This document shows positions 1-64,000 of a stretch of 64,000 bases of DNA, one piece after another (position 1 is the first letter of the stretch; each line of letters opens with the position of its first letter). The notes under the pieces were generated by a model, which saw only the letters and a list, made by a program, of their open reading frames with translations, made no database searches and had not been told where the DNA came from. The DNA lies in contig NZ_JANQTA010000002.1 of NCBI RefSeq assembly GCF_028278985.1, forward strand, positions 62,001 through 126,000. The letters are read 5' to 3'. Position numbers and translations under genes: made by a program. Source of the DNA: Candidatus Nitrosopumilus sp. (GTDB taxonomy: Archaea > Thermoproteota > Nitrososphaeria > Nitrososphaerales > Nitrosopumilaceae).

Positions 1-133
1 ATGGAAAAATAGCCGTCCCATAAAGAACCACTCCGGAACCTAAAACAATTGAACTGGTTAGCAGAATGACAGTTGTTAACACAGTAGAAACCATGGATAC
101 ATTTGAAAACGGTGTAGAAATAAGAGTTTGCAT
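1..133 (-). CDS. 5' part of a hydrophobic, possibly pilin-like membrane protein, truncated by window edge
   Basis: Minus-strand ATG at 133..131 reads open to position 1: MQTLISTPFSNVSMVSTVLTTVILLTSSIVLGSGVVLYGTAIFP; strongly hydrophobic. Not in the ORF track. Confidence 0.5.
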   Translation of the reverse strand, partial: MQTLISTPFSNVSMVSTVLTTVILLTSSIVLGSGVVLYGTAIFP

Positions 134-231
134 ACTTGATCAAAAGATAAAAATGATGAGATATGAATTTAATACAAAATATGATGTTTTGAATTCGAAT
201 TATTTTAATAAACATTGAAGAATAGTCTTGT

Positions 232-1998
232 GTGAAGCTAAAATTTAATGAAGAGCATAAATCGATTAAATCATTTGAAGATATTGAAATATCGGATTTT
301 TCCATACTTACAGGAAAAAATGGTTCAGGCAAAACACAATTACTTGAAGCCATTATGGACGGAAAAGTAATAGTGGAAGGAATTGATTCAGATAAAATAA
401 AATATTTTAACGCTGCAACTTTTCAAATTCCCAAAGAAAGTCAAATATCTAATGAATCTATCAAAAGAGAAAAACTATCCATGTGGACTTCATTCATTAC
501 TACTCCTGCAAATCGATTATCCCCCAGAGACACCTTAATACGAGCAAAAAATGCATCGTTTGGAGAAAATACACAAAGAATTGAAGATTTGTCAAAAGAA
601 AAAAACAAACCCATACTGTTATTGGAATTAGAAGATGTTGAAAATAATCAAGAGTTATTCAATAATTTAGTACAATACGAACGTGAGATTGAATCGATAA
701 AAAATCAAAATCACTTTGATCATCGAATAATAGAATTAGCATTTAACCTCAATAGTTTTGTTGATGAGATTACACAAGAAGAATTCATGGAAAAAATTAA
801 TGCTCATTCATCTGAACATCATTTTTTTGCACAGGAGATAAGCAAAATATTTGTTAATTTCAATAATTTATGTAGTATAGAATATGCAAAATTAATCAAA
901 GAAAATGAAGGGCACCAAATTATTCCAAAAGAATTCAAAGACGTTGCAGTAAAAAACGTCTTAAAAAAATATGCTGATACTTATCCTTGGGATTATCTTA
1001 ACAATCTGTTTGAATCATTTGAAGATTTTAAGTATAAGATATCCAAACCAAATGAATTTGAACTAGAGGATTTAGATGATACACAAAGTAAACAATTTAC
1101 AGCAATATTACACAATGCAGAAGATGATCTGAACATCAATTTTGATGAATTATCATCAGGTGAAAAAACACTATTGGCTATGGCACTCATGATGTTTAAC
1201 ACAGTTCTTACAAAACATTTTCCAAAATTGGTGTTGTTGGATGAGATAGATTCAGCGCTACACCCATCAATGACTCAAGATCTACTGTTTACTTTACAAA
1301 ACATATTCAAAAATCATGGAATTAAAGTAATACTAGTAACTCACTCCCCTTCAACTGTGGCGTTTGCAGAAGAAGAATCTGTTTGTATTGTGGACAGTAC
1401 ATCCGAGAATCTAATAGAAAAATCAGAACGCCAAGAGGCATTAAAGATACTAACGCAAGGATTCATGATACTTGAAGATAGCAATATCATTTTTGATGCA
1501 ATTAACAGATATGATCTCACTATATTTTCTGAAGGAAATAATGTAAAATACATAAAAACTGCAATGGAATTACAACATAACGAGCTTCTGCCAAAGGTAC
1601 ATGTTTGGGAAGGAATCGAAGGAAAAAGTAGTGTAGGACAGCTATCTATGCTATACGAATTGCTAAGTAATGTAGATTTACAGAAAAAAATTCTCATTGT
1701 ATTTGATCCTGAAGCAGAGATAAAAGTAGAAACAAATGAAGAAAAAAAGATTTTTGTGACAAAATTGAAAAGTGCTGGAAACTCATACAAAGACAGAGGA
1801 ATAGAAAGTGTACTTCCAGATTCTGCATTTGAAGGATGTTTAATTTCTGTTACTAATGAAGTAACAGGAAATGTAACAAAAAGCTTCAACGACATAAATA
1901 AAAAAACTCTTGGAGAAAAAGTAAATACTGAAAAAGATCCCACTGTTTTTGCAAACTTTAAACCATTGACTGATCAAATTGCAGAAATATTGCAGTAG
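232..1998 (+). CDS. AAA (ABC-type) ATPase with C-terminal TOPRIM-like domain, OLD-family-like
   Basis: Walker A GKNGSGKT, signature LSSGEK, Walker B LVLLDEIDSALHP, H-loop VTHSP; C-terminal FSEGNN...ILIVFDPEAE resembles TOPRIM E and DxD-type motifs. GTG start. Confidence 0.8.
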   Translation: MKLKFNEEHKSIKSFEDIEISDFSILTGKNGSGKTQLLEAIMDGKVIVEGIDSDKIKYFNAATFQIPKESQISNESIKREKLSMWTSFITTPANRLSPRDTLIRAKNASFGENTQRIEDLSKEKNKPILLLELEDVENNQELFNNLVQYEREIESIKNQNHFDHRIIELAFNLNSFVDEITQEEFMEKINAHSSEHHFFAQEISKIFVNFNNLCSIEYAKLIKENEGHQIIPKEFKDVAVKNVLKKYADTYPWDYLNNLFESFEDFKYKISKPNEFELEDLDDTQSKQFTAILHNAEDDLNINFDELSSGEKTLLAMALMMFNTVLTKHFPKLVLLDEIDSALHPSMTQDLLFTLQNIFKNHGIKVILVTHSPSTVAFAEEESVCIVDSTSENLIEKSERQEALKILTQGFMILEDSNIIFDAINRYDLTIFSEGNNVKYIKTAMELQHNELLPKVHVWEGIEGKSSVGQLSMLYELLSNVDLQKKILIVFDPEAEIKVETNEEKKIFVTKLKSAGNSYKDRGIESVLPDSAFEGCLISVTNEVTGNVTKSFNDINKKTLGEKVNTEKDPTVFANFKPLTDQIAEILQ

Positions 1999-2009
1999 GA
2001 ATAAGAACA

Positions 2010-2465
2010 ATGGCTGAAATTACACAGGAAATTTTGATGTTATTAGGAGTCATCATTAGTGCAGGAGGAATTTCAGGGGCAATTTTTTACAATGCTTTAA
2101 AGCTGAAACAAAACACAAAATCACAATACTATCAGATTCTGAAAGATATTGATGAACGACATCATCAAATTGAAGAGTATTATGATGATCCTCATAAACA
2201 ACTAATGCATAGAGTGAATTTTGGTCAATTCATGAAACAATTAATTGATATGAAAATCATTCCAAAAAAATTTTTGATTCAAACATACAAATATGATTTT
2301 TCTGATGCATTGTGGATCCTGAATAGAATGGAAGAAAGGCACAGAAATGAACCCGATAGTATTGAATTTGTGAAATTTTGTGATGAAAATAACATTATAG
2401 AATCCGAACCAGATAAACAACTACAAGACATTATGTACAACATCAACAAAAATAATCAAAAATAG
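2010..2465 (+). CDS. Small membrane-anchored hypothetical protein
   Basis: N-terminal TM helix (ILMLLGVIISAGGISGAIFYNAL) then soluble helical domain; starts 12 bp after the ATPase ends. Confidence 0.7.
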   Translation: MAEITQEILMLLGVIISAGGISGAIFYNALKLKQNTKSQYYQILKDIDERHHQIEEYYDDPHKQLMHRVNFGQFMKQLIDMKIIPKKFLIQTYKYDFSDALWILNRMEERHRNEPDSIEFVKFCDENNIIESEPDKQLQDIMYNINKNNQK

Positions 2466-2836
2466 GTTCTGACCATATCAAGGAATAACTATCATTTCTT
2501 TGGAACCCATAAATTACATCATGAAAGTAATAGAATTTTCATAAATTGGTTCTACTTACTGCTAGAGGGATTTTATGATTGTTATAGATAATATGACAGT
2601 TATTTGATTATAACAAGAGTGTAGGAGGGATTAACCTCCAAGATTCATACACCCTGAGACTTGCAATAACAAGACCAGAAATCCTGAAATGCCTGTCAAT
2701 GGATACCCGACCACATGTTTTTTATTTTGTTGTATGAGTTTCCACATAATTTGTAAAAAGTCAAATTAACTATATGAGATTTTTGGTAAAACAGTTTCTA
2801 AGGAAATACATTGATCAAAGAAATGAAAATGTTTCA

Positions 2837-3181
2837 TTAATCTTTGATTGAATCCTTGATACTTTTCAGAATATCGTTTTTTGGTTTCTCTTCTTTCTCC
2901 TGATCAGATAATTCTTCTAGTGCAATTGCTGTAAGTTTTGTTTTTCTATCCTTATTCAAATCTAAAATACTGACTTCCTTTTCAGATTCTCTCAGCGTAT
3001 TTGATAGTGGATTATCAGGAGATTCGGGTTCTTCGGGTTCAAAGACAATATCAAAATCAATGTAGGACCAATACTTCCTCCATGAACGAGGCAACTGTTC
3101 AATTATTTCCGGATCACAGGAGTAATTTAACAATCCATCTTCTCTAACAGGCATTCCTAATGGAAATTTGATGTGAATCAT
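2837..3181 (-). CDS. Hypothetical protein
   Basis: ORF whose start overlaps the stop of the upstream minus ORF by 1 nt (TAATG). Confidence 0.55.
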   Translation of the reverse strand: MIHIKFPLGMPVREDGLLNYSCDPEIIEQLPRSWRKYWSYIDFDIVFEPEEPESPDNPLSNTLRESEKEVSILDLNKDRKTKLTAIALEELSDQEKEEKPKNDILKSIKDSIKD

Positions 3182-3456
3182 TATGCAGAGACAGTTGGTT
3201 CTAACCTTTCAACATAGGAATCTAGTTCATTTTCAGTTATCGAATATTTGGATTGACTCTTTAATGCACATTTTACACAATAAAATCCACGTACACAATT
3301 TTTGCTTATGGACAAGAACACATGAACATCTTTCCAAAAACTATTGGATAGTGGGATAGTACACACATCACAAATTGCTGAACCTCTGCATTTTGTTGTC
3401 AATCCTATAGGACCAGATTTTTTACTCATGTGAATCCCCTGATGAATAATTTTCAT
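3181..3456 (-). CDS. Small cysteine-rich (zinc-binding?) protein
   Basis: CDVC and CVKC pairs; in-frame M at MSKKSG likely the true start. Confidence 0.55.
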   Translation of the reverse strand: MKIIHQGIHMSKKSGPIGLTTKCRGSAICDVCTIPLSNSFWKDVHVFLSISKNCVRGFYCVKCALKSQSKYSITENELDSYVERLEPTVSA

Positions 3457-3482
3457 AAGGTGTGCTAGAGATACTATTCATA

Positions 3483-3872
3483 CTACACGCCTCTCAACCA
3501 ACCGATGACCGAACGAGCAACAAGGATAGCGTATATGCTAACCAACATTGTAACGAACCATTGATCAATCCCAAATAAGGCTAGCATCCAGAAGGGGTAG
3601 GTGCCGGTGATAAGTGCAATCAGTTCCCAAATAACATAGCTTTGGGCAGTAATTGCTGTTTCTACGCGGTCATAAAATGTCGAATTAGTCGTAAAGTTTG
3701 CAGTTACAATATTTGTCGTTCTTTCATTGAATTCGTCTATTTGCAGATACCCTACAATAGAAGATTTGATAGGCTCACCAGTCACAGGAGAAACAATGTC
3801 AATATGATATACATCAGCCACAGTATATTGAAAACCGATAAACATGAAGCCTAAAACATACATGAAAATCAT
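3483..3872 (-). CDS. Hypothetical membrane protein
   Basis: N-terminal and C-terminal hydrophobic helices. Confidence 0.55.
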   Translation of the reverse strand: MIFMYVLGFMFIGFQYTVADVYHIDIVSPVTGEPIKSSIVGYLQIDEFNERTTNIVTANFTTNSTFYDRVETAITAQSYVIWELIALITGTYPFWMLALFGIDQWFVTMLVSIYAILVARSVIGWLRGV

Positions 3873-3892
3873 AATGATGAGAGCTTTGTCTA

Positions 3893-4093
3893 TTATTGCA
3901 CCTTCAACCTCTTTTGAATTGATTGTTTGAGTTCTGGTTTTCCTTCAATGTAACCAAAGACAACCCATAAGAAAAATCCAAATCCTAATGAAAATACAAA
4001 TGCTTCAGGACTTTCCATTGCAACACTAAACAAAATCATAACAATTCCAGCAAAAATAATTGAGATTTGCCAAAGTTTAGAAGGATTATTCAA
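3893..4093 (-). CDS. Small two-TM hypothetical protein
   Basis: Two hydrophobic segments; overlaps the upstream ORF. Confidence 0.5.
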   Translation of the reverse strand: MNNPSKLWQISIIFAGIVMILFSVAMESPEAFVFSLGFGFFLWVVFGYIEGKPELKQSIQKRLKVQ

Positions 4094-4418
4094 TTTTACC
4101 CTCCTTGATTTGTTGTGTTAGTTGTTCAAAGATTGAATGTCCAGTTAAATCAATTACTTCAATAGAGTATCCATTCCATTTTGATTCAGATATTTTTTCT
4201 GATAAAGCATAATAGAAAATGTCGAGTAACATTATTCCTTCATGTTGTTTTTTAATTGTATAATCATTAATCAATGAAGTTGTAGTAAACAAAAAACCAT
4301 TACACCAATACAAACTAGGATCTGGAGTTACAGCTTCCATCTTTGTTAATTCGTCAACAGAAGTTTTCAAGAAATTTGTAATTACAATTTTTTTAATTTC
4401 CAATTTGGAGACTTTCAT
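4086..4418 (-). CDS. Hypothetical protein
   Basis: ORF with 8-nt overlap to the next minus-strand ORF. Confidence 0.5.
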   Translation of the reverse strand: MKVSKLEIKKIVITNFLKTSVDELTKMEAVTPDPSLYWCNGFLFTTTSLINDYTIKKQHEGIMLLDIFYYALSEKISESKWNGYSIEVIDLTGHSIFEQLTQQIKEGKIE

Positions 4419-4435
4419 ATCAACAATGTAAACCT

Positions 4436-4456
4436 AGTTGGTATTTTTAAGACGTT
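4436..4456. repeat. 21-bp direct repeat copy 1 (agttggtatttttaagacgtt)
   Basis: Exact match to 5266..5286. Confidence 0.85.
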
Positions 4457-4472
4457 GAACGTAAATTAAAAA

Positions 4473-4519
4473 AAGAAAGAGAGATGAAGAAACAATAGAA
4501 TATTTTTTCTCTCTTTCTT
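4473..4519. repeat. Inverted repeat, 12-bp perfect arms (aagaaagagaga/tctctctttctt)
   Basis: Arms 4473-4484 and 4508-4519, 23-nt loop. Confidence 0.75.
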
Positions 4520-4647
4520 ACTTGCACAGTAGATACAAAAATAATTTGAATAGTGAATTATTAAATTCTTTATTTGAAAATTATTCTAAAAACATCAAAA
4601 ATAAAAATGTCCAAATGAAACGAAAAAGTGTGTTCTGTTTGTTCTAT

Positions 4648-4670
4648 TTTCTCAGAACTCCTCTGAGAAA
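4648..4670. repeat. Hairpin, 9-bp arms (tttctcaga-actcc-tctgagaaa)
   Basis: Arms 4648-4656 and 4662-4670, 5-nt loop. Confidence 0.7.
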
Positions 4671-4747
4671 TATGAAAAAACAAAATCAAAACTGAATAAT
4701 AAAAAAGTCTTGGAAATAAATAGAACATAATATTCTCCTATTCTGGA

Positions 4748-4761
4748 TAGTATACATACTA
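4748..4761. promoter_or_regulatory. Palindromic operator-like site 1 (TAGTAT-AC-ATACTA)
   Basis: Perfect 6-bp arms around AC. Confidence 0.5.
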
Positions 4762-4780
4762 CGAATATAGGTAATATTAG

Positions 4781-4796
4781 ATAGTATAGATACTAT
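4781..4796. promoter_or_regulatory. Palindromic operator-like site 2 (ATAGTAT-AG-ATACTAT)
   Basis: Perfect 7-bp arms around AG; same core as site 1. Confidence 0.5.
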
Positions 4797-4852
4797 AATC
4801 GCTGATATAATGTGTGTTTTGTACGATATTCATAATAGTTATAAACAACTAT

Positions 4853-4872
4853 GTCACTATACATATAGTGAC
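4853..4872. promoter_or_regulatory. Palindromic operator-like site 3 (GTCACTATA-CA-TATAGTGAC)
   Basis: Perfect 9-bp arms with 2-nt spacer. Confidence 0.5.
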
Positions 4873-4962
4873 GTTGAAACATACCATAAACTTTGAAAAC
4901 AAAGACATGAAGTCTTACTGTCAAAGTGGTAGCCAAGTTTCTGAGGAGGACATCACAAATAA

Positions 4963-5250
4963 TTTGTTCTGTTCGGTACTTGGAGGTTTTGGATTCTGAG
5001 AGCTCCTGCAAATTATACTTTAAAGATTAAAACTTTACAAGATTTCAATAATGTTGTTCCAAGATTATTAAGAAGTAAGACTGTTGAAATCTTAGAAGAA
5101 TTATTTACAGAGTTTGTAAATTCCCAACCTAAAAACAAATCATTTGATGATTTAATTAAATTATTTATAGAAAAAAATCTGAGAGGGTCCAAATCCTCTC
5201 AGACTATGCTAAAAGAAACGTCCAAGCCAACCAAGAAGGGAGGTTTCTGA
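4963..5250 (+). pseudogene. 95-codon open frame lacking ATG/GTG/TTG near its N-terminus; possible frameshifted remnant
   Basis: Stop-free from 4963 to TGA 5248-5250, reading ...ILRAPANYTLKIKTLQDFNNVVPRLLRSKTVEILEELFTEFVNSQPKNKSFDDLIKLFIEKNL...; overlaps the C-terminus of ORF 4814..4999 in another frame. Confidence 0.4.
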
Positions 5251-5265
5251 TACTGATCAATAGAC

Positions 5266-5286
5266 AGTTGGTATTTTTAAGACGTT
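5266..5286. repeat. 21-bp direct repeat copy 2
   Basis: Exact match to 4436..4456; covers the TTG start of ORF 5268. Confidence 0.85.
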
Positions 5287-5510
5287 ACGAGGGATTACAA
5301 TGTTGTGAGTGCCATTGGAATCAAATGTATGCAAATAGAAAATTAAAGATCTTCAAAGATATGAATTCCTTTAGTAACCATCTTACTAAATCCCATACAT
5401 TAACTGAAGAAAGAAAGAAGAAAATCAAAACTATAGCAAAAGCATATCTAAAATCTGATAAAAAGAAGTCTTTCATTGAATTATGTTATGAAAAGGGGGT
5501 AATTTTTTGA
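5268..5510 (+). CDS. Small C2H2-like zinc finger protein
   Basis: CCEC...FSNHLTKSH (C-x2-C...H-x4-H); stop overlaps next start. Confidence 0.6.
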   Translation: MVFLRRYEGLQCCECHWNQMYANRKLKIFKDMNSFSNHLTKSHTLTEERKKKIKTIAKAYLKSDKKKSFIELCYEKGVIF

Positions 5511-5761
5511 ATAGAACACAGAGCAATCCATTAGGATTAATCAAGAAGGTTACTGAAAACCATGCAAATCATACAACATATCAAAAGACATGCAAAGAAT
5601 GTGTCAATGGAAAATTAAAGAAAGAAAACAGTATGATTCCATGTCCTAAATGTGGACTCTATACTCTCCATGAAACTACATCAAAGATAAGCAGAGATTT
5701 AGAAGTTTACATTTACTGCTCTGCTTGTCACTTACACCTAGGGAGGACCGACAATTGGTAG
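5507..5761 (+). CDS. Small zinc-ribbon protein
   Basis: CKEC, CPKCG and CSACH motifs; TTGA overlap with upstream ORF. Confidence 0.65.
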   Translation: MNRTQSNPLGLIKKVTENHANHTTYQKTCKECVNGKLKKENSMIPCPKCGLYTLHETTSKISRDLEVYIYCSACHLHLGRTDNW

Positions 5762-7593
5762 CAATCACTAACTGTAAAGAATGCCTATCTGGGAGGTATG
5801 AGAATTGTAAAAATCCTAAGAATTGTCCATTGGGTAAAGAATACAATTCAAAGAACAGCCCTATTGAATCCAAACTAGTAGATACAACTGGAAAGAAAAC
5901 ATTCTACCTATCAAAATTCTGTCCTTGGGAAGAAATAGACATGTCTTTAGAGGAATTCAAAGAAGAGTGTGAAAGTTTAGATCCTTTCATTGGTGGACTA
6001 CGAATAACTGAGTTTCTTGCTGTTAACAGACAAGTAATTGATAAAAAGAAAATTGCAAAGGAAATCAAATCATGGTCTGACTTCAAAGGCTATGAATTTG
6101 AAATAAAAGACATTGAGAAAATTATCAATGCTGTTTGGGAGGATAATGATAGTTTCAATGCAATAAAGGAAACTGCATTCAAGATGGGATTAGAAAAGAA
6201 AGAGATTCTTTTGGAACGAGATCAATTCATCGAAGTTTCTGAATGGATTAAAGGAAGATACCACATTAAACGTGTGGAATTAACTGGAGAGTTATTATTC
6301 TTCAATGATCAGTATTATGACAATGATGCTGAACAGTTAATCAGAAGAACTGCAAGAAAGTGTATTTCTAAATCAAAGAACGTTGACATGAATGAAGTTG
6401 TAAATTACATTAAGGATTCATGTAAGATAATTAAAAGTGATGACATTGAAAAATATGTTCATCTAAAATGTTTGCTCAATGGAACTTTTAACATCATCAA
6501 GGGGACCTTTGAAGAAAGTTTCAGTCCTGAAAACATCATTCTAAATCAGATACCTCACAACTTTGTAAAGAAAGGAAAACATTCTACAATTGAAAAGAGA
6601 GTAAAAGAAATAGCTCCTGATGACAAAGACAGACAATCATATTTTGATTTTGGCTCAACCTGTTTACATCCGTATACTGGAATAGATATCCAATTGGGAG
6701 AGGTTGGAATTCCAGGAACGGGTAAAACCCAGTTGATTACATTACTTCAATATGTTTTAGGTTCTGACAATGTAACAAATGCAACAACTCATAGTATAGC
6801 TAAAGATGAAACGACTCAGAAAGATGTAGCTTACTCTTTTCTAAACATTGATGAAGAATTAAGAAGTGATGACGTAAGAAACATTGAAACTTTGAAAAAG
6901 TGGATTACTCAAGGAAGATTTACAGCTAGAAGCATTTATGGGCATAACACAAACTTCAGGCCAACATCAAGACTCATGTTTGCAACAAACACAATTTATG
7001 AAATAACAAATCCTGAAGATGCTTTAGCAATGTATGAAAGAACTCATTTAATCAAACTCACTCAAAAATTCAGACATACAAAGAAAGAAATCAAAAACGT
7101 ATTTGAAAACATCAAGGAAAAAGAATTTGATTCATTTATCTCATATCTTCTAAAAAATGCAACAAAAATTTACAAAAACAAATCCATCAAGTATCCACAG
7201 ACAACAGAGCAGACAGAATCATTATGGAATGAATTTGGAAATCAAGTAAGAGCATTCATTGATGAATGGATTGAAAAGGATATTTCATTCAAAGAAGAGG
7301 CTTCAAAAATTTGGGAAAAATTCTTCAATGAATCTAGCATGAGAGGAGTCAAGCCAAGAGGTAAAAATCAATTCTATGACAAGTTTAATGAGATCATAGG
7401 AAACACTTCAACCAAAATCAGAGAGGATGACATTACATTCTATGGTTATCCTGGAATTAGACTAAAGACAGTTGATGAGAAAGAAAACCAAGAAAGAATT
7501 GATCAGACTCCAAAGGGTAGGGTTCTCAAGAAACTTAATCACCTTGATGAATCAGACCCCATCTTCAAAGAAATAAGGAAGTTGATTGCTTGA
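5725..7593 (+). CDS. SF3/D5-like helicase-primase family protein of a mobile element
   Basis: Walker A GIPGTGKT, Walker B-like LNIDEEL, MFATN motif (SF3-like); N-terminal Cys cluster CKECLSGRYENCKNPKNC. A TTG at 5755 is an alternative start. Confidence 0.75.
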   Translation: MSLTPREDRQLVAITNCKECLSGRYENCKNPKNCPLGKEYNSKNSPIESKLVDTTGKKTFYLSKFCPWEEIDMSLEEFKEECESLDPFIGGLRITEFLAVNRQVIDKKKIAKEIKSWSDFKGYEFEIKDIEKIINAVWEDNDSFNAIKETAFKMGLEKKEILLERDQFIEVSEWIKGRYHIKRVELTGELLFFNDQYYDNDAEQLIRRTARKCISKSKNVDMNEVVNYIKDSCKIIKSDDIEKYVHLKCLLNGTFNIIKGTFEESFSPENIILNQIPHNFVKKGKHSTIEKRVKEIAPDDKDRQSYFDFGSTCLHPYTGIDIQLGEVGIPGTGKTQLITLLQYVLGSDNVTNATTHSIAKDETTQKDVAYSFLNIDEELRSDDVRNIETLKKWITQGRFTARSIYGHNTNFRPTSRLMFATNTIYEITNPEDALAMYERTHLIKLTQKFRHTKKEIKNVFENIKEKEFDSFISYLLKNATKIYKNKSIKYPQTTEQTESLWNEFGNQVRAFIDEWIEKDISFKEEASKIWEKFFNESSMRGVKPRGKNQFYDKFNEIIGNTSTKIREDDITFYGYPGIRLKTVDEKENQERIDQTPKGRVLKKLNHLDESDPIFKEIRKLIA

Positions 7594-7730
7594 TTGAAAC
7601 TAGGTCTCATTGCTGCAACGCCAAAATAACATTACTTCCAGCCTGTTCTCAATGTGGAAATAGAGTGACAGGATGGAGGGAGATTCCCAAATTACACCAT
7701 TCTCAAAAGACCTTGGAGGAATACCAATGA
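7590..7730 (+). CDS. Small zinc-ribbon-like protein (46 aa), absent from ORF track
   Basis: TTG at 7590 overlaps the helicase stop; reads MIETRSHCCNAKITLLPACSQCGNRVTGWREIPKLHHSQKTLEEYQ*, stop overlaps next ATG (ATGA at 7727). Confidence 0.5.
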   Translation: MIETRSHCCNAKITLLPACSQCGNRVTGWREIPKLHHSQKTLEEYQ

Positions 7731-8044
7731 AGAAGAATCAATGGATAATGCAAAAAAATCAGCATTCAGGGAGAATCAAGCAGTTCCTAAAGTTTAGCAA
7801 ATGTGAGACATTAGACGAGTTAACTAATCTCAACCCTGCCAAGATTGAATTGCTATTGAATGAGTATGTGGAGTCTCTTCAGGACAAAAACACAGAATGT
7901 ACTATCATTCAAAAAGTCGACAGTGTTGTAATGTTTTTTTCAGTTAATGAGATGTTCATCTTTAATGAGTTGACTTCTGAATATTTCAGAGATATGAAGT
8001 ATTATGAGAATGATGGAGATGAGGAGAACACTGAAGAATACTAA
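7727..8044 (+). CDS. Stand-alone tyrosine-recombinase core-binding-domain-like protein A
   Basis: MKKNQWIMQKNQHSGRIKQFLKFSKCETLDELTNLNPAKIELLLNEYVESL... resembles the integrase 8800..9984 N-terminal domain; no catalytic domain. The track starts it at 7673; the ATGA overlap favours 7727. Confidence 0.55.
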   Translation: MKKNQWIMQKNQHSGRIKQFLKFSKCETLDELTNLNPAKIELLLNEYVESLQDKNTECTIIQKVDSVVMFFSVNEMFIFNELTSEYFRDMKYYENDGDEENTEEY

Positions 8045-8252
8045 AGAAATCAGACAATTTGTTAATCACACCAATTACAAGTCTTTAGAGGAGATATTGG
8101 AGTTAGATGATTATCAACTGCGAGAAGTGTTAAGAGAGTATATTCTGTATGTCCGTAGAAAGTTCTCAGATGAGTCAGCAAGTGGGAAAATACATGCAAT
8201 ATTGAAAATTTGCAAAGAAAACAACATTTCTTTTGATGACGTACTGAAATAA
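8004..8252 (+). CDS. Stand-alone tyrosine-recombinase core-binding-domain-like protein B
   Basis: KEIRQFVNHTNYKSLEEILELDDYQLREVLREYILYVRRKF... resembles protein A and the integrase N-terminus; overlaps A in another frame; several in-frame ATGs (8004-8019). Confidence 0.55.
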   Translation: MRMMEMRRTLKNTKEIRQFVNHTNYKSLEEILELDDYQLREVLREYILYVRRKFSDESASGKIHAILKICKENNISFDDVLK

Positions 8253-8528
8253 CTCAGAACCCTCAATTATCGACAGGTCGACAATACTACTATATCGGAA
8301 TTAAAAACAAACGCATTCCCACGAGTATATAGTTTAAGGAATTCTATTACTCACGAAAGTTATAACTGGAGATATTTTGAACTAAAAAAATCATGACTAA
8401 ATTTCTCCAAATACAGATTGTTACATTAAACTGCATTAGAAGAAGTGAAGGATTTATCCTGATATTTGATGAAAAGAGTAGGAGCAATTCAATGAAATAC
8501 TTTAGTCAGTATAAAAAATAGTGGTTAT

Positions 8529-8768
8529 ATGAGCATGGATGATGAAATTACAGAGTTCTGGATTTCAAACAATTATGCTTTCAGATTCTTTACAAAACAC
8601 GAATTGGATGGTTTTTTATCATCATTAAATGATGAGAATGGAAATTTCCAAAAAGGAACAAACATTATGTTTAGACATGTTCAAATTAAGAATCCCATAT
8701 CAAAAACTCAATTGATTGACATGACTAATGAAGAAATGAAGTCATATTTGGAAATGATAGAGAGTTAG
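8529..8768 (+). CDS. Small hypothetical protein of the element
   Basis: 79-aa ORF between the operon and the integrase. Confidence 0.45.
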   Translation: MSMDDEITEFWISNNYAFRFFTKHELDGFLSSLNDENGNFQKGTNIMFRHVQIKNPISKTQLIDMTNEEMKSYLEMIES

Positions 8769-8799
8769 TAGAAGAAATTATCAAACGCTGTAGAATTTC

Positions 8800-9984
8800 T
8801 TAGAAACCCACATCATCTTTTATTTTTTCAGACTGTTTTCTGTTGGAATCTAGTTGTTCTTTGAGAGATTTGTCTGAATTACTAGGGTCTTTTAGTTCCT
8901 TTAGTATCTCTTCTTTGATTCTCTTTGCATATTCATGCTCTTTTTCAGCCCGTTCTTTCTCCCATTCTGATTTTTCCTTGTTGAGGTTCTCAATTTCCTT
9001 TTTGTTTGATTCGATCTCTTGTCTTTGTCTGTCCTCATTGGAAATAGTCAAATCAAGTATTGCTTTTTTGTATTCTTCAAACAAAGCCTCGTCTGAAAAT
9101 GGAGCATAGTGATTATCCAATGGAATCGTAACAGAATGTCCCATTAATTTTTCACAGATTGAAAGATTAGCGTTTGCTCTTGACTTTAATGTAATGTTGA
9201 AGTATTTTCTTAGGCCATGAAGTGTTGGAATGTTGAATCTATTTCCTGTTTTTGTTTTTTGAACATCTTTTAGAGTAATTGTCAATGCATTTCTTACAGT
9301 TCCCTGCAACATTGTTTCTGCCGGAGCAGATCCTATCACGTAATCTTTTCTAAATGCAGGGGACTCTGGAGTCAATCTTTCATTGTCTTGTTGCCTTTCA
9401 TCAAGATAATCATCAAATGCTTTAGAAGATTCAGGAGTCATGAAAGTAACGTACTCTTCTTTATCGCCAGCATAACAAACAACTTTCTTACAGTCATCAA
9501 TGTTTGTAATGTGTCCTAGCTTTAACTCTGGAATCACCCCAACACGACATCCAGTAGATGAGAGAAACAAAATCAATGCCCTTGTTCTCTTCTTTTTTGT
9601 TGCTAGAAGCATTTTTTGAATATCTTCTCTCTTGTAAGTTCCGTATCCTCCTTTCTTTGTTCTAGTTGGAAACATTTTGTGAAGGCGTTTTGTATTGAGA
9701 TTTACATCATTCATGGTATAGAACAACTCTACAGGTTGCATGATCGATGGAATGTAGTTAGGAGAAAAGTTGTCTTTTAGATAGATTAGATAGTCCTCCA
9801 AATTTCTTTGAAGGGTTTTTTCATCTGCTTTGAGCAAATCATCATAATCATGGGTCTTATTCCATTCCATAAAGCGGTCTAGTTGGTACTTGTAGTTCTC
9901 TCTGGTAACAGGGGAGCCTAGGGCCTGAAGAAACATCACTAAACATCGTTTTTGAGCCATGTTTTGGGAGGATCTCTTTTTCAT
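8800..9984 (-). CDS. Tyrosine recombinase / integrase
   Basis: Catalytic-type motifs: TGCRVGV (R), HGLRKYF (HxxR), LMGHS, NHYAPF (Y); C-terminal coiled coil. Confidence 0.85.
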   Translation of the reverse strand: MKKRSSQNMAQKRCLVMFLQALGSPVTRENYKYQLDRFMEWNKTHDYDDLLKADEKTLQRNLEDYLIYLKDNFSPNYIPSIMQPVELFYTMNDVNLNTKRLHKMFPTRTKKGGYGTYKREDIQKMLLATKKKRTRALILFLSSTGCRVGVIPELKLGHITNIDDCKKVVCYAGDKEEYVTFMTPESSKAFDDYLDERQQDNERLTPESPAFRKDYVIGSAPAETMLQGTVRNALTITLKDVQKTKTGNRFNIPTLHGLRKYFNITLKSRANANLSICEKLMGHSVTIPLDNHYAPFSDEALFEEYKKAILDLTISNEDRQRQEIESNKKEIENLNKEKSEWEKERAEKEHEYAKRIKEEILKELKDPSNSDKSLKEQLDSNRKQSEKIKDDVGF

Positions 9985-10042
9985 ATAAGTAGGGCTTCCT
10001 TGAATTATACAAGAATATAAGTAGGCAAATTAGCTTATTTTC

Positions 10043-10330
10043 ATGCCACTTAAGCGTGCAAGTAGAGGTCGTACAAAAGGAGGAAAAGGATCATCAGGTG
10101 TTGTACAATGTACAAACTGCGGTCAAACAGTTCCTAAAGACAAAGCAAAGAAAGTTACATCAAGACTAAATCTTGTTGAGCATACCTTAGCAAAAGAACT
10201 ACGTGCACAAGGAGCATACATTGCATCACCTACAGTTCTAAAATGGTACTGTATTTCCTGTGCAATTCACTTTAAGATTCTAAAAATTAGATCTGCAGAT
10301 AACAGAAGAAAACGTGGAAAACTACGATAG
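10043..10330 (+). CDS. rps26e: Ribosomal protein S26e
   Basis: MPLKRASRGRTKGGKGSSGVVQCTNCG... typical of S26e with CTNCG and CISC. Confidence 0.9.
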   Translation: MPLKRASRGRTKGGKGSSGVVQCTNCGQTVPKDKAKKVTSRLNLVEHTLAKELRAQGAYIASPTVLKWYCISCAIHFKILKIRSADNRRKRGKLR

Positions 10331-10331
10331 T

Positions 10332-10904
10332 CTAATCCTTTATGTTTCTGGCAGTTGTAATCATTCTTTGAATTAGAGTAATTCCAGCAATTATTACAAC
10401 AATAATTACTGCATATTCCATAAATCCAATTATTCCAATTATTGCAATAACTAGTAATCGTTCTGCTCGTTCACCAATTCCTACTCCTTGTAATTTGATG
10501 TTAATGATATCAGATTTTGCTCTAGCATAACTTACCAACAATGACAAAGTAATTGCAAGAAACACAAGATATGGTTCTGCATAACCACCAACTAAAATCC
10601 CCATGAAGATTGCAACCTCTGCAATCTTGTCAAACATCGAATCAAGATATTCACCTTTCTTGGATGTTTTTCCTGTAACTCTTGCAACTTGACCATCAAC
10701 CATATCAAAAAATCCAGAGATTAACAACAAAACACCACCAATAATTAATCCAAATTCAATTCCAAGACCGTATACGATTGCGGAAATCATTGCAAATCCT
10801 AAACCAACTGAAGTCCAGAAATTTGGAGACAGTCCTGTAGATGCAAATCCTTTACCAATCTTTTCTAATGTTGGTTTGAGTGTATCTCTGAGATTATTTA
10901 ACAC
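10332..10904 (-). CDS. CDP-alcohol phosphatidyltransferase family (archaetidylinositol phosphate synthase-like)
   Basis: DMVDGQVARVTGKTSKKGEYLDSMFDK matches D-x2-DG-x2-AR-x8-G-x3-D-x3-D. Confidence 0.85.
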   Translation of the reverse strand: MLNNLRDTLKPTLEKIGKGFASTGLSPNFWTSVGLGFAMISAIVYGLGIEFGLIIGGVLLLISGFFDMVDGQVARVTGKTSKKGEYLDSMFDKIAEVAIFMGILVGGYAEPYLVFLAITLSLLVSYARAKSDIINIKLQGVGIGERAERLLVIAIIGIIGFMEYAVIIVVIIAGITLIQRMITTARNIKD

Positions 10905-10999
10905 GAGATATCCCCACCAACACTTGCTAATAAAGTGAATAGAAGTAAATTCATGCTCAGATTAAGTCAAAAATTATGAAATCAGGCTCGAAGAAAGAA

Positions 11000-11875
11000 T
11001 TAGGAATTTTGGGATAGATTTTGTGCAATCAAGGTTGACATGATTTTAGCAGCCAAAGAAGCAGTTGCCCCATTATCATGATATGGGTTTAATTCTACAA
11101 TATCCACTCCAGTAACTTTGGAATTTTTTAGAGAATCAATCATATCAAATAATTCTCTTGAAGTAATGCCAACTGCTTCAGGATTTCCAACACCAGGTGC
11201 AAATGCAGGATCTAATACATCAAGATCATAGCTAGTGTAAACAGAATCATATGAACTAAGGAAAGTTGAAAGTAGTTCTGGGCCTTTACCTTCACGAACT
11301 TCTCTATCAGAAATTGTTTTGATGTTATGTTCTTTTAAGAATTCAAGTTCTTCTTTTACAAATGCTCTAGCCCCAACATGTAAAATATTTTCAGAACCTT
11401 GTTCTTCAACAATTCGTCTCAAGTAGGATGCATGACTAAGTTTGCTGTCAGCAAATTCATCACGCAAGTCATAATGTGCGTCAAATACTACGTATGCAGT
11501 ATCTTTTGGAAAACTGGTAAAAGTTGCATACGTAATAGAATGTTCTCCACCTAAAATGAACAACTGTCTTTGTTTTGCAACAAGTTCAGTAGTGATTTTT
11601 TTTACCATATCGACCATTTCAGATGAAACAACTGTATGTGTGGTATTTCCCAAATCTTCAATGTTAACAGTTTCTAAATCAACTTGTAATTCTGGGTGAA
11701 AAATTTCAATATTGTTAAAAGAATCGCGTATAGCATCAGGACCAAAACGACAACCTGGTTTGTATGAATGAGTTGCATCAAATGGAATTCCAAATACTGT
11801 TGCTATTGGTTCAGAATCATCATCAGAACTAGTAATCATAGGATTGTTATTCATATACAAATCGATAAAGCTCAT
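11000..11875 (-). CDS. speB: Agmatinase/ureohydrolase family protein
   Basis: GGEHSI, DAHYDLR, SYDLDVLDPAFAPG motifs. Confidence 0.85.
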   Translation of the reverse strand: MSFIDLYMNNNPMITSSDDDSEPIATVFGIPFDATHSYKPGCRFGPDAIRDSFNNIEIFHPELQVDLETVNIEDLGNTTHTVVSSEMVDMVKKITTELVAKQRQLFILGGEHSITYATFTSFPKDTAYVVFDAHYDLRDEFADSKLSHASYLRRIVEEQGSENILHVGARAFVKEELEFLKEHNIKTISDREVREGKGPELLSTFLSSYDSVYTSYDLDVLDPAFAPGVGNPEAVGITSRELFDMIDSLKNSKVTGVDIVELNPYHDNGATASLAAKIMSTLIAQNLSQNS

Positions 11876-11883
11876 ACTATCAC

Positions 11884-13791
11884 CTATACCATCAATTGAG
11901 GTCTTTTTGATAGGTGTTTTGGTAAATTCAAGCCTGTGAATGGCTTACCTTTTGTCTGGCCATCAACTTCCTTTATGAAATCTTCAAATGAGATTTCTCT
12001 AACATCTCCAGTTTTTCTGTCACGAATGCTTAGATTTTCAGAATTGGCTTCTTTTTCTCCAATTACAAGAATATACTGAATCCATTCCTTTTCAGCTTCT
12101 CTAATCCGTTTACCAATGCTTTCATTTCTATCATCAATGTCAACTCGAATGTTATGAGATGAAATTTTTTGTTCCAAGGATTCACAATAATCAGAAAATT
12201 CTTCTTTGAGAGGAATAACTCTGACTTGTGTAGGGGCCAACCATAATGGAAATACTGGTTTTTTGCCTTCTTTGGAATCTTTGGCAGCCTTTTCTAGAAG
12301 AGCATAGATAATTCTCTCAATTGCACCGCTAGGGGAATTGTGTAAAATTATAGGATGTTTTGAGTTGTTGTTTTCATCAACAAATTCAATTCCATATCTA
12401 TCTCCATTTTCTACATCAATTTGATCAGTAGATAATGCAGATGCTTTTCCAAGATTATCAATGAAATTAAATTCCCATTTTAGAACAAAGTAAAAGAATT
12501 TCTCTTTCCACATTTCTACTAAAACAGGTTTTCCATGTTTTTTCACTAGTTCTTCAACTGCAGATTTATTTTCATTATAGAAGTCTTCAGTAAAACGAAT
12601 TGCCATATCATAATCAGATTCTTCGATTCCTAGCTCTTTGAGTACACTTTGAGATAAATCGAATCTAACTTTGATTTCATCTACTGCTTGTGGCAAATCT
12701 TTGCAGAATGCATGGCAATCAGGCATTGTAAATGCACGTAATCTTCTAAGACCGACTAATTCACCAGATTGTTCTCGTCTAAAGCTATATCGAGTGAGTT
12801 CATAGAGTTTGTAAGGTAAATTCTTGTATGACATTTGAAAGTGATTTGCCATTAAGAATTGTCCAAAGCAAGCTGCAAATCTCAAAAATAATTTCTTGCC
12901 TTCTGAATCAATATTGTATTGTCGTGCTGGGAATCGATTAAAGTAACTGACCATACTAGGATGCTCAGAGTCATACATGATTGGAGTTTCTACTTCATAA
13001 CCACCATAAGCTTTGACTCTATCATTAACATAATTTTCAATTAATGATTTGATCAATCTTCCATTTGGAAAGAATCTCATATTTCCAGAATCAGAAGCTG
13101 GTTCATAATCAGCTATTCCGAGTTTTTTCATCAAAGCAACATGTGGAGGAGGTTCATCAACTTTTCGTGATTTTGCAGATTCATACTTTGCAAGAATTTC
13201 TAATTTTTTATGGTCTTTAAAATCAAAATCACCAATGTTAGTCATGGTTCCATCAGGTGACATTATTTTCCAATAGGAACGAATTGTTGATTCACCTTTG
13301 AGAGCATCTGAAGTATCTTCTTCTGTTTCAGTTTGTTTTGAAGAATCTTTAGTTACAACTTTGGAGCTTTCAGCTAATGGATGTCCTTTTACTTGAACAT
13401 GATATGATTTTGTCCAACCAAATGGAGAATGAGATACATCAAGTTCAGATGCGTTTTCTTCCATTTCTTTGAGTAATGACATTGCAGTAGAAGGTTTTGC
13501 AAGATTAGAACTAAGATGAGCATAAGGATACAATAGTAATTTTTTACAGCCAATTTTTTCCATAGAAGATTTTATTTGAGAAATTGCATTTTGTGCCACT
13601 GAAGAGTCATCACCATCTTCTATTGCTACAAATGCAACAACAACTTCCTCTAATCTTTGAGTCTCAGTATTTGTAATTTCTTCGGCAACTTTGATCTCTT
13701 TTTTTGTAGGAGTGTATTCTATACTATCACAGTGAAGTTGGAGTATTCTCATAACATCCAACAAATAAGATAATTGAATTAAACCTTTCAC
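11884..13791 (-). CDS. thrS: Threonyl-tRNA synthetase
   Basis: Class II motifs (YELTRYSFRREQSGELVGLRRLRAFTMPDCHAF), HNSPSGAIERIIYALLE, anticodon-binding C-terminus. Confidence 0.9.
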   Translation of the reverse strand: MKGLIQLSYLLDVMRILQLHCDSIEYTPTKKEIKVAEEITNTETQRLEEVVVAFVAIEDGDDSSVAQNAISQIKSSMEKIGCKKLLLYPYAHLSSNLAKPSTAMSLLKEMEENASELDVSHSPFGWTKSYHVQVKGHPLAESSKVVTKDSSKQTETEEDTSDALKGESTIRSYWKIMSPDGTMTNIGDFDFKDHKKLEILAKYESAKSRKVDEPPPHVALMKKLGIADYEPASDSGNMRFFPNGRLIKSLIENYVNDRVKAYGGYEVETPIMYDSEHPSMVSYFNRFPARQYNIDSEGKKLFLRFAACFGQFLMANHFQMSYKNLPYKLYELTRYSFRREQSGELVGLRRLRAFTMPDCHAFCKDLPQAVDEIKVRFDLSQSVLKELGIEESDYDMAIRFTEDFYNENKSAVEELVKKHGKPVLVEMWKEKFFYFVLKWEFNFIDNLGKASALSTDQIDVENGDRYGIEFVDENNNSKHPIILHNSPSGAIERIIYALLEKAAKDSKEGKKPVFPLWLAPTQVRVIPLKEEFSDYCESLEQKISSHNIRVDIDDRNESIGKRIREAEKEWIQYILVIGEKEANSENLSIRDRKTGDVREISFEDFIKEVDGQTKGKPFTGLNLPKHLSKRPQLMV

Positions 13792-13834
13792 TTTGGAGAT
13801 TGAAATTACAAAAAATAGAGAAAAAGAAGGGAGA

Positions 13835-14461
13835 TTAACCCTCAGAATTTAGTTCGTTTGTGCGTTCATCAATTTCGTTTGCAACTGGAACTGGTTCTAC
13901 ATCAATTACTCCGCTCTGGACTAAAGGAATTCTAAGGCCATTTTCCATGTTTTGGATTTTTGCCATAGAAAAGTCTAGAACAAATTGACCAGGTTGATCA
14001 TGAATTGGAGCGTAATGACCTCTTAGAATAATTCTAAAAGTATCTCCGCTTTCAAGAGTTCCTGTTCCATGTAGTCTAAGTTTTCCATTTACAGCTTTTC
14101 CTTTCAACTCTAATGTTGCATCTCTGTCTTCAACAGAAATATCAGCAGTTGATTTTACTTTCCAAACACCATTTCCGTTGTGAATGGCATTTCCATCTAG
14201 TGCAATTTTTGCATCATATGCTTGACCGGCAATGATTGCCCATCCAGCAGTGGTTCCATCAAATTGTACTTCTGCTTGTTGGTCAGGAGAAGCTACAGCT
14301 ACATTAGAAAATGCATCTGTAACAGGTGATGAAACAGCATCAGGTGCAACGCCCAATACATCTTCAGCAAATGCATCAGTTGTTGCAAATGAACCTAAAA
14401 CAAGTGCTGCTAATACAGGGAGTGCTAGTAACAGCGGATGTTTTGTGTTTTGTCGTTTCAT
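13835..14461 (-). CDS. Secreted hypothetical protein
   Basis: Signal peptide-like N-terminus LLLALPVLAALVLGSFATTDAFA. Confidence 0.7.
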   Translation of the reverse strand: MKRQNTKHPLLLALPVLAALVLGSFATTDAFAEDVLGVAPDAVSSPVTDAFSNVAVASPDQQAEVQFDGTTAGWAIIAGQAYDAKIALDGNAIHNGNGVWKVKSTADISVEDRDATLELKGKAVNGKLRLHGTGTLESGDTFRIILRGHYAPIHDQPGQFVLDFSMAKIQNMENGLRIPLVQSGVIDVEPVPVANEIDERTNELNSEG

Positions 14462-14548
14462 GAATGCAAAAATCCAAAAATTCTACTTAAGGAACAAGCA
14501 GAAATTATCAGTATAATTTCTCTGTGTCATGAAAGTAAATTACAGAAA

Positions 14549-14683
14549 TTAAAATTCAAACTTTGGCTTAGAGGATAATTGTTTTTTCCAGTTTTCTAAT
14601 GCAGATCTGAGTTCTTCTTGTACTTGAGAATATTCATTCTCAAGTATATCATCAGAATTCAGATTCTGCATTGGTAGGCTCAT
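14549..14683 (-). CDS. Small hypothetical protein (44 aa), absent from ORF track
   Basis: ATG at 14683: MSLPMQNLNSDDILENEYSQVQEELRSALENWKKQLSSKPKFEF*. Confidence 0.4.
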   Translation of the reverse strand: MSLPMQNLNSDDILENEYSQVQEELRSALENWKKQLSSKPKFEF

Positions 14684-14752
14684 TACCAATAATTGGAAAA
14701 AAGACCATAAATCAACTAGTTTGTTATTGAAATAACATAATATCTCACAAGC

Positions 14753-15082
14753 TTACTGCTTACCACGTAACGTGATTACAGAGCGTAAAATTAAACCTGA
14801 AATTCCTAAATTACTTGTAAGAAATTCTACGGCTCTAGTAAGAGAATTTTCTCCTCTAAAACCTTCATCATAAATCATTTCGACTGAACCTAAATCAGTT
14901 TGAACAAAAGAAGTTATCAAAGAATAAACACCTAATTTTTCATCTGTTTTTTCATTATACAATCTTAATTCAACTTTAGTAACTGTAAATTCATCTTGAA
15001 CAAATTTTCCAGATAGTAATTCCTTAACTTCATCTGGAGTTTTAGATACTCGTGAAGGGTCATGCAAATCAACAATATCCAT
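14753..15082 (-). CDS. Hypothetical protein
   Basis: Intact ORF in the intergenic region. Confidence 0.6.
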   Translation of the reverse strand: MDIVDLHDPSRVSKTPDEVKELLSGKFVQDEFTVTKVELRLYNEKTDEKLGVYSLITSFVQTDLGSVEMIYDEGFRGENSLTRAVEFLTSNLGISGLILRSVITLRGKQ

Positions 15083-15182
15083 TGAAAATTAGATTACATG
15101 ATTAGTACATAAATGATAATTATTGAAAACTCGTAGAGAATTGCGTAAGTGTTAATTACGACAGAAATTTATTTTTGTTAAA

Positions 15183-16277
15183 TTGGATCATCACAAATTT
15201 CATGGTAAAGACATCCCACACATCAAACTAGATCCAAAAATGACCATAGAGCAACTTGTAGATGTTTATGCAAGTTCTGGATTTAATGGAAGACAACTTG
15301 GGGAAGCTGCAAAGCTCTATGCCAAGATGATTAAAGAAAACGCAACTATTTGTCTAACGGTTTCAGGGGCAATGACTCCGGTAGGATTTGGAGGCATCAT
15401 TAAAACTTTAATCGAAAGAGGTTTTGTTGATTGGATAATTACAACAGGGGCTAATGTTTATCACGAAGATCATTTTGCTTGGGGTTTACCAGTAAAACAA
15501 GGTCACTTTGATGTTGACGATATGAAATTGTACGAAAATGAAATTGTTAGAATTAGAGACGTTTACATTAAATTTTATGAAACTTTAGAAGCCCAGGACC
15601 AAGTTGTTCAGAAGATGTTTGGAAAAGAATTTCCAGATGAACCATTTACAACAGCAGAATTTTGCAATTTGATGGGAAAATTAAGTAAAGAAAATTCTAA
15701 ACATCCAGAAAAAAGTTTTGTAACTACCGCATACGAATATGATGTTCCAGTTTACATTTCTACAATCAAAGACTCATCACTGGCACTAAATCTTGCAGTA
15801 CATAGACTAGCAGGTAAAAATTACAATCTAGACTTTGTTAGGGAAATTATAGAGCAAGCTGCAATTCTTTATGATTCAAAAAAATCAGGAATTTTAGAAC
15901 TTGGTGGCGGAGTTCCAAAAAACACGGCTCAGCAAACGGGTCCACTTCTTGATCAAATTCTAAGACGAGATGATGGAGGACAAGATTACATCATTCAGAT
16001 TACAGATGCTCGTCCAGATACTGGAGGATTATCCGGAGCTACATTGCAAGAAGGAAAAAGTTGGGGAAAAGTTCAGAATTCACATGAAGGAGTAGTTACA
16101 GTTTATGCAGATGCAACAATTGCATTTCCAATATTAGCTTTGTATGCTCTTAGCAATCAAAAACCTAGAAAACCAAAAAGACTGTACAAAAAATTAGGAA
16201 AATTATATGATAAATTAAGTAAAGATTATTCGAAAAACCCCAGTATCAAAACAAAGAAATCAAAAAAGAAAAACTAA
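15183..16277 (+). CDS. dys: Deoxyhypusine synthase family protein
   Basis: GAMTPVGFGGIIKTLIERGFVDWIITTGANVYHEDHF and DARPDTGGLSGATLQEGKSWGKV. Confidence 0.85.
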   Translation: MDHHKFHGKDIPHIKLDPKMTIEQLVDVYASSGFNGRQLGEAAKLYAKMIKENATICLTVSGAMTPVGFGGIIKTLIERGFVDWIITTGANVYHEDHFAWGLPVKQGHFDVDDMKLYENEIVRIRDVYIKFYETLEAQDQVVQKMFGKEFPDEPFTTAEFCNLMGKLSKENSKHPEKSFVTTAYEYDVPVYISTIKDSSLALNLAVHRLAGKNYNLDFVREIIEQAAILYDSKKSGILELGGGVPKNTAQQTGPLLDQILRRDDGGQDYIIQITDARPDTGGLSGATLQEGKSWGKVQNSHEGVVTVYADATIAFPILALYALSNQKPRKPKRLYKKLGKLYDKLSKDYSKNPSIKTKKSKKKN

Positions 16278-16501
16278 AACTTGTCATATCTGGCACGTTC
16301 AAGGTCTCTATCATCTTTAGAATTTTTCTTGTATTCTTTGTAGCATTTCTTACAAAGAACTGTTTTTTTACCAACAGAATCTACTCTAAGTCCAGCATTC
16401 TCAACTTTAGTAGTGTTCAAAGATCGAATGCCATCTTCGTCACAGCCTTCTACATTGCATTTGGCACCTTTAGAGATAACGCCCATGAAAAAACTGAACA
16501 A
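16274..16501 (-). CDS. Small zinc-binding hypothetical protein
   Basis: CNVEGCD and CKKC motifs; likely start MGVISKG. Confidence 0.6.
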   Translation of the reverse strand: MFSFFMGVISKGAKCNVEGCDEDGIRSLNTTKVENAGLRVDSVGKKTVLCKKCYKEYKKNSKDDRDLERARYDKF

Positions 16502-16588
16502 AGATGTTATTTATATTTGAAAAAATTTTTCTGAATTCTCCTCAGAGATGGTTCATCGTTTATAAGAGGAATATTTTTTTCAGGTCTC

Positions 16589-16900
16589 ATGGGCGGAGCA
16601 AAGAAACCAACTGCAGCAAAGACTGACAAACCTGCAGGTTCTAAAGATTCCAAAAAAGGAAAGAAGGACAAAGGCGAAGGCGGTCCAAAGAAAGCTGAGA
16701 TCACAGTCATGGTCAATGAGCAACAAGCAATGAAAATCATTCAGGGTGCTAAAGTAATTACAGTACAAGATCTTGCAAGACAAACAGGTGTTAAAATTTC
16801 TGCAGCAAATAGATTCCTCAAAGAATCAGCTGAAAAAGGTACTGTAAAAAGAGTTGGCGGTTATTCAGGACATCATTTGTATCAAGTAGCATCTTCATAG
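16589..16900 (+). CDS. rps25e: Ribosomal protein S25e
   Basis: Basic N-terminus plus winged-helix ITVQDLARQTGVKISAANRFLKESAEKGTVKRVGGYSGHHLYQ. Confidence 0.85.
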   Translation: MGGAKKPTAAKTDKPAGSKDSKKGKKDKGEGGPKKAEITVMVNEQQAMKIIQGAKVITVQDLARQTGVKISAANRFLKESAEKGTVKRVGGYSGHHLYQVASS

Positions 16901-17406
16901 ATACAAAGTACATCTCCAGATTTTACATCATTTAATGCATCAATGTTGTCACCCAATTTTCCAATTGGAGTCATAGTTTTTGCAGATGCAACATCTTTCA
17001 TGAAAAAACATACACTTCCTGTAGAAGGTAAGAAAGCAACATCGCCTTTTTTGAATTCGGAACGTGATCTTTCAATTCCAGAATCAATGCTTGTTTCAAA
17101 ATACAAGATGCTTTGACCTAAAAGATGAGCATGTCCTTCTAATGGTAAAGATCTCATTATGGTACCAACAGTTCGAGGAGACAAATGCCGTTTAAGATCA
17201 CATGTAATTTTTGATTTTCCCCTAATTTCTAAAATCAGTTGTTTTCTAGAGACTGATGAAGTACTCAATTCGTACTTTAAAATGATTAGATTATATAACG
17301 TTTTAAGAAAAATCCGGTACTTGTCTAGCGCTAAAGAAACTGAAGTAGTTGAAGCACCAGAAGTCGCCGAAGCTGAAGAAACTGAAGAAAATGCAGGATT
17401 AAACAA
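16882..17406 (-). CDS. Cyclophilin-like (TM1367-type) domain protein; true start uncertain
   Basis: GHAHLLGQSILYFETSI...KKGDVAFLPSTGSVCFFM; N-terminal part overlaps rpoK antisense, so the real start is probably internal. Confidence 0.55.
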   Translation of the reverse strand: MFNPAFSSVSSASATSGASTTSVSLALDKYRIFLKTLYNLIILKYELSTSSVSRKQLILEIRGKSKITCDLKRHLSPRTVGTIMRSLPLEGHAHLLGQSILYFETSIDSGIERSRSEFKKGDVAFLPSTGSVCFFMKDVASAKTMTPIGKLGDNIDALNDVKSGDVLCIYEDAT

Positions 17407-17809
17407 AGCACTTGATACTTATCGAAAATTAATTGAGAAAAAAGATGGAGTAGAAGCTCTTACTGAAAAAGAGCAAGAAGATTTAGAAAAGAAACTAAAA
17501 CAAATTGAAGAACGTGAAGTAGTAGAAAGAGTCGAAGAACATGACCCAGTAGAAATCCCATGTGAGAAAAACAAAATCACAATTGGTCCTCCAACACTAA
17601 CAAGATTTGAAAAAGCAAGAATTATGGGAGCAAGAGCACTGCAACTATCATTAGGTGCACCACCATTTATCCCAATTCCAAAAACTGCTAGAATTTCATT
17701 AGATATTTCAATGGAAGAATTAGATCAGAGAGTGATCCCTATTACTATTAGAAGGGTTCTTCCAAACGGAGATTATCAAAATATCCCTATTGATTATTTT
17801 GAAAAATGA
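17282..17809 (+). CDS. rpoK: RNA polymerase subunit K (Rpb6/RpoK) with acidic N-terminal extension
   Basis: LTRFEKARIMGARALQLSLGAPPFIPIP...QRVIPITIRRVLPNG. In-frame ATG at 17282 preferred over 17159. Confidence 0.85.
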   Translation: MIRLYNVLRKIRYLSSAKETEVVEAPEVAEAEETEENAGLNKALDTYRKLIEKKDGVEALTEKEQEDLEKKLKQIEEREVVERVEEHDPVEIPCEKNKITIGPPTLTRFEKARIMGARALQLSLGAPPFIPIPKTARISLDISMEELDQRVIPITIRRVLPNGDYQNIPIDYFEK

Positions 17810-17860
17810 ATCAATGGTCGATAAAACTTAAAAGAACAAAAAATTGCTGATTGTTGAATA

Positions 17861-18175
17861 ATGCTCATGGACGAGACAAGTGAACGATATGGTCACGAGC
17901 AGACCGAAAAGTCTGAGGACAATATCATGAATATTGGAAACAACCCTGTAATGCAATCAGCTATTGATGTCCTTACAATGTTAGGTAACAAGAGTCAAGT
18001 AGTTTTAAGAGCTAGAGGTAATTCAATTCCAAATGCAGTTGCTGTTGCAAATATTATCACTGAAAAAATGCTAAATGGAAATTCCAAAGTTGACAACATC
18101 AAATTAGATACTGCTCAAGAACCAGGAATAGGAAGAATGTTATCAACAATTGAGATTATTTTATCAAAAACCTAG
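17861..18175 (+). CDS. albA: DNA/RNA-binding protein Alba
   Basis: NPVMQSAIDVLTMLGNKSQVVLRARGNSIPNAVAVANII. Confidence 0.9.
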   Translation: MLMDETSERYGHEQTEKSEDNIMNIGNNPVMQSAIDVLTMLGNKSQVVLRARGNSIPNAVAVANIITEKMLNGNSKVDNIKLDTAQEPGIGRMLSTIEIILSKT

Positions 18176-18597
18176 TAGACACTGCCTGGGCCTTTAAGAA
18201 GCATATTTTCACATTCTTTGCAAACTTGTTCATCAATATCAGTTTCCAAGTTGTGGTGAATTTCGCAAATCAAAAGACTTGATTTAATGTAGTTACACAA
18301 TCCAATGAATTTCGAAAGACTGGATGGAGTGTATGCCATGTCTGATGAAAGGTTTTCACATAGTTCATCGATTAATTCTGCTACTTGTTTTTCAGCTAAT
18401 AGTTTTGCAATTAAAGAAGGATCACCTCGAGTGCCACGAATGTAGTTACTAACTGCAGCCTGAGTTACACCAAGCATTTTTGAAATTTCATCTTCTCTAA
18501 TGTTGTGGTCTTCGGCTAATTTTTTTGCAAGAATTGCACGTAATGCTGGGATCAATGTTTTAGATTCAATCTCAGCTGGCAGTAGCATATTTCCCAA
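18172..18597 (-). CDS. HTH transcriptional regulator
   Basis: HTH DEISKMLGVTQAAVSNYIRGTRGDPSL. Confidence 0.8.
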   Translation of the reverse strand: MGNMLLPAEIESKTLIPALRAILAKKLAEDHNIREDEISKMLGVTQAAVSNYIRGTRGDPSLIAKLLAEKQVAELIDELCENLSSDMAYTPSSLSKFIGLCNYIKSSLLICEIHHNLETDIDEQVCKECENMLLKGPGSVY

Positions 18598-18620
18598 GAA
18601 TTAAACAAAGAATTTAAAGT

Positions 18621-19619
18621 TTGCAAAATGCAATTAGGCATAGCTATTTTAATTTCAAAACAATGTCAACAATGTTGGATGAAATCTCCAAGAAACTATA
18701 CTCACTTTTAGAAGAATCATGTAATCAGTGTGAGGCAAATCTACTTTCATTATCAGGAGGACTAGATAGCTCAATCCTAGCATATTTTCTAAAAAACAAA
18801 AATCCAAAGACAATTGCAATCATTGCAGAAGATTTTGTATCAACCGATTTGACATATTCACAGATGATCTCAAAAGAACTAGGATTAGAATTATCTATTT
18901 TCAATGTAACAACTGCAGAAATTTTGGAGGCAATAGAAAGTACCATCAAGATTTTGAAAAACTTCAACGATATTGAAATTCGAAACAATGTTGTGATGTA
19001 TTTGGCAATAAAATGGGCAAAAGACAATGGATTTAACTCTATTATTTCAGGAGATGGGGCAGATGAGCTGTTTGCAGGATATAACTTCCTAGTTAACAAA
19101 CCTGAAAATGAACTAGAATCAGAAATCAAAAGGGTGTGCTCTGTAATGCATTTTCCAACTCAAGAGATAGGCAAAGCATTAGACATCAAAATCGAATCAC
19201 CATTTCTGGATGAAAATGTTATGGAATTTGCAAAAAACATACCTGCTAATCTTAAAGTAAAAAATGAAAATGATAGGAGGCATGGCAAATGGATTTTAAG
19301 AAAAACATTTGAAAAATTCATTCCAAAACAAATCGCATGGAGAGCAAAATCTCCAATGCAGGATGGCTCTGGAACAGCAGGATTGACAAATTTGTTTGAA
19401 TCAATAGTTGATGAAGAAAAATTTGTTGAAAAGAAACTCACAGTAGAAGTTAAGGAGAATGTGGTAATACGAACTAGAGAATCAATGCATTATTATGAAA
19501 TTTTCAAGAAAATGTTTGGATCTCCTGTCTCAAAAAATCCAGAACACCCATGTCCATATTGTAAACATGAAGTAAAAGACTCTAAATTTTGTAGAATGTG
19601 CGGGGCTTTTCCCATCTAG
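18621..19619 (+). CDS. Asparagine-synthase-like ATP-pyrophosphatase with C-terminal zinc ribbon
   Basis: LSGGLDSS PP-loop, SGDGADELFAGY; C-terminal CPYCKHEVKDSKFCRMCG; no N-terminal glutaminase domain. Confidence 0.8.
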   Translation: MQNAIRHSYFNFKTMSTMLDEISKKLYSLLEESCNQCEANLLSLSGGLDSSILAYFLKNKNPKTIAIIAEDFVSTDLTYSQMISKELGLELSIFNVTTAEILEAIESTIKILKNFNDIEIRNNVVMYLAIKWAKDNGFNSIISGDGADELFAGYNFLVNKPENELESEIKRVCSVMHFPTQEIGKALDIKIESPFLDENVMEFAKNIPANLKVKNENDRRHGKWILRKTFEKFIPKQIAWRAKSPMQDGSGTAGLTNLFESIVDEEKFVEKKLTVEVKENVVIRTRESMHYYEIFKKMFGSPVSKNPEHPCPYCKHEVKDSKFCRMCGAFPI

Positions 19620-19762
19620 ACATTATTTTTATATTTTCTAGGTTTTTTGATAAAAATTCTTCTGCAGCCATTGCAGCAAAAATAGAATTTCTTTCCATCA
19701 TATTCATGAAGTAAAGCTAAATCCTCTTCAAGTTCAATTCCACATACAGGATCTACTGGCAC
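19616..19762 (-). CDS. YHS-domain small protein (48 aa), absent from ORF track
   Basis: GTG start at 19762: MPVDPVCGIELEEDLALLHEYDGKKFYFCCNGCRRIFIKKPRKYKNNV*; DPVCGIE...YFCCNGC is YHS-typical. Confidence 0.7.
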   Translation of the reverse strand: MPVDPVCGIELEEDLALLHEYDGKKFYFCCNGCRRIFIKKPRKYKNNV

Positions 19763-19807
19763 AGATTGTCCACTTTTGGATTCTATTTATAGATTCAGCA
19801 ATGAAAA

Positions 19808-20059
19808 CTAGGCAGAAAGTTTTTGATAGATTTTAGAGGCAACAGTATTAGTCATTATTGATAGATGTTCAATTTCCAATTTTACCTCAAGACAATTTTT
19901 CAGTGAAGTAATTACTTCAATTTCATTTACTGCTCCAAAAAATTCAGGTTTTCCAAAACATTTCTCACAAACATACCATTCTGGTGATGGTTGTTTAGGA
20001 CTAAGTGGTTTGTATTTTATTTTGTAAATTGATTCGTGTCTATCGTGGCATTTGTTCAT
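19808..20059 (-). CDS. Hypothetical protein
   Basis: CEKC motif; start overlaps the upstream ORF stop. Confidence 0.5.
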   Translation of the reverse strand: MNKCHDRHESIYKIKYKPLSPKQPSPEWYVCEKCFGKPEFFGAVNEIEVITSLKNCLEVKLEIEHLSIMTNTVASKIYQKLSA

Positions 20060-20271
20060 ACAGTCAACTCCTTTGCAGGAGACTTGATTTTCAATGTAAC
20101 ATCTGTAGTCATTTTGAGAATGTGTTCGATTTCATCTTTGTTCAAATCTTCTCTTCCTTCATCAAAACATTTTGAAACTACAGTTCCAATTTCTTTTGTT
20201 AATTCAGAAATAGCCAAATAATCAGTTTTTGATTTTTCACCAGTATTCATACAGAAATTTTCTGATCGCAA
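20056..20271 (-). CDS. Hypothetical protein
   Basis: Overlaps the next minus ORF by 4 nt. Confidence 0.5.
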   Translation of the reverse strand: MRSENFCMNTGEKSKTDYLAISELTKEIGTVVSKCFDEGREDLNKDEIEHILKMTTDVTLKIKSPAKELTV

Positions 20272-20317
20272 TTACTAATTAAGAAGATCATAAAGTCCCA
20301 AATATGGAAATAGATAC

Positions 20318-20683
20318 TTAGGAATGAACTATTTCTAAGATTTTTTTTGGCAGAACGCCATAATCAGTGTCAGGCTCTGCAACAACATACAAAATGTCAT
20401 CATTAATTATGACACTAATTGCCAAGGCTCTTTCACGAGAGGCCATTGCAAAATTTACTGGCCCCAATTGTTTATCAAACTCTTTTCTCATTTTGACACG
20501 CAATGCAAGTTCCATGAAAATCATTTCATCATCTTTTTCATTTTCTAGAGGTTCGACATTTTCTTTCATGCCACCTGCAACCAATCTACCTCGTTCATTT
20601 ATCACTCCAGCAAATCGGATTTTAGAGTCAATTGATAAAATAGAATTACAAATTGTTGTATAATCATATATCTTGGCAGACAA
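20318..20683 (-). CDS. Conserved hypothetical protein (thaumarchaeal type)
   Basis: Intact 121-aa ORF (IRFAGVINERGRLVAGGM...). Confidence 0.65.
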   Translation of the reverse strand: MSAKIYDYTTICNSILSIDSKIRFAGVINERGRLVAGGMKENVEPLENEKDDEMIFMELALRVKMRKEFDKQLGPVNFAMASRERALAISVIINDDILYVVAEPDTDYGVLPKKILEIVHS

Positions 20684-20755
20684 ATTAATCGAAATTCCTA
20701 AGATCAGCTCATTTATTATCTTTCTATAAAATTTTGAGACTAAAAATCAAAAATT

Positions 20756-21856
20756 CTATGATGTGAGTTTTTTCACTAGACCAAGAAACTCGTCTTCAGG
20801 AATTGGGGGAACCTTCATGATTTCCAGGTTTTCAGTTACATGTGCAGATGATTTCTGACCAACTAGAGGAGCCAATACTCCAGGAGAAGAACGAATGAAT
20901 TGTATTGCTCTCATAGAAGGTTTCATATCAACGAATTCGGGCATCACACCAGGCTGCAATAATCGCCCTTGCATAAATGGGACACTAGTAAACACTCCAA
21001 GATTCAATCGAGATGCAGCATCTAATGCAGAAATAGTATCTGAATCAAATGTTTGTGTTTTACCTAAAAGGGCTTGATCATAATACATGTTAAATGGTAA
21101 TTGGATAAACTTGAATCCGTGATTTTCTCCACCTACTGATTTTGCCATTGCTATAGTGTCCTGTAATGAGAGATACTGTGGATTTTCTTTTGTAACTCTG
21201 AAGCATTCCCATGTAGCCATTCCATAAAATTTAATTTTTCCTTCATCACGCTTTTGCTCATACAATTCAAAAACAGATTTTAGATTCTTCAAAAAAGTTT
21301 CTTTATCAACATCTTTAATTTGACCTTCAACTGCATTATGCAAATACATTAAATCTACTGTTTCAAGATCCAGATTTTTTAAACTTCTATCAAGTTGATC
21401 AGAAAGATATGATGCTGTCATACAGTGATAACCAGAAGTAATATCACCTTCTTTTACAACTCCATTATCAGTATATTCTTGTTTTACATATTCCCAAAAT
21501 TCTAATTGAACATCTGCATCATTTGTAACATATCCATTTTTAGTACTGACAAAAATTTCATCGCGAGTGATTTTACCTTCTTCAATTAACTCATTTAGGG
21601 CTTTACCAACTGAACGCTCTGCTTTTTGGGATCGGTAGTTGATTGCAGTATCAACAACATTTACACCAGATTCAATTGATTGTTTTACAGCACTAGTTAC
21701 AATGGAATCTGTCTCATTTGTTGGATCCCCAAGATAGGTTCCAATACCAACATTTGATAAAGTCAAATCGGCAAAATTTCTAAAATTTGCCTCATTTACG
21801 CCTGATTTTGAAGCAAATTTTTTGGTTCCTTCAGGTGTTGCAAAGCCAGAAATCAT
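20756..21856 (-). CDS. Aldo/keto reductase
   Basis: VDTAINYRSQKAERSVGKAL, DLMYLHN. Confidence 0.85.
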   Translation of the reverse strand: MISGFATPEGTKKFASKSGVNEANFRNFADLTLSNVGIGTYLGDPTNETDSIVTSAVKQSIESGVNVVDTAINYRSQKAERSVGKALNELIEEGKITRDEIFVSTKNGYVTNDADVQLEFWEYVKQEYTDNGVVKEGDITSGYHCMTASYLSDQLDRSLKNLDLETVDLMYLHNAVEGQIKDVDKETFLKNLKSVFELYEQKRDEGKIKFYGMATWECFRVTKENPQYLSLQDTIAMAKSVGGENHGFKFIQLPFNMYYDQALLGKTQTFDSDTISALDAASRLNLGVFTSVPFMQGRLLQPGVMPEFVDMKPSMRAIQFIRSSPGVLAPLVGQKSSAHVTENLEIMKVPPIPEDEFLGLVKKLTS

Positions 21857-21886
21857 ACAGAGTGTTTTAGGATGTTAAATTTATGT

Positions 21887-22777
21887 CTAAAGAGACAAGC
21901 CTATGAGAAAACTTGCCACAAATAGAGCTCCCGTAATCCGGCTAAACATCAGGGTTGATGACATGTAGGGAATTAGTTCATCAACAGTTGAATAATATTT
22001 TTTCAGACCAATTCCCGACTTTATCATCAAGGGAATTGTAACAAGACAAATCAAAGAAATAGTTGGAAAAAGATTCAAAGCAACTCCAGTAATAATTACA
22101 AAATATGAGACTAGTGGGAAAATCCAAATTAATTTTGAAGCAGTTTGTTTGCCTACAGCAATAACCAGAGTCTTCCTTCCTTTAGATTTGTCTGCATCAT
22201 GATCAGGAAAAGATGCAATAAAAAGAACCAGAGCAGATAATGATCCAACAACAGTTCCTGCCATTGCAGCTTCAACAGTTAATTGATCAGATTGAATGAA
22301 ATATGTTCCTAGTACAATCATTGAACCTTTAACTGCAACAAAAAATTCACCCAAACCAGAGTCAACAATTTTTGTAGAATAAAAGTAAATTGAAAGAATT
22401 GCAAATCCCAAAATTACTGCAATAATAATTCCATCTGTTAAGACAAAGTATCCCCCAATAACTGAACCAATTATTAGAAAAGCAATACCTGCTCTATATA
22501 CTGAAGATGGTTTGAGTAAACCTTCAGGTAATACACCAGTGCCACCGCTCATTTTTGTTTTTGGGGTTTGAGTATCAATTCCTCGCTTAAAATCCCAAAA
22601 GTCATTTAGTAAATCAACACTAGCGTGGAGTGCCATAACTCCAGCAAATGTCAAAATACCATCAAAAATATCAAATGAATTATGTTGCCACCAATTCAAA
22701 GACAATCCAACTGAAACTGCAATTACAGAAGCTAAGAGAAACCTAACTCTAATCACTCTAAACCAAACAGATAGCAT
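21887..22777 (-). CDS. UbiA/MenA-like prenyltransferase
   Basis: NDFWDFKRGID motif, second Asp motif SFPDHDADKSKGRKTL, multiple TM helices. Confidence 0.85.
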   Translation of the reverse strand: MLSVWFRVIRVRFLLASVIAVSVGLSLNWWQHNSFDIFDGILTFAGVMALHASVDLLNDFWDFKRGIDTQTPKTKMSGGTGVLPEGLLKPSSVYRAGIAFLIIGSVIGGYFVLTDGIIIAVILGFAILSIYFYSTKIVDSGLGEFFVAVKGSMIVLGTYFIQSDQLTVEAAMAGTVVGSLSALVLFIASFPDHDADKSKGRKTLVIAVGKQTASKLIWIFPLVSYFVIITGVALNLFPTISLICLVTIPLMIKSGIGLKKYYSTVDELIPYMSSTLMFSRITGALFVASFLIGLSL

Positions 22778-22859
22778 AATACTCTAAGACAGTTTTTCGG
22801 TATAATATCCATGAGATTGATTGAGGTTTGTTTATATCAAAAAATCTTCAAGGATAGGC

Positions 22860-23066
22860 ATGAAAATAGGGAATTTTCCAGATTCTGAGAGGAGAATTAG
22901 GCTCGAAATTGAAATTCATTGTACAAAATGTGGTAAGCAGGTACCAGGAGGAATACAGACGGGAGAAAAATATGCCCAGTCTGCAGAATTTCAACATGAC
23001 TTGAAGGAATTAAAAGAAAATTACCTATGTGGAATTTGTAGAGATAAAAAAAGAGTTCAGAAATAA
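22860..23066 (+). CDS. Small zinc-ribbon hypothetical protein
   Basis: CTKCG...CGIC; ATG at 22860 preferred over 22821. Confidence 0.55.
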   Translation: MKIGNFPDSERRIRLEIEIHCTKCGKQVPGGIQTGEKYAQSAEFQHDLKELKENYLCGICRDKKRVQK

Positions 23067-23067
23067 A

Positions 23068-25788
23068 TTAGAGTTCTTCCTCTTCTTCCCATTCTTCTTC
23101 AATTTGAGATTTTGATTTTTTGAGGAACATAAAGACAACGACGCCTACCATCAAAATTCCACCAATTACGATATAGATTATCCATTCAGGAAGTTCAAGA
23201 TCAATGGCATCAAAAGTTTGTTGAGGGGCATCCACATTTACTGTAAAGGAATCTTTTCCTTCAGCATAACCTTCAGCTGTTGCAATTATATCAAATGAAA
23301 TAGAAGGTCCATCAAATGCAGTCAAGCTTACAACTGCGCTACCATCAGAACTTGTTCTGACTTCAGCGGGAGTAATCAAGGCATCATCAGCTGTAACAAT
23401 TTTTAGAGATGCATTTGGAACTGATTCAGCATTTTCATCATCTACAAATAATCTAAATTCAATTGGCTCATCTGCTTTTACTTCAGTCGATAATCCACCA
23501 GTAAAGATGTTCAATTGTGTTTGTGATGATGCAGTATTCAAATAAGAAGATGTACCATTAACACCTTTTGCACTTGCATGAATCATTGTATTTCCAATTG
23601 AACCAGTTGTTTTAATTGGGAATGTTGAATAAGATGTACCTGTTGGAATTACAGCATCATCAAGAACTTGAACTACGCCATCTTCAGAAGAGGTAATTTT
23701 GGATTTCACATCAAATTTAGGAATTACAGGATTTCCCTGTAAATCAACTAATTGCACTACTCCAAAATTATGTAAATGATTTGCGTTGATTTTTTGCAAA
23801 GGTAATGTAACCTGCATTTGGGATGAAGGTTGAGTGACAAAGGTTTTACTTCCTTCCAAATCTAAATTAGCTTTTTCACCAATAGGCTCTACTGTTAAAG
23901 TCACCTTAGTTTCTTCAATTGAAACATTGAAGGTATCACTACGTAACTGTGCAAAAGCAAAGGTGGATTCTTTTGGAATTTCTACTAAACCATTGGTAGG
24001 AGTAACCAGGTATTTCCCATCTTCTTTCATGACTTTTGGACGCTCACTACCATCAAGTGCAACAAGGAAAACATCAAAAAATCCATCTCTATCAAAAATG
24101 AGGCTATCCTCACCTGTAGGAGAGAAAATTCTGACCTCTTTTTGTTCAAGGGTATTTACAACCTGAGTTTCAAAAGAACCAGTTCCAACACCGTTTACTG
24201 ATGCAGAAATGGTCAAAGGACCAGTTTTTTGACCAGTGGAAATTTCAGCAGTACCAAATGAATAAGAACTTGTAATCTTTCCACCATCAGTAATTTCAGC
24301 AAGTTCATCATCACTAGAAATTACATTGATCTGTTGAACATAGCCATCACTGTATTGACTTTCTTTAGCTTGGACAGGGTATAGTTCATCTTCTGCTAGG
24401 CAATCAACAGAGTAAAGAATAATTTCATCAGAATCTAAATCTCTGTTATGAGTAATTTCATCATCATCAATTAGACCGGATGATTCATCTTCTTGTTCTG
24501 CACATTCAGGATGAATTTCTACGGTTCTGCCATCAGGAAGAATTCCGTCATCATCTTCATCATCTTCAATTATTGATAATTGATATGTGAAAAATGTAGT
24601 TGCGTTACTTGGAATCATATCCAAACCAAATACATTCACAGTGTGTTGATAGTCTTTTACATCATATCCAAAATCAACATAGTTGTTTACAGTTCGTTTT
24701 ACGTTGTTAATTCCTTCAATAGATGTTCCAACTGTTCTAAAAGTATCAGTTGCTGTACCATATCCTTCTGCAGTAACACCAATCAAGATATTATTTTCTA
24801 GTAGATTTTGTAAACTAAATTTTTCTTGCAATAAAAATCCAAATTCACCTTTTTTTATTACAGGTCTTTCAGATAAAACATAGTCTGATAAAGTTTCACC
24901 AATTGGATATTGTTCGCTTGAAAAGAATTCCAAAGGAATTTCATCTGGAGTTTTCGTAGGATTCCCCTCAGAATCAACAACAGTTACAAAAATATCCAAA
25001 GTTCTATCAATTTCAGCAGGAATCATTTTTGGAAATACTGATAATTTCAAAGCCGTAGGTAGAGTGGATGAAATATGAATACTCTTTGCAGTATCTAATC
25101 CGGATTCATCATGAATTGCTCTTAGAAACGTATTTCCAGTTTTTTCATGAGCATAAAATGTGCCCCAGGCATAATAGGTTCCTTGTTTAATGATAAGAGA
25201 TTCAGAGTCAGCTGAACCAAGTCGGTTTTCATACTCTAATCTAATTTCAACATCATGTGGTGCCCTCACTAAAACATCATCGGTAGTTTTAAAGAAAACA
25301 GAAAAAGGCATTTTGGAATTTACGTGCATTTCATCTGTAGGAATATGAAGTTCTAATGAAAGTTCGTCAGGAAGATAAGATTTGTCAGTTCCAACCTCTA
25401 TTTTTTGAAAGGTTGTTTTTCCGTTTAATGTAGCTGTAATCGTGGTTTTCCCAGTTTCATCACCAACAGTAATAGGAAAAGTAACAAATTCTTCATTTGC
25501 TTTTAAGATAATTTTTGATGGAACAGAGGCGATTTCAGGATCATCTGAATTCAAACTTACTGCTACATCATATGAAGATGTAATTGGGACTCCGTGTTTG
25601 CTAAGCACAAAAAAGTATCCAACATTGTGGTCTCCGGAACCACTTTCTAAGTGATCAGGTGTAATTGCTAATTTAACAGAGTATTCATTTAATGCATCTA
25701 AATTCTGAGCAAAAGCTGTTTGGAGATTTCCTCCTAAAAGTAGGGTTATTGAAAGTAAGACAATTACGGATTTTTTTTGTGTCATCAT
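23068..25788 (-). CDS. Large secreted surface protein with repeated Ig-like segments and C-terminal TM anchor
   Basis: Signal peptide, repetitive beta-rich sequence, C-terminal WIIYIVIGGILMVGVVVFMFLKK plus acidic tail. Confidence 0.75.
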   Translation of the reverse strand: MMTQKKSVIVLLSITLLLGGNLQTAFAQNLDALNEYSVKLAITPDHLESGSGDHNVGYFFVLSKHGVPITSSYDVAVSLNSDDPEIASVPSKIILKANEEFVTFPITVGDETGKTTITATLNGKTTFQKIEVGTDKSYLPDELSLELHIPTDEMHVNSKMPFSVFFKTTDDVLVRAPHDVEIRLEYENRLGSADSESLIIKQGTYYAWGTFYAHEKTGNTFLRAIHDESGLDTAKSIHISSTLPTALKLSVFPKMIPAEIDRTLDIFVTVVDSEGNPTKTPDEIPLEFFSSEQYPIGETLSDYVLSERPVIKKGEFGFLLQEKFSLQNLLENNILIGVTAEGYGTATDTFRTVGTSIEGINNVKRTVNNYVDFGYDVKDYQHTVNVFGLDMIPSNATTFFTYQLSIIEDDEDDDGILPDGRTVEIHPECAEQEDESSGLIDDDEITHNRDLDSDEIILYSVDCLAEDELYPVQAKESQYSDGYVQQINVISSDDELAEITDGGKITSSYSFGTAEISTGQKTGPLTISASVNGVGTGSFETQVVNTLEQKEVRIFSPTGEDSLIFDRDGFFDVFLVALDGSERPKVMKEDGKYLVTPTNGLVEIPKESTFAFAQLRSDTFNVSIEETKVTLTVEPIGEKANLDLEGSKTFVTQPSSQMQVTLPLQKINANHLHNFGVVQLVDLQGNPVIPKFDVKSKITSSEDGVVQVLDDAVIPTGTSYSTFPIKTTGSIGNTMIHASAKGVNGTSSYLNTASSQTQLNIFTGGLSTEVKADEPIEFRLFVDDENAESVPNASLKIVTADDALITPAEVRTSSDGSAVVSLTAFDGPSISFDIIATAEGYAEGKDSFTVNVDAPQQTFDAIDLELPEWIIYIVIGGILMVGVVVFMFLKKSKSQIEEEWEEEEEL

Positions 25789-25849
25789 TTTTTTCCATTT
25801 TCCATTTTTTACTCCATTTTATTTCCATAAAAATGAAAAAAGGGTGGAG

Positions 25850-26497
25850 TTATCCACTTTGTTGACCTGCTACAACGGTTCCAGCAAATACTGCACCTTG
25901 TGCTGTGGTCAATTTGACTTGAACATCTCTACCAAACTGAACATTTTGTTCTAATTCAAGTAGAATTGTTGCTTGTTGACCTGGTTCAATAACGGCTGTT
26001 GGGTTTGTGGAAAGATCTGCAATTCCAGCAGTACCTCTAGTTACTATCACAAAGTCTTGTGCATCCATAAGTGCTGTGGCTGCAAAGTCTTCCAATGTTC
26101 CACCTGGAACATAGTTGTAAACTGCACCACCAAATCTAACTTCAGTTAATGCTGCTTGTGAAACACCTTGGTTAACTACGTAGATGGCAACTCTTTCCGT
26201 TGTTAATAAACCGTCATTTGCGTTACCGTCTGCAATTGTTGCAGGACCTGCATTGTCAGTTAAACTGCCATCATGAATCTGTAGGTTAGCCACATCACTA
26301 GCATCATATCCAACAACTTGGAGAGATTCTATTTGTGGAGCACCACTGATTTGAGCAGAACTGAAAAATCCTTGTGAGAACACAAAGACAATACTTCCAC
26401 CAACGACTGCGATTGCTACCAAAAGAAGGGTTGCAATAACTGGAGCAACTGCTCTTCTTGATGTCAACTTGTTTTGTTTTGACTGTAGTTTTGTCAT
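25850..26497 (-). CDS. Type IV pilin/archaellin-like protein
   Basis: Class III-type signal SRRAVAPVIATLLLVAIAVVGGSIVFVF. Confidence 0.8.
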   Translation of the reverse strand: MTKLQSKQNKLTSRRAVAPVIATLLLVAIAVVGGSIVFVFSQGFFSSAQISGAPQIESLQVVGYDASDVANLQIHDGSLTDNAGPATIADGNANDGLLTTERVAIYVVNQGVSQAALTEVRFGGAVYNYVPGGTLEDFAATALMDAQDFVIVTRGTAGIADLSTNPTAVIEPGQQATILLELEQNVQFGRDVQVKLTTAQGAVFAGTVVAGQQSG

Positions 26498-26620
26498 TTC
26501 TGATTTCTAAGAATCCAAAAAGATGTTAAAGTGGCCGATGTTCAATTTGCACAGCAATTCAAATTGTTGTTCATACAATACAACACTTTGTGTTTATACA
26601 TTGTAGGCGTCAATTTGCCA

Positions 26621-27979
26621 ATGACAAAACTATCGACGACTTTGACATTTTCTGCAATTGCATCAATTTTGATAATTGGTGGATTTGCAGCAGCAACTCC
26701 AAATGCATTTTCCACATATGGTGGATGGCATGATGATGACGATGACGATGACAATTGTGGAAATTGGAATCATGGATGGCATGATGACGATGACGATGAC
26801 AATTGTGGAAATAATGAACCAAGAGATCCATGTGATTGTGAAAGACCAGATACTCTAAAATTCACATTTTCTGCTCCCGGCAGTGAAGTAAACAGTGAAT
26901 TTAGAATTGAAGTATACAAGAAAACAGACCATGTTGGAAATGAAGACAAAATACTAACTGAGATTAATTCAGTAATGCATAACCTAGAGGAACCAATTAC
27001 ACTTTCTTCTACAAGTTATCACAAAGACAAACTTCATTCAAACACAGTATTTGCTGTTTACAAAGTAGACAGTGATGAATTAGTTTCAACACTTCAAATT
27101 CACACATCATGTTCACAAGATCTTTACATTGGACAAACTGTAAGTGATAACGGATACACTCTTGAAATCACTGACGGATTGAAAGATGGAGAAACATCAA
27201 TTTCAGCATCAAATCCTTTAACATGTGGAGATGAACCAGAGCCAGAACAAACAGGTACAATAGTAGTTAGAAATGCACTAACTGTAGACAATGGTGGTCA
27301 AGCAGAATTTGCAGACTTTTCATACAAAGTAGTAGATGAATCAGGAGTAGAGTTTCCACTTACACCCGATACATTAGATCCATCTATTCATGTTGGAGAA
27401 GTTCCAAAAGGACCCTATGTCTTAATGCAGACTATTGCAGATGAAATTACAGAATCATACACTGAAGTTCTAATTACTGGAGACAAAAAATGCCCAGCTA
27501 CAACCAATGAATCATTTCTGATTAAAAAAGACAAGACTGTTTCTTGTACAATCTACAATGATGACAACGGAGATGGCAGTGGTGGAAGCATCGAACCAGG
27601 TGTAATTTTCCACTTTGACACAGTAAAGTTTGATGGAGCTGTAACAGAAGGTCAAAACGACGTATGTGATGAATTCGAAACCGAATTACCATGTGTATTT
27701 ATTCAAAACGATTTATTCCATATTGCACCAAATCTAGATGTTGATGGAGAACTTAGAGTTTCAACATTAGTGCTACTAAGTGCAGTGGGATTAGCTGATG
27801 GAGACGATACCATGCAAGACCCAGAGGCAACAACTGAATGTGTCTATAACGGTTTGGCAACATCACCAAATGGAAACGCAGCATTCAGTTTCCAATGTAG
27901 TAATTTATCTGCAAATTCAGACAAATTTAGAGCAAGTTATGCTTTAATTGAAACTCTGTTACCAGGTAATGAACTATAA
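26621..27979 (+). CDS. Secreted protein with Asp-rich tandem repeat
   Basis: ATG at 26621 (MTKLSTTLTFSAIASILIIGGFAAATPNAFS) gives a signal peptide; track start 26531 is probably too long. Confidence 0.7.
   Translation: MTKLSTTLTFSAIASILIIGGFAAATPNAFSTYGGWHDDDDDDDNCGNWNHGWHDDDDDDNCGNNEPRDPCDCERPDTLKFTFSAPGSEVNSEFRIEVYKKTDHVGNEDKILTEINSVMHNLEEPITLSSTSYHKDKLHSNTVFAVYKVDSDELVSTLQIHTSCSQDLYIGQTVSDNGYTLEITDGLKDGETSISASNPLTCGDEPEPEQTGTIVVRNALTVDNGGQAEFADFSYKVVDESGVEFPLTPDTLDPSIHVGEVPKGPYVLMQTIADEITESYTEVLITGDKKCPATTNESFLIKKDKTVSCTIYNDDNGDGSGGSIEPGVIFHFDTVKFDGAVTEGQNDVCDEFETELPCVFIQNDLFHIAPNLDVDGELRVSTLVLLSAVGLADGDDTMQDPEATTECVYNGLATSPNGNAAFSFQCSNLSANSDKFRASYALIETLLPGNEL
26723..26812 (+). repeat. 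Two imperfect tandem copies encoding GWHDDDD(D)DDNCGN
   Basis: ggatggcatgatga(tga)cgatgacgatgacaattgtggaaat at 26723-26764 and 26774-26812. Confidence 0.85.
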
Positions 27980-28061
27980 CCACACTTTCTTTTTTTATTT
28001 TTTTAAAATAATTTTAAGTCGTAAATATTAACGAAAAAATTCATTAGTTATCCTAAGTTTT

Positions 28062-29852
28062 CTAAGGAGGCACTACTTGTAATATTGCTTCCTGTAGGGG
28101 CCCCATAGTAAATGAATTATCATCTACAGAACCCTCAGCTAACAAATACATGACATACATTTGTTCAGTAGTAACTGTCGGGGCAGTTGCATCAAATGAA
28201 ATAGTAATTCCACCATTTGTTAAATCTGCACTAACATCTCCAATAATTTGTGATGAAGTATCTCCGAATTGCTGATAACTAGTTGTAAAATCCCCATGTC
28301 CATCAATACTGGGCTCATTTACAACCCATCCTTTAGGAATGTTAATGATTAGTCTAGAGGTATCATCGATTTTATGAGATGTACCAGCTTCCAAATCAGC
28401 TAAGACAACATTAAACGAAGTAGAAGTGCCAGAAACGATTCCAGTTTTGTTAGATATCATATCATCTTTGCTTACAGAATCTACTACTTCTGACAAATAG
28501 ACATTAGCTAATGCAGTCTGTCCATTATCAAAGGATGATCCATATCCAGCTTTTCCAAATTGTCCAACTGTAGTGTATACATTTCCATGAACAATGACAG
28601 ATGATAATGTATCAGAGGATCCTGCAAGTCTATCAGCATTTACCAGAGCATTAAATGGGAATACTGAAAATGGAGGAATTCTGACTGGATTAGTCGTATC
28701 TGTCCAAACCAATTGGTTATGTTCAGGACAAGACCAATTATCAGGTGTTGGTGACACTGTTTCAGGATTACAAAGGTCAGAACCACTTCCAGCTCTGAAC
28801 ATAATGTCATTGTTGTTCGTTCTAGGACTGATGAGACTGATGACAACTTTGCTAACATACATGTCCTGATCAGTAGGATTTACAATATTTGCACCCCATA
28901 ATGCCTTATGAGTTTCAGAAGTTCCATCACCCAGAGGAGAAGGAACTGTCAAGAAAATTTCAGGACGAGAAAGTAAATCCTGTGTTAAAACAATCGTTGG
29001 AGTAGATGAAGTATCACCACTTTCATCTTCACGTAAAACACTTGTGTCAGATGCAGTGTTGCTTTGAACAAAATTATTGTTTGCATCTAGACCTGTTGCA
29101 AAATTTGAAAAATCTACTTGAGTGTCAGCAGTTCCATCAATTGTATAATCCCATAAGAACAAAAATGATTCTCCTGGAATCAAATCAACTGATGCCAAAT
29201 TTGGTGTAGATGAAGCAGTGACAGCTGCAGGAGGATTAGCAGAGATAGTAGAAGGAGTTACATCATCAATTGGGAGTTGACCTATGTTAGTTACTACCAT
29301 TCCAATTGTCACATTTTGTCCCAATACTACATCAGGAGGATCAGTTACAAGTACAGAACGTAAAGCATTTGATGATGAACCACCAGGTCCAACTTCTAAT
29401 TCTGCAATTTCAATGGTTCCCAGTGAAGAAACAACTTTGATATCATATGTATCAGGAGTCATTTGTAAAATTTGAGAATTTAAAATTTGGGTTGTTGAAC
29501 CGCCCGTAACAAATGAATCAGCATAATCAATTGTATATCTTGCAGCAGGTGCATCTGACAAAGTTTTGTTAATTATCCACATACTAGATATTTCAACAGG
29601 GTTTTGACCAAGATTAGTTACTGCAATATCCAAATGATTATTTGCATCAGTTGAAACTGCTATTCCAAAACGTTCTTGGAATTTTTTGATTTCAACATCT
29701 GTTACCATTCGTTGAGTTGTTACAATATCAGTCTGGGCATCTAATGCCAAACTTAGTACAGAGAATCCAGCTACCATGAGTACTGTGAAGAATAATGCTC
29801 CTACTACAGAGGATAATCCACGCCTGTTTTGAGGAAAATAACAAGATTTCAT
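28062..29852 (-). CDS. Large pilin-like secreted protein
   Basis: Class III-type N-terminus NRRGLSSVVGALFFTVLMVAGFSVLSLAL followed by a long ectodomain. Confidence 0.7.
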   Translation of the reverse strand: MKSCYFPQNRRGLSSVVGALFFTVLMVAGFSVLSLALDAQTDIVTTQRMVTDVEIKKFQERFGIAVSTDANNHLDIAVTNLGQNPVEISSMWIINKTLSDAPAARYTIDYADSFVTGGSTTQILNSQILQMTPDTYDIKVVSSLGTIEIAELEVGPGGSSSNALRSVLVTDPPDVVLGQNVTIGMVVTNIGQLPIDDVTPSTISANPPAAVTASSTPNLASVDLIPGESFLFLWDYTIDGTADTQVDFSNFATGLDANNNFVQSNTASDTSVLREDESGDTSSTPTIVLTQDLLSRPEIFLTVPSPLGDGTSETHKALWGANIVNPTDQDMYVSKVVISLISPRTNNNDIMFRAGSGSDLCNPETVSPTPDNWSCPEHNQLVWTDTTNPVRIPPFSVFPFNALVNADRLAGSSDTLSSVIVHGNVYTTVGQFGKAGYGSSFDNGQTALANVYLSEVVDSVSKDDMISNKTGIVSGTSTSFNVVLADLEAGTSHKIDDTSRLIINIPKGWVVNEPSIDGHGDFTTSYQQFGDTSSQIIGDVSADLTNGGITISFDATAPTVTTEQMYVMYLLAEGSVDDNSFTMGPLQEAILQVVPP

Positions 29853-30553
29853 TGAGCGCTACCACTCTCAAGTAAGAACTCTACAGGTTGAACGCTTCCA
29901 ACATTTAGTAAAACTCCAATTCCACTATTGAGAGCAATATCAGCATCATCAGGTCCTAATTTTACAAGGATATGTACAATTTCTCCACTTTGAATTTCAG
30001 TATTTTCATTTTGAATTATTGGAGTACTTCCAGTTGGTAAAATTGAAAACATTCCATCTGCCGGGTAATCACGAGTTGGACCAGACAAATCATTAGTTGA
30101 TGCATCTAACTGTACACCAGATGTAGCAGAATCCCAAGAATGGGGAACATTATTGATTACAACGTCTTCTAGAAACATTGATTCTAAACTATTATTTTGA
30201 ATTCTCATCACAATGAACTCAGTTCCTCCGCTTTCCGGAATCTCATTTACATCAATTGCACATGTAGTACCACACAAAAACGAATTAATTGCATTTTCAT
30301 TATCCACATCTGGAATCATCAACAACGTAGATGAATCACGTGTGTCATATGCTAATAATAAAATATTCAGAGATGAAGAATCCAATGTAGAGATAGTACC
30401 AAGATTTCCGTCAACAAATGCATCATTCATAAAATAAGTTAAGGTACTTGCACCAGTCACAGTGATTCCCATCAACATCATGGTACTAATAATATCCGTA
30501 ACTCCACGACGGGTGGAAAAAATATTTTTTCTAGTAGATTTTTTCTGAAACAT
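29849..30553 (-). CDS. Pilin-like protein
   Basis: TRRGVTDIISTMMLMGITVTGASTLTYFM; 4-nt overlap with the next gene. Confidence 0.7.
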   Translation of the reverse strand: MFQKKSTRKNIFSTRRGVTDIISTMMLMGITVTGASTLTYFMNDAFVDGNLGTISTLDSSSLNILLLAYDTRDSSTLLMIPDVDNENAINSFLCGTTCAIDVNEIPESGGTEFIVMRIQNNSLESMFLEDVVINNVPHSWDSATSGVQLDASTNDLSGPTRDYPADGMFSILPTGSTPIIQNENTEIQSGEIVHILVKLGPDDADIALNSGIGVLLNVGSVQPVEFLLESGSAQ

Positions 30554-30567
30554 TTTTGTTAAATCAC

Positions 30568-31089
30568 CTATGTGTTAAATGGACTAGCCACAGTTGTGAA
30601 GAAATTTCCTCGATTAGTAGTCAAGGATATTTTATAATCTGAATCTACATAAGATGCATCGTTCCATACACCTGTTCCTTGTAAAACAATTTCGGAATCA
30701 TCTGCACCGTCAATTGTTATTTGTTCAGTATTTTTGATTTGGATTATTTGGTTAACATCAACCCAATTTGCAATTATTTCTTGATTATCAACTTTCATTA
30801 TGGTAACGGTAGAAATTGAAGATTCTACAGTTCCAATGTTGGCCAAGTTCATTATCAAATTATCAGTATTAGGCTCAAAACGAATGTGTTCAAAAACAAT
30901 ATCCTCTCTATGAATTTCATTTTTTACTGGTTCGTGAAATGACAAATCATAGGTAAATGCACTAATGCTATCCATTCCATTAAACAAGATTACAGAACCA
31001 ACTGAACTTACAATTCCTAGGATGACTACACTGCCCATGACTTGACTAACAGCACGCCTATTTCGTGCAAATTTTGAGACATTTCTCAC
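30568..31089 (-). CDS. Pilin-like protein
   Basis: NRRAVSQVMGSVVILGIVSSVGSVILF. Confidence 0.7.
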   Translation of the reverse strand: MRNVSKFARNRRAVSQVMGSVVILGIVSSVGSVILFNGMDSISAFTYDLSFHEPVKNEIHREDIVFEHIRFEPNTDNLIMNLANIGTVESSISTVTIMKVDNQEIIANWVDVNQIIQIKNTEQITIDGADDSEIVLQGTGVWNDASYVDSDYKISLTTNRGNFFTTVASPFNT

Positions 31090-32246
31090 TTTTTACCACC
31101 TTTTTTTGCATATGATTTTTTGACATATTCTTCAACACGTGAAATTATTTGAGAGAAATCAGATTCAGAAATCAAATTAATTCCATAATGCTCACCAAGA
31201 CTTTCAACACCATCATTGATTCCAGAAACTGTAACAAGCAATGTGTTTGTAGGATCAATGTCTAATTTTGGCACCAGAATAGAATTCATGTCAGATTGAT
31301 CAATTCCATTAGATTGATTTTTTATGAATATCAGAATTGTTTGGTTTGTTTCCTTGCTCTTTCCATAAATTGGAATTTCATGTACATTGCCACTTTTTCC
31401 TTTAATTGAGACATTAAGTTTAGCATTAAAATTAAATCCTTGTAGAAGTTTCAGCAATTCATCTTTGATTTGTGTGGTATCTGAATTGACAGAAATATCT
31501 GAATTCTTTAATTTGTAGCTAAATGTAGTAACAAATTGTCCAGAATTTGTATCAAAATCATGTTCATGTTTTCTACAGTGTAGTTTGATTACTGCATTAT
31601 CAAATTTTTCAGAACAATCATTGCATTGATACCACATGGCAGGAATTCTAATTTCTTTATCAAAATTCTTTATAGTTTTTTTACAGGAAGGACAAATAGA
31701 ATTTTCCGGATCAGCAAAATCAAAATTAGTGCTTTCAGTAATAAACCCACAAGCCTTGTGCTCAAATAAATTCAGTTTCTCTACACTCATTGAATGGCAT
31801 TTTGGACAATACAATCGAACACTAGATGAAAAAGTATCCGGATGTATTGGACATACAATTAATTTTTCATAAACTTGCTTTTCTAAGATTCCATCAGCAA
31901 CAAGGCCATCAAGGTAACCTACATTGTCTTGAACTTCACCAATTTTTGAAAGGAGTGGATAAAACATACGACCCTCGTTGTAGTCCACAAAAGGTTTGAT
32001 AGTTTTATCATCTAACTTTTGAATCTCTTGAATTAATTGTACAGATTTGCTAGTAGATGGTTTAGGCAAATCAGGCTCAGATGTAATCAATTCCTCAATT
32101 GGAGGATCTTTAGTTTTAGCCTCAGATTCGTTAGGATGTCCTTTGAAAATGGATGAAATATTGTCCAATCCACCAATTTTGTGCTCAGATTTTGATTCTA
32201 ATTTCCCAGTATCCTTGCCAGATTTTCTTCCGAACGTTATAGACAC
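31086..32246 (-). CDS. Multi-zinc-cluster protein (TackOD1-like?) with C-terminal restriction-endonuclease-fold-like segment
   Basis: CPIHP...CPKCH...CPSCK...CNDC clusters; C-terminal TILIFIKNQSNGIDQSDMNSILVPKLDIDPTNTLLVTVSGINDGVESLGEHYGINLIS resembles Mrr-like cores. Confidence 0.55.
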   Translation of the reverse strand: MSITFGRKSGKDTGKLESKSEHKIGGLDNISSIFKGHPNESEAKTKDPPIEELITSEPDLPKPSTSKSVQLIQEIQKLDDKTIKPFVDYNEGRMFYPLLSKIGEVQDNVGYLDGLVADGILEKQVYEKLIVCPIHPDTFSSSVRLYCPKCHSMSVEKLNLFEHKACGFITESTNFDFADPENSICPSCKKTIKNFDKEIRIPAMWYQCNDCSEKFDNAVIKLHCRKHEHDFDTNSGQFVTTFSYKLKNSDISVNSDTTQIKDELLKLLQGFNFNAKLNVSIKGKSGNVHEIPIYGKSKETNQTILIFIKNQSNGIDQSDMNSILVPKLDIDPTNTLLVTVSGINDGVESLGEHYGINLISESDFSQIISRVEEYVKKSYAKKGGKK

Positions 32247-32325
32247 CCCTCATAACATATGATCACATAACTTACCATGGTGTGTATTTTACTTGAAAGA
32301 AGAGTAAAAGGCAAATGTTGTTCAT

Positions 32326-33996
32326 TTGGACGAACAAGCGTTAAAACGCATTATTTACTCACAGATACCTGAATTGAAGTTTACTATAATCAAGGATAAA
32401 TTGTCTGTGTTAGAAAAATTACAGACAGATTCTAAAATATTCACAAAATCTAAAAAGACATTACAAAAACCAAAGAGAGTAAATTCAAATCAAAAAGAAA
32501 AAAAAGTTCCACAATTCATGACATTATCTAAATTAGATTGGGATAGAAATGAAATTCATGCAGGAGTAATCAAAGATCCTACTGCAAAAGGAGGATTAAG
32601 ATATCAAATTATCGAACCAGTATTATCTGAAAGAGAACTAAAAGCATTTGAAATAATCAAAAAATTACTCATTACAGAATTAACAGTATCTCTAAATGAC
32701 ATTAAATCAAAAAAAGATGCTGAAAGAAGACTCAAAAAGAAAATCATATCCATGGTAAAAAAATACAGATTAAACATTCCACCAAAAAATATTGCAAAAA
32801 TCAATTATTTTGCAATTAGGGATTTTGTACATCTTGGAAAAATTGAACCTCTAATGAGAGACCATATGATAGAAGAAATTAGCTGTGATGGAACAAATAT
32901 TCCCATCTACATTTGGCACAGAGAATTTGAATCAATGCCTACAAACATTATTTTTGAAAAAGATTCAGAGTTGAACAATTTTTCAAGAAAGATGGCATAC
33001 ATCTGTGGAAAACATGTGTCCATGGCAGACCCAATTATTGATGCATCATTACCTGATGGAAGTAGAATAAATCTCACTTTAGGTCATGAAATCACAAAAA
33101 GAGGTAGTACATTTACAATCAGACGATTTAGAGCCGATCCTATTACAATTATTGATTTGATCAAATTCGGAACAATTTCAGTGGATATCGCAGCCTACAT
33201 GTGGTTTCTCGCTGAAAAACGTGCTACAATGCTTATTGCAGGAGGTACTGCCAGTGGAAAAACTACTGCACTAAATGCACTTGCATCATTTATCAGACCA
33301 GGGCAAAAAGTTGTCAGTATTGAAGATACTCAGGAATTGAATCTCCCACATGAGAATTGGATTCCAGCAGTATCTCGTCAGAATTTTACAGATACTCAAA
33401 TTGGTGAAATTAATCAATTCGATCTTCTAAGAGCAGCACTAAGGCAAAGACCAGATATCATTATTGTAGGAGAAACAAGAGGAAGAGAGGCCTATACATT
33501 ATTCCAGGCCATGGCAACAGGACACGGAGGATTCTCGTCAATTCACGCAGATTCTGTTGATGCAACATTAACAAGATTAACGTCATCTCCAATGGATGTT
33601 CCAAAAGCATTGATTTCAAATAGTTTGGATTTGATTACCTTGCAATTAAAAATTAGAGTTGGAGATAAATCAGCTAGAAGAATCATTCAGGTTTCTGAAA
33701 TTGATGGAATTGATGAAAACACAGGTCAAATTAAAACACATGAAATTTTCAAATGGAATCCACGTACTGATACACATGACTATTTGGGAGACAGTGTTGT
33801 TTTCAAAAAAATCACTGAAAGAGATGGAGATTCAGAAGAAAAAATCAATTATGAACTAACTAAACGAAGAGCAGCATTAGAATGGATGGTCAAAAATGAC
33901 ATCAGAGACCATAAAGATGTAACATCAAATATTATGGATTATTATGCGGATCCTGAAAGATTCTATGAACATAAAAGACTAGAGGTAGAGTTATGA
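32326..33996 (+). CDS. Type II/IV secretion (pilus) ATPase
   Basis: Walker A GGTASGKTT, IEDTQEL, RPDIIIVGETRGREAYTLFQAMATGHGGFSSIHAD. Confidence 0.9.
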   Translation: MDEQALKRIIYSQIPELKFTIIKDKLSVLEKLQTDSKIFTKSKKTLQKPKRVNSNQKEKKVPQFMTLSKLDWDRNEIHAGVIKDPTAKGGLRYQIIEPVLSERELKAFEIIKKLLITELTVSLNDIKSKKDAERRLKKKIISMVKKYRLNIPPKNIAKINYFAIRDFVHLGKIEPLMRDHMIEEISCDGTNIPIYIWHREFESMPTNIIFEKDSELNNFSRKMAYICGKHVSMADPIIDASLPDGSRINLTLGHEITKRGSTFTIRRFRADPITIIDLIKFGTISVDIAAYMWFLAEKRATMLIAGGTASGKTTALNALASFIRPGQKVVSIEDTQELNLPHENWIPAVSRQNFTDTQIGEINQFDLLRAALRQRPDIIIVGETRGREAYTLFQAMATGHGGFSSIHADSVDATLTRLTSSPMDVPKALISNSLDLITLQLKIRVGDKSARRIIQVSEIDGIDENTGQIKTHEIFKWNPRTDTHDYLGDSVVFKKITERDGDSEEKINYELTKRRAALEWMVKNDIRDHKDVTSNIMDYYADPERFYEHKRLEVEL

Positions 33997-34916
33997 ATTT
34001 AGCAGGAGCTAAACAAAAAAACAAAAACAACGAAGAATCAGTTGGGCAAATCCATGTGTTTAGCTACAAGATTCTCAATGAACATGTAAAATTTTTACAT
34101 CCAAAATTAAGAACACTGGAAAAATCTATCAAGCAAGCAATGATGCCAATCCCATTTGAGGTGTATGTTGCAAGCATGGTTTTTTTCAGTATGATAGCAG
34201 CTGCATGTGGTGCAGTAATGGGATTTGTTGCCTCACAGTTTATCAACATTCAACCTGCTAGCATAGGCTTGATTCTACCATTATTGACAGGTTTGATGTT
34301 ATTTGGAATGACATTTGGTGTGCTCCAAGCAATTCCTGCCATTAGAGTAAAAAACAGAGCATCAAAACTAGTTGAAGAAATTCCACATTTTATTGGATAC
34401 ATGTCAACTCTAGCTACAAGTGGATTAACATTAGAAGGAATTTTCAAGGCAATTGCAAAAGAAGAGACTGATGAGGATATTGTAAAAGATGCAAGATTCA
34501 TTGTAAGAAATATCGATATTTTGGGAATGGATTTGATCAGTGCAATCAAAGATTTGATTCACAGGACTCCAACTGGACCATATTCAGAATTGTTAGAGGG
34601 TGCAATTGTCACAGTTCAATCAGGAGGAGATCTTAAAGAATACTTTAACGCAACTGCAAAGGTTCAGTTAGAAGAAAAAAAGATGTTAATGCAAAAAACT
34701 ACCGAATCATTAGGTAGTGTTGCTGAAATTTACACAATTCTATTGATAGTTTTTCCACTTCTTGCAGTAATTATGCTATCAATTATGGGAATTATGAGTC
34801 CTGATCTTGCAGGATTTGATTTGCTTACACTAATGAACATTCTAACATTTGCAGTAATTCCACTTAGTGGAGTACTGATGCTGGTAATGATGGATACGAT
34901 GGTTCCAAAGAGGTAG
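33993..34916 (+). CDS. TadC/GspF-like pilus platform membrane protein
   Basis: IPHFIGYMSTLATSGLTLEGIFKAIA and multiple TM helices; 4-nt overlap with the ATPase. Confidence 0.8.
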   Translation: MNLAGAKQKNKNNEESVGQIHVFSYKILNEHVKFLHPKLRTLEKSIKQAMMPIPFEVYVASMVFFSMIAAACGAVMGFVASQFINIQPASIGLILPLLTGLMLFGMTFGVLQAIPAIRVKNRASKLVEEIPHFIGYMSTLATSGLTLEGIFKAIAKEETDEDIVKDARFIVRNIDILGMDLISAIKDLIHRTPTGPYSELLEGAIVTVQSGGDLKEYFNATAKVQLEEKKMLMQKTTESLGSVAEIYTILLIVFPLLAVIMLSIMGIMSPDLAGFDLLTLMNILTFAVIPLSGVLMLVMMDTMVPKR

Positions 34917-34919
34917 AAG

Positions 34920-35828
34920 ATGCAAAGATCAGATAAACCAAGAAAAAAATTAAGGGAAATTCAACCAAAAAAATCTATTCTTGAAAATAATATTGTAAAG
35001 ACTGCAGGATTTTCAATTGTTGCAGCAATCAGCGTAATTGCAATGAGTTTCTATTTTTCAGAATTTTCAGAATCTACAACTATTAGAGATGTAGGATTAA
35101 TTTTTGGAATTTTAGTAGGAGTTATTCCACTAACAATTCATCAACTAAGAGAAGTTCAAAGAAAAGATAGTATAGATAGAAATCTTCCAGTGTTCTTACT
35201 AGCATTACTAAGTTCTGTGCAAAGTGGTGCAAACCTCATCAAGGCCATTGAGCAGGCTGCAGACAGAAATCTAGGAGCATTGACGCCTGAATTAAGGAAT
35301 TTGAGAGCAAATTTGAGTTGGGGAACACCTCCTGAAGAAGCCTTTGAGAATTTTGCATCAAGAACTGGGACTCGAGTTTCTAGACGTGTAACTGTATTGT
35401 TAGAGATGGCAATGAAGATTGGAGGAGATGTAACTGAAAACTTGGAAATGATTCAAAAGCATGTTTCAGAAATGCAGAATTTAGAAAAGAGTAGAAAGTC
35501 AGCTCTTCAACCATACACTTACACAATTTACATTTCATTTGGAGTATTTCTTGCAGTTTCAGTATTACTGACATCTAGTTTCTTTACAGAAATTGAAAAA
35601 GTACAAGAAAGTCTAAACACAATGCCAAACGCTCAAGGTAGTTTGTTTGGTTCATTAGCTACAATGGAGATTGAAAAATTAGAATCTGCATTGTTCAACA
35701 TGGCAATTATTGAAGCAGTGTTTGGAGGTCTTGCGGCAGGAAAAATTGGATCAGGATCGTATGTTGCAGGTACAAAACATGTAGTTGTAATGATAATTAT
35801 CTCAGTAATTGCATTTAATGTAATGTAG
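34920..35828 (+). CDS. Second TadC/GspF-like pilus platform membrane protein
   Basis: LPVFLLALLSSVQSGANLIKAIEQAADRNLG... T2SSF-like. Confidence 0.8.
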   Translation: MQRSDKPRKKLREIQPKKSILENNIVKTAGFSIVAAISVIAMSFYFSEFSESTTIRDVGLIFGILVGVIPLTIHQLREVQRKDSIDRNLPVFLLALLSSVQSGANLIKAIEQAADRNLGALTPELRNLRANLSWGTPPEEAFENFASRTGTRVSRRVTVLLEMAMKIGGDVTENLEMIQKHVSEMQNLEKSRKSALQPYTYTIYISFGVFLAVSVLLTSSFFTEIEKVQESLNTMPNAQGSLFGSLATMEIEKLESALFNMAIIEAVFGGLAAGKIGSGSYVAGTKHVVVMIIISVIAFNVM

Positions 35829-35995
35829 ATTACACTTTAGACATTTTTCAAAAAGAATTGTTCAAAATGCAAATTATATTTCTCATGTTAATAATTTATG
35901 AAAAATAATATTTTGTCTGTAAAATAAATCACAACAGAATTTTGTGTGTTAGTTTTAGCACAAGCAGATCTTTTAGTTCTCATTTGTTTTTACTA

Positions 35996-36011
35996 TTTCC
36001 AGATATGGGAA
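35996..36011 (+). promoter_or_regulatory. TTTCCA-N4-TGGRAA palindrome
   Basis: tttccagatatgggaa. Confidence 0.55.
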
Positions 36012-36100
36012 TGAATCAAAGCATCATACTAAGAATTTATTCGAAAGTGCTAAATGCAATCACGCAAAATGAGCCTAGGTTAGAGGAGATTAGAGTTTGA
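36005..36100 (+). CDS. Possible 31-aa upstream ORF coupled to the TrmB regulator
   Basis: MGMNQSIILRIYSKVLNAITQNEPRLEEIRV*; TGA overlaps the TTG start at 36097. Confidence 0.35.
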   Translation: MGMNQSIILRIYSKVLNAITQNEPRLEEIRV

Positions 36101-36954
36101 AAATGATGTCTTATCAGGATCAAGTCAGTGGCATTGCAGCAGAACTAGAAGAGATTTTAGACTTAGATGATCTAGAGGCAAAAGTATATCTCAACTTACT
36201 AAGAGCAGGACCAATTACTGCAAGTGCACTTGCAAAAGAATTAGACATTGACAGAGCAAGAATGTATAGAACAGTAGACAAGCTTGTTAGCAGAAATATT
36301 ATCTCAACCACTTTGTCTAGTCCAAAATTATGTATTGCAGCTGATCCTCATGATGCATTAAAAATTGCATTAGGTAAAAAAGAAGATGAAGTAAATAAAA
36401 TCAAAAAATCAGGTGAAGCAATTATTGATAAAATCAATAACGAAATAACAACAAATCAAATCAGTACAGTTCCAACATTTAGAGTTGTTCAAGGAAGACA
36501 AAACATCTATGCAGATATTGCACAAATGATTGAAGAAACAACTGATACAATTTACATTGCAACAACACTTGATGATGTATCAAGAATGTATCATAGTACA
36601 ATTCCAGAAAAAATTAGCGTTTGTGAAAAGAATGGTGGTAAAGTTAGATTACTAGTAGATATGACAGACCCAAAGCTTACACCATTTGTTAAACGATTCA
36701 ATGCAACTGAAACAAAAATTGGAGAACTACCATCCAAAGGAAGAATGGTTGTGCAACAAAATAAAAAAATGATTATGTCGGACTCTGCATCTTCGGTTCA
36801 ACAAGCAAGTTCAGATACAGACTTTTCACTTTGTACAAATTCCACTGAAATGGTAGAAAACATATTCACATTATGCTCATTTTTGTGGAATGCATCAAAA
36901 CCACTGAAAACCATTGATGTCAAGAATTTTGTTAAAAAATCAAGGGCTGCATAA
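36097..36954 (+). CDS. TrmB-family transcriptional regulator
   Basis: N-terminal wHTH LEAKVYLNLLRAGPITASALAKELDIDRARMYRTVDKLVSRNII plus C-terminal sensor-like domain. Confidence 0.85.
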   Translation: MKMMSYQDQVSGIAAELEEILDLDDLEAKVYLNLLRAGPITASALAKELDIDRARMYRTVDKLVSRNIISTTLSSPKLCIAADPHDALKIALGKKEDEVNKIKKSGEAIIDKINNEITTNQISTVPTFRVVQGRQNIYADIAQMIEETTDTIYIATTLDDVSRMYHSTIPEKISVCEKNGGKVRLLVDMTDPKLTPFVKRFNATETKIGELPSKGRMVVQQNKKMIMSDSASSVQQASSDTDFSLCTNSTEMVENIFTLCSFLWNASKPLKTIDVKNFVKKSRAA

Positions 36955-37010
36955 GATATGAAAAAATGGCATATGAGCCTAAAAGATCAGAAATGATTAA
37001 AAACCAGTAA

Positions 37011-37026
37011 TTCCCAGATTTGGAAA
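37011..37026 (+). promoter_or_regulatory. TTYCCA-N4-TGGAAA palindrome
   Basis: ttcccagatttggaaa, overlapping the TTG start of 37020. Confidence 0.5.
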
Positions 37027-37523
37027 TGGCAATTGAAGTGTATGATGAGAATAAGTTAAGAGAATTATCTGAAGAAGACAGATTAGTAGTTTGTGAAAGA
37101 ATTTTGAAAAATGAATCAGATGAATCAAAAAGATGGGATGCAGTTTGGCTACTAGGAGAAATAGCTGAAAATAGAACCAGCGGAGATCCAATTTTTGAAA
37201 AAATTGCTGACATTATGGAGTGGTCTTTGAAAAATGATTCAAACGGAGTTGTCAAACACGAAGTTTGTTATCAGATTGCAGGTAGAAATATGAAAAGTAA
37301 AATTCCAGCATTAGTTGATGCTGCATTAAATGATAAAAGTGTGCTAACAAAACACGAAGCCTTAGAATCTTTAGGATTAATGAGAGCATTTCATGTAGCT
37401 GATATGATCAGAGATGCTGAAGTTGATCCAAGTATTGATGTTCGGGAAACAGCAAGATTTGTTCTAAAAAGATTTGAAAGACTAAAAGATCAAGGCGAAT
37501 ATCAACCATCTAACATCCTATAG
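37020..37523 (+). CDS. HEAT-repeat protein
   Basis: Alpha-helical repeats (RWDAVWLLGEIAENR, VKHEVCYQIAGR, LTKHEALESLGLM, DVRETARFVLKR). Confidence 0.75.
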   Translation: MEMAIEVYDENKLRELSEEDRLVVCERILKNESDESKRWDAVWLLGEIAENRTSGDPIFEKIADIMEWSLKNDSNGVVKHEVCYQIAGRNMKSKIPALVDAALNDKSVLTKHEALESLGLMRAFHVADMIRDAEVDPSIDVRETARFVLKRFERLKDQGEYQPSNIL

Positions 37524-37603
37524 AACTAAAAAGAAAACACCAATTTTGTGTAGTTTTTTTTATTCCAACAGAGATTTATCTATCAGAGATTCATGAATAT
37601 TAC

Positions 37604-38425
37604 ATGTCGGAGCGTAAAGAAGAGCCAGAGATGGATCCTAACGAAGTTCCAGAAGTAGTTCCAGAGAAAATTAAAAGTCCATTTGATTACAAAGCAATCA
37701 TAGGAATTGCAATTTTAGTAATTTCATTTCATGTCATTACAAATTATTTTGTTGACCCAGATAGCTCAGACCTAATTGTGTCAATATTTTCTTTCATCAA
37801 TCCATTAATTGTTGCAATAATTGGTTTCTATGTAGCTAGTAGATATGGAAAGTCACAAGTGTTTGGAAAAGCTAACTTGGCATTAGCAGGTGGATTCCTC
37901 AGCATATTCCTAGCAGAAGTTACCTACATGTTGTATGACATTGTATACAACATAGAACCTTACCCATCAATTGCAGATGTATTCTTTTTCATGCTATATC
38001 CATTGCTACTTGTATACCTGTTTCTAAACATCAAATTCTTTATTCCAAAATTAAGTAAAAAGGCAAAAGTTTGGATTGCCATTATGCCATTAATTGTACT
38101 ATTAGGCTATTCAATTCTATCAACAACAGAAGGAGAGATATCCATTTTTGAATTTGATTTCTACTATGGTGTTATTTTTGTGTACATTGTTACATTAACA
38201 CTCGCAGTTGCAGTAGTTGGGGCAATCAATCTAAAAGAAGGTGTTATCGGTAAAGCATGGATTGTTTTGGTATCAGGAATTTTGTTATTGACTATGGGGG
38301 ATATTTGGTATTATAATTTAGAATTGTTTGAAGGATATGACTTAACACATCCAGTAAACATGTTTTGGTATGCAGGATACTGGGGAATTACATATGCATT
38401 AATCAAACATAAAAAAATTATTTAG
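37604..38425 (+). CDS. Multi-TM hypothetical membrane protein
   Basis: About eight hydrophobic segments. Confidence 0.7.
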   Translation: MSERKEEPEMDPNEVPEVVPEKIKSPFDYKAIIGIAILVISFHVITNYFVDPDSSDLIVSIFSFINPLIVAIIGFYVASRYGKSQVFGKANLALAGGFLSIFLAEVTYMLYDIVYNIEPYPSIADVFFFMLYPLLLVYLFLNIKFFIPKLSKKAKVWIAIMPLIVLLGYSILSTTEGEISIFEFDFYYGVIFVYIVTLTLAVAVVGAINLKEGVIGKAWIVLVSGILLLTMGDIWYYNLELFEGYDLTHPVNMFWYAGYWGITYALIKHKKII

Positions 38426-38915
38426 AATTCCAGGAAACTTTTCTAAGTACAACATAAGGTGTTTTTTCAGATTCATTTGGAAGAATCATATCAGTATGTT
38501 TTGAAAAAAGCTCAATATTTCTCATTAAATCAGGAAAGCCATCTTCTGATTCTAGCGATGAAAGATGGGTTTCACTCCATTTCCAATCACTTTTGTCATT
38601 ACAGGAATATACAATCCAATGATATGAGCCATTAAGAAACAAAATGTCAAAAGGATACAATCTGCAATCCATAGGCCTTCCGTCATAGACTGTACATCCA
38701 CCCATTTCAGCATCCCAGTAAATACATTCTAAAGAATCAGTTTTCTTTTTTATTGCAGAAACGTTTACGCCATCAATATTAACAAATTTTAGATTTTCTT
38801 CACAGTTTGGATCAATATTTTTTAATTTTTTAAGATCATCCTGAAAAACTAAAGGAACAGCAGAATTGGTACAGCAGTTTTTATGATCACATTTTCCACA
38901 TAAACTCTCAAACAT
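38418..38915 (-). CDS. YkgJ-like Cys-cluster protein
   Basis: CGKCDHKNCC... GCTVYDGRPMDCRLYPF. Confidence 0.75.
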   Translation of the reverse strand: MFESLCGKCDHKNCCTNSAVPLVFQDDLKKLKNIDPNCEENLKFVNIDGVNVSAIKKKTDSLECIYWDAEMGGCTVYDGRPMDCRLYPFDILFLNGSYHWIVYSCNDKSDWKWSETHLSSLESEDGFPDLMRNIELFSKHTDMILPNESEKTPYVVLRKVSWNSK

Positions 38916-38964
38916 GCAGTAAGAAATTAAACATAGAATTAATTATTTTCGGAATACGGAAAAA

Positions 38965-39618
38965 TTAAACAGTTACATGAACCGTTTGTATGATGGAGCT
39001 CTCAGATAATAGTGCTCTTTTTAGTTGAACTTTAACTGCAACATCATTTTTTACAATATCAACTTTAACGTTATCAAAGATAGTTTCATATTTTTTTACT
39101 TTCTTTCCATCCTGAGATAATTCAAATCCATTGGCAATTAGTAAACCATTGTTTATCAAGAAATTGATTTTTCTGTAACCAGAAGTTTGAGGAATTCCAC
39201 AAGTGTCTAAGATTTTTGCAATAATTAATGGTTCATCAGAAACGGAACCAAGAACGGCTTTCTTATCTTGATCAGCAAAGGATTCCAAAAAGATTCTTGA
39301 AAGTTCAGGATCTCTAATGTGAACCCAATTTGATTCAGATGGTTTGGATTTTTCTACATCAATAATTTCTTGTAAGAATTTTTGTTCAAGTCCATCTGCA
39401 CCTGCTCCAAAAAATTCTCTCAAAACACTATCAAGTTTATTGAAATTTTTAATTGCTTGAACTAAACCGAGTCCATGTCTTTCCATTAGTCTTTGTTCAA
39501 TCTTGTTCAAAGATTCTTTACCTAAATTTTCCTCAATAGATCTTCTAAGTGAAGGAACTAAAAGATTATCCAGACCGTTTTCCATCATACAATTAATGAA
39601 AATATGCATTATAAACAA
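38965..39618 (-). CDS. ArsR-like wHTH transcriptional regulator
   Basis: Central HTH-like EPLIIAKILDTCGIPQTSGYRKINFLINNGLL. Confidence 0.6.
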   Translation of the reverse strand: MFIMHIFINCMMENGLDNLLVPSLRRSIEENLGKESLNKIEQRLMERHGLGLVQAIKNFNKLDSVLREFFGAGADGLEQKFLQEIIDVEKSKPSESNWVHIRDPELSRIFLESFADQDKKAVLGSVSDEPLIIAKILDTCGIPQTSGYRKINFLINNGLLIANGFELSQDGKKVKKYETIFDNVKVDIVKNDVAVKVQLKRALLSESSIIQTVHVTV

Positions 39619-39810
39619 TTTGTTAAAAACAATTATGACAAACAGTATGTTTTATAGCTAATAGATCTAAGCATCGATCTTAAAAAGAAACGTCATTTTA
39701 AAAAATTACAATTAATTGCATTGTAATTATTTGTACAATGTTGTATGTGTCAAAAATAACATACTAAACAATATGACTAAAAATTAGGATAGTCTAATTG
39801 TAAATGTTCA

Positions 39811-39826
39811 TTTCCAAATATGGTAA
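39811..39826 (+). promoter_or_regulatory. TTTCCA-N4-TGGTAA motif
   Basis: tttccaaatatggtaa, 12 bp before the 39839 start. Confidence 0.5.
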
Positions 39827-39838
39827 GGAGAGATCAGC

Positions 39839-40393
39839 ATGACGCTTCAAGAAAAGCAGATCCTAAAGAAAACAGATAATGTATCAATACGAATTGATTC
39901 TGAGTTAAGTAGAAAACTACATGAGAAATGTCAAGAACAACAAATTAGTCTCAACACATTGATCAATCATTTACTAGACAAGCAGATCAATTGGCATGGT
40001 CTAGTTACCGAGATGGGGTGGATAACAATGTACAGATCCACATTTAGAGAAATGTCAGATTCACTTTCAAAAGAAGAAATTCAAAAAATCGCAGAAACTA
40101 CAGGTATTAGCGATATGAAAAATGCATTAAATTACATTTACGGTTTCATTGATTTAGATTCTGTTTTAGATTTTTTCAAAAAAGGATGTTTGAACATGAA
40201 TGTTCAATTTAGAGAAATTAAAATCAATGGTAGAAACAAAATAATCATTCAGCATGATTTGGGAAAAAATTGGCCAGTATTCATGGTTTATCAAATGAAC
40301 GAAATCCTAAATGAAGTTGGATATAGAATCATTGATGAAGAATTCAATAAACAGGGATTTTCCTTTGAAATTGCAAAAATAGAGGAGATCTAA
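39839..40393 (+). CDS. Ribbon-helix-helix-like regulator, paralog 1
   Basis: VSIRIDSELSRKLHEKCQEQQISLNTLINHLLDKQINW; C-terminal IIQHDLGKNW. Confidence 0.7.
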   Translation: MTLQEKQILKKTDNVSIRIDSELSRKLHEKCQEQQISLNTLINHLLDKQINWHGLVTEMGWITMYRSTFREMSDSLSKEEIQKIAETTGISDMKNALNYIYGFIDLDSVLDFFKKGCLNMNVQFREIKINGRNKIIIQHDLGKNWPVFMVYQMNEILNEVGYRIIDEEFNKQGFSFEIAKIEEI

Positions 40394-40458
40394 AGAAAAA
40401 AGAATCTACGCACGAAATTTCCAAAATTGGCAAGATATGCCTATTAAGGATCAACTGA

Positions 40459-40474
40459 TTTCCAAATATGGGAA
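40459..40474 (+). promoter_or_regulatory. TTTCCA-N4-TGGGAA motif
   Basis: tttccaaatatgggaa, just before the 40478 start. Confidence 0.5.
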
Positions 40475-40477
40475 TCA

Positions 40478-41557
40478 TTGATTTCACAAAGGCTCAGTAA
40501 AAGTAAATCCAAGTATGGATATTATCTCATCGTAATAGCGGCAGCATTAGCTGCACTTGTGCACGTAATTTCAAAACCCATGCTTGAACATTCAGAAAAT
40601 ATGATAGAAATCAACCCAATTGTCTTGGCATTTTTAGTTTATTTCATAGGAGGAATGTTTTTCACACCAATATCTAGAAAGACTCATTCTATTTCCAAAT
40701 TTGGAAAAAAGGATTGGATTTTCATGAGTGTTATTGGAGTTACAGAAGTGGCAGCACTCATTGCTTATTTTTACGGTCTATCAACAGCAACTGCAGTCAA
40801 CGCATCTATCTTTAGCAATAATGAAATTATTTTCTCACTTGTAATTGCAATGCTGATATTCAAAGAAAGATTACGCATGAAAGAATGTATTCCATTTTCT
40901 ATGATTGTTGTAGGCATGATGATTATCCCAATAGGTAATGATCTTGTGCAAAACAATTTCAGTTTAGGACATATGGTAACAGGTGACTTGTTAATTGTAT
41001 TATCAGGAATACTATATGCAATCGATATTACATTATGCAAATACATTAGCGATAGATTTGATGCAAGAAGAGTAACACAAGTAACATCATTCATTTGTGC
41101 AGCAGTAGCCGTATCAATGATTGTTGTTTTAGAAATTCCATTTGATGTGGATTTGATGCAATTACCAGGAATAGCAGTCATTTCGATTTTAGGAACTGGA
41201 ATGTCTACATTATTCTTCTTAATGGCCCTAAAGATGATAGGTACAGTAAGAACAGTGTTGTTGTATTCGACTACAGCAATGTTTGGTGTAATATTTTCGG
41301 GAATATTTCTTGGAGAAGCAATAACTATGCTTGACATTATTTCATTGGCGCTTGTGCTTGGTGGAATCTACATGTTAAGGAATAAACTTGCAGCAACTGA
41401 AGAACATGGACCTGAGGAAGAGAAACAAGTTCTAGAACACGAGGCGCCTCCAAGAAGATCAAAATCTAGGAAAAGAGCAAAATTCACGCCTAAAATTTCA
41501 GTTCGGAAGAGAATTGAAGATGAGGTTATTTTCCAAGGTTGGGTAGGAGCAGGTTAG
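40478..41557 (+). CDS. EamA/DMT-family transporter
   Basis: About ten TM helices; duplicated EamA-like halves. Confidence 0.8.
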   Translation: MISQRLSKSKSKYGYYLIVIAAALAALVHVISKPMLEHSENMIEINPIVLAFLVYFIGGMFFTPISRKTHSISKFGKKDWIFMSVIGVTEVAALIAYFYGLSTATAVNASIFSNNEIIFSLVIAMLIFKERLRMKECIPFSMIVVGMMIIPIGNDLVQNNFSLGHMVTGDLLIVLSGILYAIDITLCKYISDRFDARRVTQVTSFICAAVAVSMIVVLEIPFDVDLMQLPGIAVISILGTGMSTLFFLMALKMIGTVRTVLLYSTTAMFGVIFSGIFLGEAITMLDIISLALVLGGIYMLRNKLAATEEHGPEEEKQVLEHEAPPRRSKSRKRAKFTPKISVRKRIEDEVIFQGWVGAG

Positions 41558-41724
41558 TTATTCCCACTCATTTCAAAAAAAGAAAATTAGTGTTAGTAAA
41601 ATTTTATTTCTAAATTATTTTTTAAAATTTTAAAATTTTTTACGCACAAAAATTTTAGAAATGTAGCTGTTTGTAATCATTAGTATACAATTGAACGATC
41701 AGTCTTTTAAACAAAAAAAGCAAA

Positions 41725-41740
41725 TTTCCAACTATGGAAA
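41725..41740 (+). promoter_or_regulatory. TTTCCA-N4-TGGAAA palindrome
   Basis: tttccaactatggaaa; contains the ATG of ORF 41734. Confidence 0.55.
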
Positions 41741-42579
41741 TAGCACCAAATACAGTTCAATTAGGCATGTTTCCAGTAGATCGTGCAGATTTTGAAGAGA
41801 TTAAAGAATACCTAACAACATTTGGATTAACTCCTAATCAGATCAAAGTCTTTTTCTATATTGGAAAGATTGGTGCAAAAACAGCTTCAGACATTGCAAA
41901 GGCAGTAAATGTTCCAAGAAGTGAAACATATCATCTTCTAACTGCACTTCAAAACAAAGGAATCGTGGAAGCATCATTCCAACACCCAATTCAATTTTCA
42001 GCATTACCAATTAAACAGGCTGTTAATGTTCTTATTAGAACAGAAACAGAACGATTAAACAAATTAAAGAAATCAGCACCAGAACTCGAAAAAATTTGGA
42101 GTAAAGTTCCTGAAGCTACTACACAACAAGATGATGATGAGGAGGAAAAATTCAAGGTCTTACAGGGAGGTAATCAAGTAAACAGTAAAATTTTTGACAT
42201 GATTCTAAATGCTAAAAAAGAATGTAGAATTTTAGGTTCAGAAAAGGATTTCATGAAATTTTATCATGCCAACTTTTTAGAAGCATTAGAAGAAAGAGAA
42301 ATTGATTACAAATTACTAACACCAATTTCTAAAAAATCAATGCACATTTTTGAAGACATTGAAAAATCAAAAATCAAAAAATTATGCTCATCAGTTAAAG
42401 AAAATCTCTGTTTCTTGATTAAAGATGATGATGAAGTTCTATTCTTTATCAAAAATGAAGGCAACAATAAAGAAATGAGAGCAATTTGGACAAATTCTGA
42501 GACAATTATCTATTCAAAGGCATTATTGTTCAACAGTATTTGGTCAAAAACAGATTCAAATGAGGAGGAATTTCAATGA
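41734..42579 (+). CDS. TrmB-family transcriptional regulator
   Basis: LTPNQIKVFFYIGKIGAKTASDIAKAVNVPRSETYHLLTALQNKGIVEA. Confidence 0.85.
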   Translation: MEIAPNTVQLGMFPVDRADFEEIKEYLTTFGLTPNQIKVFFYIGKIGAKTASDIAKAVNVPRSETYHLLTALQNKGIVEASFQHPIQFSALPIKQAVNVLIRTETERLNKLKKSAPELEKIWSKVPEATTQQDDDEEEKFKVLQGGNQVNSKIFDMILNAKKECRILGSEKDFMKFYHANFLEALEEREIDYKLLTPISKKSMHIFEDIEKSKIKKLCSSVKENLCFLIKDDDEVLFFIKNEGNNKEMRAIWTNSETIIYSKALLFNSIWSKTDSNEEEFQ

Positions 42580-42686
42580 CCAGAAGATGTAGTTGTGGTT
42601 TTTCTTCAGAACATAAAGAAGAATTTTGTATCCATATAGTTGAAAATTGGAACAACGTTAGATCAATGTGTGTAATTCAAAATTAA
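42576..42686 (+). CDS. Cys/His-containing microprotein (36 aa), absent from ORF track
   Basis: ATGA overlap with TrmB stop: MTRRCSCGFSSEHKEEFCIHIVENWNNVRSMCVIQN*. Confidence 0.45.
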   Translation: MTRRCSCGFSSEHKEEFCIHIVENWNNVRSMCVIQN

Positions 42687-43084
42687 ACTAGAGATTCATC
42701 ATCAACTTCAATTGGTTTTCTACCCATAAAACCAGAATCTTTTTCATGCCAAAATTTTATTTCGGTTTCACCATATTTCCAACAAAGCCAAACTTCTTCA
42801 TCAAAACGTTTTGAAGGAAAATCAAGTAATCCTTGATCAATACTTTTTACAACCACACCAGTATTTTCTAGAATTTCAACAGATTCATAGAATTTTGTGA
42901 TTGCAGAATTAAGTTGCTGTTTTAGTGTAACATATTCTTCAAAGGTGTTTGTAGTAGATACGCTCATTTGCAATTGTTGTTCTAATTTTTTTACTTCATT
43001 TTGTTTTGCCAATGAATATTCATATTTTTTAATTACATCAGGAAGTGCTTCATTTGCCTCATTTGTAGTAAAAAAGCAAAACAT
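42683..43084 (-). CDS. DUF2203-like protein
   Basis: LLDFPSKRFDEEVWLCWKYGETEIKFWHEKDSGFMGRKPI. Confidence 0.75.
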   Translation of the reverse strand: MFCFFTTNEANEALPDVIKKYEYSLAKQNEVKKLEQQLQMSVSTTNTFEEYVTLKQQLNSAITKFYESVEILENTGVVVKSIDQGLLDFPSKRFDEEVWLCWKYGETEIKFWHEKDSGFMGRKPIEVDDESLV

Positions 43085-43155
43085 AGTCTTGCTGAAAAAT
43101 TGTTAATTAAAAATCTTAGGCGCAGATTTATTAGGAATTTGCTCAGAAATGACTC

Positions 43156-43434
43156 ATGAGTGAAGATCAGCTAGAGATGTTAATTACGCAGACAATTAAC
43201 GGTGCAATTGCAACAATTCCATCATATCTTGAAGAAATTGAAGAAAACAAAGAAATTTTGAAAGTTGATAATCCTAAAGAATTTGTGTACGGAGTTGTGA
43301 TGGGCATGGCATTAGGAATGAGTGGTGCAATTCTCAGTGCACAAAAAGAGATGCCAACACAAGAAGATCAAATCAAAGTAAGAGATATCGTATACAAGTA
43401 CATTCCAGATATCAGAGAAAAGATTTTCAATTGA
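43156..43434 (+). CDS. Hypothetical protein
   Basis: Intact ORF, 4-nt overlap with next. Confidence 0.6.
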   Translation: MSEDQLEMLITQTINGAIATIPSYLEEIEENKEILKVDNPKEFVYGVVMGMALGMSGAILSAQKEMPTQEDQIKVRDIVYKYIPDIREKIFN

Positions 43435-43829
43435 CAGAATTTACATCTAAAGAAATTACATTCTTAGAATCAATGGAAGAAGCAAGAATTGCTACATCAC
43501 ATAATGATATTCCACATGTAAAGCCAGTCTCATTTGTATTTCATAGAGATGCAATTCTTGTTGCCACAGATTACAAAACAAGAACTTATGAAAATATCAA
43601 AGTAAATTCCAATTCAGGTATCGTAGTAGATATTTACAAACACGGTGCGCATAAAGCAGTTTGCGTTCAAGGTCCTGTGGAAATAATTGAAAATGGGCCA
43701 GATTTTGAAGAATATTATAAAATTTTTTACAAAAAATTTGAATGGGTGAGAAAAGACCCATGGAAAGAAAACGAAGCCCCTTTTTTGAGAATTAATCCAA
43801 AAAATAAGATCAGTTGGGGAATTAACTAA
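43431..43829 (+). CDS. Pyridoxamine 5'-phosphate oxidase-family protein
   Basis: ARIATSHNDIPHVKPVSFVFHRDAILVATDYKTRTYENI. Confidence 0.75.
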   Translation: MTEFTSKEITFLESMEEARIATSHNDIPHVKPVSFVFHRDAILVATDYKTRTYENIKVNSNSGIVVDIYKHGAHKAVCVQGPVEIIENGPDFEEYYKIFYKKFEWVRKDPWKENEAPFLRINPKNKISWGIN

Positions 43830-44193
43830 AGGGAACTTCTTCTTGTTCTACCTGAGACAATAAGGATTGAACAGAAATTGGTTTTTTCAAGATGGTGCGT
43901 ATTCCAAGATTCAGTAGTTCTTGTTCCTGATAAGCACTCATTTCCAAGGCACTAACAATTACAACTTTAGATAATTCAGATGGGCGTCGTGCTTTCAAAT
44001 CAAGTAAAAAATCAACGCCACTGTATTTTGGCATACACATGTCTAGCAAAATCAAATCATAGGTCTTGTTAACAGCTAGTTCCAATCCTGCACGACCATC
44101 AGAAATACTATCAAAATGATAATTTTTTGTAGAAAGAATATCAGCAAATATCTGACTAATCTCTTGCATATCCTCTACATGTAAGATTCTCAC
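43822..44193 (-). CDS. Stand-alone response regulator receiver domain (CheY-like)
   Basis: ILHVEDMQEI, DLILLDMCMPKYSGVDFL, VIVSALE, ILKKPI. Confidence 0.85.
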   Translation of the reverse strand: MRILHVEDMQEISQIFADILSTKNYHFDSISDGRAGLELAVNKTYDLILLDMCMPKYSGVDFLLDLKARRPSELSKVVIVSALEMSAYQEQELLNLGIRTILKKPISVQSLLSQVEQEEVPFS

Positions 44194-44381
44194 ACATTAC
44201 ATATCAGGATAAAATTGATAAGAGAAAGTTTGCCCATTTGAACAAACTAGAAGATTTATCTGAAAAATGTTTTTCTCATTAATTATCAATATTTCTTATT
44301 CAAGTATTACTATCGTTTTGAACTATGGGCTTCAATTTGGGAATTGATAACAAATAAACGCAATTAATAATTCTGAAAATC

Positions 44382-44660
44382 ATGTCAAACAAAATCAAAT
44401 GTTCACACATCCTAGTGGCAAAGCAAAGTGAGGCCCTAGCAGTTTTAGATAGAATCAAGGCAGGGGAAAAATTTGGAAAATTAGCAAAGGAACTGTCAAC
44501 AGATACAGGAAGTGCAAAAAAAGATGGAAATTTAGGCTATTTTACTAAGGGAATGATGGTAAAACCATTTGAAGAGACTGCATTCAAATTACAAGTTGGA
44601 GAAATTTCAGAACCAGTGAAATCCGAATTCGGATATCATATTATCAAGAGATTTGGATAA
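44382..44660 (+). CDS. Parvulin-type peptidyl-prolyl isomerase
   Basis: CSHILVAKQSEA...LGYFTKGMMVKPFEETAFKLQVGEISEPVKSEFGYHIIKRFG. Confidence 0.9.
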   Translation: MSNKIKCSHILVAKQSEALAVLDRIKAGEKFGKLAKELSTDTGSAKKDGNLGYFTKGMMVKPFEETAFKLQVGEISEPVKSEFGYHIIKRFG

Positions 44661-44662
44661 AT

Positions 44663-44857
44663 TTACAGATTTTTTGCTTTCTTTATTTTATCAAGGTCAT
44701 CATTGATTTTTTGACTAATTTTTTCATAATCAGAATGAATTTCTTTATGCAGTTTCTTTTCTTTTTGTAACAAATTTTTCATTTCTTTTGATTGATCTTT
44801 ATCAGTCATACATGTAAGTTCGTGGATAGAGTTTAGAAGATTATTATCAAATTCCAT
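44663..44857 (-). CDS. Small hypothetical helical protein
   Basis: 64-aa intact ORF. Confidence 0.45.
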   Translation of the reverse strand: MEFDNNLLNSIHELTCMTDKDQSKEMKNLLQKEKKLHKEIHSDYEKISQKINDDLDKIKKAKNL

Positions 44858-44911
44858 GCCTAAAATACCAAAATAAAATACACAACATTTTTTTCAAGAA
44901 GAAATTAAAAA

Positions 44912-45193
44912 TTGAACATGACAGTTATTACAGAAAAAGTGCTAGATGAGTTATTAGATTACTTAGAAAAATCAATCAACAATCTTGCAAAAGAATCATT
45001 TGAAAATTTGGAGCTTGAAGGAGGGTTTCAAGGAGTTCAGAATTTTTTAGACAATCAATTTGACATAAGATTAGAAAATCTGCTTGTTGCAAAAAAGAGT
45101 AGTACACATCACTTAGAATCAGGAATTAAAAATAAAATCATTCAACGTAAGGCAAAAATCATGAATGATATTGCAAAAGAATATCAAAATTAA
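44912..45193 (+). CDS. Small hypothetical protein
   Basis: 93-aa intact ORF. Confidence 0.55.
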   Translation: MNMTVITEKVLDELLDYLEKSINNLAKESFENLELEGGFQGVQNFLDNQFDIRLENLLVAKKSSTHHLESGIKNKIIQRKAKIMNDIAKEYQN

Positions 45194-46686
45194 AGAAAGG
45201 CATCAAGACCAGATTGTTCTTGATTCTTTTCAAGAACTTTAGTCATTTTATTTCCCATAGATTTTGCTGCAGTCATTTTTCTTCTTCCAATCCAATAGTA
45301 TGTTTCATCAATAGTGTTTTTGGCAATGAGAACAACTAGTTTACCAGTATCCTTTCTTCCAGTTCTTCCACGTCTTTGAACAAAACGAATGGAGCTAGGA
45401 ACATTATCATAAAAAATTACTTGATTGACTTCTGCAATATCGAGGCCCTCTTCACCCACTCTAGTTGCAATTAAAACATCAAACTCACCATCACGGAATT
45501 TTCTAACGGTTTCAATTTGCTTTTTTTGTTTTAATCCAGTTTCACCAGCTTTTCCAATCAGAATTCCAGCTGAAACTCCCATCTCAGTTAGTTTACTAAA
45601 AATCAAATCTACAGAATCCCGATAACTAGTAAAGATCAATGCTTTTCCAGGGACAGATTCGATAATTTCTTTTAGTTTTGGAATTTTAGAGTGCTCAATT
45701 CCTCGTGATTGTGCTTCTTTTGCCAAATGAACAGCCCTTGTAAAATTTGGATCAACCTCAAAGAGTTCTTTAACCCCAGCACCTTTTTTGGCCTGTGCAC
45801 GCTCACAAAATTTCAAGAAAGGAGTAATGCCATGTGCTTCTAAGATGTTTAGAGCATAATGAATTCTAATTGCAGTAAACAGTGGTTTTGCAGAACGTCG
45901 ATTTTGATTTAATACAAATTGTCTAATTCGCAATAATGCAGACAATGATTGTTGCTCTGCTAATTTGATACCATTTTTTCTTAGTGTGTCGTATCTTTCA
46001 TCTAACGCAATTTTCAGTAATGTTTGAATTGATTTGAGTTCTGGTGGAAGTTCAACATTAATCCATTCAGTGTTAGTTTCTTGAGTATAGGGTTTTACAT
46101 CAGGGCTTTCTTCTGTACGTTCTGCAACACTAGATATTCTCAATTTGGTTAGAATTTCAGTTGCTTTTTCTTTTTCACTTGGAAGTGTAGCAGTCATGCC
46201 AACTATTCTAGCAGAATTATTTTCAAATCGTTCAGCAATTCCAGAATATGCGTAATCGCCTACAGTTCTATGTACCTCATCAAAAATCACAAGTGAAAAT
46301 TGTTCAGAAGAAACAATCTGTCTGTCTAAATCATTTTTTGCTATTTCAGGAGTAGCACAAATTACACTATTGTTCCAAAGTTTAGTTCTTTTTTGAACAG
46401 TATCTTCGCCAGTAATTAATGAAATATCATCTAAAGTAAGATTGTTTTTTAAAAATTCATAATGTTGGTTTACAAGAACACGTGTAGGTGCCAAAAATAA
46501 AACACCACCTGTTCCTTTGGATAGATACTCAGCTATCACCTGTAATGCAATTGCAGTTTTTCCTAGTCCAGTAGGTAAAACTACAATACAATTTTCATCA
46601 ATGGCCTGATTTGCTAAATTAACCTGATAATCTCGTTTTTCAATAGAATCTTTCTGTACATATTTTCTCTCAATATACTGAGTCAA
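45190..46686 (-). CDS. Hef-like SF2 helicase with C-terminal PIP-box-like motif, no nuclease domain
   Basis: LPTGLGKTAIAL, FDEVHR, MTATLP, RVGEEGLDI, QRRGRTGR; ends QSGLDAFL. Confidence 0.85.
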   Translation of the reverse strand: MTQYIERKYVQKDSIEKRDYQVNLANQAIDENCIVVLPTGLGKTAIALQVIAEYLSKGTGGVLFLAPTRVLVNQHYEFLKNNLTLDDISLITGEDTVQKRTKLWNNSVICATPEIAKNDLDRQIVSSEQFSLVIFDEVHRTVGDYAYSGIAERFENNSARIVGMTATLPSEKEKATEILTKLRISSVAERTEESPDVKPYTQETNTEWINVELPPELKSIQTLLKIALDERYDTLRKNGIKLAEQQSLSALLRIRQFVLNQNRRSAKPLFTAIRIHYALNILEAHGITPFLKFCERAQAKKGAGVKELFEVDPNFTRAVHLAKEAQSRGIEHSKIPKLKEIIESVPGKALIFTSYRDSVDLIFSKLTEMGVSAGILIGKAGETGLKQKKQIETVRKFRDGEFDVLIATRVGEEGLDIAEVNQVIFYDNVPSSIRFVQRRGRTGRKDTGKLVVLIAKNTIDETYYWIGRRKMTAAKSMGNKMTKVLEKNQEQSGLDAFL

Positions 46687-46798
46687 TTATAGAAAAATCC
46701 AAATTTACAGATTTTATGCTTTCGTGTTGTAAAAGACTAGTCAAAGCTCAATATTGAAAACATCAAAGAATTGAGCCTAAAAAGACAAGAAATTGATG

Positions 46799-46975
46799 CT
46801 AATCCAGCTTTTTCTTTAATTTGTTGACTAAGGCTGTCTTTTCACTAGGATGCTTTTTCAGTAAATGCTCATGATTTTTTTGTGAACACTATATCCAGTT
46901 CAAAGATTTTTTAGTCTTTGTTCTTTTTACAGGATTTTGAAATTTTTGTGGATGATGCTTGAGATTAATAACTTG
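46799..46975 (-). pseudogene. Small ORF remnant with in-frame TAG
   Basis: QVINLKHHPQKFQNPVKRTKTKKSLNWI*CSQKNHEHLLKKHPSEKTALVNKLKKKLD*; TAG at 46889-46891; no upstream start. Confidence 0.35.
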
Positions 46976-47104
46976 CTATTAGCCAAATCACCTAAGGGAT
47001 TTGATAGAAGATTGTTCAAACATTATTCAAAATGACAGACAAACTGATCGGCAAGCAAATTTTGATAACGTGATCCATATATTGAACAGAACTAGAACAA
47101 CTGT

Positions 47105-47629
47105 GTGACTACATTTGAGAGACCCAATTGGGACGAATATTTCATGATTCAAGCAGAATTAGCAAAATTAAGATCAAATTGTATGACAAGACAAGTCGGT
47201 GCAGTAATTGTACGGAATCATAGACAATTAGCAACAGGGTATAATGGAACACCTCCAGGAATTACAAATTGTTTTGATGGCGGATGCACTAGATGTAAAT
47301 TAAGAATGGAGGGGAAAATGGAAGCTGGAGCATCATTGGATAGATGTCTGTGCAATCATGCAGAAGCTAATGCTATAATGCATTGTGCCATATTAGGAAT
47401 TGAAGCTGGAATTGAAGGAGCAATTCTCTATACAACATTTGTTCCATGTTTAGAATGCTCGAAAATGGCAATAACAATTGGAATAAGAAAATTTGTGTGT
47501 CTTGATTCATATCCGGAAACAGACTTTGATTTGCTTCGAGAGGCAGGAGTGGAAGTCGTTCAATTAGATAAAGAGAAAATTACAAAATGGGTAAAAAAAC
47601 TCTCAACTAATCACGAAAAATCTGAGTGA
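47105..47629 (+). CDS. dCMP deaminase
   Basis: CNHAEANAI...TTFVPCLECSKMAI and zinc-site Cys motifs. Confidence 0.85.
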   Translation: MTTFERPNWDEYFMIQAELAKLRSNCMTRQVGAVIVRNHRQLATGYNGTPPGITNCFDGGCTRCKLRMEGKMEAGASLDRCLCNHAEANAIMHCAILGIEAGIEGAILYTTFVPCLECSKMAITIGIRKFVCLDSYPETDFDLLREAGVEVVQLDKEKITKWVKKLSTNHEKSE

Positions 47630-47633
47630 TAAA

Positions 47634-50192
47634 ATGCAAGTTAATTTAGCAGAAACACCAAAAATTGAAACTATGCCACCATCAATGTTGGTATCTGCAA
47701 CATATGATAACAATTCAAAATCAGCAGTTTTGAAATTTTACGAGCCTGAATCTCAAAAATTATTCCTATGGAAAGATGAAATTGGGCACAAACCATATTG
47801 TTATTCTAGATTATCACCAGATGAGTTAGATTTTCTTCAAGAAAGAGATGATATTTTAGAAATTAAAACAGTACAACGTTATGATTTAATCAAAGATAAA
47901 GAAATAGACATGTCACAAATTATTGCTGCTGATCCGTTAGCTATTGGAGGAACAGCAGGAGACAAGAGTATTAGAAACATAATTGAGACATGGGAATCTG
48001 ACATCAAATATTATGAAAACTATCTTTATGATAGAAAATTAATTGTTGGAAAATATTATGAGGTCAAAGATGGAAAAATCATTCAGCATGATTTAGAAAT
48101 TTCTGATGAAGTAAAAATTGCTTTGAAAAGTTTGCTATGGGACAAAGTCGATAGTGAAAAGATGGTAGATGCTGAAGGATTTAAAAAATTTATTTCAGAA
48201 TGGGCAGATTTACTCAATCAGCCAATTCCAAAAATTAAACGATTAAGTGTGGACATTGAAGTTGAAGCTGAAATTGGCAGAATTCCAGACCCAAAAGTTG
48301 CAGAGAAAAAAATTACAGCTATAGGTCTTAAGGGAAGTGATGGATTTGATCAAATATTTGTTCTTAGAACTACAGATACTGAAGAAGGAAAAAATGAATT
48401 AGATGAAAACATCAAAGTGGTGTTTTATGATTTAGACAAAGAAAAAGAAATGATAAAAGATGCCTTTGAGATAATCAAGAGCTTTCCTTTTGTAGTCACA
48501 TACAATGGTGATGAATTTGATTTACCATATCTGTTTAACAGGGCTGAAAGGTTAGGAATTCCAAATTCTGAAAACCCATTTTACATGATGAGGGATTCTG
48601 CAACACTCAAACAAGGAGTTCATCTTGATTTGTACAGAACATTATCAAATAGATCATTTCAAATCTATGCATTTAGCCAAAAATACACTGATTTTTCATT
48701 AAACAGTGTCTCAAAAGCACTTTTAGGAAAAGAGAAGATAGACTATGGCTTAGAATTTGACGAACTTACGCTATATCAGACAGCCAATTATTGTTACAAT
48801 GACGCTCTGCTGACCTACGAATTAACCAGTTTCAACAGCGATTTGTTGATGAATCTACTTGTAATTATAGCAAGAATAGGTAGAATGCCAATTGATGATA
48901 TTGCCAGAATGGGAGTATCACAGTGGATTAGAAGTCTACTCTACTATGAGCACAGACACAGAAATTGCTTGATTCCAAAACGAGAGGAACTTCAGAGAAG
49001 ATCAGAAGGAGTAATGTCTGATGCAGTAATCAAGGATAAAAAATATCGAGGAGGGTTAGTTGTTGAACCAAAAGAAGGAATTCATTTTAACGTAGTTGTA
49101 ATGGACTTTGCAAGTCTGTATCCAAGTATTATCAAAGTTAGAAATTTGTCTTATGAAACGGTTAGATGTTCACATGAAGAATGTAAAAAGAATACAATTC
49201 CTCAAACAAACCATTGGACATGTTCTAAAAGAAACGGATTAACTTCAATGATCATTGGATCATTAAGAGATTTAAGAGTAAATTATTACAAGAGCTTATC
49301 TAAAAAAGAAACATTAACTGATGCACAAAGACAACAATACACAGTAGTTAGTCAAGCACTTAAGGTCATCCTAAATGCAAGCTATGGCGTAATGGGTGCA
49401 GAGATTTTCCCATTGTATTTTCTTCCAGCAGCAGAAGCTACCACTGCAATTGGAAGACATACAATTTTAGAAACTATCAAAAAATGCGAAGCCGCAGGAA
49501 TCGAAGTTCTATATGGAGATACAGATTCATTATTTATAAAAAATCCAACAGAAGAACAAATTAAAATTGTTATTGAGCAAGCAAAAAAAGATCATGGCGT
49601 AGATTTAGAAATTGATAAAACATACAGGTATTGTGTATTAAGCAACAGAAAGAAAAATTATCTTGGAGTTACAAATTCAGGAAAAGTTGATGTCAAAGGA
49701 CTAACTGGAAAGAAATCCCATACGCCTCCATTTATCAAAAAATTATTCTATGATTTACTAGAGGTACTATCCAAAGTTGAAACAATTGAAGATTTCGAGA
49801 AAGCAAAAAAGGATATTTCAGCAAAAATTGCAGATTGTGGAAAGAAAGTAGAGGCCAAAGAAATCCCATTAGAAGATTTAACATTCAACGTTATGCTCAG
49901 TAAGGCACCTTCAGAGTACGTAAAGACAATTCCTCAGCATATTCGTGCTGCAAAACAACTTGAAACAATCAGAGAAGTCAAAAAAGGAGACAGAATTTCA
50001 TTTATCAAAATTCTCAACAAACCAGGAGTAAAGCCAGTAGAAATGGCAAAGAAAGAGGAAATTGATTCTAAAAAATACATGGAGTTTATGGAATCAACAT
50101 TAGAGCAAATCACATCTTCAATGGACTTGGACTTTGATACAATTTTAGGAAAACCAAAACAAACAGGTTTAGACGAATTCTTTTGGAATTAA
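47634..50192 (+). CDS. polB: Family B DNA polymerase with C-terminal PIP box
   Basis: DFASLYPSII, LKVILNASYGVMG, YGDTDSLF, exonuclease SVDIEVE; C-terminus QTGLDEFFWN. Confidence 0.95.
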   Translation: MQVNLAETPKIETMPPSMLVSATYDNNSKSAVLKFYEPESQKLFLWKDEIGHKPYCYSRLSPDELDFLQERDDILEIKTVQRYDLIKDKEIDMSQIIAADPLAIGGTAGDKSIRNIIETWESDIKYYENYLYDRKLIVGKYYEVKDGKIIQHDLEISDEVKIALKSLLWDKVDSEKMVDAEGFKKFISEWADLLNQPIPKIKRLSVDIEVEAEIGRIPDPKVAEKKITAIGLKGSDGFDQIFVLRTTDTEEGKNELDENIKVVFYDLDKEKEMIKDAFEIIKSFPFVVTYNGDEFDLPYLFNRAERLGIPNSENPFYMMRDSATLKQGVHLDLYRTLSNRSFQIYAFSQKYTDFSLNSVSKALLGKEKIDYGLEFDELTLYQTANYCYNDALLTYELTSFNSDLLMNLLVIIARIGRMPIDDIARMGVSQWIRSLLYYEHRHRNCLIPKREELQRRSEGVMSDAVIKDKKYRGGLVVEPKEGIHFNVVVMDFASLYPSIIKVRNLSYETVRCSHEECKKNTIPQTNHWTCSKRNGLTSMIIGSLRDLRVNYYKSLSKKETLTDAQRQQYTVVSQALKVILNASYGVMGAEIFPLYFLPAAEATTAIGRHTILETIKKCEAAGIEVLYGDTDSLFIKNPTEEQIKIVIEQAKKDHGVDLEIDKTYRYCVLSNRKKNYLGVTNSGKVDVKGLTGKKSHTPPFIKKLFYDLLEVLSKVETIEDFEKAKKDISAKIADCGKKVEAKEIPLEDLTFNVMLSKAPSEYVKTIPQHIRAAKQLETIREVKKGDRISFIKILNKPGVKPVEMAKKEEIDSKKYMEFMESTLEQITSSMDLDFDTILGKPKQTGLDEFFWN

Positions 50193-50200
50193 GATAAGAA

Positions 50201-50482
50201 ATGGAAGTAGATCCAACAACATTAACAATCCTAGGAATTGCGGCAGGAATTTTAATTCTAACTGGATGGGTAGAGCAAATCTACAAAGGATTCAAAACAA
50301 AGAGTCTAAAGGATGTTTCAAGATTTTTGATGATTTTCATTTCGGCAGGGGCAATTCTTTGGTTAATCTATGGTTTCATTGTTAATGATATTTTTATCAT
50401 TGGCACAAATATTGCAGCCATTGTTTTGATGATGATTGTGTTGGGAATGAAACGAAGATATGATAAAAAAATGGAACAATAG
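50201..50482 (+). CDS. SemiSWEET/PQ-loop-like small transporter
   Basis: GWVEQIYKGFKTKSLKDVSRFLMIFISAGAILWLIYGFIVND. Confidence 0.75.
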   Translation: MEVDPTTLTILGIAAGILILTGWVEQIYKGFKTKSLKDVSRFLMIFISAGAILWLIYGFIVNDIFIIGTNIAAIVLMMIVLGMKRRYDKKMEQ

Positions 50483-50518
50483 TGAAAGGTTAATTACAAT
50501 CAAAAGGAGCCAAAAATT

Positions 50519-51175
50519 ATGTTCATAATAAACTGTAAAAATTACGAGGAAATTTCAGGTGAAAAAATTATCAAATTTGTCAAAACTGCAGAAAAGATTT
50601 CAAAAAAATACAAAGTAAAAATCGCAATTGCGCCCCCACAACATCTCATTGGAGTAGTGTCAAATAGTTCAATTCCAATTCTTGCACAACATGTAGATGA
50701 TTCAAAGGTTGGTAGTACAACAGGATTCATGGTTCCAGAACTGTTAAAAAAATCCAAAGTGAATGGATCATTAATCAATCACAGTGAACATAGAATTGAT
50801 TCTAAAACAATTTCAAAATTAGTTGCAAAACTAAAAGATCTAAAAATGATTTCAGTATTGTGCGTAAAAGATGTTGCAGAGGCAAGAAAATATTCAAAAT
50901 TAAATCCAGATTACATTGCAATTGAGCCTCCAGAATTAATCGGATCTGGAAAAGCAGTATCAAAAGAACAGCCAGAATTAATTGAAAAAGCCGCAAAGGC
51001 TGTAAAAAGTTCAAAAAATAAAACAAAACTTCTCTGCGGAGCAGGAATTGTATCAGGAGAAGACGTATCCAAAGCAATTGAGTTAGGATCTAAAGGCATA
51101 CTTGTTGCCAGTGGAATTGTCAAAGCAAAGAACTGGGACAAGATAATGTCTGAATTTGCCAAGTCAATGGTTTAA
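50519..51175 (+). CDS. tpiA: Triosephosphate isomerase (archaeal type)
   Basis: NCKNY, SLINHSEHR, AIEPPELIGSGKAVS, CGAGI. Confidence 0.9.
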   Translation: MFIINCKNYEEISGEKIIKFVKTAEKISKKYKVKIAIAPPQHLIGVVSNSSIPILAQHVDDSKVGSTTGFMVPELLKKSKVNGSLINHSEHRIDSKTISKLVAKLKDLKMISVLCVKDVAEARKYSKLNPDYIAIEPPELIGSGKAVSKEQPELIEKAAKAVKSSKNKTKLLCGAGIVSGEDVSKAIELGSKGILVASGIVKAKNWDKIMSEFAKSMV

Positions 51176-51207
51176 TACCCCCTTTTTGGGATTGGTTAAT
51201 CGTAAAA

Positions 51208-53862
51208 ATGAAACCAGTATATGCGTTTGAAGAAGCAGATAGCAAAAAAAGAATGCTGTTAGGAGGAAAAGGAGCTGGATTAAGTGAAATGACCAGATTA
51301 AAGCTTCCAGTTCCACCAGGATTTACAATTACTACTGAGGTTTGTAACAAGTATTATGAAAATGGCAGAAAACTTCCAAAAGATGTAATGCCATCAGTTA
51401 TGAAAAATATTGAAAAAATAGAAAAAAAGACAGGTAAAAAATGGAATTCAACTAAAAATCCATTACTAGTTTCTGTTCGTTCTGGTGCAGCAATTTCAAT
51501 GCCAGGAATGATGGATACAATTTTGAATTTAGGATTAAATGAAAAAACAGTAGAAGGGTTATCTGAGCAAACAAAGAACCCACGTTTTTCATGGGATTCG
51601 TATAGAAGATTCATTCAACTATTTGGAAAAGTTGTCTTCGGAGTCAATGATGAAAAATTTGATCATGTTCTAGATTCTGCAAAAGAAAAACAAGGTGTAA
51701 AAGACGATAGCCAACTAAGTGTTGCATCATTAAAGAAAATCGTATCAGAATATAGAAAAATTTGTGAAAAACACACTAAAAGAAAATTCCCAGATTCACC
51801 AAATGAACAATTAGGATTAGCAATCGAGGCTGTCTTTAAGAGTTGGATGGGAGAAAGAGCAATAGTTTATCGTGAGAAAAACAACATTACAAAAGACATT
51901 GCAAATGGTACTGCTGTTAATGTTGTAACGATGGTATTTGGAAACATGGGTGATGATAGTGCTACAGGAGTAGTTTTTACAAGAAACGGGCATAATGGTA
52001 AAAAAGAGATTGAAGGCGAGTATCTAATTAATGCACAAGGCGAAGATGTTGTTGCAGGAGTTAGAACTGGAAAAAATGTTGCATTACTAAAAAAAGAGAT
52101 GCCAAAATCTCATAAAGAATTAAGCAATGCTTGTGCCAAATTAGAAAAACACTTCAGAGAACCACAAGATATTGAATTTACAATTGAACAAGGAAAATTC
52201 TACTTGTTACAAACTAGGACTGCAAAGATGAGTGCAGGGGCATTAGTTAAAACATCAGTAGACATGGTAAAAGAAAAATTAATTGATAAAAATAAAGCAC
52301 TTACAAGAATTCCTGCACAACAATTAGAAGCATTACTTCATAGAACAATGGATGAATCTAAACTCAAAAACTTCAAACAACTTGCAAAAGGTATTGCAGC
52401 ATCTCCAGGTGCAGCAAGCGGAATTGCTGTGTTTGATGTCAAAAAGGCAATTGAGTTAGGAGAAGCAGGAAAAAAAGTAATTCTAATTAGAAAAGAAACA
52501 AAACCGGAAGATGTTCCAGCATTCTTTTCATCAGAAGGAGTACTAACCAGTTTAGGTGGAAAATCATCTCATGCTGCAATCGTTTCTAGAGGAATGGGTA
52601 AACCATGTATTGTTGGATGTTCAGAATTAAAAATCGATTATGACAAAAACATTTGTTTTGCAAATGGTAAGACAGTAAAAGAAGGACAAACAATTTCAAT
52701 TAACGGAAGTGTAGGAACTGTATTCATTGGAGAAGTTCCAACAGTAGAGCCTAAAGTCACAAAAGACTTTGAACAAATTTTAGATTGGGCACAAAAAACC
52801 AAAGTTCTAGGAATTAGAGCAAACGCTGATACTCCAGAGGCAGCAAAACTTGCAAGAAAGTTTGGAGGTCAGGGAATTGGCCTATGTAGAACTGAGAGAA
52901 TGTTCAATGCAAATGACAGAATTGGTCTGTTTGTAGATATGATTATGGCAGAAAACGCTGAACAGAGAGCCAAAGTGCTAAAGAAATTAGGACAATTACA
53001 AAAAAGTGACTTTAAACAAATTCTCAAAGCAATGGAAGGGTATGAAGTAACAATTAGATTACTTGATCCGCCATTACACGAATTCTTGCCAAATCCTGAA
53101 GAATTATCAGAAAAGATTCAGAAACTAAAAGCAAAGAAAGCAACAAAAGAAATCAAAAAGGCAGAAGTTGTTCTAAAAAGAGCAAGAGAACTTGCAGAAG
53201 TCAATCCAATGATGGGCCATAGAGGAGTTAGAGTTGGAGTTACATACCCAGAAATCTATGAGATGCAAATTCAAGCAGTCTTTGATGCTCTAGTTGATTT
53301 AACAAAACAAAAAGTAAAGGCACATCCTCAAATTATGATTCCACAAATTAGCAGTATTGCAGAACTAAACCACATTAAGAAAATCTATGATTCAATTAAG
53401 AAGGAAACTGAGAAAAAACACAAGATGAAATTGAAAATTAACTTTGGAACGATGATTGAAGTTGTAAGAGCAGCTTTGACATCAAATGAACTTGCTTCAA
53501 CTGCAGAATTCTTTAGTTTCGGAACAAATGATCTTACACAAGGAACATTTAGTTTCAGTAGAGAAGATGTTGAAGGAAAATTCTTGCCAGAATATATGGA
53601 AAAAGAATTACTCGAAAGAAGTCCATTCCAATCAATTGACGTAAACGGTGTTGGTAGTCTAATGAAAATTGGTATTGCTAATGGTCGTGGAATAAGAAAG
53701 AACATGGAAATTGGCATTTGTGGAGAGCATGGAGGAGACCCAGATTCTATAAAATTCTGCCACGGAGCAAAACTCAGTTATGTCAGTGCATCACCACACA
53801 GAATTCCAATTGCAATAGTAGCAGCAGCACAAGCAGCAATTGAGCAGCCTAAAAGAAAATAA
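51208..53862 (+). CDS. ppdK: Pyruvate, phosphate dikinase
   Basis: GGKGAGLSEM, GGKSSHAAIVSRGMGKPCIVG, SFGTNDLTQ, CGEHGGDP. Confidence 0.95.
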   Translation: MKPVYAFEEADSKKRMLLGGKGAGLSEMTRLKLPVPPGFTITTEVCNKYYENGRKLPKDVMPSVMKNIEKIEKKTGKKWNSTKNPLLVSVRSGAAISMPGMMDTILNLGLNEKTVEGLSEQTKNPRFSWDSYRRFIQLFGKVVFGVNDEKFDHVLDSAKEKQGVKDDSQLSVASLKKIVSEYRKICEKHTKRKFPDSPNEQLGLAIEAVFKSWMGERAIVYREKNNITKDIANGTAVNVVTMVFGNMGDDSATGVVFTRNGHNGKKEIEGEYLINAQGEDVVAGVRTGKNVALLKKEMPKSHKELSNACAKLEKHFREPQDIEFTIEQGKFYLLQTRTAKMSAGALVKTSVDMVKEKLIDKNKALTRIPAQQLEALLHRTMDESKLKNFKQLAKGIAASPGAASGIAVFDVKKAIELGEAGKKVILIRKETKPEDVPAFFSSEGVLTSLGGKSSHAAIVSRGMGKPCIVGCSELKIDYDKNICFANGKTVKEGQTISINGSVGTVFIGEVPTVEPKVTKDFEQILDWAQKTKVLGIRANADTPEAAKLARKFGGQGIGLCRTERMFNANDRIGLFVDMIMAENAEQRAKVLKKLGQLQKSDFKQILKAMEGYEVTIRLLDPPLHEFLPNPEELSEKIQKLKAKKATKEIKKAEVVLKRARELAEVNPMMGHRGVRVGVTYPEIYEMQIQAVFDALVDLTKQKVKAHPQIMIPQISSIAELNHIKKIYDSIKKETEKKHKMKLKINFGTMIEVVRAALTSNELASTAEFFSFGTNDLTQGTFSFSREDVEGKFLPEYMEKELLERSPFQSIDVNGVGSLMKIGIANGRGIRKNMEIGICGEHGGDPDSIKFCHGAKLSYVSASPHRIPIAIVAAAQAAIEQPKRK

Positions 53863-53898
53863 TACATTTTAAAACTAACCACTTTAATTCAAAACTAA

Positions 53899-54456
53899 AT
53901 GCTTCCAAGAATCGATTCCATAAAGCAAATTCGTCAAAAAATTGGAATTACACAAAAAAAACTTGCAACGATGACTGGTGTTAGTACTTCAATGATTAAT
54001 CAAATTGAATCAGGTAGGAGTCAACCAAGTTATGATACTGCAAAGAAAATTTTTGATAATCTTGCCAAATTAGAAGGAGAATCATCATCTCATACTGCAG
54101 GAGATTTTTGTAGTAAAGATATTGTAAAATTAAAACCATCAAACACATTACATGATGCCATCAAAAAGATGCATCAATTATCAATTAGTCAAATTCCAGT
54201 TTTCAGTGGTGCTGATGTGGTAGGCGTTGTATCTGAAGACGGAATTGTAAAACATCTTGCAGATTTGGGAGAAGCAGAACTAAAGAAAGCAAAATTAGCA
54301 GACACTATGGATCCTGTTCCGCCAATAGTAGATTTTGAAACACCTGCAAATGTTTTGGTGCCATTAATCAGATATTCAAAATGTATCCTAGTATCAAAGA
54401 AATCAAAGATTGTAGGAATCATTACAGCTTCAGATACACTAAAGATGATGGAATGA
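53899..54456 (+). CDS. XRE-HTH plus CBS-domain regulator
   Basis: IGITQKKLATMTGVSTSMINQIESGRSQPSYDT then two CBS-like repeats. Confidence 0.85.
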   Translation: MLPRIDSIKQIRQKIGITQKKLATMTGVSTSMINQIESGRSQPSYDTAKKIFDNLAKLEGESSSHTAGDFCSKDIVKLKPSNTLHDAIKKMHQLSISQIPVFSGADVVGVVSEDGIVKHLADLGEAELKKAKLADTMDPVPPIVDFETPANVLVPLIRYSKCILVSKKSKIVGIITASDTLKMME

Positions 54457-54653
54457 TGGACGAATCTGAAAAAATAAAGCTAGATCATCAGAGAAACAAA
54501 TCAGATATTGTCAATTTAGTCAAAGAGATGTTTCGATTAAACAAATGGGGAGATGGAGAATACAAAATCAAGCTAGAAGAACTAGTGAAGAAAGATGAAA
54601 AACTAGTTCAAGATGTAATAAAAAAGATCAAACAAGAAAAAGGACTAGAATAG
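54453..54653 (+). CDS. Small hypothetical protein
   Basis: ATGA overlap with the CBS gene supports start at 54453 rather than 54381. Confidence 0.55.
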   Translation: MMDESEKIKLDHQRNKSDIVNLVKEMFRLNKWGDGEYKIKLEELVKKDEKLVQDVIKKIKQEKGLE

Positions 54654-54674
54654 ATTTAGAATTATTCCTAAAAA

Positions 54675-55073
54675 TTACTCTTTAGGATGAGCACAAAGTT
54701 CTGCCAAAACACCGTGAAGTGATTTTGGATGAATGAATGTTACCTTTGTTCCTGCAGAGCCAGGACGAATCTTGCCTAGGAATTGAACACCACATCCTTC
54801 CATTCTCTCAACTTCATCTTCAATGTTGTCAGTTTCTAATGCCATGTGATGTAGACCTTGTCCTTTTTTCTCTAGGAATTTTTTGATAGGACTATTGTCA
54901 TTTGTTGGCTGCATTAATTCTACACGACCATTTTCTAAATGAATAATTGCAACTTTAACACCTTCACTCTCAACTGTTTCAAATTCTACGCTATCAACAC
55001 CTAGTGCTTCTTGATAGATTTTGGCAGATTCTTCAACATCATTTACTGCAATAGCAATATGATCAATTTTCAT
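54675..55073 (-). CDS. mce: Methylmalonyl-CoA epimerase
   Basis: IDHIAIAVNDVEESAKIYQEALG, GLHHMALETDNIE (VOC fold). Confidence 0.9.
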   Translation of the reverse strand: MKIDHIAIAVNDVEESAKIYQEALGVDSVEFETVESEGVKVAIIHLENGRVELMQPTNDNSPIKKFLEKKGQGLHHMALETDNIEDEVERMEGCGVQFLGKIRPGSAGTKVTFIHPKSLHGVLAELCAHPKE

Positions 55074-56675
55074 CTAGAATACCTCCTTTGGACGGTATTC
55101 ACCGAAGACTTCTCTGAATGTATTACTAATTTCACCAGTAGTTGCAAATGCTTTAGCTGCAGAAATAATGTAAGGCATCAAATTCTCATCAGTGTCAGCT
55201 GCACTTTGCATAGCAGATAGTGCTTTTTCTAATTTCTTTGAATCTCTTTCTGCTCTTAATTTCTTGAGTGCTTTCTTTTGTTGAATCTCAACTTTACCAC
55301 CAATTCTAAGTAAATCAGGTTGTTTTTCTTTTTCAGCATACTTGTTTACACCAACAAGAATTCTGTCACCATCATCAGTTTCTTTCTTTAGACGGTATGC
55401 ATTTTGTCTAATTTCAGATTGGAAGAATCCCTTTTCGATTGCTTTTACAGAACCACCCATTTTTTGGATCTTTTTCAAATATTTCCAGACACCATCTTCA
55501 ATTTGGTCACATAATTCTTCAAGATAATACGAGCCTGCAAGAGGGTCTGCAGTCTTTGTAATACCACTTTCATGTGCAACAATTTGCTGTGTTCTAAGTG
55601 CAATTTTTGCAGATTCTTCAGTTGGAAGTGCTAGTGCCTCATCTCTAGAATTGGTGTGTAGTGATTGAGTTCCACCAGCTACTGCGGCCATTGTTTGAAT
55701 TGCAACTCTTACAATATTGTTATCAGGTTGTTGGGCAGTAAGTGATTCACCACTTGTTTGTGTATGGAATTTTAATTGTAATGAACGTGGGTTTTTGGCA
55801 TGGAACATTTCTTTTAGTATTTTTGCATAAACTTTTCTTGCGACTCTAAACTTTGCAACTTCTTCAAAGAATTCGATTGTACAACAGAAGAAGAAAGATA
55901 ATCTTGGTGCAAAGTCATCTATTTTCAAGCCTTGATCAATACAAGTCTGAATGTATGCAATGGCGTTTGCTAATGTGAATGCAACTTCTTGAGTGGCAGT
56001 ACAACCAGCTTCTCTCATATGATAACCAGAAATTGAAACAGGGTACCAGGAAGGAACCTTTTGTGCACAATATCCAATCATGTCACCAATTAATCTCATT
56101 GAAGGTTGTGGTGGATAGATGTAGGTATTTCTTGCAATGTATTCTTTGAGAATATCATTTTGAGTTGTTCCACGTAATTCATGGCTTTTGAAACCTTGTG
56201 ATTCACCAACTGCAATGTAATATGCTAACAGAGTTGATGCTGTGGAATTAATTGTCATTGAAGAACTAACTTTACCAAGTGGAATACCATCAAAGGCAGT
56301 CATCATATCTTTAATAGATGTAATTGATACACCAACTTTACCAACTTCACCTTCAGCTTGTGGAGAATCAGAATCATATCCAATTTGAGTTGGCAAATCA
56401 AATGCCATACTAAGACCAGTTTGTCCTTTTTCAAGCATAAACTTGAATCGTTCATTAGTTAGTTTTGCATCTCCAAACCCAGAATACTGACGCATAGTCC
56501 AGAATCTATCACGATACATTCCAGGATGAATGCCTCTAGTAAATGGGAATTTACCAGAATCTTCGGTTGGACGTTTCTTTGATGATTTTTGATAAATTCG
56601 TTTTACTGGAAAATTTGAATCAGTGAAAACTTTCTTTTCAGGTTCTTTTGGTTTTGTTGCTTTCTTTGCTGCCAT
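55074..56675 (-). CDS. mcmA1: Methylmalonyl-CoA mutase large (catalytic) subunit
   Basis: TRGIHPGMYRDRFWTMRQYSGFGDA, AFDLPTQIGYDSD. Confidence 0.95.
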   Translation of the reverse strand: MAAKKATKPKEPEKKVFTDSNFPVKRIYQKSSKKRPTEDSGKFPFTRGIHPGMYRDRFWTMRQYSGFGDAKLTNERFKFMLEKGQTGLSMAFDLPTQIGYDSDSPQAEGEVGKVGVSITSIKDMMTAFDGIPLGKVSSSMTINSTASTLLAYYIAVGESQGFKSHELRGTTQNDILKEYIARNTYIYPPQPSMRLIGDMIGYCAQKVPSWYPVSISGYHMREAGCTATQEVAFTLANAIAYIQTCIDQGLKIDDFAPRLSFFFCCTIEFFEEVAKFRVARKVYAKILKEMFHAKNPRSLQLKFHTQTSGESLTAQQPDNNIVRVAIQTMAAVAGGTQSLHTNSRDEALALPTEESAKIALRTQQIVAHESGITKTADPLAGSYYLEELCDQIEDGVWKYLKKIQKMGGSVKAIEKGFFQSEIRQNAYRLKKETDDGDRILVGVNKYAEKEKQPDLLRIGGKVEIQQKKALKKLRAERDSKKLEKALSAMQSAADTDENLMPYIISAAKAFATTGEISNTFREVFGEYRPKEVF

Positions 56676-56681
56676 ATTTCA

Positions 56682-57599
56682 TCACTTTAACAACGATTTT
56701 GTTATTTTATCTCCTGCTTGATAAGGGTCCATAGTTTTTGATTGTAATTTTGTAAGATATTTTGAAAATGTTTTGTCTGATTCCAACATATCATCAATCT
56801 TTTCATTAATGTTATTTAAAACAATATCTTTTAGTTCGGCTTCTAATCGTTCTTGGTCTTTCTGTTTTTTAATTTTCTTTTTAACTATCATCATATCTTT
56901 GAGGGTTTTTGCAAATTCTTTAATTCCTGTATTTTTCTTTACAGAGGTTTTTAGAATAGGAGGATTTTTCTCAGAATCACCAATAAAATCCCTAACTGCA
57001 TCAAAGAGTTGATTTGTTCCACTCAAGTCACTTTTGTTAACAAGATAAATGTCACCAATTTCTGTTAGTCCAGCTTTGATTGTTTGAATGCTATCACCAG
57101 TATGAGGATTAAAAACAACAACAGTGATATCAGCAATATTTGAAATTTCAACTTCAGTTTGTCCTGCACCAACACTTTCAATTATTATTGGATTGAATCC
57201 AGCATATTCTAAAACGCGGATGCTATTTCGTAATGAACGGGAAACTGCACCTGTTGCACCACGGGATGCAATACTTCGGATGTATGTTCCAGAATCAGTA
57301 GATTCTGTCATTCGAACTCTATCACCTAAGATTGCACCACCAGTAACATGACTGGTAGGATCAACTGCTAAAACTGCAGGTTTTGTGCGTAGTTTTTTCA
57401 TTGCAACAGCAGTTTTGTTAATCAAAGAACTTTTTCCTGCACCTGCAGGTCCAGTAATTCCAATGATACTAGAGTTTCCAGTATTTTTGTAAATTTTCTT
57501 TAAGAGTTTTTTTGCTTCCTTTGGATCGTTTTCAACAATTGTTATTGCCTTTGCTATGGCACCTCGTTTTCCTTTCTTTAGGTCAGCAAGCAAGTCCAA
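56682..57599 (-). CDS. meaB: MeaB/ArgK-type GTPase
   Basis: GITGPAGAGKSSLI, VDPTS, ESVGAGQTE, NKSD. Confidence 0.9.
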   Translation of the reverse strand: MDLLADLKKGKRGAIAKAITIVENDPKEAKKLLKKIYKNTGNSSIIGITGPAGAGKSSLINKTAVAMKKLRTKPAVLAVDPTSHVTGGAILGDRVRMTESTDSGTYIRSIASRGATGAVSRSLRNSIRVLEYAGFNPIIIESVGAGQTEVEISNIADITVVVFNPHTGDSIQTIKAGLTEIGDIYLVNKSDLSGTNQLFDAVRDFIGDSEKNPPILKTSVKKNTGIKEFAKTLKDMMIVKKKIKKQKDQERLEAELKDIVLNNINEKIDDMLESDKTFSKYLTKLQSKTMDPYQAGDKITKSLLK

Positions 57600-57642
57600 T
57601 ACAAACTAGACTTCAGAGGTGCAATAAAATCTTGTTTCTGAT

Positions 57643-58050
57643 CTACGGAACAGAGTAAATTACTGGAGGTGAGGGTTCGCCGTATGGACGAATCTCAGTT
57701 TTGATTTGTACATGACCAAGTTCAGAATGCTCAACCTCTAATACAACAGGATGAACTTCCCATCCATATTTTGGAGAAGCAGGGAATGGGATAATTTCAA
57801 TAAACTCATGTTCAGAGAAACTTTTCTGAAAGGTTTCTTCCATTCCAAGAATTTCCATTACAACGGATTCTGTTTGTTCAGATTTATCAGAAAATGAAAC
57901 TTCGATGTGACCAGTATCATAGTAAACAGCATTCACGTCAAATGTCTGACGATAGACATCTTTGTCATCAGAGTCTCCACTTGTGAGTAATAAGATTGCT
58001 AGTACTGTAAACACTCCTAGAAAAATAGGGGCCCCGAGTTTTTTAGCCAT
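57643..58050 (-). CDS. Hypothetical single-TM protein
   Basis: N-terminal hydrophobic segment; overlaps the aminopeptidase stop. Confidence 0.6.
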   Translation of the reverse strand: MAKKLGAPIFLGVFTVLAILLLTSGDSDDKDVYRQTFDVNAVYYDTGHIEVSFSDKSEQTESVVMEILGMEETFQKSFSEHEFIEIIPFPASPKYGWEVHPVVLEVEHSELGHVQIKTEIRPYGEPSPPVIYSVP

Positions 58051-60541
58051 TGAATTCTTTTCTCATTTTTCTCATGAACTTTGAATTAATTCTAATACGT
58101 TCCAGAGTTTGTGCCTGAGTTCTTTCTGTTCCAGGAGTAGGATTCTTTTTGAAAAATTGTTTGATTTCTTTTTCCATAGAGTCATCAGCTACAGATGAAA
58201 TGCTTGCAACAATTCTGTTAAACAAAGGATTTCCATGTCCAACTTTTTTATTTAATTTCTTCCAGTTTTTCTTTAACCATGGCCACAATACTTTATCTCC
58301 ATAAGGATTTGCAGCAACTTTCATGATAGGTAATTGCATATTTTGAGAACGAACTTGAGAAGTTTGTGAGAAATTTAGTGATTTTATCAACAAGGATGGA
58401 GTTTGGAAGCTGCACATTGCACCTAAGAAACGTAATTTTTCTTCCATGGTTTTTGCATTTTTGTATAGTTTAACTAATTGTGAATGAGTGGCAGAGTTTC
58501 CATTCCAAGCTGCAATTGAGCAAATTGGTTCTATCAAATCCGGAGATAATGTGCTAGGAGATTTTAGGAATTTATTGTAACGTCTTAAAGCTTCCTCAGT
58601 TACATATTCATCATTCATTTTTCCTAATGCAGAAATTACAAATGAACGAAGTAATGCATCTGTGTGTTTATCAGAAGATTTTGCCTCCCAACCAAGATTA
58701 TGTAAAATTTTTCTAAAGTAGTTAATTGCATAATCTTTGATTTCATAAGAGAATTTTTCATTAAATGCTCTAAAGTACAATGAACCAAGATTGTGGGCAA
58801 CATTTACTGATGCAAGATAACTATCTTCTTCAAAATATGCATCTGAAAAGTCCAAATAGTTTCTAACATCCTCATCACCAGAAACACATAGAGAGAAGAG
58901 ATCATTTTGTATTGCCCACCTGTCTATTGCAGGAAGCTTCTTTTCATCTACAAGCATCTTGAGATCAAGTAATATTCCTTCATCGTATTTGACACGATAG
59001 AATCCCTTTCTTCCAAAATTAACAACAAAACCCACAGTATTTTTTGGGATTTTGACGTTAGTCACTTTCTTTGTAACAAGTTTTTTTGAAATTTCTTTGT
59101 CAAGACCAATGGAAAGAGGAATTGACCATAAACCCTTTGAGAATTTCTTGTCATGCTCTAAGAGATACCTTTTTTGTTTTAATTTTAGATTAGTTCCATC
59201 TTGAGTAACTTCAACAAGTGGAAAACCAGGCTGCTTTAGCCATGTATTGACCATAGAAGAAACTGGCATTTTTGATGCCTTTCCAATTGCTTTCCACAAA
59301 TCTTCACCTTCAGCATTTTTGTATTTGAAATCTGAGAGATATTTTTTGAGACCCTTTCTGAAATTTGGTTCTCCAACATAATGTTCAAGCATCCTCAAAA
59401 CACATCCACCTTTATCATAAGATATGGCATCAAAAATTTCACGAATTTCAGCAGGGGAATTTACTTTAACATCAATTGGATGAGTTGTTTTTAATGAATC
59501 AAGCCCCATTGCCACATTCATTGCATCTTCAACAAATTGATTCCACAAATCCCATTCAGGATAGAATTTATCAACAAATTTTGTTGCCATAAAAGTTGCA
59601 AAGCTTTCATTGAGCCACAAATCATTCCACCATTTCATGGTTACAAGATTTCCAAACCATTGGTGTGCAATTTCATGAGAAATTACTTCAGCAATGAATT
59701 GTTTTGTTCTAGTAGATGATGTTTTTGGGTCATACAAAAGAATAGTTTCTCTAAATGTAATTGCTCCCCAGTTCTCCATTGCACCTGCTGCAAAATCAGG
59801 CACTGCAATCAAGTCAAGTTTTGGCAGAGGATATTTTATTCCAAAATATTTTTCATAAGAGGTAAGTAATTTCTTTCCTAATTCAAATGAGAACTTTCCT
59901 TTTGTTTTATTTCCTTTAGTGGTAACAACACGGAGTTGTATTTTTCCAATTCTTCCTGTAAGATATTCAAATTCACCTACACCAAGATAAATCAAATATG
60001 TTGAAACAACAGGGGTTTTTGCAAAGTGATACAGAGTTTTAGAACCAAGTTTCTTTTTTGATTTTACAGGCATGTTTGAAATTGCTGTAAATTTGTTATC
60101 AGCAATTATTGAAATATCAAAAGTAGCCTTGGCTTCAGGCTCATCCCAACATGGGAATGCACGTCTAGCATCAGCTGCTTCAAATTGTGTGGTTGCAAGA
60201 TATTTTGTTTTTCCACCTTGAGAATATTGACTTCTATAGAATCCCAGCAATCTATCATTTAAGATTCCTTGAAATTCAAGGTCAATTGTGACCTTACCTT
60301 TAATTTTTTGAAAAAGTTTGATTTGTAATTCTTCTTTTTTCTCATTTTTTTTGAAGGACGATTTTATTGCCTTACCAGATTGAGTGACAAAACAAGTTTT
60401 GATCTTGATCTCAGCACAATTCATTGAAATTACTGAAGTAGATTTTTTACAATTTACAGAAATTTTTTCAGTACCATCAAAAATGAATTTTTTTAGATCA
60501 GGCTCAAAAGTTAATTCGTAATTAATTGGAGTAACGTCCAC
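58043..60541 (-). CDS. M1-family aminopeptidase
   Basis: GAMENWGAI and HEIAHQWFGNLVTMKWWNDLWLNE. Confidence 0.95.
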   Translation of the reverse strand: MDVTPINYELTFEPDLKKFIFDGTEKISVNCKKSTSVISMNCAEIKIKTCFVTQSGKAIKSSFKKNEKKEELQIKLFQKIKGKVTIDLEFQGILNDRLLGFYRSQYSQGGKTKYLATTQFEAADARRAFPCWDEPEAKATFDISIIADNKFTAISNMPVKSKKKLGSKTLYHFAKTPVVSTYLIYLGVGEFEYLTGRIGKIQLRVVTTKGNKTKGKFSFELGKKLLTSYEKYFGIKYPLPKLDLIAVPDFAAGAMENWGAITFRETILLYDPKTSSTRTKQFIAEVISHEIAHQWFGNLVTMKWWNDLWLNESFATFMATKFVDKFYPEWDLWNQFVEDAMNVAMGLDSLKTTHPIDVKVNSPAEIREIFDAISYDKGGCVLRMLEHYVGEPNFRKGLKKYLSDFKYKNAEGEDLWKAIGKASKMPVSSMVNTWLKQPGFPLVEVTQDGTNLKLKQKRYLLEHDKKFSKGLWSIPLSIGLDKEISKKLVTKKVTNVKIPKNTVGFVVNFGRKGFYRVKYDEGILLDLKMLVDEKKLPAIDRWAIQNDLFSLCVSGDEDVRNYLDFSDAYFEEDSYLASVNVAHNLGSLYFRAFNEKFSYEIKDYAINYFRKILHNLGWEAKSSDKHTDALLRSFVISALGKMNDEYVTEEALRRYNKFLKSPSTLSPDLIEPICSIAAWNGNSATHSQLVKLYKNAKTMEEKLRFLGAMCSFQTPSLLIKSLNFSQTSQVRSQNMQLPIMKVAANPYGDKVLWPWLKKNWKKLNKKVGHGNPLFNRIVASISSVADDSMEKEIKQFFKKNPTPGTERTQAQTLERIRINSKFMRKMRKEFNG

Positions 60542-60706
60542 AAGAAAGTGATTTTGTATAGCCCTTAAGAATATTTTCTATGACTTACGATGGGGATAAA
60601 GCAATTCTATTTTAAAGAAAAATTACAATTTCTTAAGGAAAATGACGAAAGACAGGAATACCCTAGTAAACCAACTTTATAATGTCCCAAGTTAGAAAAA
60701 GTTACG

Positions 60707-61294
60707 TTGGATTCAGACACTATCAAAAGTCAGAAACATCCTATGAAAAAAGAAAAGACACGCAGTGTGACATATCGTCTCCCAGTAAAACTAGTTGAAG
60801 AAATTGAAACTGAAGCCATGAACAATAATGTATCCCATAATGTAATGGCCAGACAAATTTTAGAGAAATATATTCAATGGGATAGATTTGCTAACAAAAT
60901 TGGAATCATACCAGTCCCAAAGAAAATTTTGGATATTTTGGGAATCGACATGTCTGCTGAGGACATTAATGAAGTTATCAATGTCATAAAACCAGTAATC
61001 AAAGATACAGTTCTATTCATTAAAGGAGGATATGATTTGAAAAGATGTATTGAGACATTAGAAGATTACATGAGAGCATCTGGAATGAAATCAGACCACA
61101 GAGTAGAAGGACCATTACATCACTTTATTATCCAACATGAATTGGGAAGTAACTGGTCTAAATTTACTGAACAATTATTGCAAGAGATTTTCCATGAATT
61201 CTTGCCAGATGTAGAAATGAAATGTGAATCAACAGAAACTACAGTCATTGCAACAATTTCACTAGGCGAAGATTTTAACGAACACGAATACTGA
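60707..61294 (+). CDS. Ribbon-helix-helix-like regulator, paralog 2
   Basis: VTYRLPVKLVEEIETEAMNNNVSHNVMARQILEKYIQW; C-terminal IIQHELGSNW as in ORF 39839. Confidence 0.7.
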   Translation: MDSDTIKSQKHPMKKEKTRSVTYRLPVKLVEEIETEAMNNNVSHNVMARQILEKYIQWDRFANKIGIIPVPKKILDILGIDMSAEDINEVINVIKPVIKDTVLFIKGGYDLKRCIETLEDYMRASGMKSDHRVEGPLHHFIIQHELGSNWSKFTEQLLQEIFHEFLPDVEMKCESTETTVIATISLGEDFNEHEY

Positions 61295-61335
61295 AAAATA
61301 AAGCTTTTAAAATATCTGCTAATACGATAATCATT

Positions 61336-61758
61336 ATGAAGCAAAAAACTGCATCAAGAAGTGTCAAAATTCTAGTAGCAAAATTAGGACTAGATGGACA
61401 TGATAGAGGTGCTCTTGTTCTATGTAGAGCATTTAGAGATGCAGGAATGGAAGTAATCTATTCAGGATTATTTGCTACTCCAGAAAGAGTTGCACAAATT
61501 GCAGAAGATGAAGATGTAGATGCAATTGCTATGAGTTTACTTAATGGTGCACATGGAACATTATTTCCAAGAGTCGTAAAGGCCCTCAAAAAGAAAGGAA
61601 TCAGAGATGTTCTCGTTGTTGGAGGAGGAGTAATTCCAGAAATAGACCATAAAGAACTAATCAAATCAGGAGTTGATCACGTATTTGGTCCAGGTACACC
61701 ATTACCAACAATTATTGATCATATCAATACAGGCGTAGTAAAATTAAGAAAAATATAA
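61336..61758 (+). CDS. mcmA2: Methylmalonyl-CoA mutase B12-binding small subunit
   Basis: KLGLDGHDRGALVLCRAFRDAGMEVIYSG; VGGGVIP. Confidence 0.9.
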   Translation: MKQKTASRSVKILVAKLGLDGHDRGALVLCRAFRDAGMEVIYSGLFATPERVAQIAEDEDVDAIAMSLLNGAHGTLFPRVVKALKKKGIRDVLVVGGGVIPEIDHKELIKSGVDHVFGPGTPLPTIIDHINTGVVKLRKI

Positions 61759-61767
61759 GAAAAAAGA

Positions 61768-62778
61768 TTATTCTGTGGAATCAGGCCACATCATTTTACG
61801 CATTTCTTTACCAACTTTTTCAATTTGGTGTGCGTCATATTCTTTCATGTATTTGTCAAATGCATCTTTACCGTTCTTTTGATATTCAGAAATCCATTCG
61901 TTGTTGAATGTACCATCTTGAATCATAGTAAGGACTTTTTTCATGTTTTCTTTACTTGCAGCATCCATTACCATTGGACCACGAGTTAATCCACCATATC
62001 TGGCAGTCTCACTAACACGTCTCCACATTCCATTAATTCCGTATCTTTGAATCATATCTACAATGAGTTTGAGTTCATGTAAAACTTCAAAGTAAGCAAT
62101 TTCTGGTTGATATCCTGCTTCAACTAAAGTTTCAAATGCATTTGTTACCATAGAAGCTGCGCCTCCACAGAGGTCTGCTTGTTCACCAAACCAATCAGTT
62201 TCTACTTCTTCTTTGAAAGTAGTTTTGATTAATCCTGCTCTTGCACTACCAATTGCTTTTGCAAGTCCTAAAGTTCTATCCCAAGCCTTTCCTGTAAAGT
62301 CTTGTTCAACTGCAACAATTGCAGGAGTTCCAAAGTTATCAAGATATGTTTCTCTAACTTTTGAACCAGGTCCTTTAGGTGCTAGCATGATAAGGTCAAC
62401 ATTTGATGGTGCTTCAATCCATTTCCAATAGATTGCAGCTGCATGAGAAAATGACAATGCTTTTCCTTCCGAAAGATTTGGTCCGATTTCATCTTTGTAT
62501 ACTTGACCTTGAATCATGTCTGGAATTAGTATGTGAATAATGTCTGCAGTTTTTGTTGCTTCTGCAACAGACATTACTTTGTGACCATCAGCTTCGGCTT
62601 TTTTCCAGCTATTACCACCTTCTTTAAGACCGATGATAACATTCAGACCAGAGTCTTTCATGTTATTTGCCTGTGCGTCACCTTGGATTCCATAACCAAT
62701 TACAGCAATTGTTTGATCCTTTATTGGGTCAAGGCTGATATCGTTATCTTTCCATGTTTGTGCCATGATCATTTGCAC
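61768..62778 (-). CDS. ilvC: Ketol-acid reductoisomerase
   Basis: AVIGYGIQGDAQANNMKDSG, LAPKGPGSKVR, SETARYGGLTRG. Confidence 0.95.
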   Translation of the reverse strand: MQMIMAQTWKDNDISLDPIKDQTIAVIGYGIQGDAQANNMKDSGLNVIIGLKEGGNSWKKAEADGHKVMSVAEATKTADIIHILIPDMIQGQVYKDEIGPNLSEGKALSFSHAAAIYWKWIEAPSNVDLIMLAPKGPGSKVRETYLDNFGTPAIVAVEQDFTGKAWDRTLGLAKAIGSARAGLIKTTFKEEVETDWFGEQADLCGGAASMVTNAFETLVEAGYQPEIAYFEVLHELKLIVDMIQRYGINGMWRRVSETARYGGLTRGPMVMDAASKENMKKVLTMIQDGTFNNEWISEYQKNGKDAFDKYMKEYDAHQIEKVGKEMRKMMWPDSTE

Positions 62779-62805
62779 AAATATTGCAAATATTAACTAT
62801 AGAAT

Positions 62806-62925
62806 CTAAATTTCAATGATTTTATCACAAGACCTGCATTTGACAGTTACTTTTTCACCAGGTAGACGGGTGAATCTCTTTGAACCACAATCAGGGCAAA
62901 CTGGGCAAGCACGTACAGGTTCCAT
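62806..62925 (-). CDS. Small zinc-ribbon protein (39 aa), absent from ORF track
   Basis: MEPVRACPVCPDCGSKRFTRLPGEKVTVKCRSCDKIIEI*; start overlaps the NMNAT stop (TGATG). Confidence 0.65.
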   Translation of the reverse strand: MEPVRACPVCPDCGSKRFTRLPGEKVTVKCRSCDKIIEI

Positions 62926-63455
62926 CAATGTTCAGTAGGATTGGTATCAGATTTAGAAATTACGGATAAGCGATTTTTAGCATTTATTTTATTTAGAAAT
63001 TCAAATACGGCGTTAGGAACGCTGTCTTTCCAATTTTCATCATGAATTATCATGGAACGGATTTTTGTTGCATTGTAATCATTTCTATTCAAGAAATCAG
63101 GATTTGATACAGAGATATCAGAATCAGATAACAACATTGAGACATATTCATTTCCACTATACACCCTGTCAAATTTTGGAAGTGATGCTTTGAGATATGA
63201 TGCCCATGTGGAAATGTTTGTTTGATTTTCTATTGCAATTAAAAAGCACTTGTTCAAATCAATGGAAGATTCTGTAAGAGAATTGTGAATCATTTCAATT
63301 CTTTCTCCAGCAGTGAAAGGATCTTTTTCTAGATAATTGAATTGAGAACTAGTGATGGCAATAATTACTTCATCACATTCATTTAGAATTTGTTTTACTA
63401 AATCCAGATGTCCTAAATGAAAGGGTTGGAATCTACCCATCATTAAACCGCGCAT
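62925..63455 (-). CDS. nadM: Nicotinamide-nucleotide adenylyltransferase (archaeal)
   Basis: MMGRFQPFHLGHLDLVKQIL, later NRNDYNATKIRSMI. Confidence 0.9.
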   Translation of the reverse strand: MRGLMMGRFQPFHLGHLDLVKQILNECDEVIIAITSSQFNYLEKDPFTAGERIEMIHNSLTESSIDLNKCFLIAIENQTNISTWASYLKASLPKFDRVYSGNEYVSMLLSDSDISVSNPDFLNRNDYNATKIRSMIIHDENWKDSVPNAVFEFLNKINAKNRLSVISKSDTNPTEH

Positions 63456-63485
63456 ACAAAATCTAAAATCTAATTTTATTATAGT

Positions 63486-64000
63486 CTATTGGATTGCACC
63501 ACTACCAAGAATCCTAATTGTTGGAGATTCTGGTTTCAAAATTACTGCAATCTGACCTTTTTTACAGATAATGGGTTTTTCAAAAGTTAGTTTTAGTGGT
63601 GAGATTGATGAGAATTTTGCTGCCTTTATTTGCAGGCCAACATTGACAAGACATCCCTGATTTTCTGAAATCTCACTTTTGTAAAAAGGGCTTTTTGTAA
63701 AATCAAGTTCTATTTCAGAGACAACATCACCTACTCCGGATTCAGAAATTATATCTCCACGTCCTACCTCATCAGGCTTGGCTCCCTTTACTGCCAAGCC
63801 TACCCTAGCAGGACACACAGATTCTTCTACAGGATCATCGTGCATTTGGATAGATTTTATCAAAACTTCAATGTCAGCAGGATATAATTTCAAATTATCA
63901 TATTGTTTGATTTTACCATTTGTTACTTTGCCCAAAATTACAGTGCCAACGCCTTTAACATCAAAGCAGTGATCAATTACCATTTCAGAAGGGCCATCAG
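63486..64000 (-). CDS. EF-Tu/SelB-like translation factor C-terminal part, truncated by window edge
   Basis: EF-Tu domain II-like IDHCFDVKGVGTVILGKVTNGKIKQYDNLKLYP...VGLAVKGAKPDEVGRGDII; frame stays open to the edge (DGPSEMVID). Confidence 0.7.
   Translation of the reverse strand, partial: DGPSEMVIDHCFDVKGVGTVILGKVTNGKIKQYDNLKLYPADIEVLIKSIQMHDDPVEESVCPARVGLAVKGAKPDEVGRGDIISESGVGDVVSEIELDFTKSPFYKSEISENQGCLVNVGLQIKAAKFSSISPLKLTFEKPIICKKGQIAVILKPESPTIRILGSGAIQ

Follow-up and report, generated by a model that had tools for sequence, protein, structure and literature searches.

An integrated element in the genome of an ammonia-oxidising thaumarchaeon encodes two small proteins, A and B, which are homologous to the core-binding domain (CBD) of tyrosine integrases, have no catalytic domain and lie in one operon with an SF3 replication helicase. 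The reading tentatively favoured here is that an integrase CBD has been recruited to serve this SF3-helicase operon as an accessory or regulatory protein.

Integrated Element and Its Target Site

The window, meaning the whole 64-kb stretch of DNA that was analysed, belongs to a thaumarchaeal genome of 1.69 Mb. In congeneric genomes the site is empty, and the left flank, on the side of a kinase gene, runs directly into the gene for ribosomal protein S26e; at this position the window genome has 11.5 kb inserted. Comparison with the empty sites identified the join of the element as a 10-bp att core, CAAGAATATA, and mapped the ends of the element to -1511 and 10009/10010. The element's resident integrase is intact. 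The core lies between two divergent host genes, just 5' of S26e (Table 1). Thaumarchaeal elements usually have short att sites and target intergenic DNA (PMC6563490). Because the att sites map elsewhere, A and B are interior genes and not pieces of the Int(N) type cut off by an att site.

The insertion site (10003-10019; G000:C3:60482-60498) falls within a TATA-like stretch, which reads CAAGAATATAAGTAGG in the relatives with an empty site, and ATATAAGTAGG is found again at 9983-9993, within the end of the element. The sequence upstream of the S26e promoter may have been exchanged by the insertion.

Table 1. Features of the integrated element and its flank (window coordinates).
Feature	Position	Strand	Basis or remark
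attL core, left copy	-1511..-1502, outside the window (G000:C3:60489-60498)		Empty-site comparison
Small C2H2-like protein, 5' of the helicase	5268..5510	+	Position; by-eye likeness to L216:1-276
SF3 (D5/P4-type) replication helicase, 622 aa	5725..7593	+	First long gene of the operon
Mini ORF, 46 aa	7590..7730	+	CC...CxxC zinc-ribbon-like spacing, read from the sequence
Protein A, 105 aa	7727..8044	+	Stand-alone integrase-type CBD without helix A; acidic C-terminal tail
Protein B, 82 aa	8004..8252	+	Second stand-alone CBD-like protein; CBD HMM 35.8 bits
79-aa ORF between B and the integrase	8529..8768	+
Resident tyrosine integrase, 394 aa	8800..9984	-	Complete CBD and catalytic domain; convergent with A/B
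attR core, CAAGAATATA	10010..10019	+	Empty-site comparison, congeneric genomes
Ribosomal protein S26e, host gene, integration target region	10043..10330	+	Pfam Ribosomal_S26e 3.7e-24

Helicase, mini ORF, A and B are linked by overlapping stop and start codons: the TTG start of the mini ORF overlaps the helicase stop, and its TGA overlaps the ATG of A (ATGA). The helicase matches Pfam D5_N (1.1e-6) and DUF5906 (4.6e-11), the P4 primase C-terminal model (1.2e-20) and PHROG primases (1e-22). For the mini ORF no NCBIfam family was matched and the PHROG match was non-significant, and the 79-aa ORF had no match in protein family models. The resident integrase has readable catalytic residues (R..HxxR..H..Y) and matches Pfam Phage_integrase (2.9e-9), XerA_Arch (4.9e-16) and the CBD model described below (137 bits).

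A largely non-coding region of ~830 bp (4436-5286) separates the left and right gene groups of the element. A perfect 21-nt direct repeat, AGTTGGTATTTTTAAGACGTT, for which 0 occurrences are expected by chance, flanks it with copies at 4436-4456 and 5266-5286, and the region contains two quasi-palindromes, GATAGTATA(C/G)ATACTA, at 4746 and 4780. It is a possible origin or control region. Further to the left, the element encodes an AAA_21/AAA_15 ATPase (232-1998; AriA, PtuA, mad3-like), likely of defence type, and directly 3' of it a 151-aa ORF with a hydrophobic N-terminus (2010-2465).

Homology of A and B to the Integrase Core-Binding Domain

The coordinates that the earlier note had assigned to both genes proved correct. 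A starts at ATG 7727, ~8 nt downstream of a strong GGAGG SD, and stops at 8042-8044; an alternative in-frame ATG at 7673 is possible, and homology with the orthologue described below begins at the 7727 start. B is in the +1 frame relative to A, and the two genes share 41 nt. Codon-usage statistics of both genes are near zero, unlike those of the long genes, the ORFs being short and AT-rich.

A CBD HMM was built from 25 thaumarchaeal integrases, with A and B left out. Among the 515 ORFs of the window, A scored 36.1 bits (E 2e-10) and B 35.8 bits (E 2.4e-10), while the next ORF reached 6.8 bits and the best of 2000 shuffles of each protein 11-12 bits. Both proteins independently match the same stretch of the model, positions 28-95 of 104, so that the first helix is absent. 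B stops where the CBD ends, and A continues for ~23 aa as its acidic tail. Single-sequence searches with A and B gave as top matches the N-terminal part of integrases of 370-430 aa (A 3.9e-5, B 1.2e-5). Pairwise BLASTP related A to the resident integrase with E = 0.007 and A to B with 2e-4, and no match was found between B and the resident integrase. The likeness to the N-terminus of the resident integrase that had been noted by eye is thus weak in pairwise comparison and strong against the profile of the integrase family. The claim of stand-alone CBD-like proteins in an element that bears an integrase was borne out by the profile statistics and, for A, by a stand-alone orthologue too.

As to membership of the tyrosine recombinases, A and B have the core-binding domain and lack the R-K-HxxR-H/W-Y catalytic domain; neither protein gave a catalytic-domain match, and no catalytic remnant was found on either strand of 7500-8800. 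Neither of them matched Pfam PF02899 or PF13495 (SAM-like integrase N-terminal); among 15 aligned CBDs, with E up to 1, these models were matched by 10/15 and 9/15, respectively. Nothing significant was found for A in Pfam, PHROGs or NCBIfam. B had a near-threshold, full-length match to Pfam Histone_HNS_N (22 bits, cut-off 24.5), which is probably a helical coincidence. The net charge of A and B is ordinary, and an apparent contrast with other CBDs vanished once all were trimmed to the same stretch.

AlphaFold2, run on the three window sequences, predicted A as helical (pLDDT 71 overall, 78-89 over the core) and B as all helical (pLDDT 80). In Foldseek searches against the PDB, the model of A had Cre and XerA among its matches at non-significant E-values of 0.8-9, and that of B had no recombinase match; against PDB and viral models together, nothing was significant for either. 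The CBD fold of A and B would accordingly be one backed by sequence and not by structure search.

An Orthologue of A in a Second Helicase Element

When 400 genomes were searched with a profile built from A and B, one sequence scored above every integrase, a 101-aa open frame, A', on contig C14 of G279 (L216; GenBank JADFLN010000106.1, MAG Thaumarchaeota B52T3L11). A and A' are 42% identical over 76 aa (E 4e-20), share the N-terminus KKNxWxMxKNxxSG and are collinear from the start codon, and A' is likewise without a catalytic domain. The differences between the two genes fall on the three codon positions as 46/32/59 of 90, third positions varying most (permutation p = 1e-4). A' lies directly 3' of an SF3 helicase and is also preceded by an overlapping short ORF; a small C2H2-like zinc-finger ORF precedes that helicase, as in the window element, and by eye it resembles the protein in the same place there. 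The convergent integrase of this contig is of a different clade from that of the window, and its CBD is hardly recognised by profile. Since the integrases of the two elements come from different clades, the constant partner of A is the helicase operon and not one integrase. The contig was also considered as a complete circular plasmid, which was rejected as it shows no terminal overlap.

Replication linkage of A is seen in two cases, A and A' each directly following an SF3 helicase, and these are the two elements with an A gene found in total. The search for the tandem beside other SF3 helicases, suggested previously, hence yielded A' in one more element and no counterpart of B there, nor was any other B orthologue found. 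No solo CBD occurred at 28 other SF3 loci, several of which lie on short contigs. Viral contigs, phage records and genome contigs queried with A, B, the helicase, the integrase and A' returned the A' contig only. The closest relative of the helicase (G214, 49% identity) is directly followed by a full integrase at the position of A/B.

Two other loci were recorded during the survey. A related element in G214 (L192, G214:C26:180001-198000) encodes an 853-aa replication protein with a long extra N-terminal region, which looks like a primase-polymerase joined to an SF3 helicase, together with two dissimilar integrases, both on the minus strand (8598-9602 and 14524-15660). In L151 (G065:C1:272200-278500; 2076-3349 minus), a 116-aa CBD-only ORF lies ~70 nt upstream of a 283-aa ORF that shows an HUH-like motif by eye (HFHLVCFG) and has no Pfam or PHROG match; it is possibly another solo CBD beside a replication protein.

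Relic or Gene

ORFs that encode a CBD alone occur commonly in Nitrosopumilaceae. Most are integrases that have been truncated, and share 33-93% identity with an intact counterpart. Among 70 CBDs compared, A (29%) and B (27%) are the two most diverged, with frames still open. In a CBD tree they do not group with the resident integrase, and, their branches being long, the tree gives no firm placement of one relative to the other; divergence and tree rule them out as recent copies of the resident integrase. Neutral decay was simulated from four real integrases down to 30% identity. None of the simulated sequences at <=30% identity (0/2400) was both open and >=35 bits, a result that assumes an ancestor like a sampled integrase and that an unsampled divergent ancestor would weaken for B.

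Elsewhere in the family, one host locus in two genomes (L193 in G160, L195 in G284) holds a CBD remnant that is open in one and interrupted by stops in the other, and is a decaying integrase scar. Across 38 contiguous Nitrosopumilaceae genomes, intact-looking CBD-only remnants seem commoner than catalytic-only ones, at ~5 loci against 0 (E < 1e-10). Partition of the SSV type was rejected as the source of CBD-only ORFs, there being no nearby catalytic-only partners in the complete genomes examined.

As A' is stand-alone, with substitutions concentrated at third codon positions, A is, judging from this comparison, a protein-coding gene kept as a stand-alone protein by selection. B is less certain than A, its status resting on divergence with an open frame. 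The earlier note had argued that the two genes are not simple decay, which is supported for A and likely for B. Its counter-case, namely that every homologue is a piece of a full integrase, does not hold for A in view of A' and does hold for many other CBD-only ORFs. A reading of A as a pseudogene is close to refuted.

Proposed Function and Rival Explanations

If an integrase CBD was indeed co-opted for the helicase operon, A and B would be CBDs freed from the catalytic domain and kept there as separate small proteins, B being a second, more diverged protein of A's kind. Both would be co-expressed with the helicase through the overlapping start and stop codons and may act as accessory or regulatory proteins in the replication stage of the element, for example by binding the origin or control region or the helicase and thereby setting initiation or copy number; the ~830-bp region is a putative target. 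They may have arisen from an integrase once 3' of the helicase that lost its catalytic half while the CBD was kept. The comparative clue from A' would point to the replication operon, away from the roles put forward in the earlier note, namely directionality factor, competitor for att sites or architectural protein. Against the favoured reading stand the count of only two elements with A, the 0/28 other SF3 loci, the full integrase in G214, the ordinary net charge of both proteins, the acidic tail of A, the near-zero codon-usage statistics, the lack of a significant recombinase match in Foldseek and the lack of a B orthologue.

The main rival, possible although on balance unlikely, is that A and B regulate the integrase, as competitors for core sites or in mixed non-cyclic assemblies, blocking re-integration or favouring excision. 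In Cre, helix A helps bridge neighbouring subunits. CBDs without this helix could, under such control, poison or steer synapsis. The CBD homology itself speaks for it, co-expression with the helicase would suit an "excised" programme, the N-terminal part of the SSV integrase multimerises and its isolated N-terminal half binds target DNA, and the small proteins Orf2 and Orf3 modulate IntSNJ2 (PMC8371274). Nevertheless, A' is paired with an integrase of another clade whose CBD is barely visible to the profile, the CBD of the resident integrase is no close relative of A and B, and characterised archaeal integrases run in both directions without directionality factors (PMC8371274). It is doubtful, though conceivable, that stand-alone CBD proteins in thaumarchaeal SF3-helicase operons form an undescribed family linking replication of the excised element to integration control; such a family could possibly act on integrases from more than one clade.

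It is improbable that the two genes are relics, left over from the N-terminal part of older integrases as in the truncated copies of related genomes. In favour of this reading, CBD-only ORFs are frequent in Nitrosopumilaceae and some visibly decay (G160/G284), a full integrase occupies the place of A/B in the closest relative of the helicase, and the codon-usage signal of A and B is weak. Against it, A' stands alone, aligns with A from the start codon onwards and is under selection; A and B have diverged much further than typical remnants, to a level that simulated neutral decay did not attain while keeping the frame open; and 7500-8800 holds no catalytic remnant near them. There is similarly little to recommend a single tandem double-CBD protein, whether a single-base frameshift has broken it in two or +1 frameshifting joins its parts: the +1 frame of B and its 41-nt overlap with A would allow it and RitA, with two sequential CB domains, is a precedent (PMC8138268), but A' ends without a B part and B has its own start codon. 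Chance resemblance is very improbable. By this account A and B would be small helical proteins of another family, B having an H-NS N-terminal-like domain, as its sub-threshold Histone_HNS_N match and the lack of a Foldseek recombinase match might suggest, whereas B scores 35.8 bits against CBDs with shuffles at <=12, and the same model stretch is matched by A and B independently.

Comparison with Known Systems and Implications

By profile, A and B resemble the CBD of archaeal tyrosine integrases (SAM-like; Pfam PF02899/PF13495) over helices B-C-D, and differ from it in lacking helix A and the catalytic domain, in being separate genes and in matching neither of these Pfam models. The N-terminal domain of XerA has been expressed and crystallised in isolation (PMC3646895). 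The Int(N) of the SSV-type "suicidal" integrases is likewise an N-terminal integrase piece with its own ORF, and some Int(N) pieces are transcribed (PMC8371274). Unlike Int(N), A and B are neither at an element end nor products of att partition; they coexist with an intact resident integrase, and an Int(C) partner is absent.

Examples of the reuse of recombinase domains are already known. In MrpR of phage SPbeta (PMC10516654), a tyrosine-recombinase fold has turned into a non-catalytic regulator within a mobile element, and RitA recombinases (PMC8138268) carry two CBDs in tandem, as do A and B taken together. MrpR, however, retains both domains, whereas A and B consist of nothing but the CBD and are encoded in a helicase operon; RitA combines its CBDs with a catalytic domain in a single protein, unlike the separate proteins A and B, which have no such domain. 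The IntSNJ2 helpers Orf2 and Orf3 of a haloarchaeal virus (PMC8371274) are also two small element-encoded proteins, as A and B are, that could modulate an integrase; there, Orf1 to Orf3 form one operon, whereas here the integrase is convergent to A/B. No precedent for a CBD gene that stands alone under selection within a helicase operon was met in the literature searched, of which coverage was partial.

A selected CBD gene free of the catalytic domain and tied to a replication operon marks a further route by which elements recycle their integrase. For annotation, caution is advised, since some "truncated integrases" are genes in their own right. Because the archaeal integrases that have been characterised reportedly do without a directionality factor, proteins of the A/B type would be testable candidates for how an archaeal element chooses between replication and integration.
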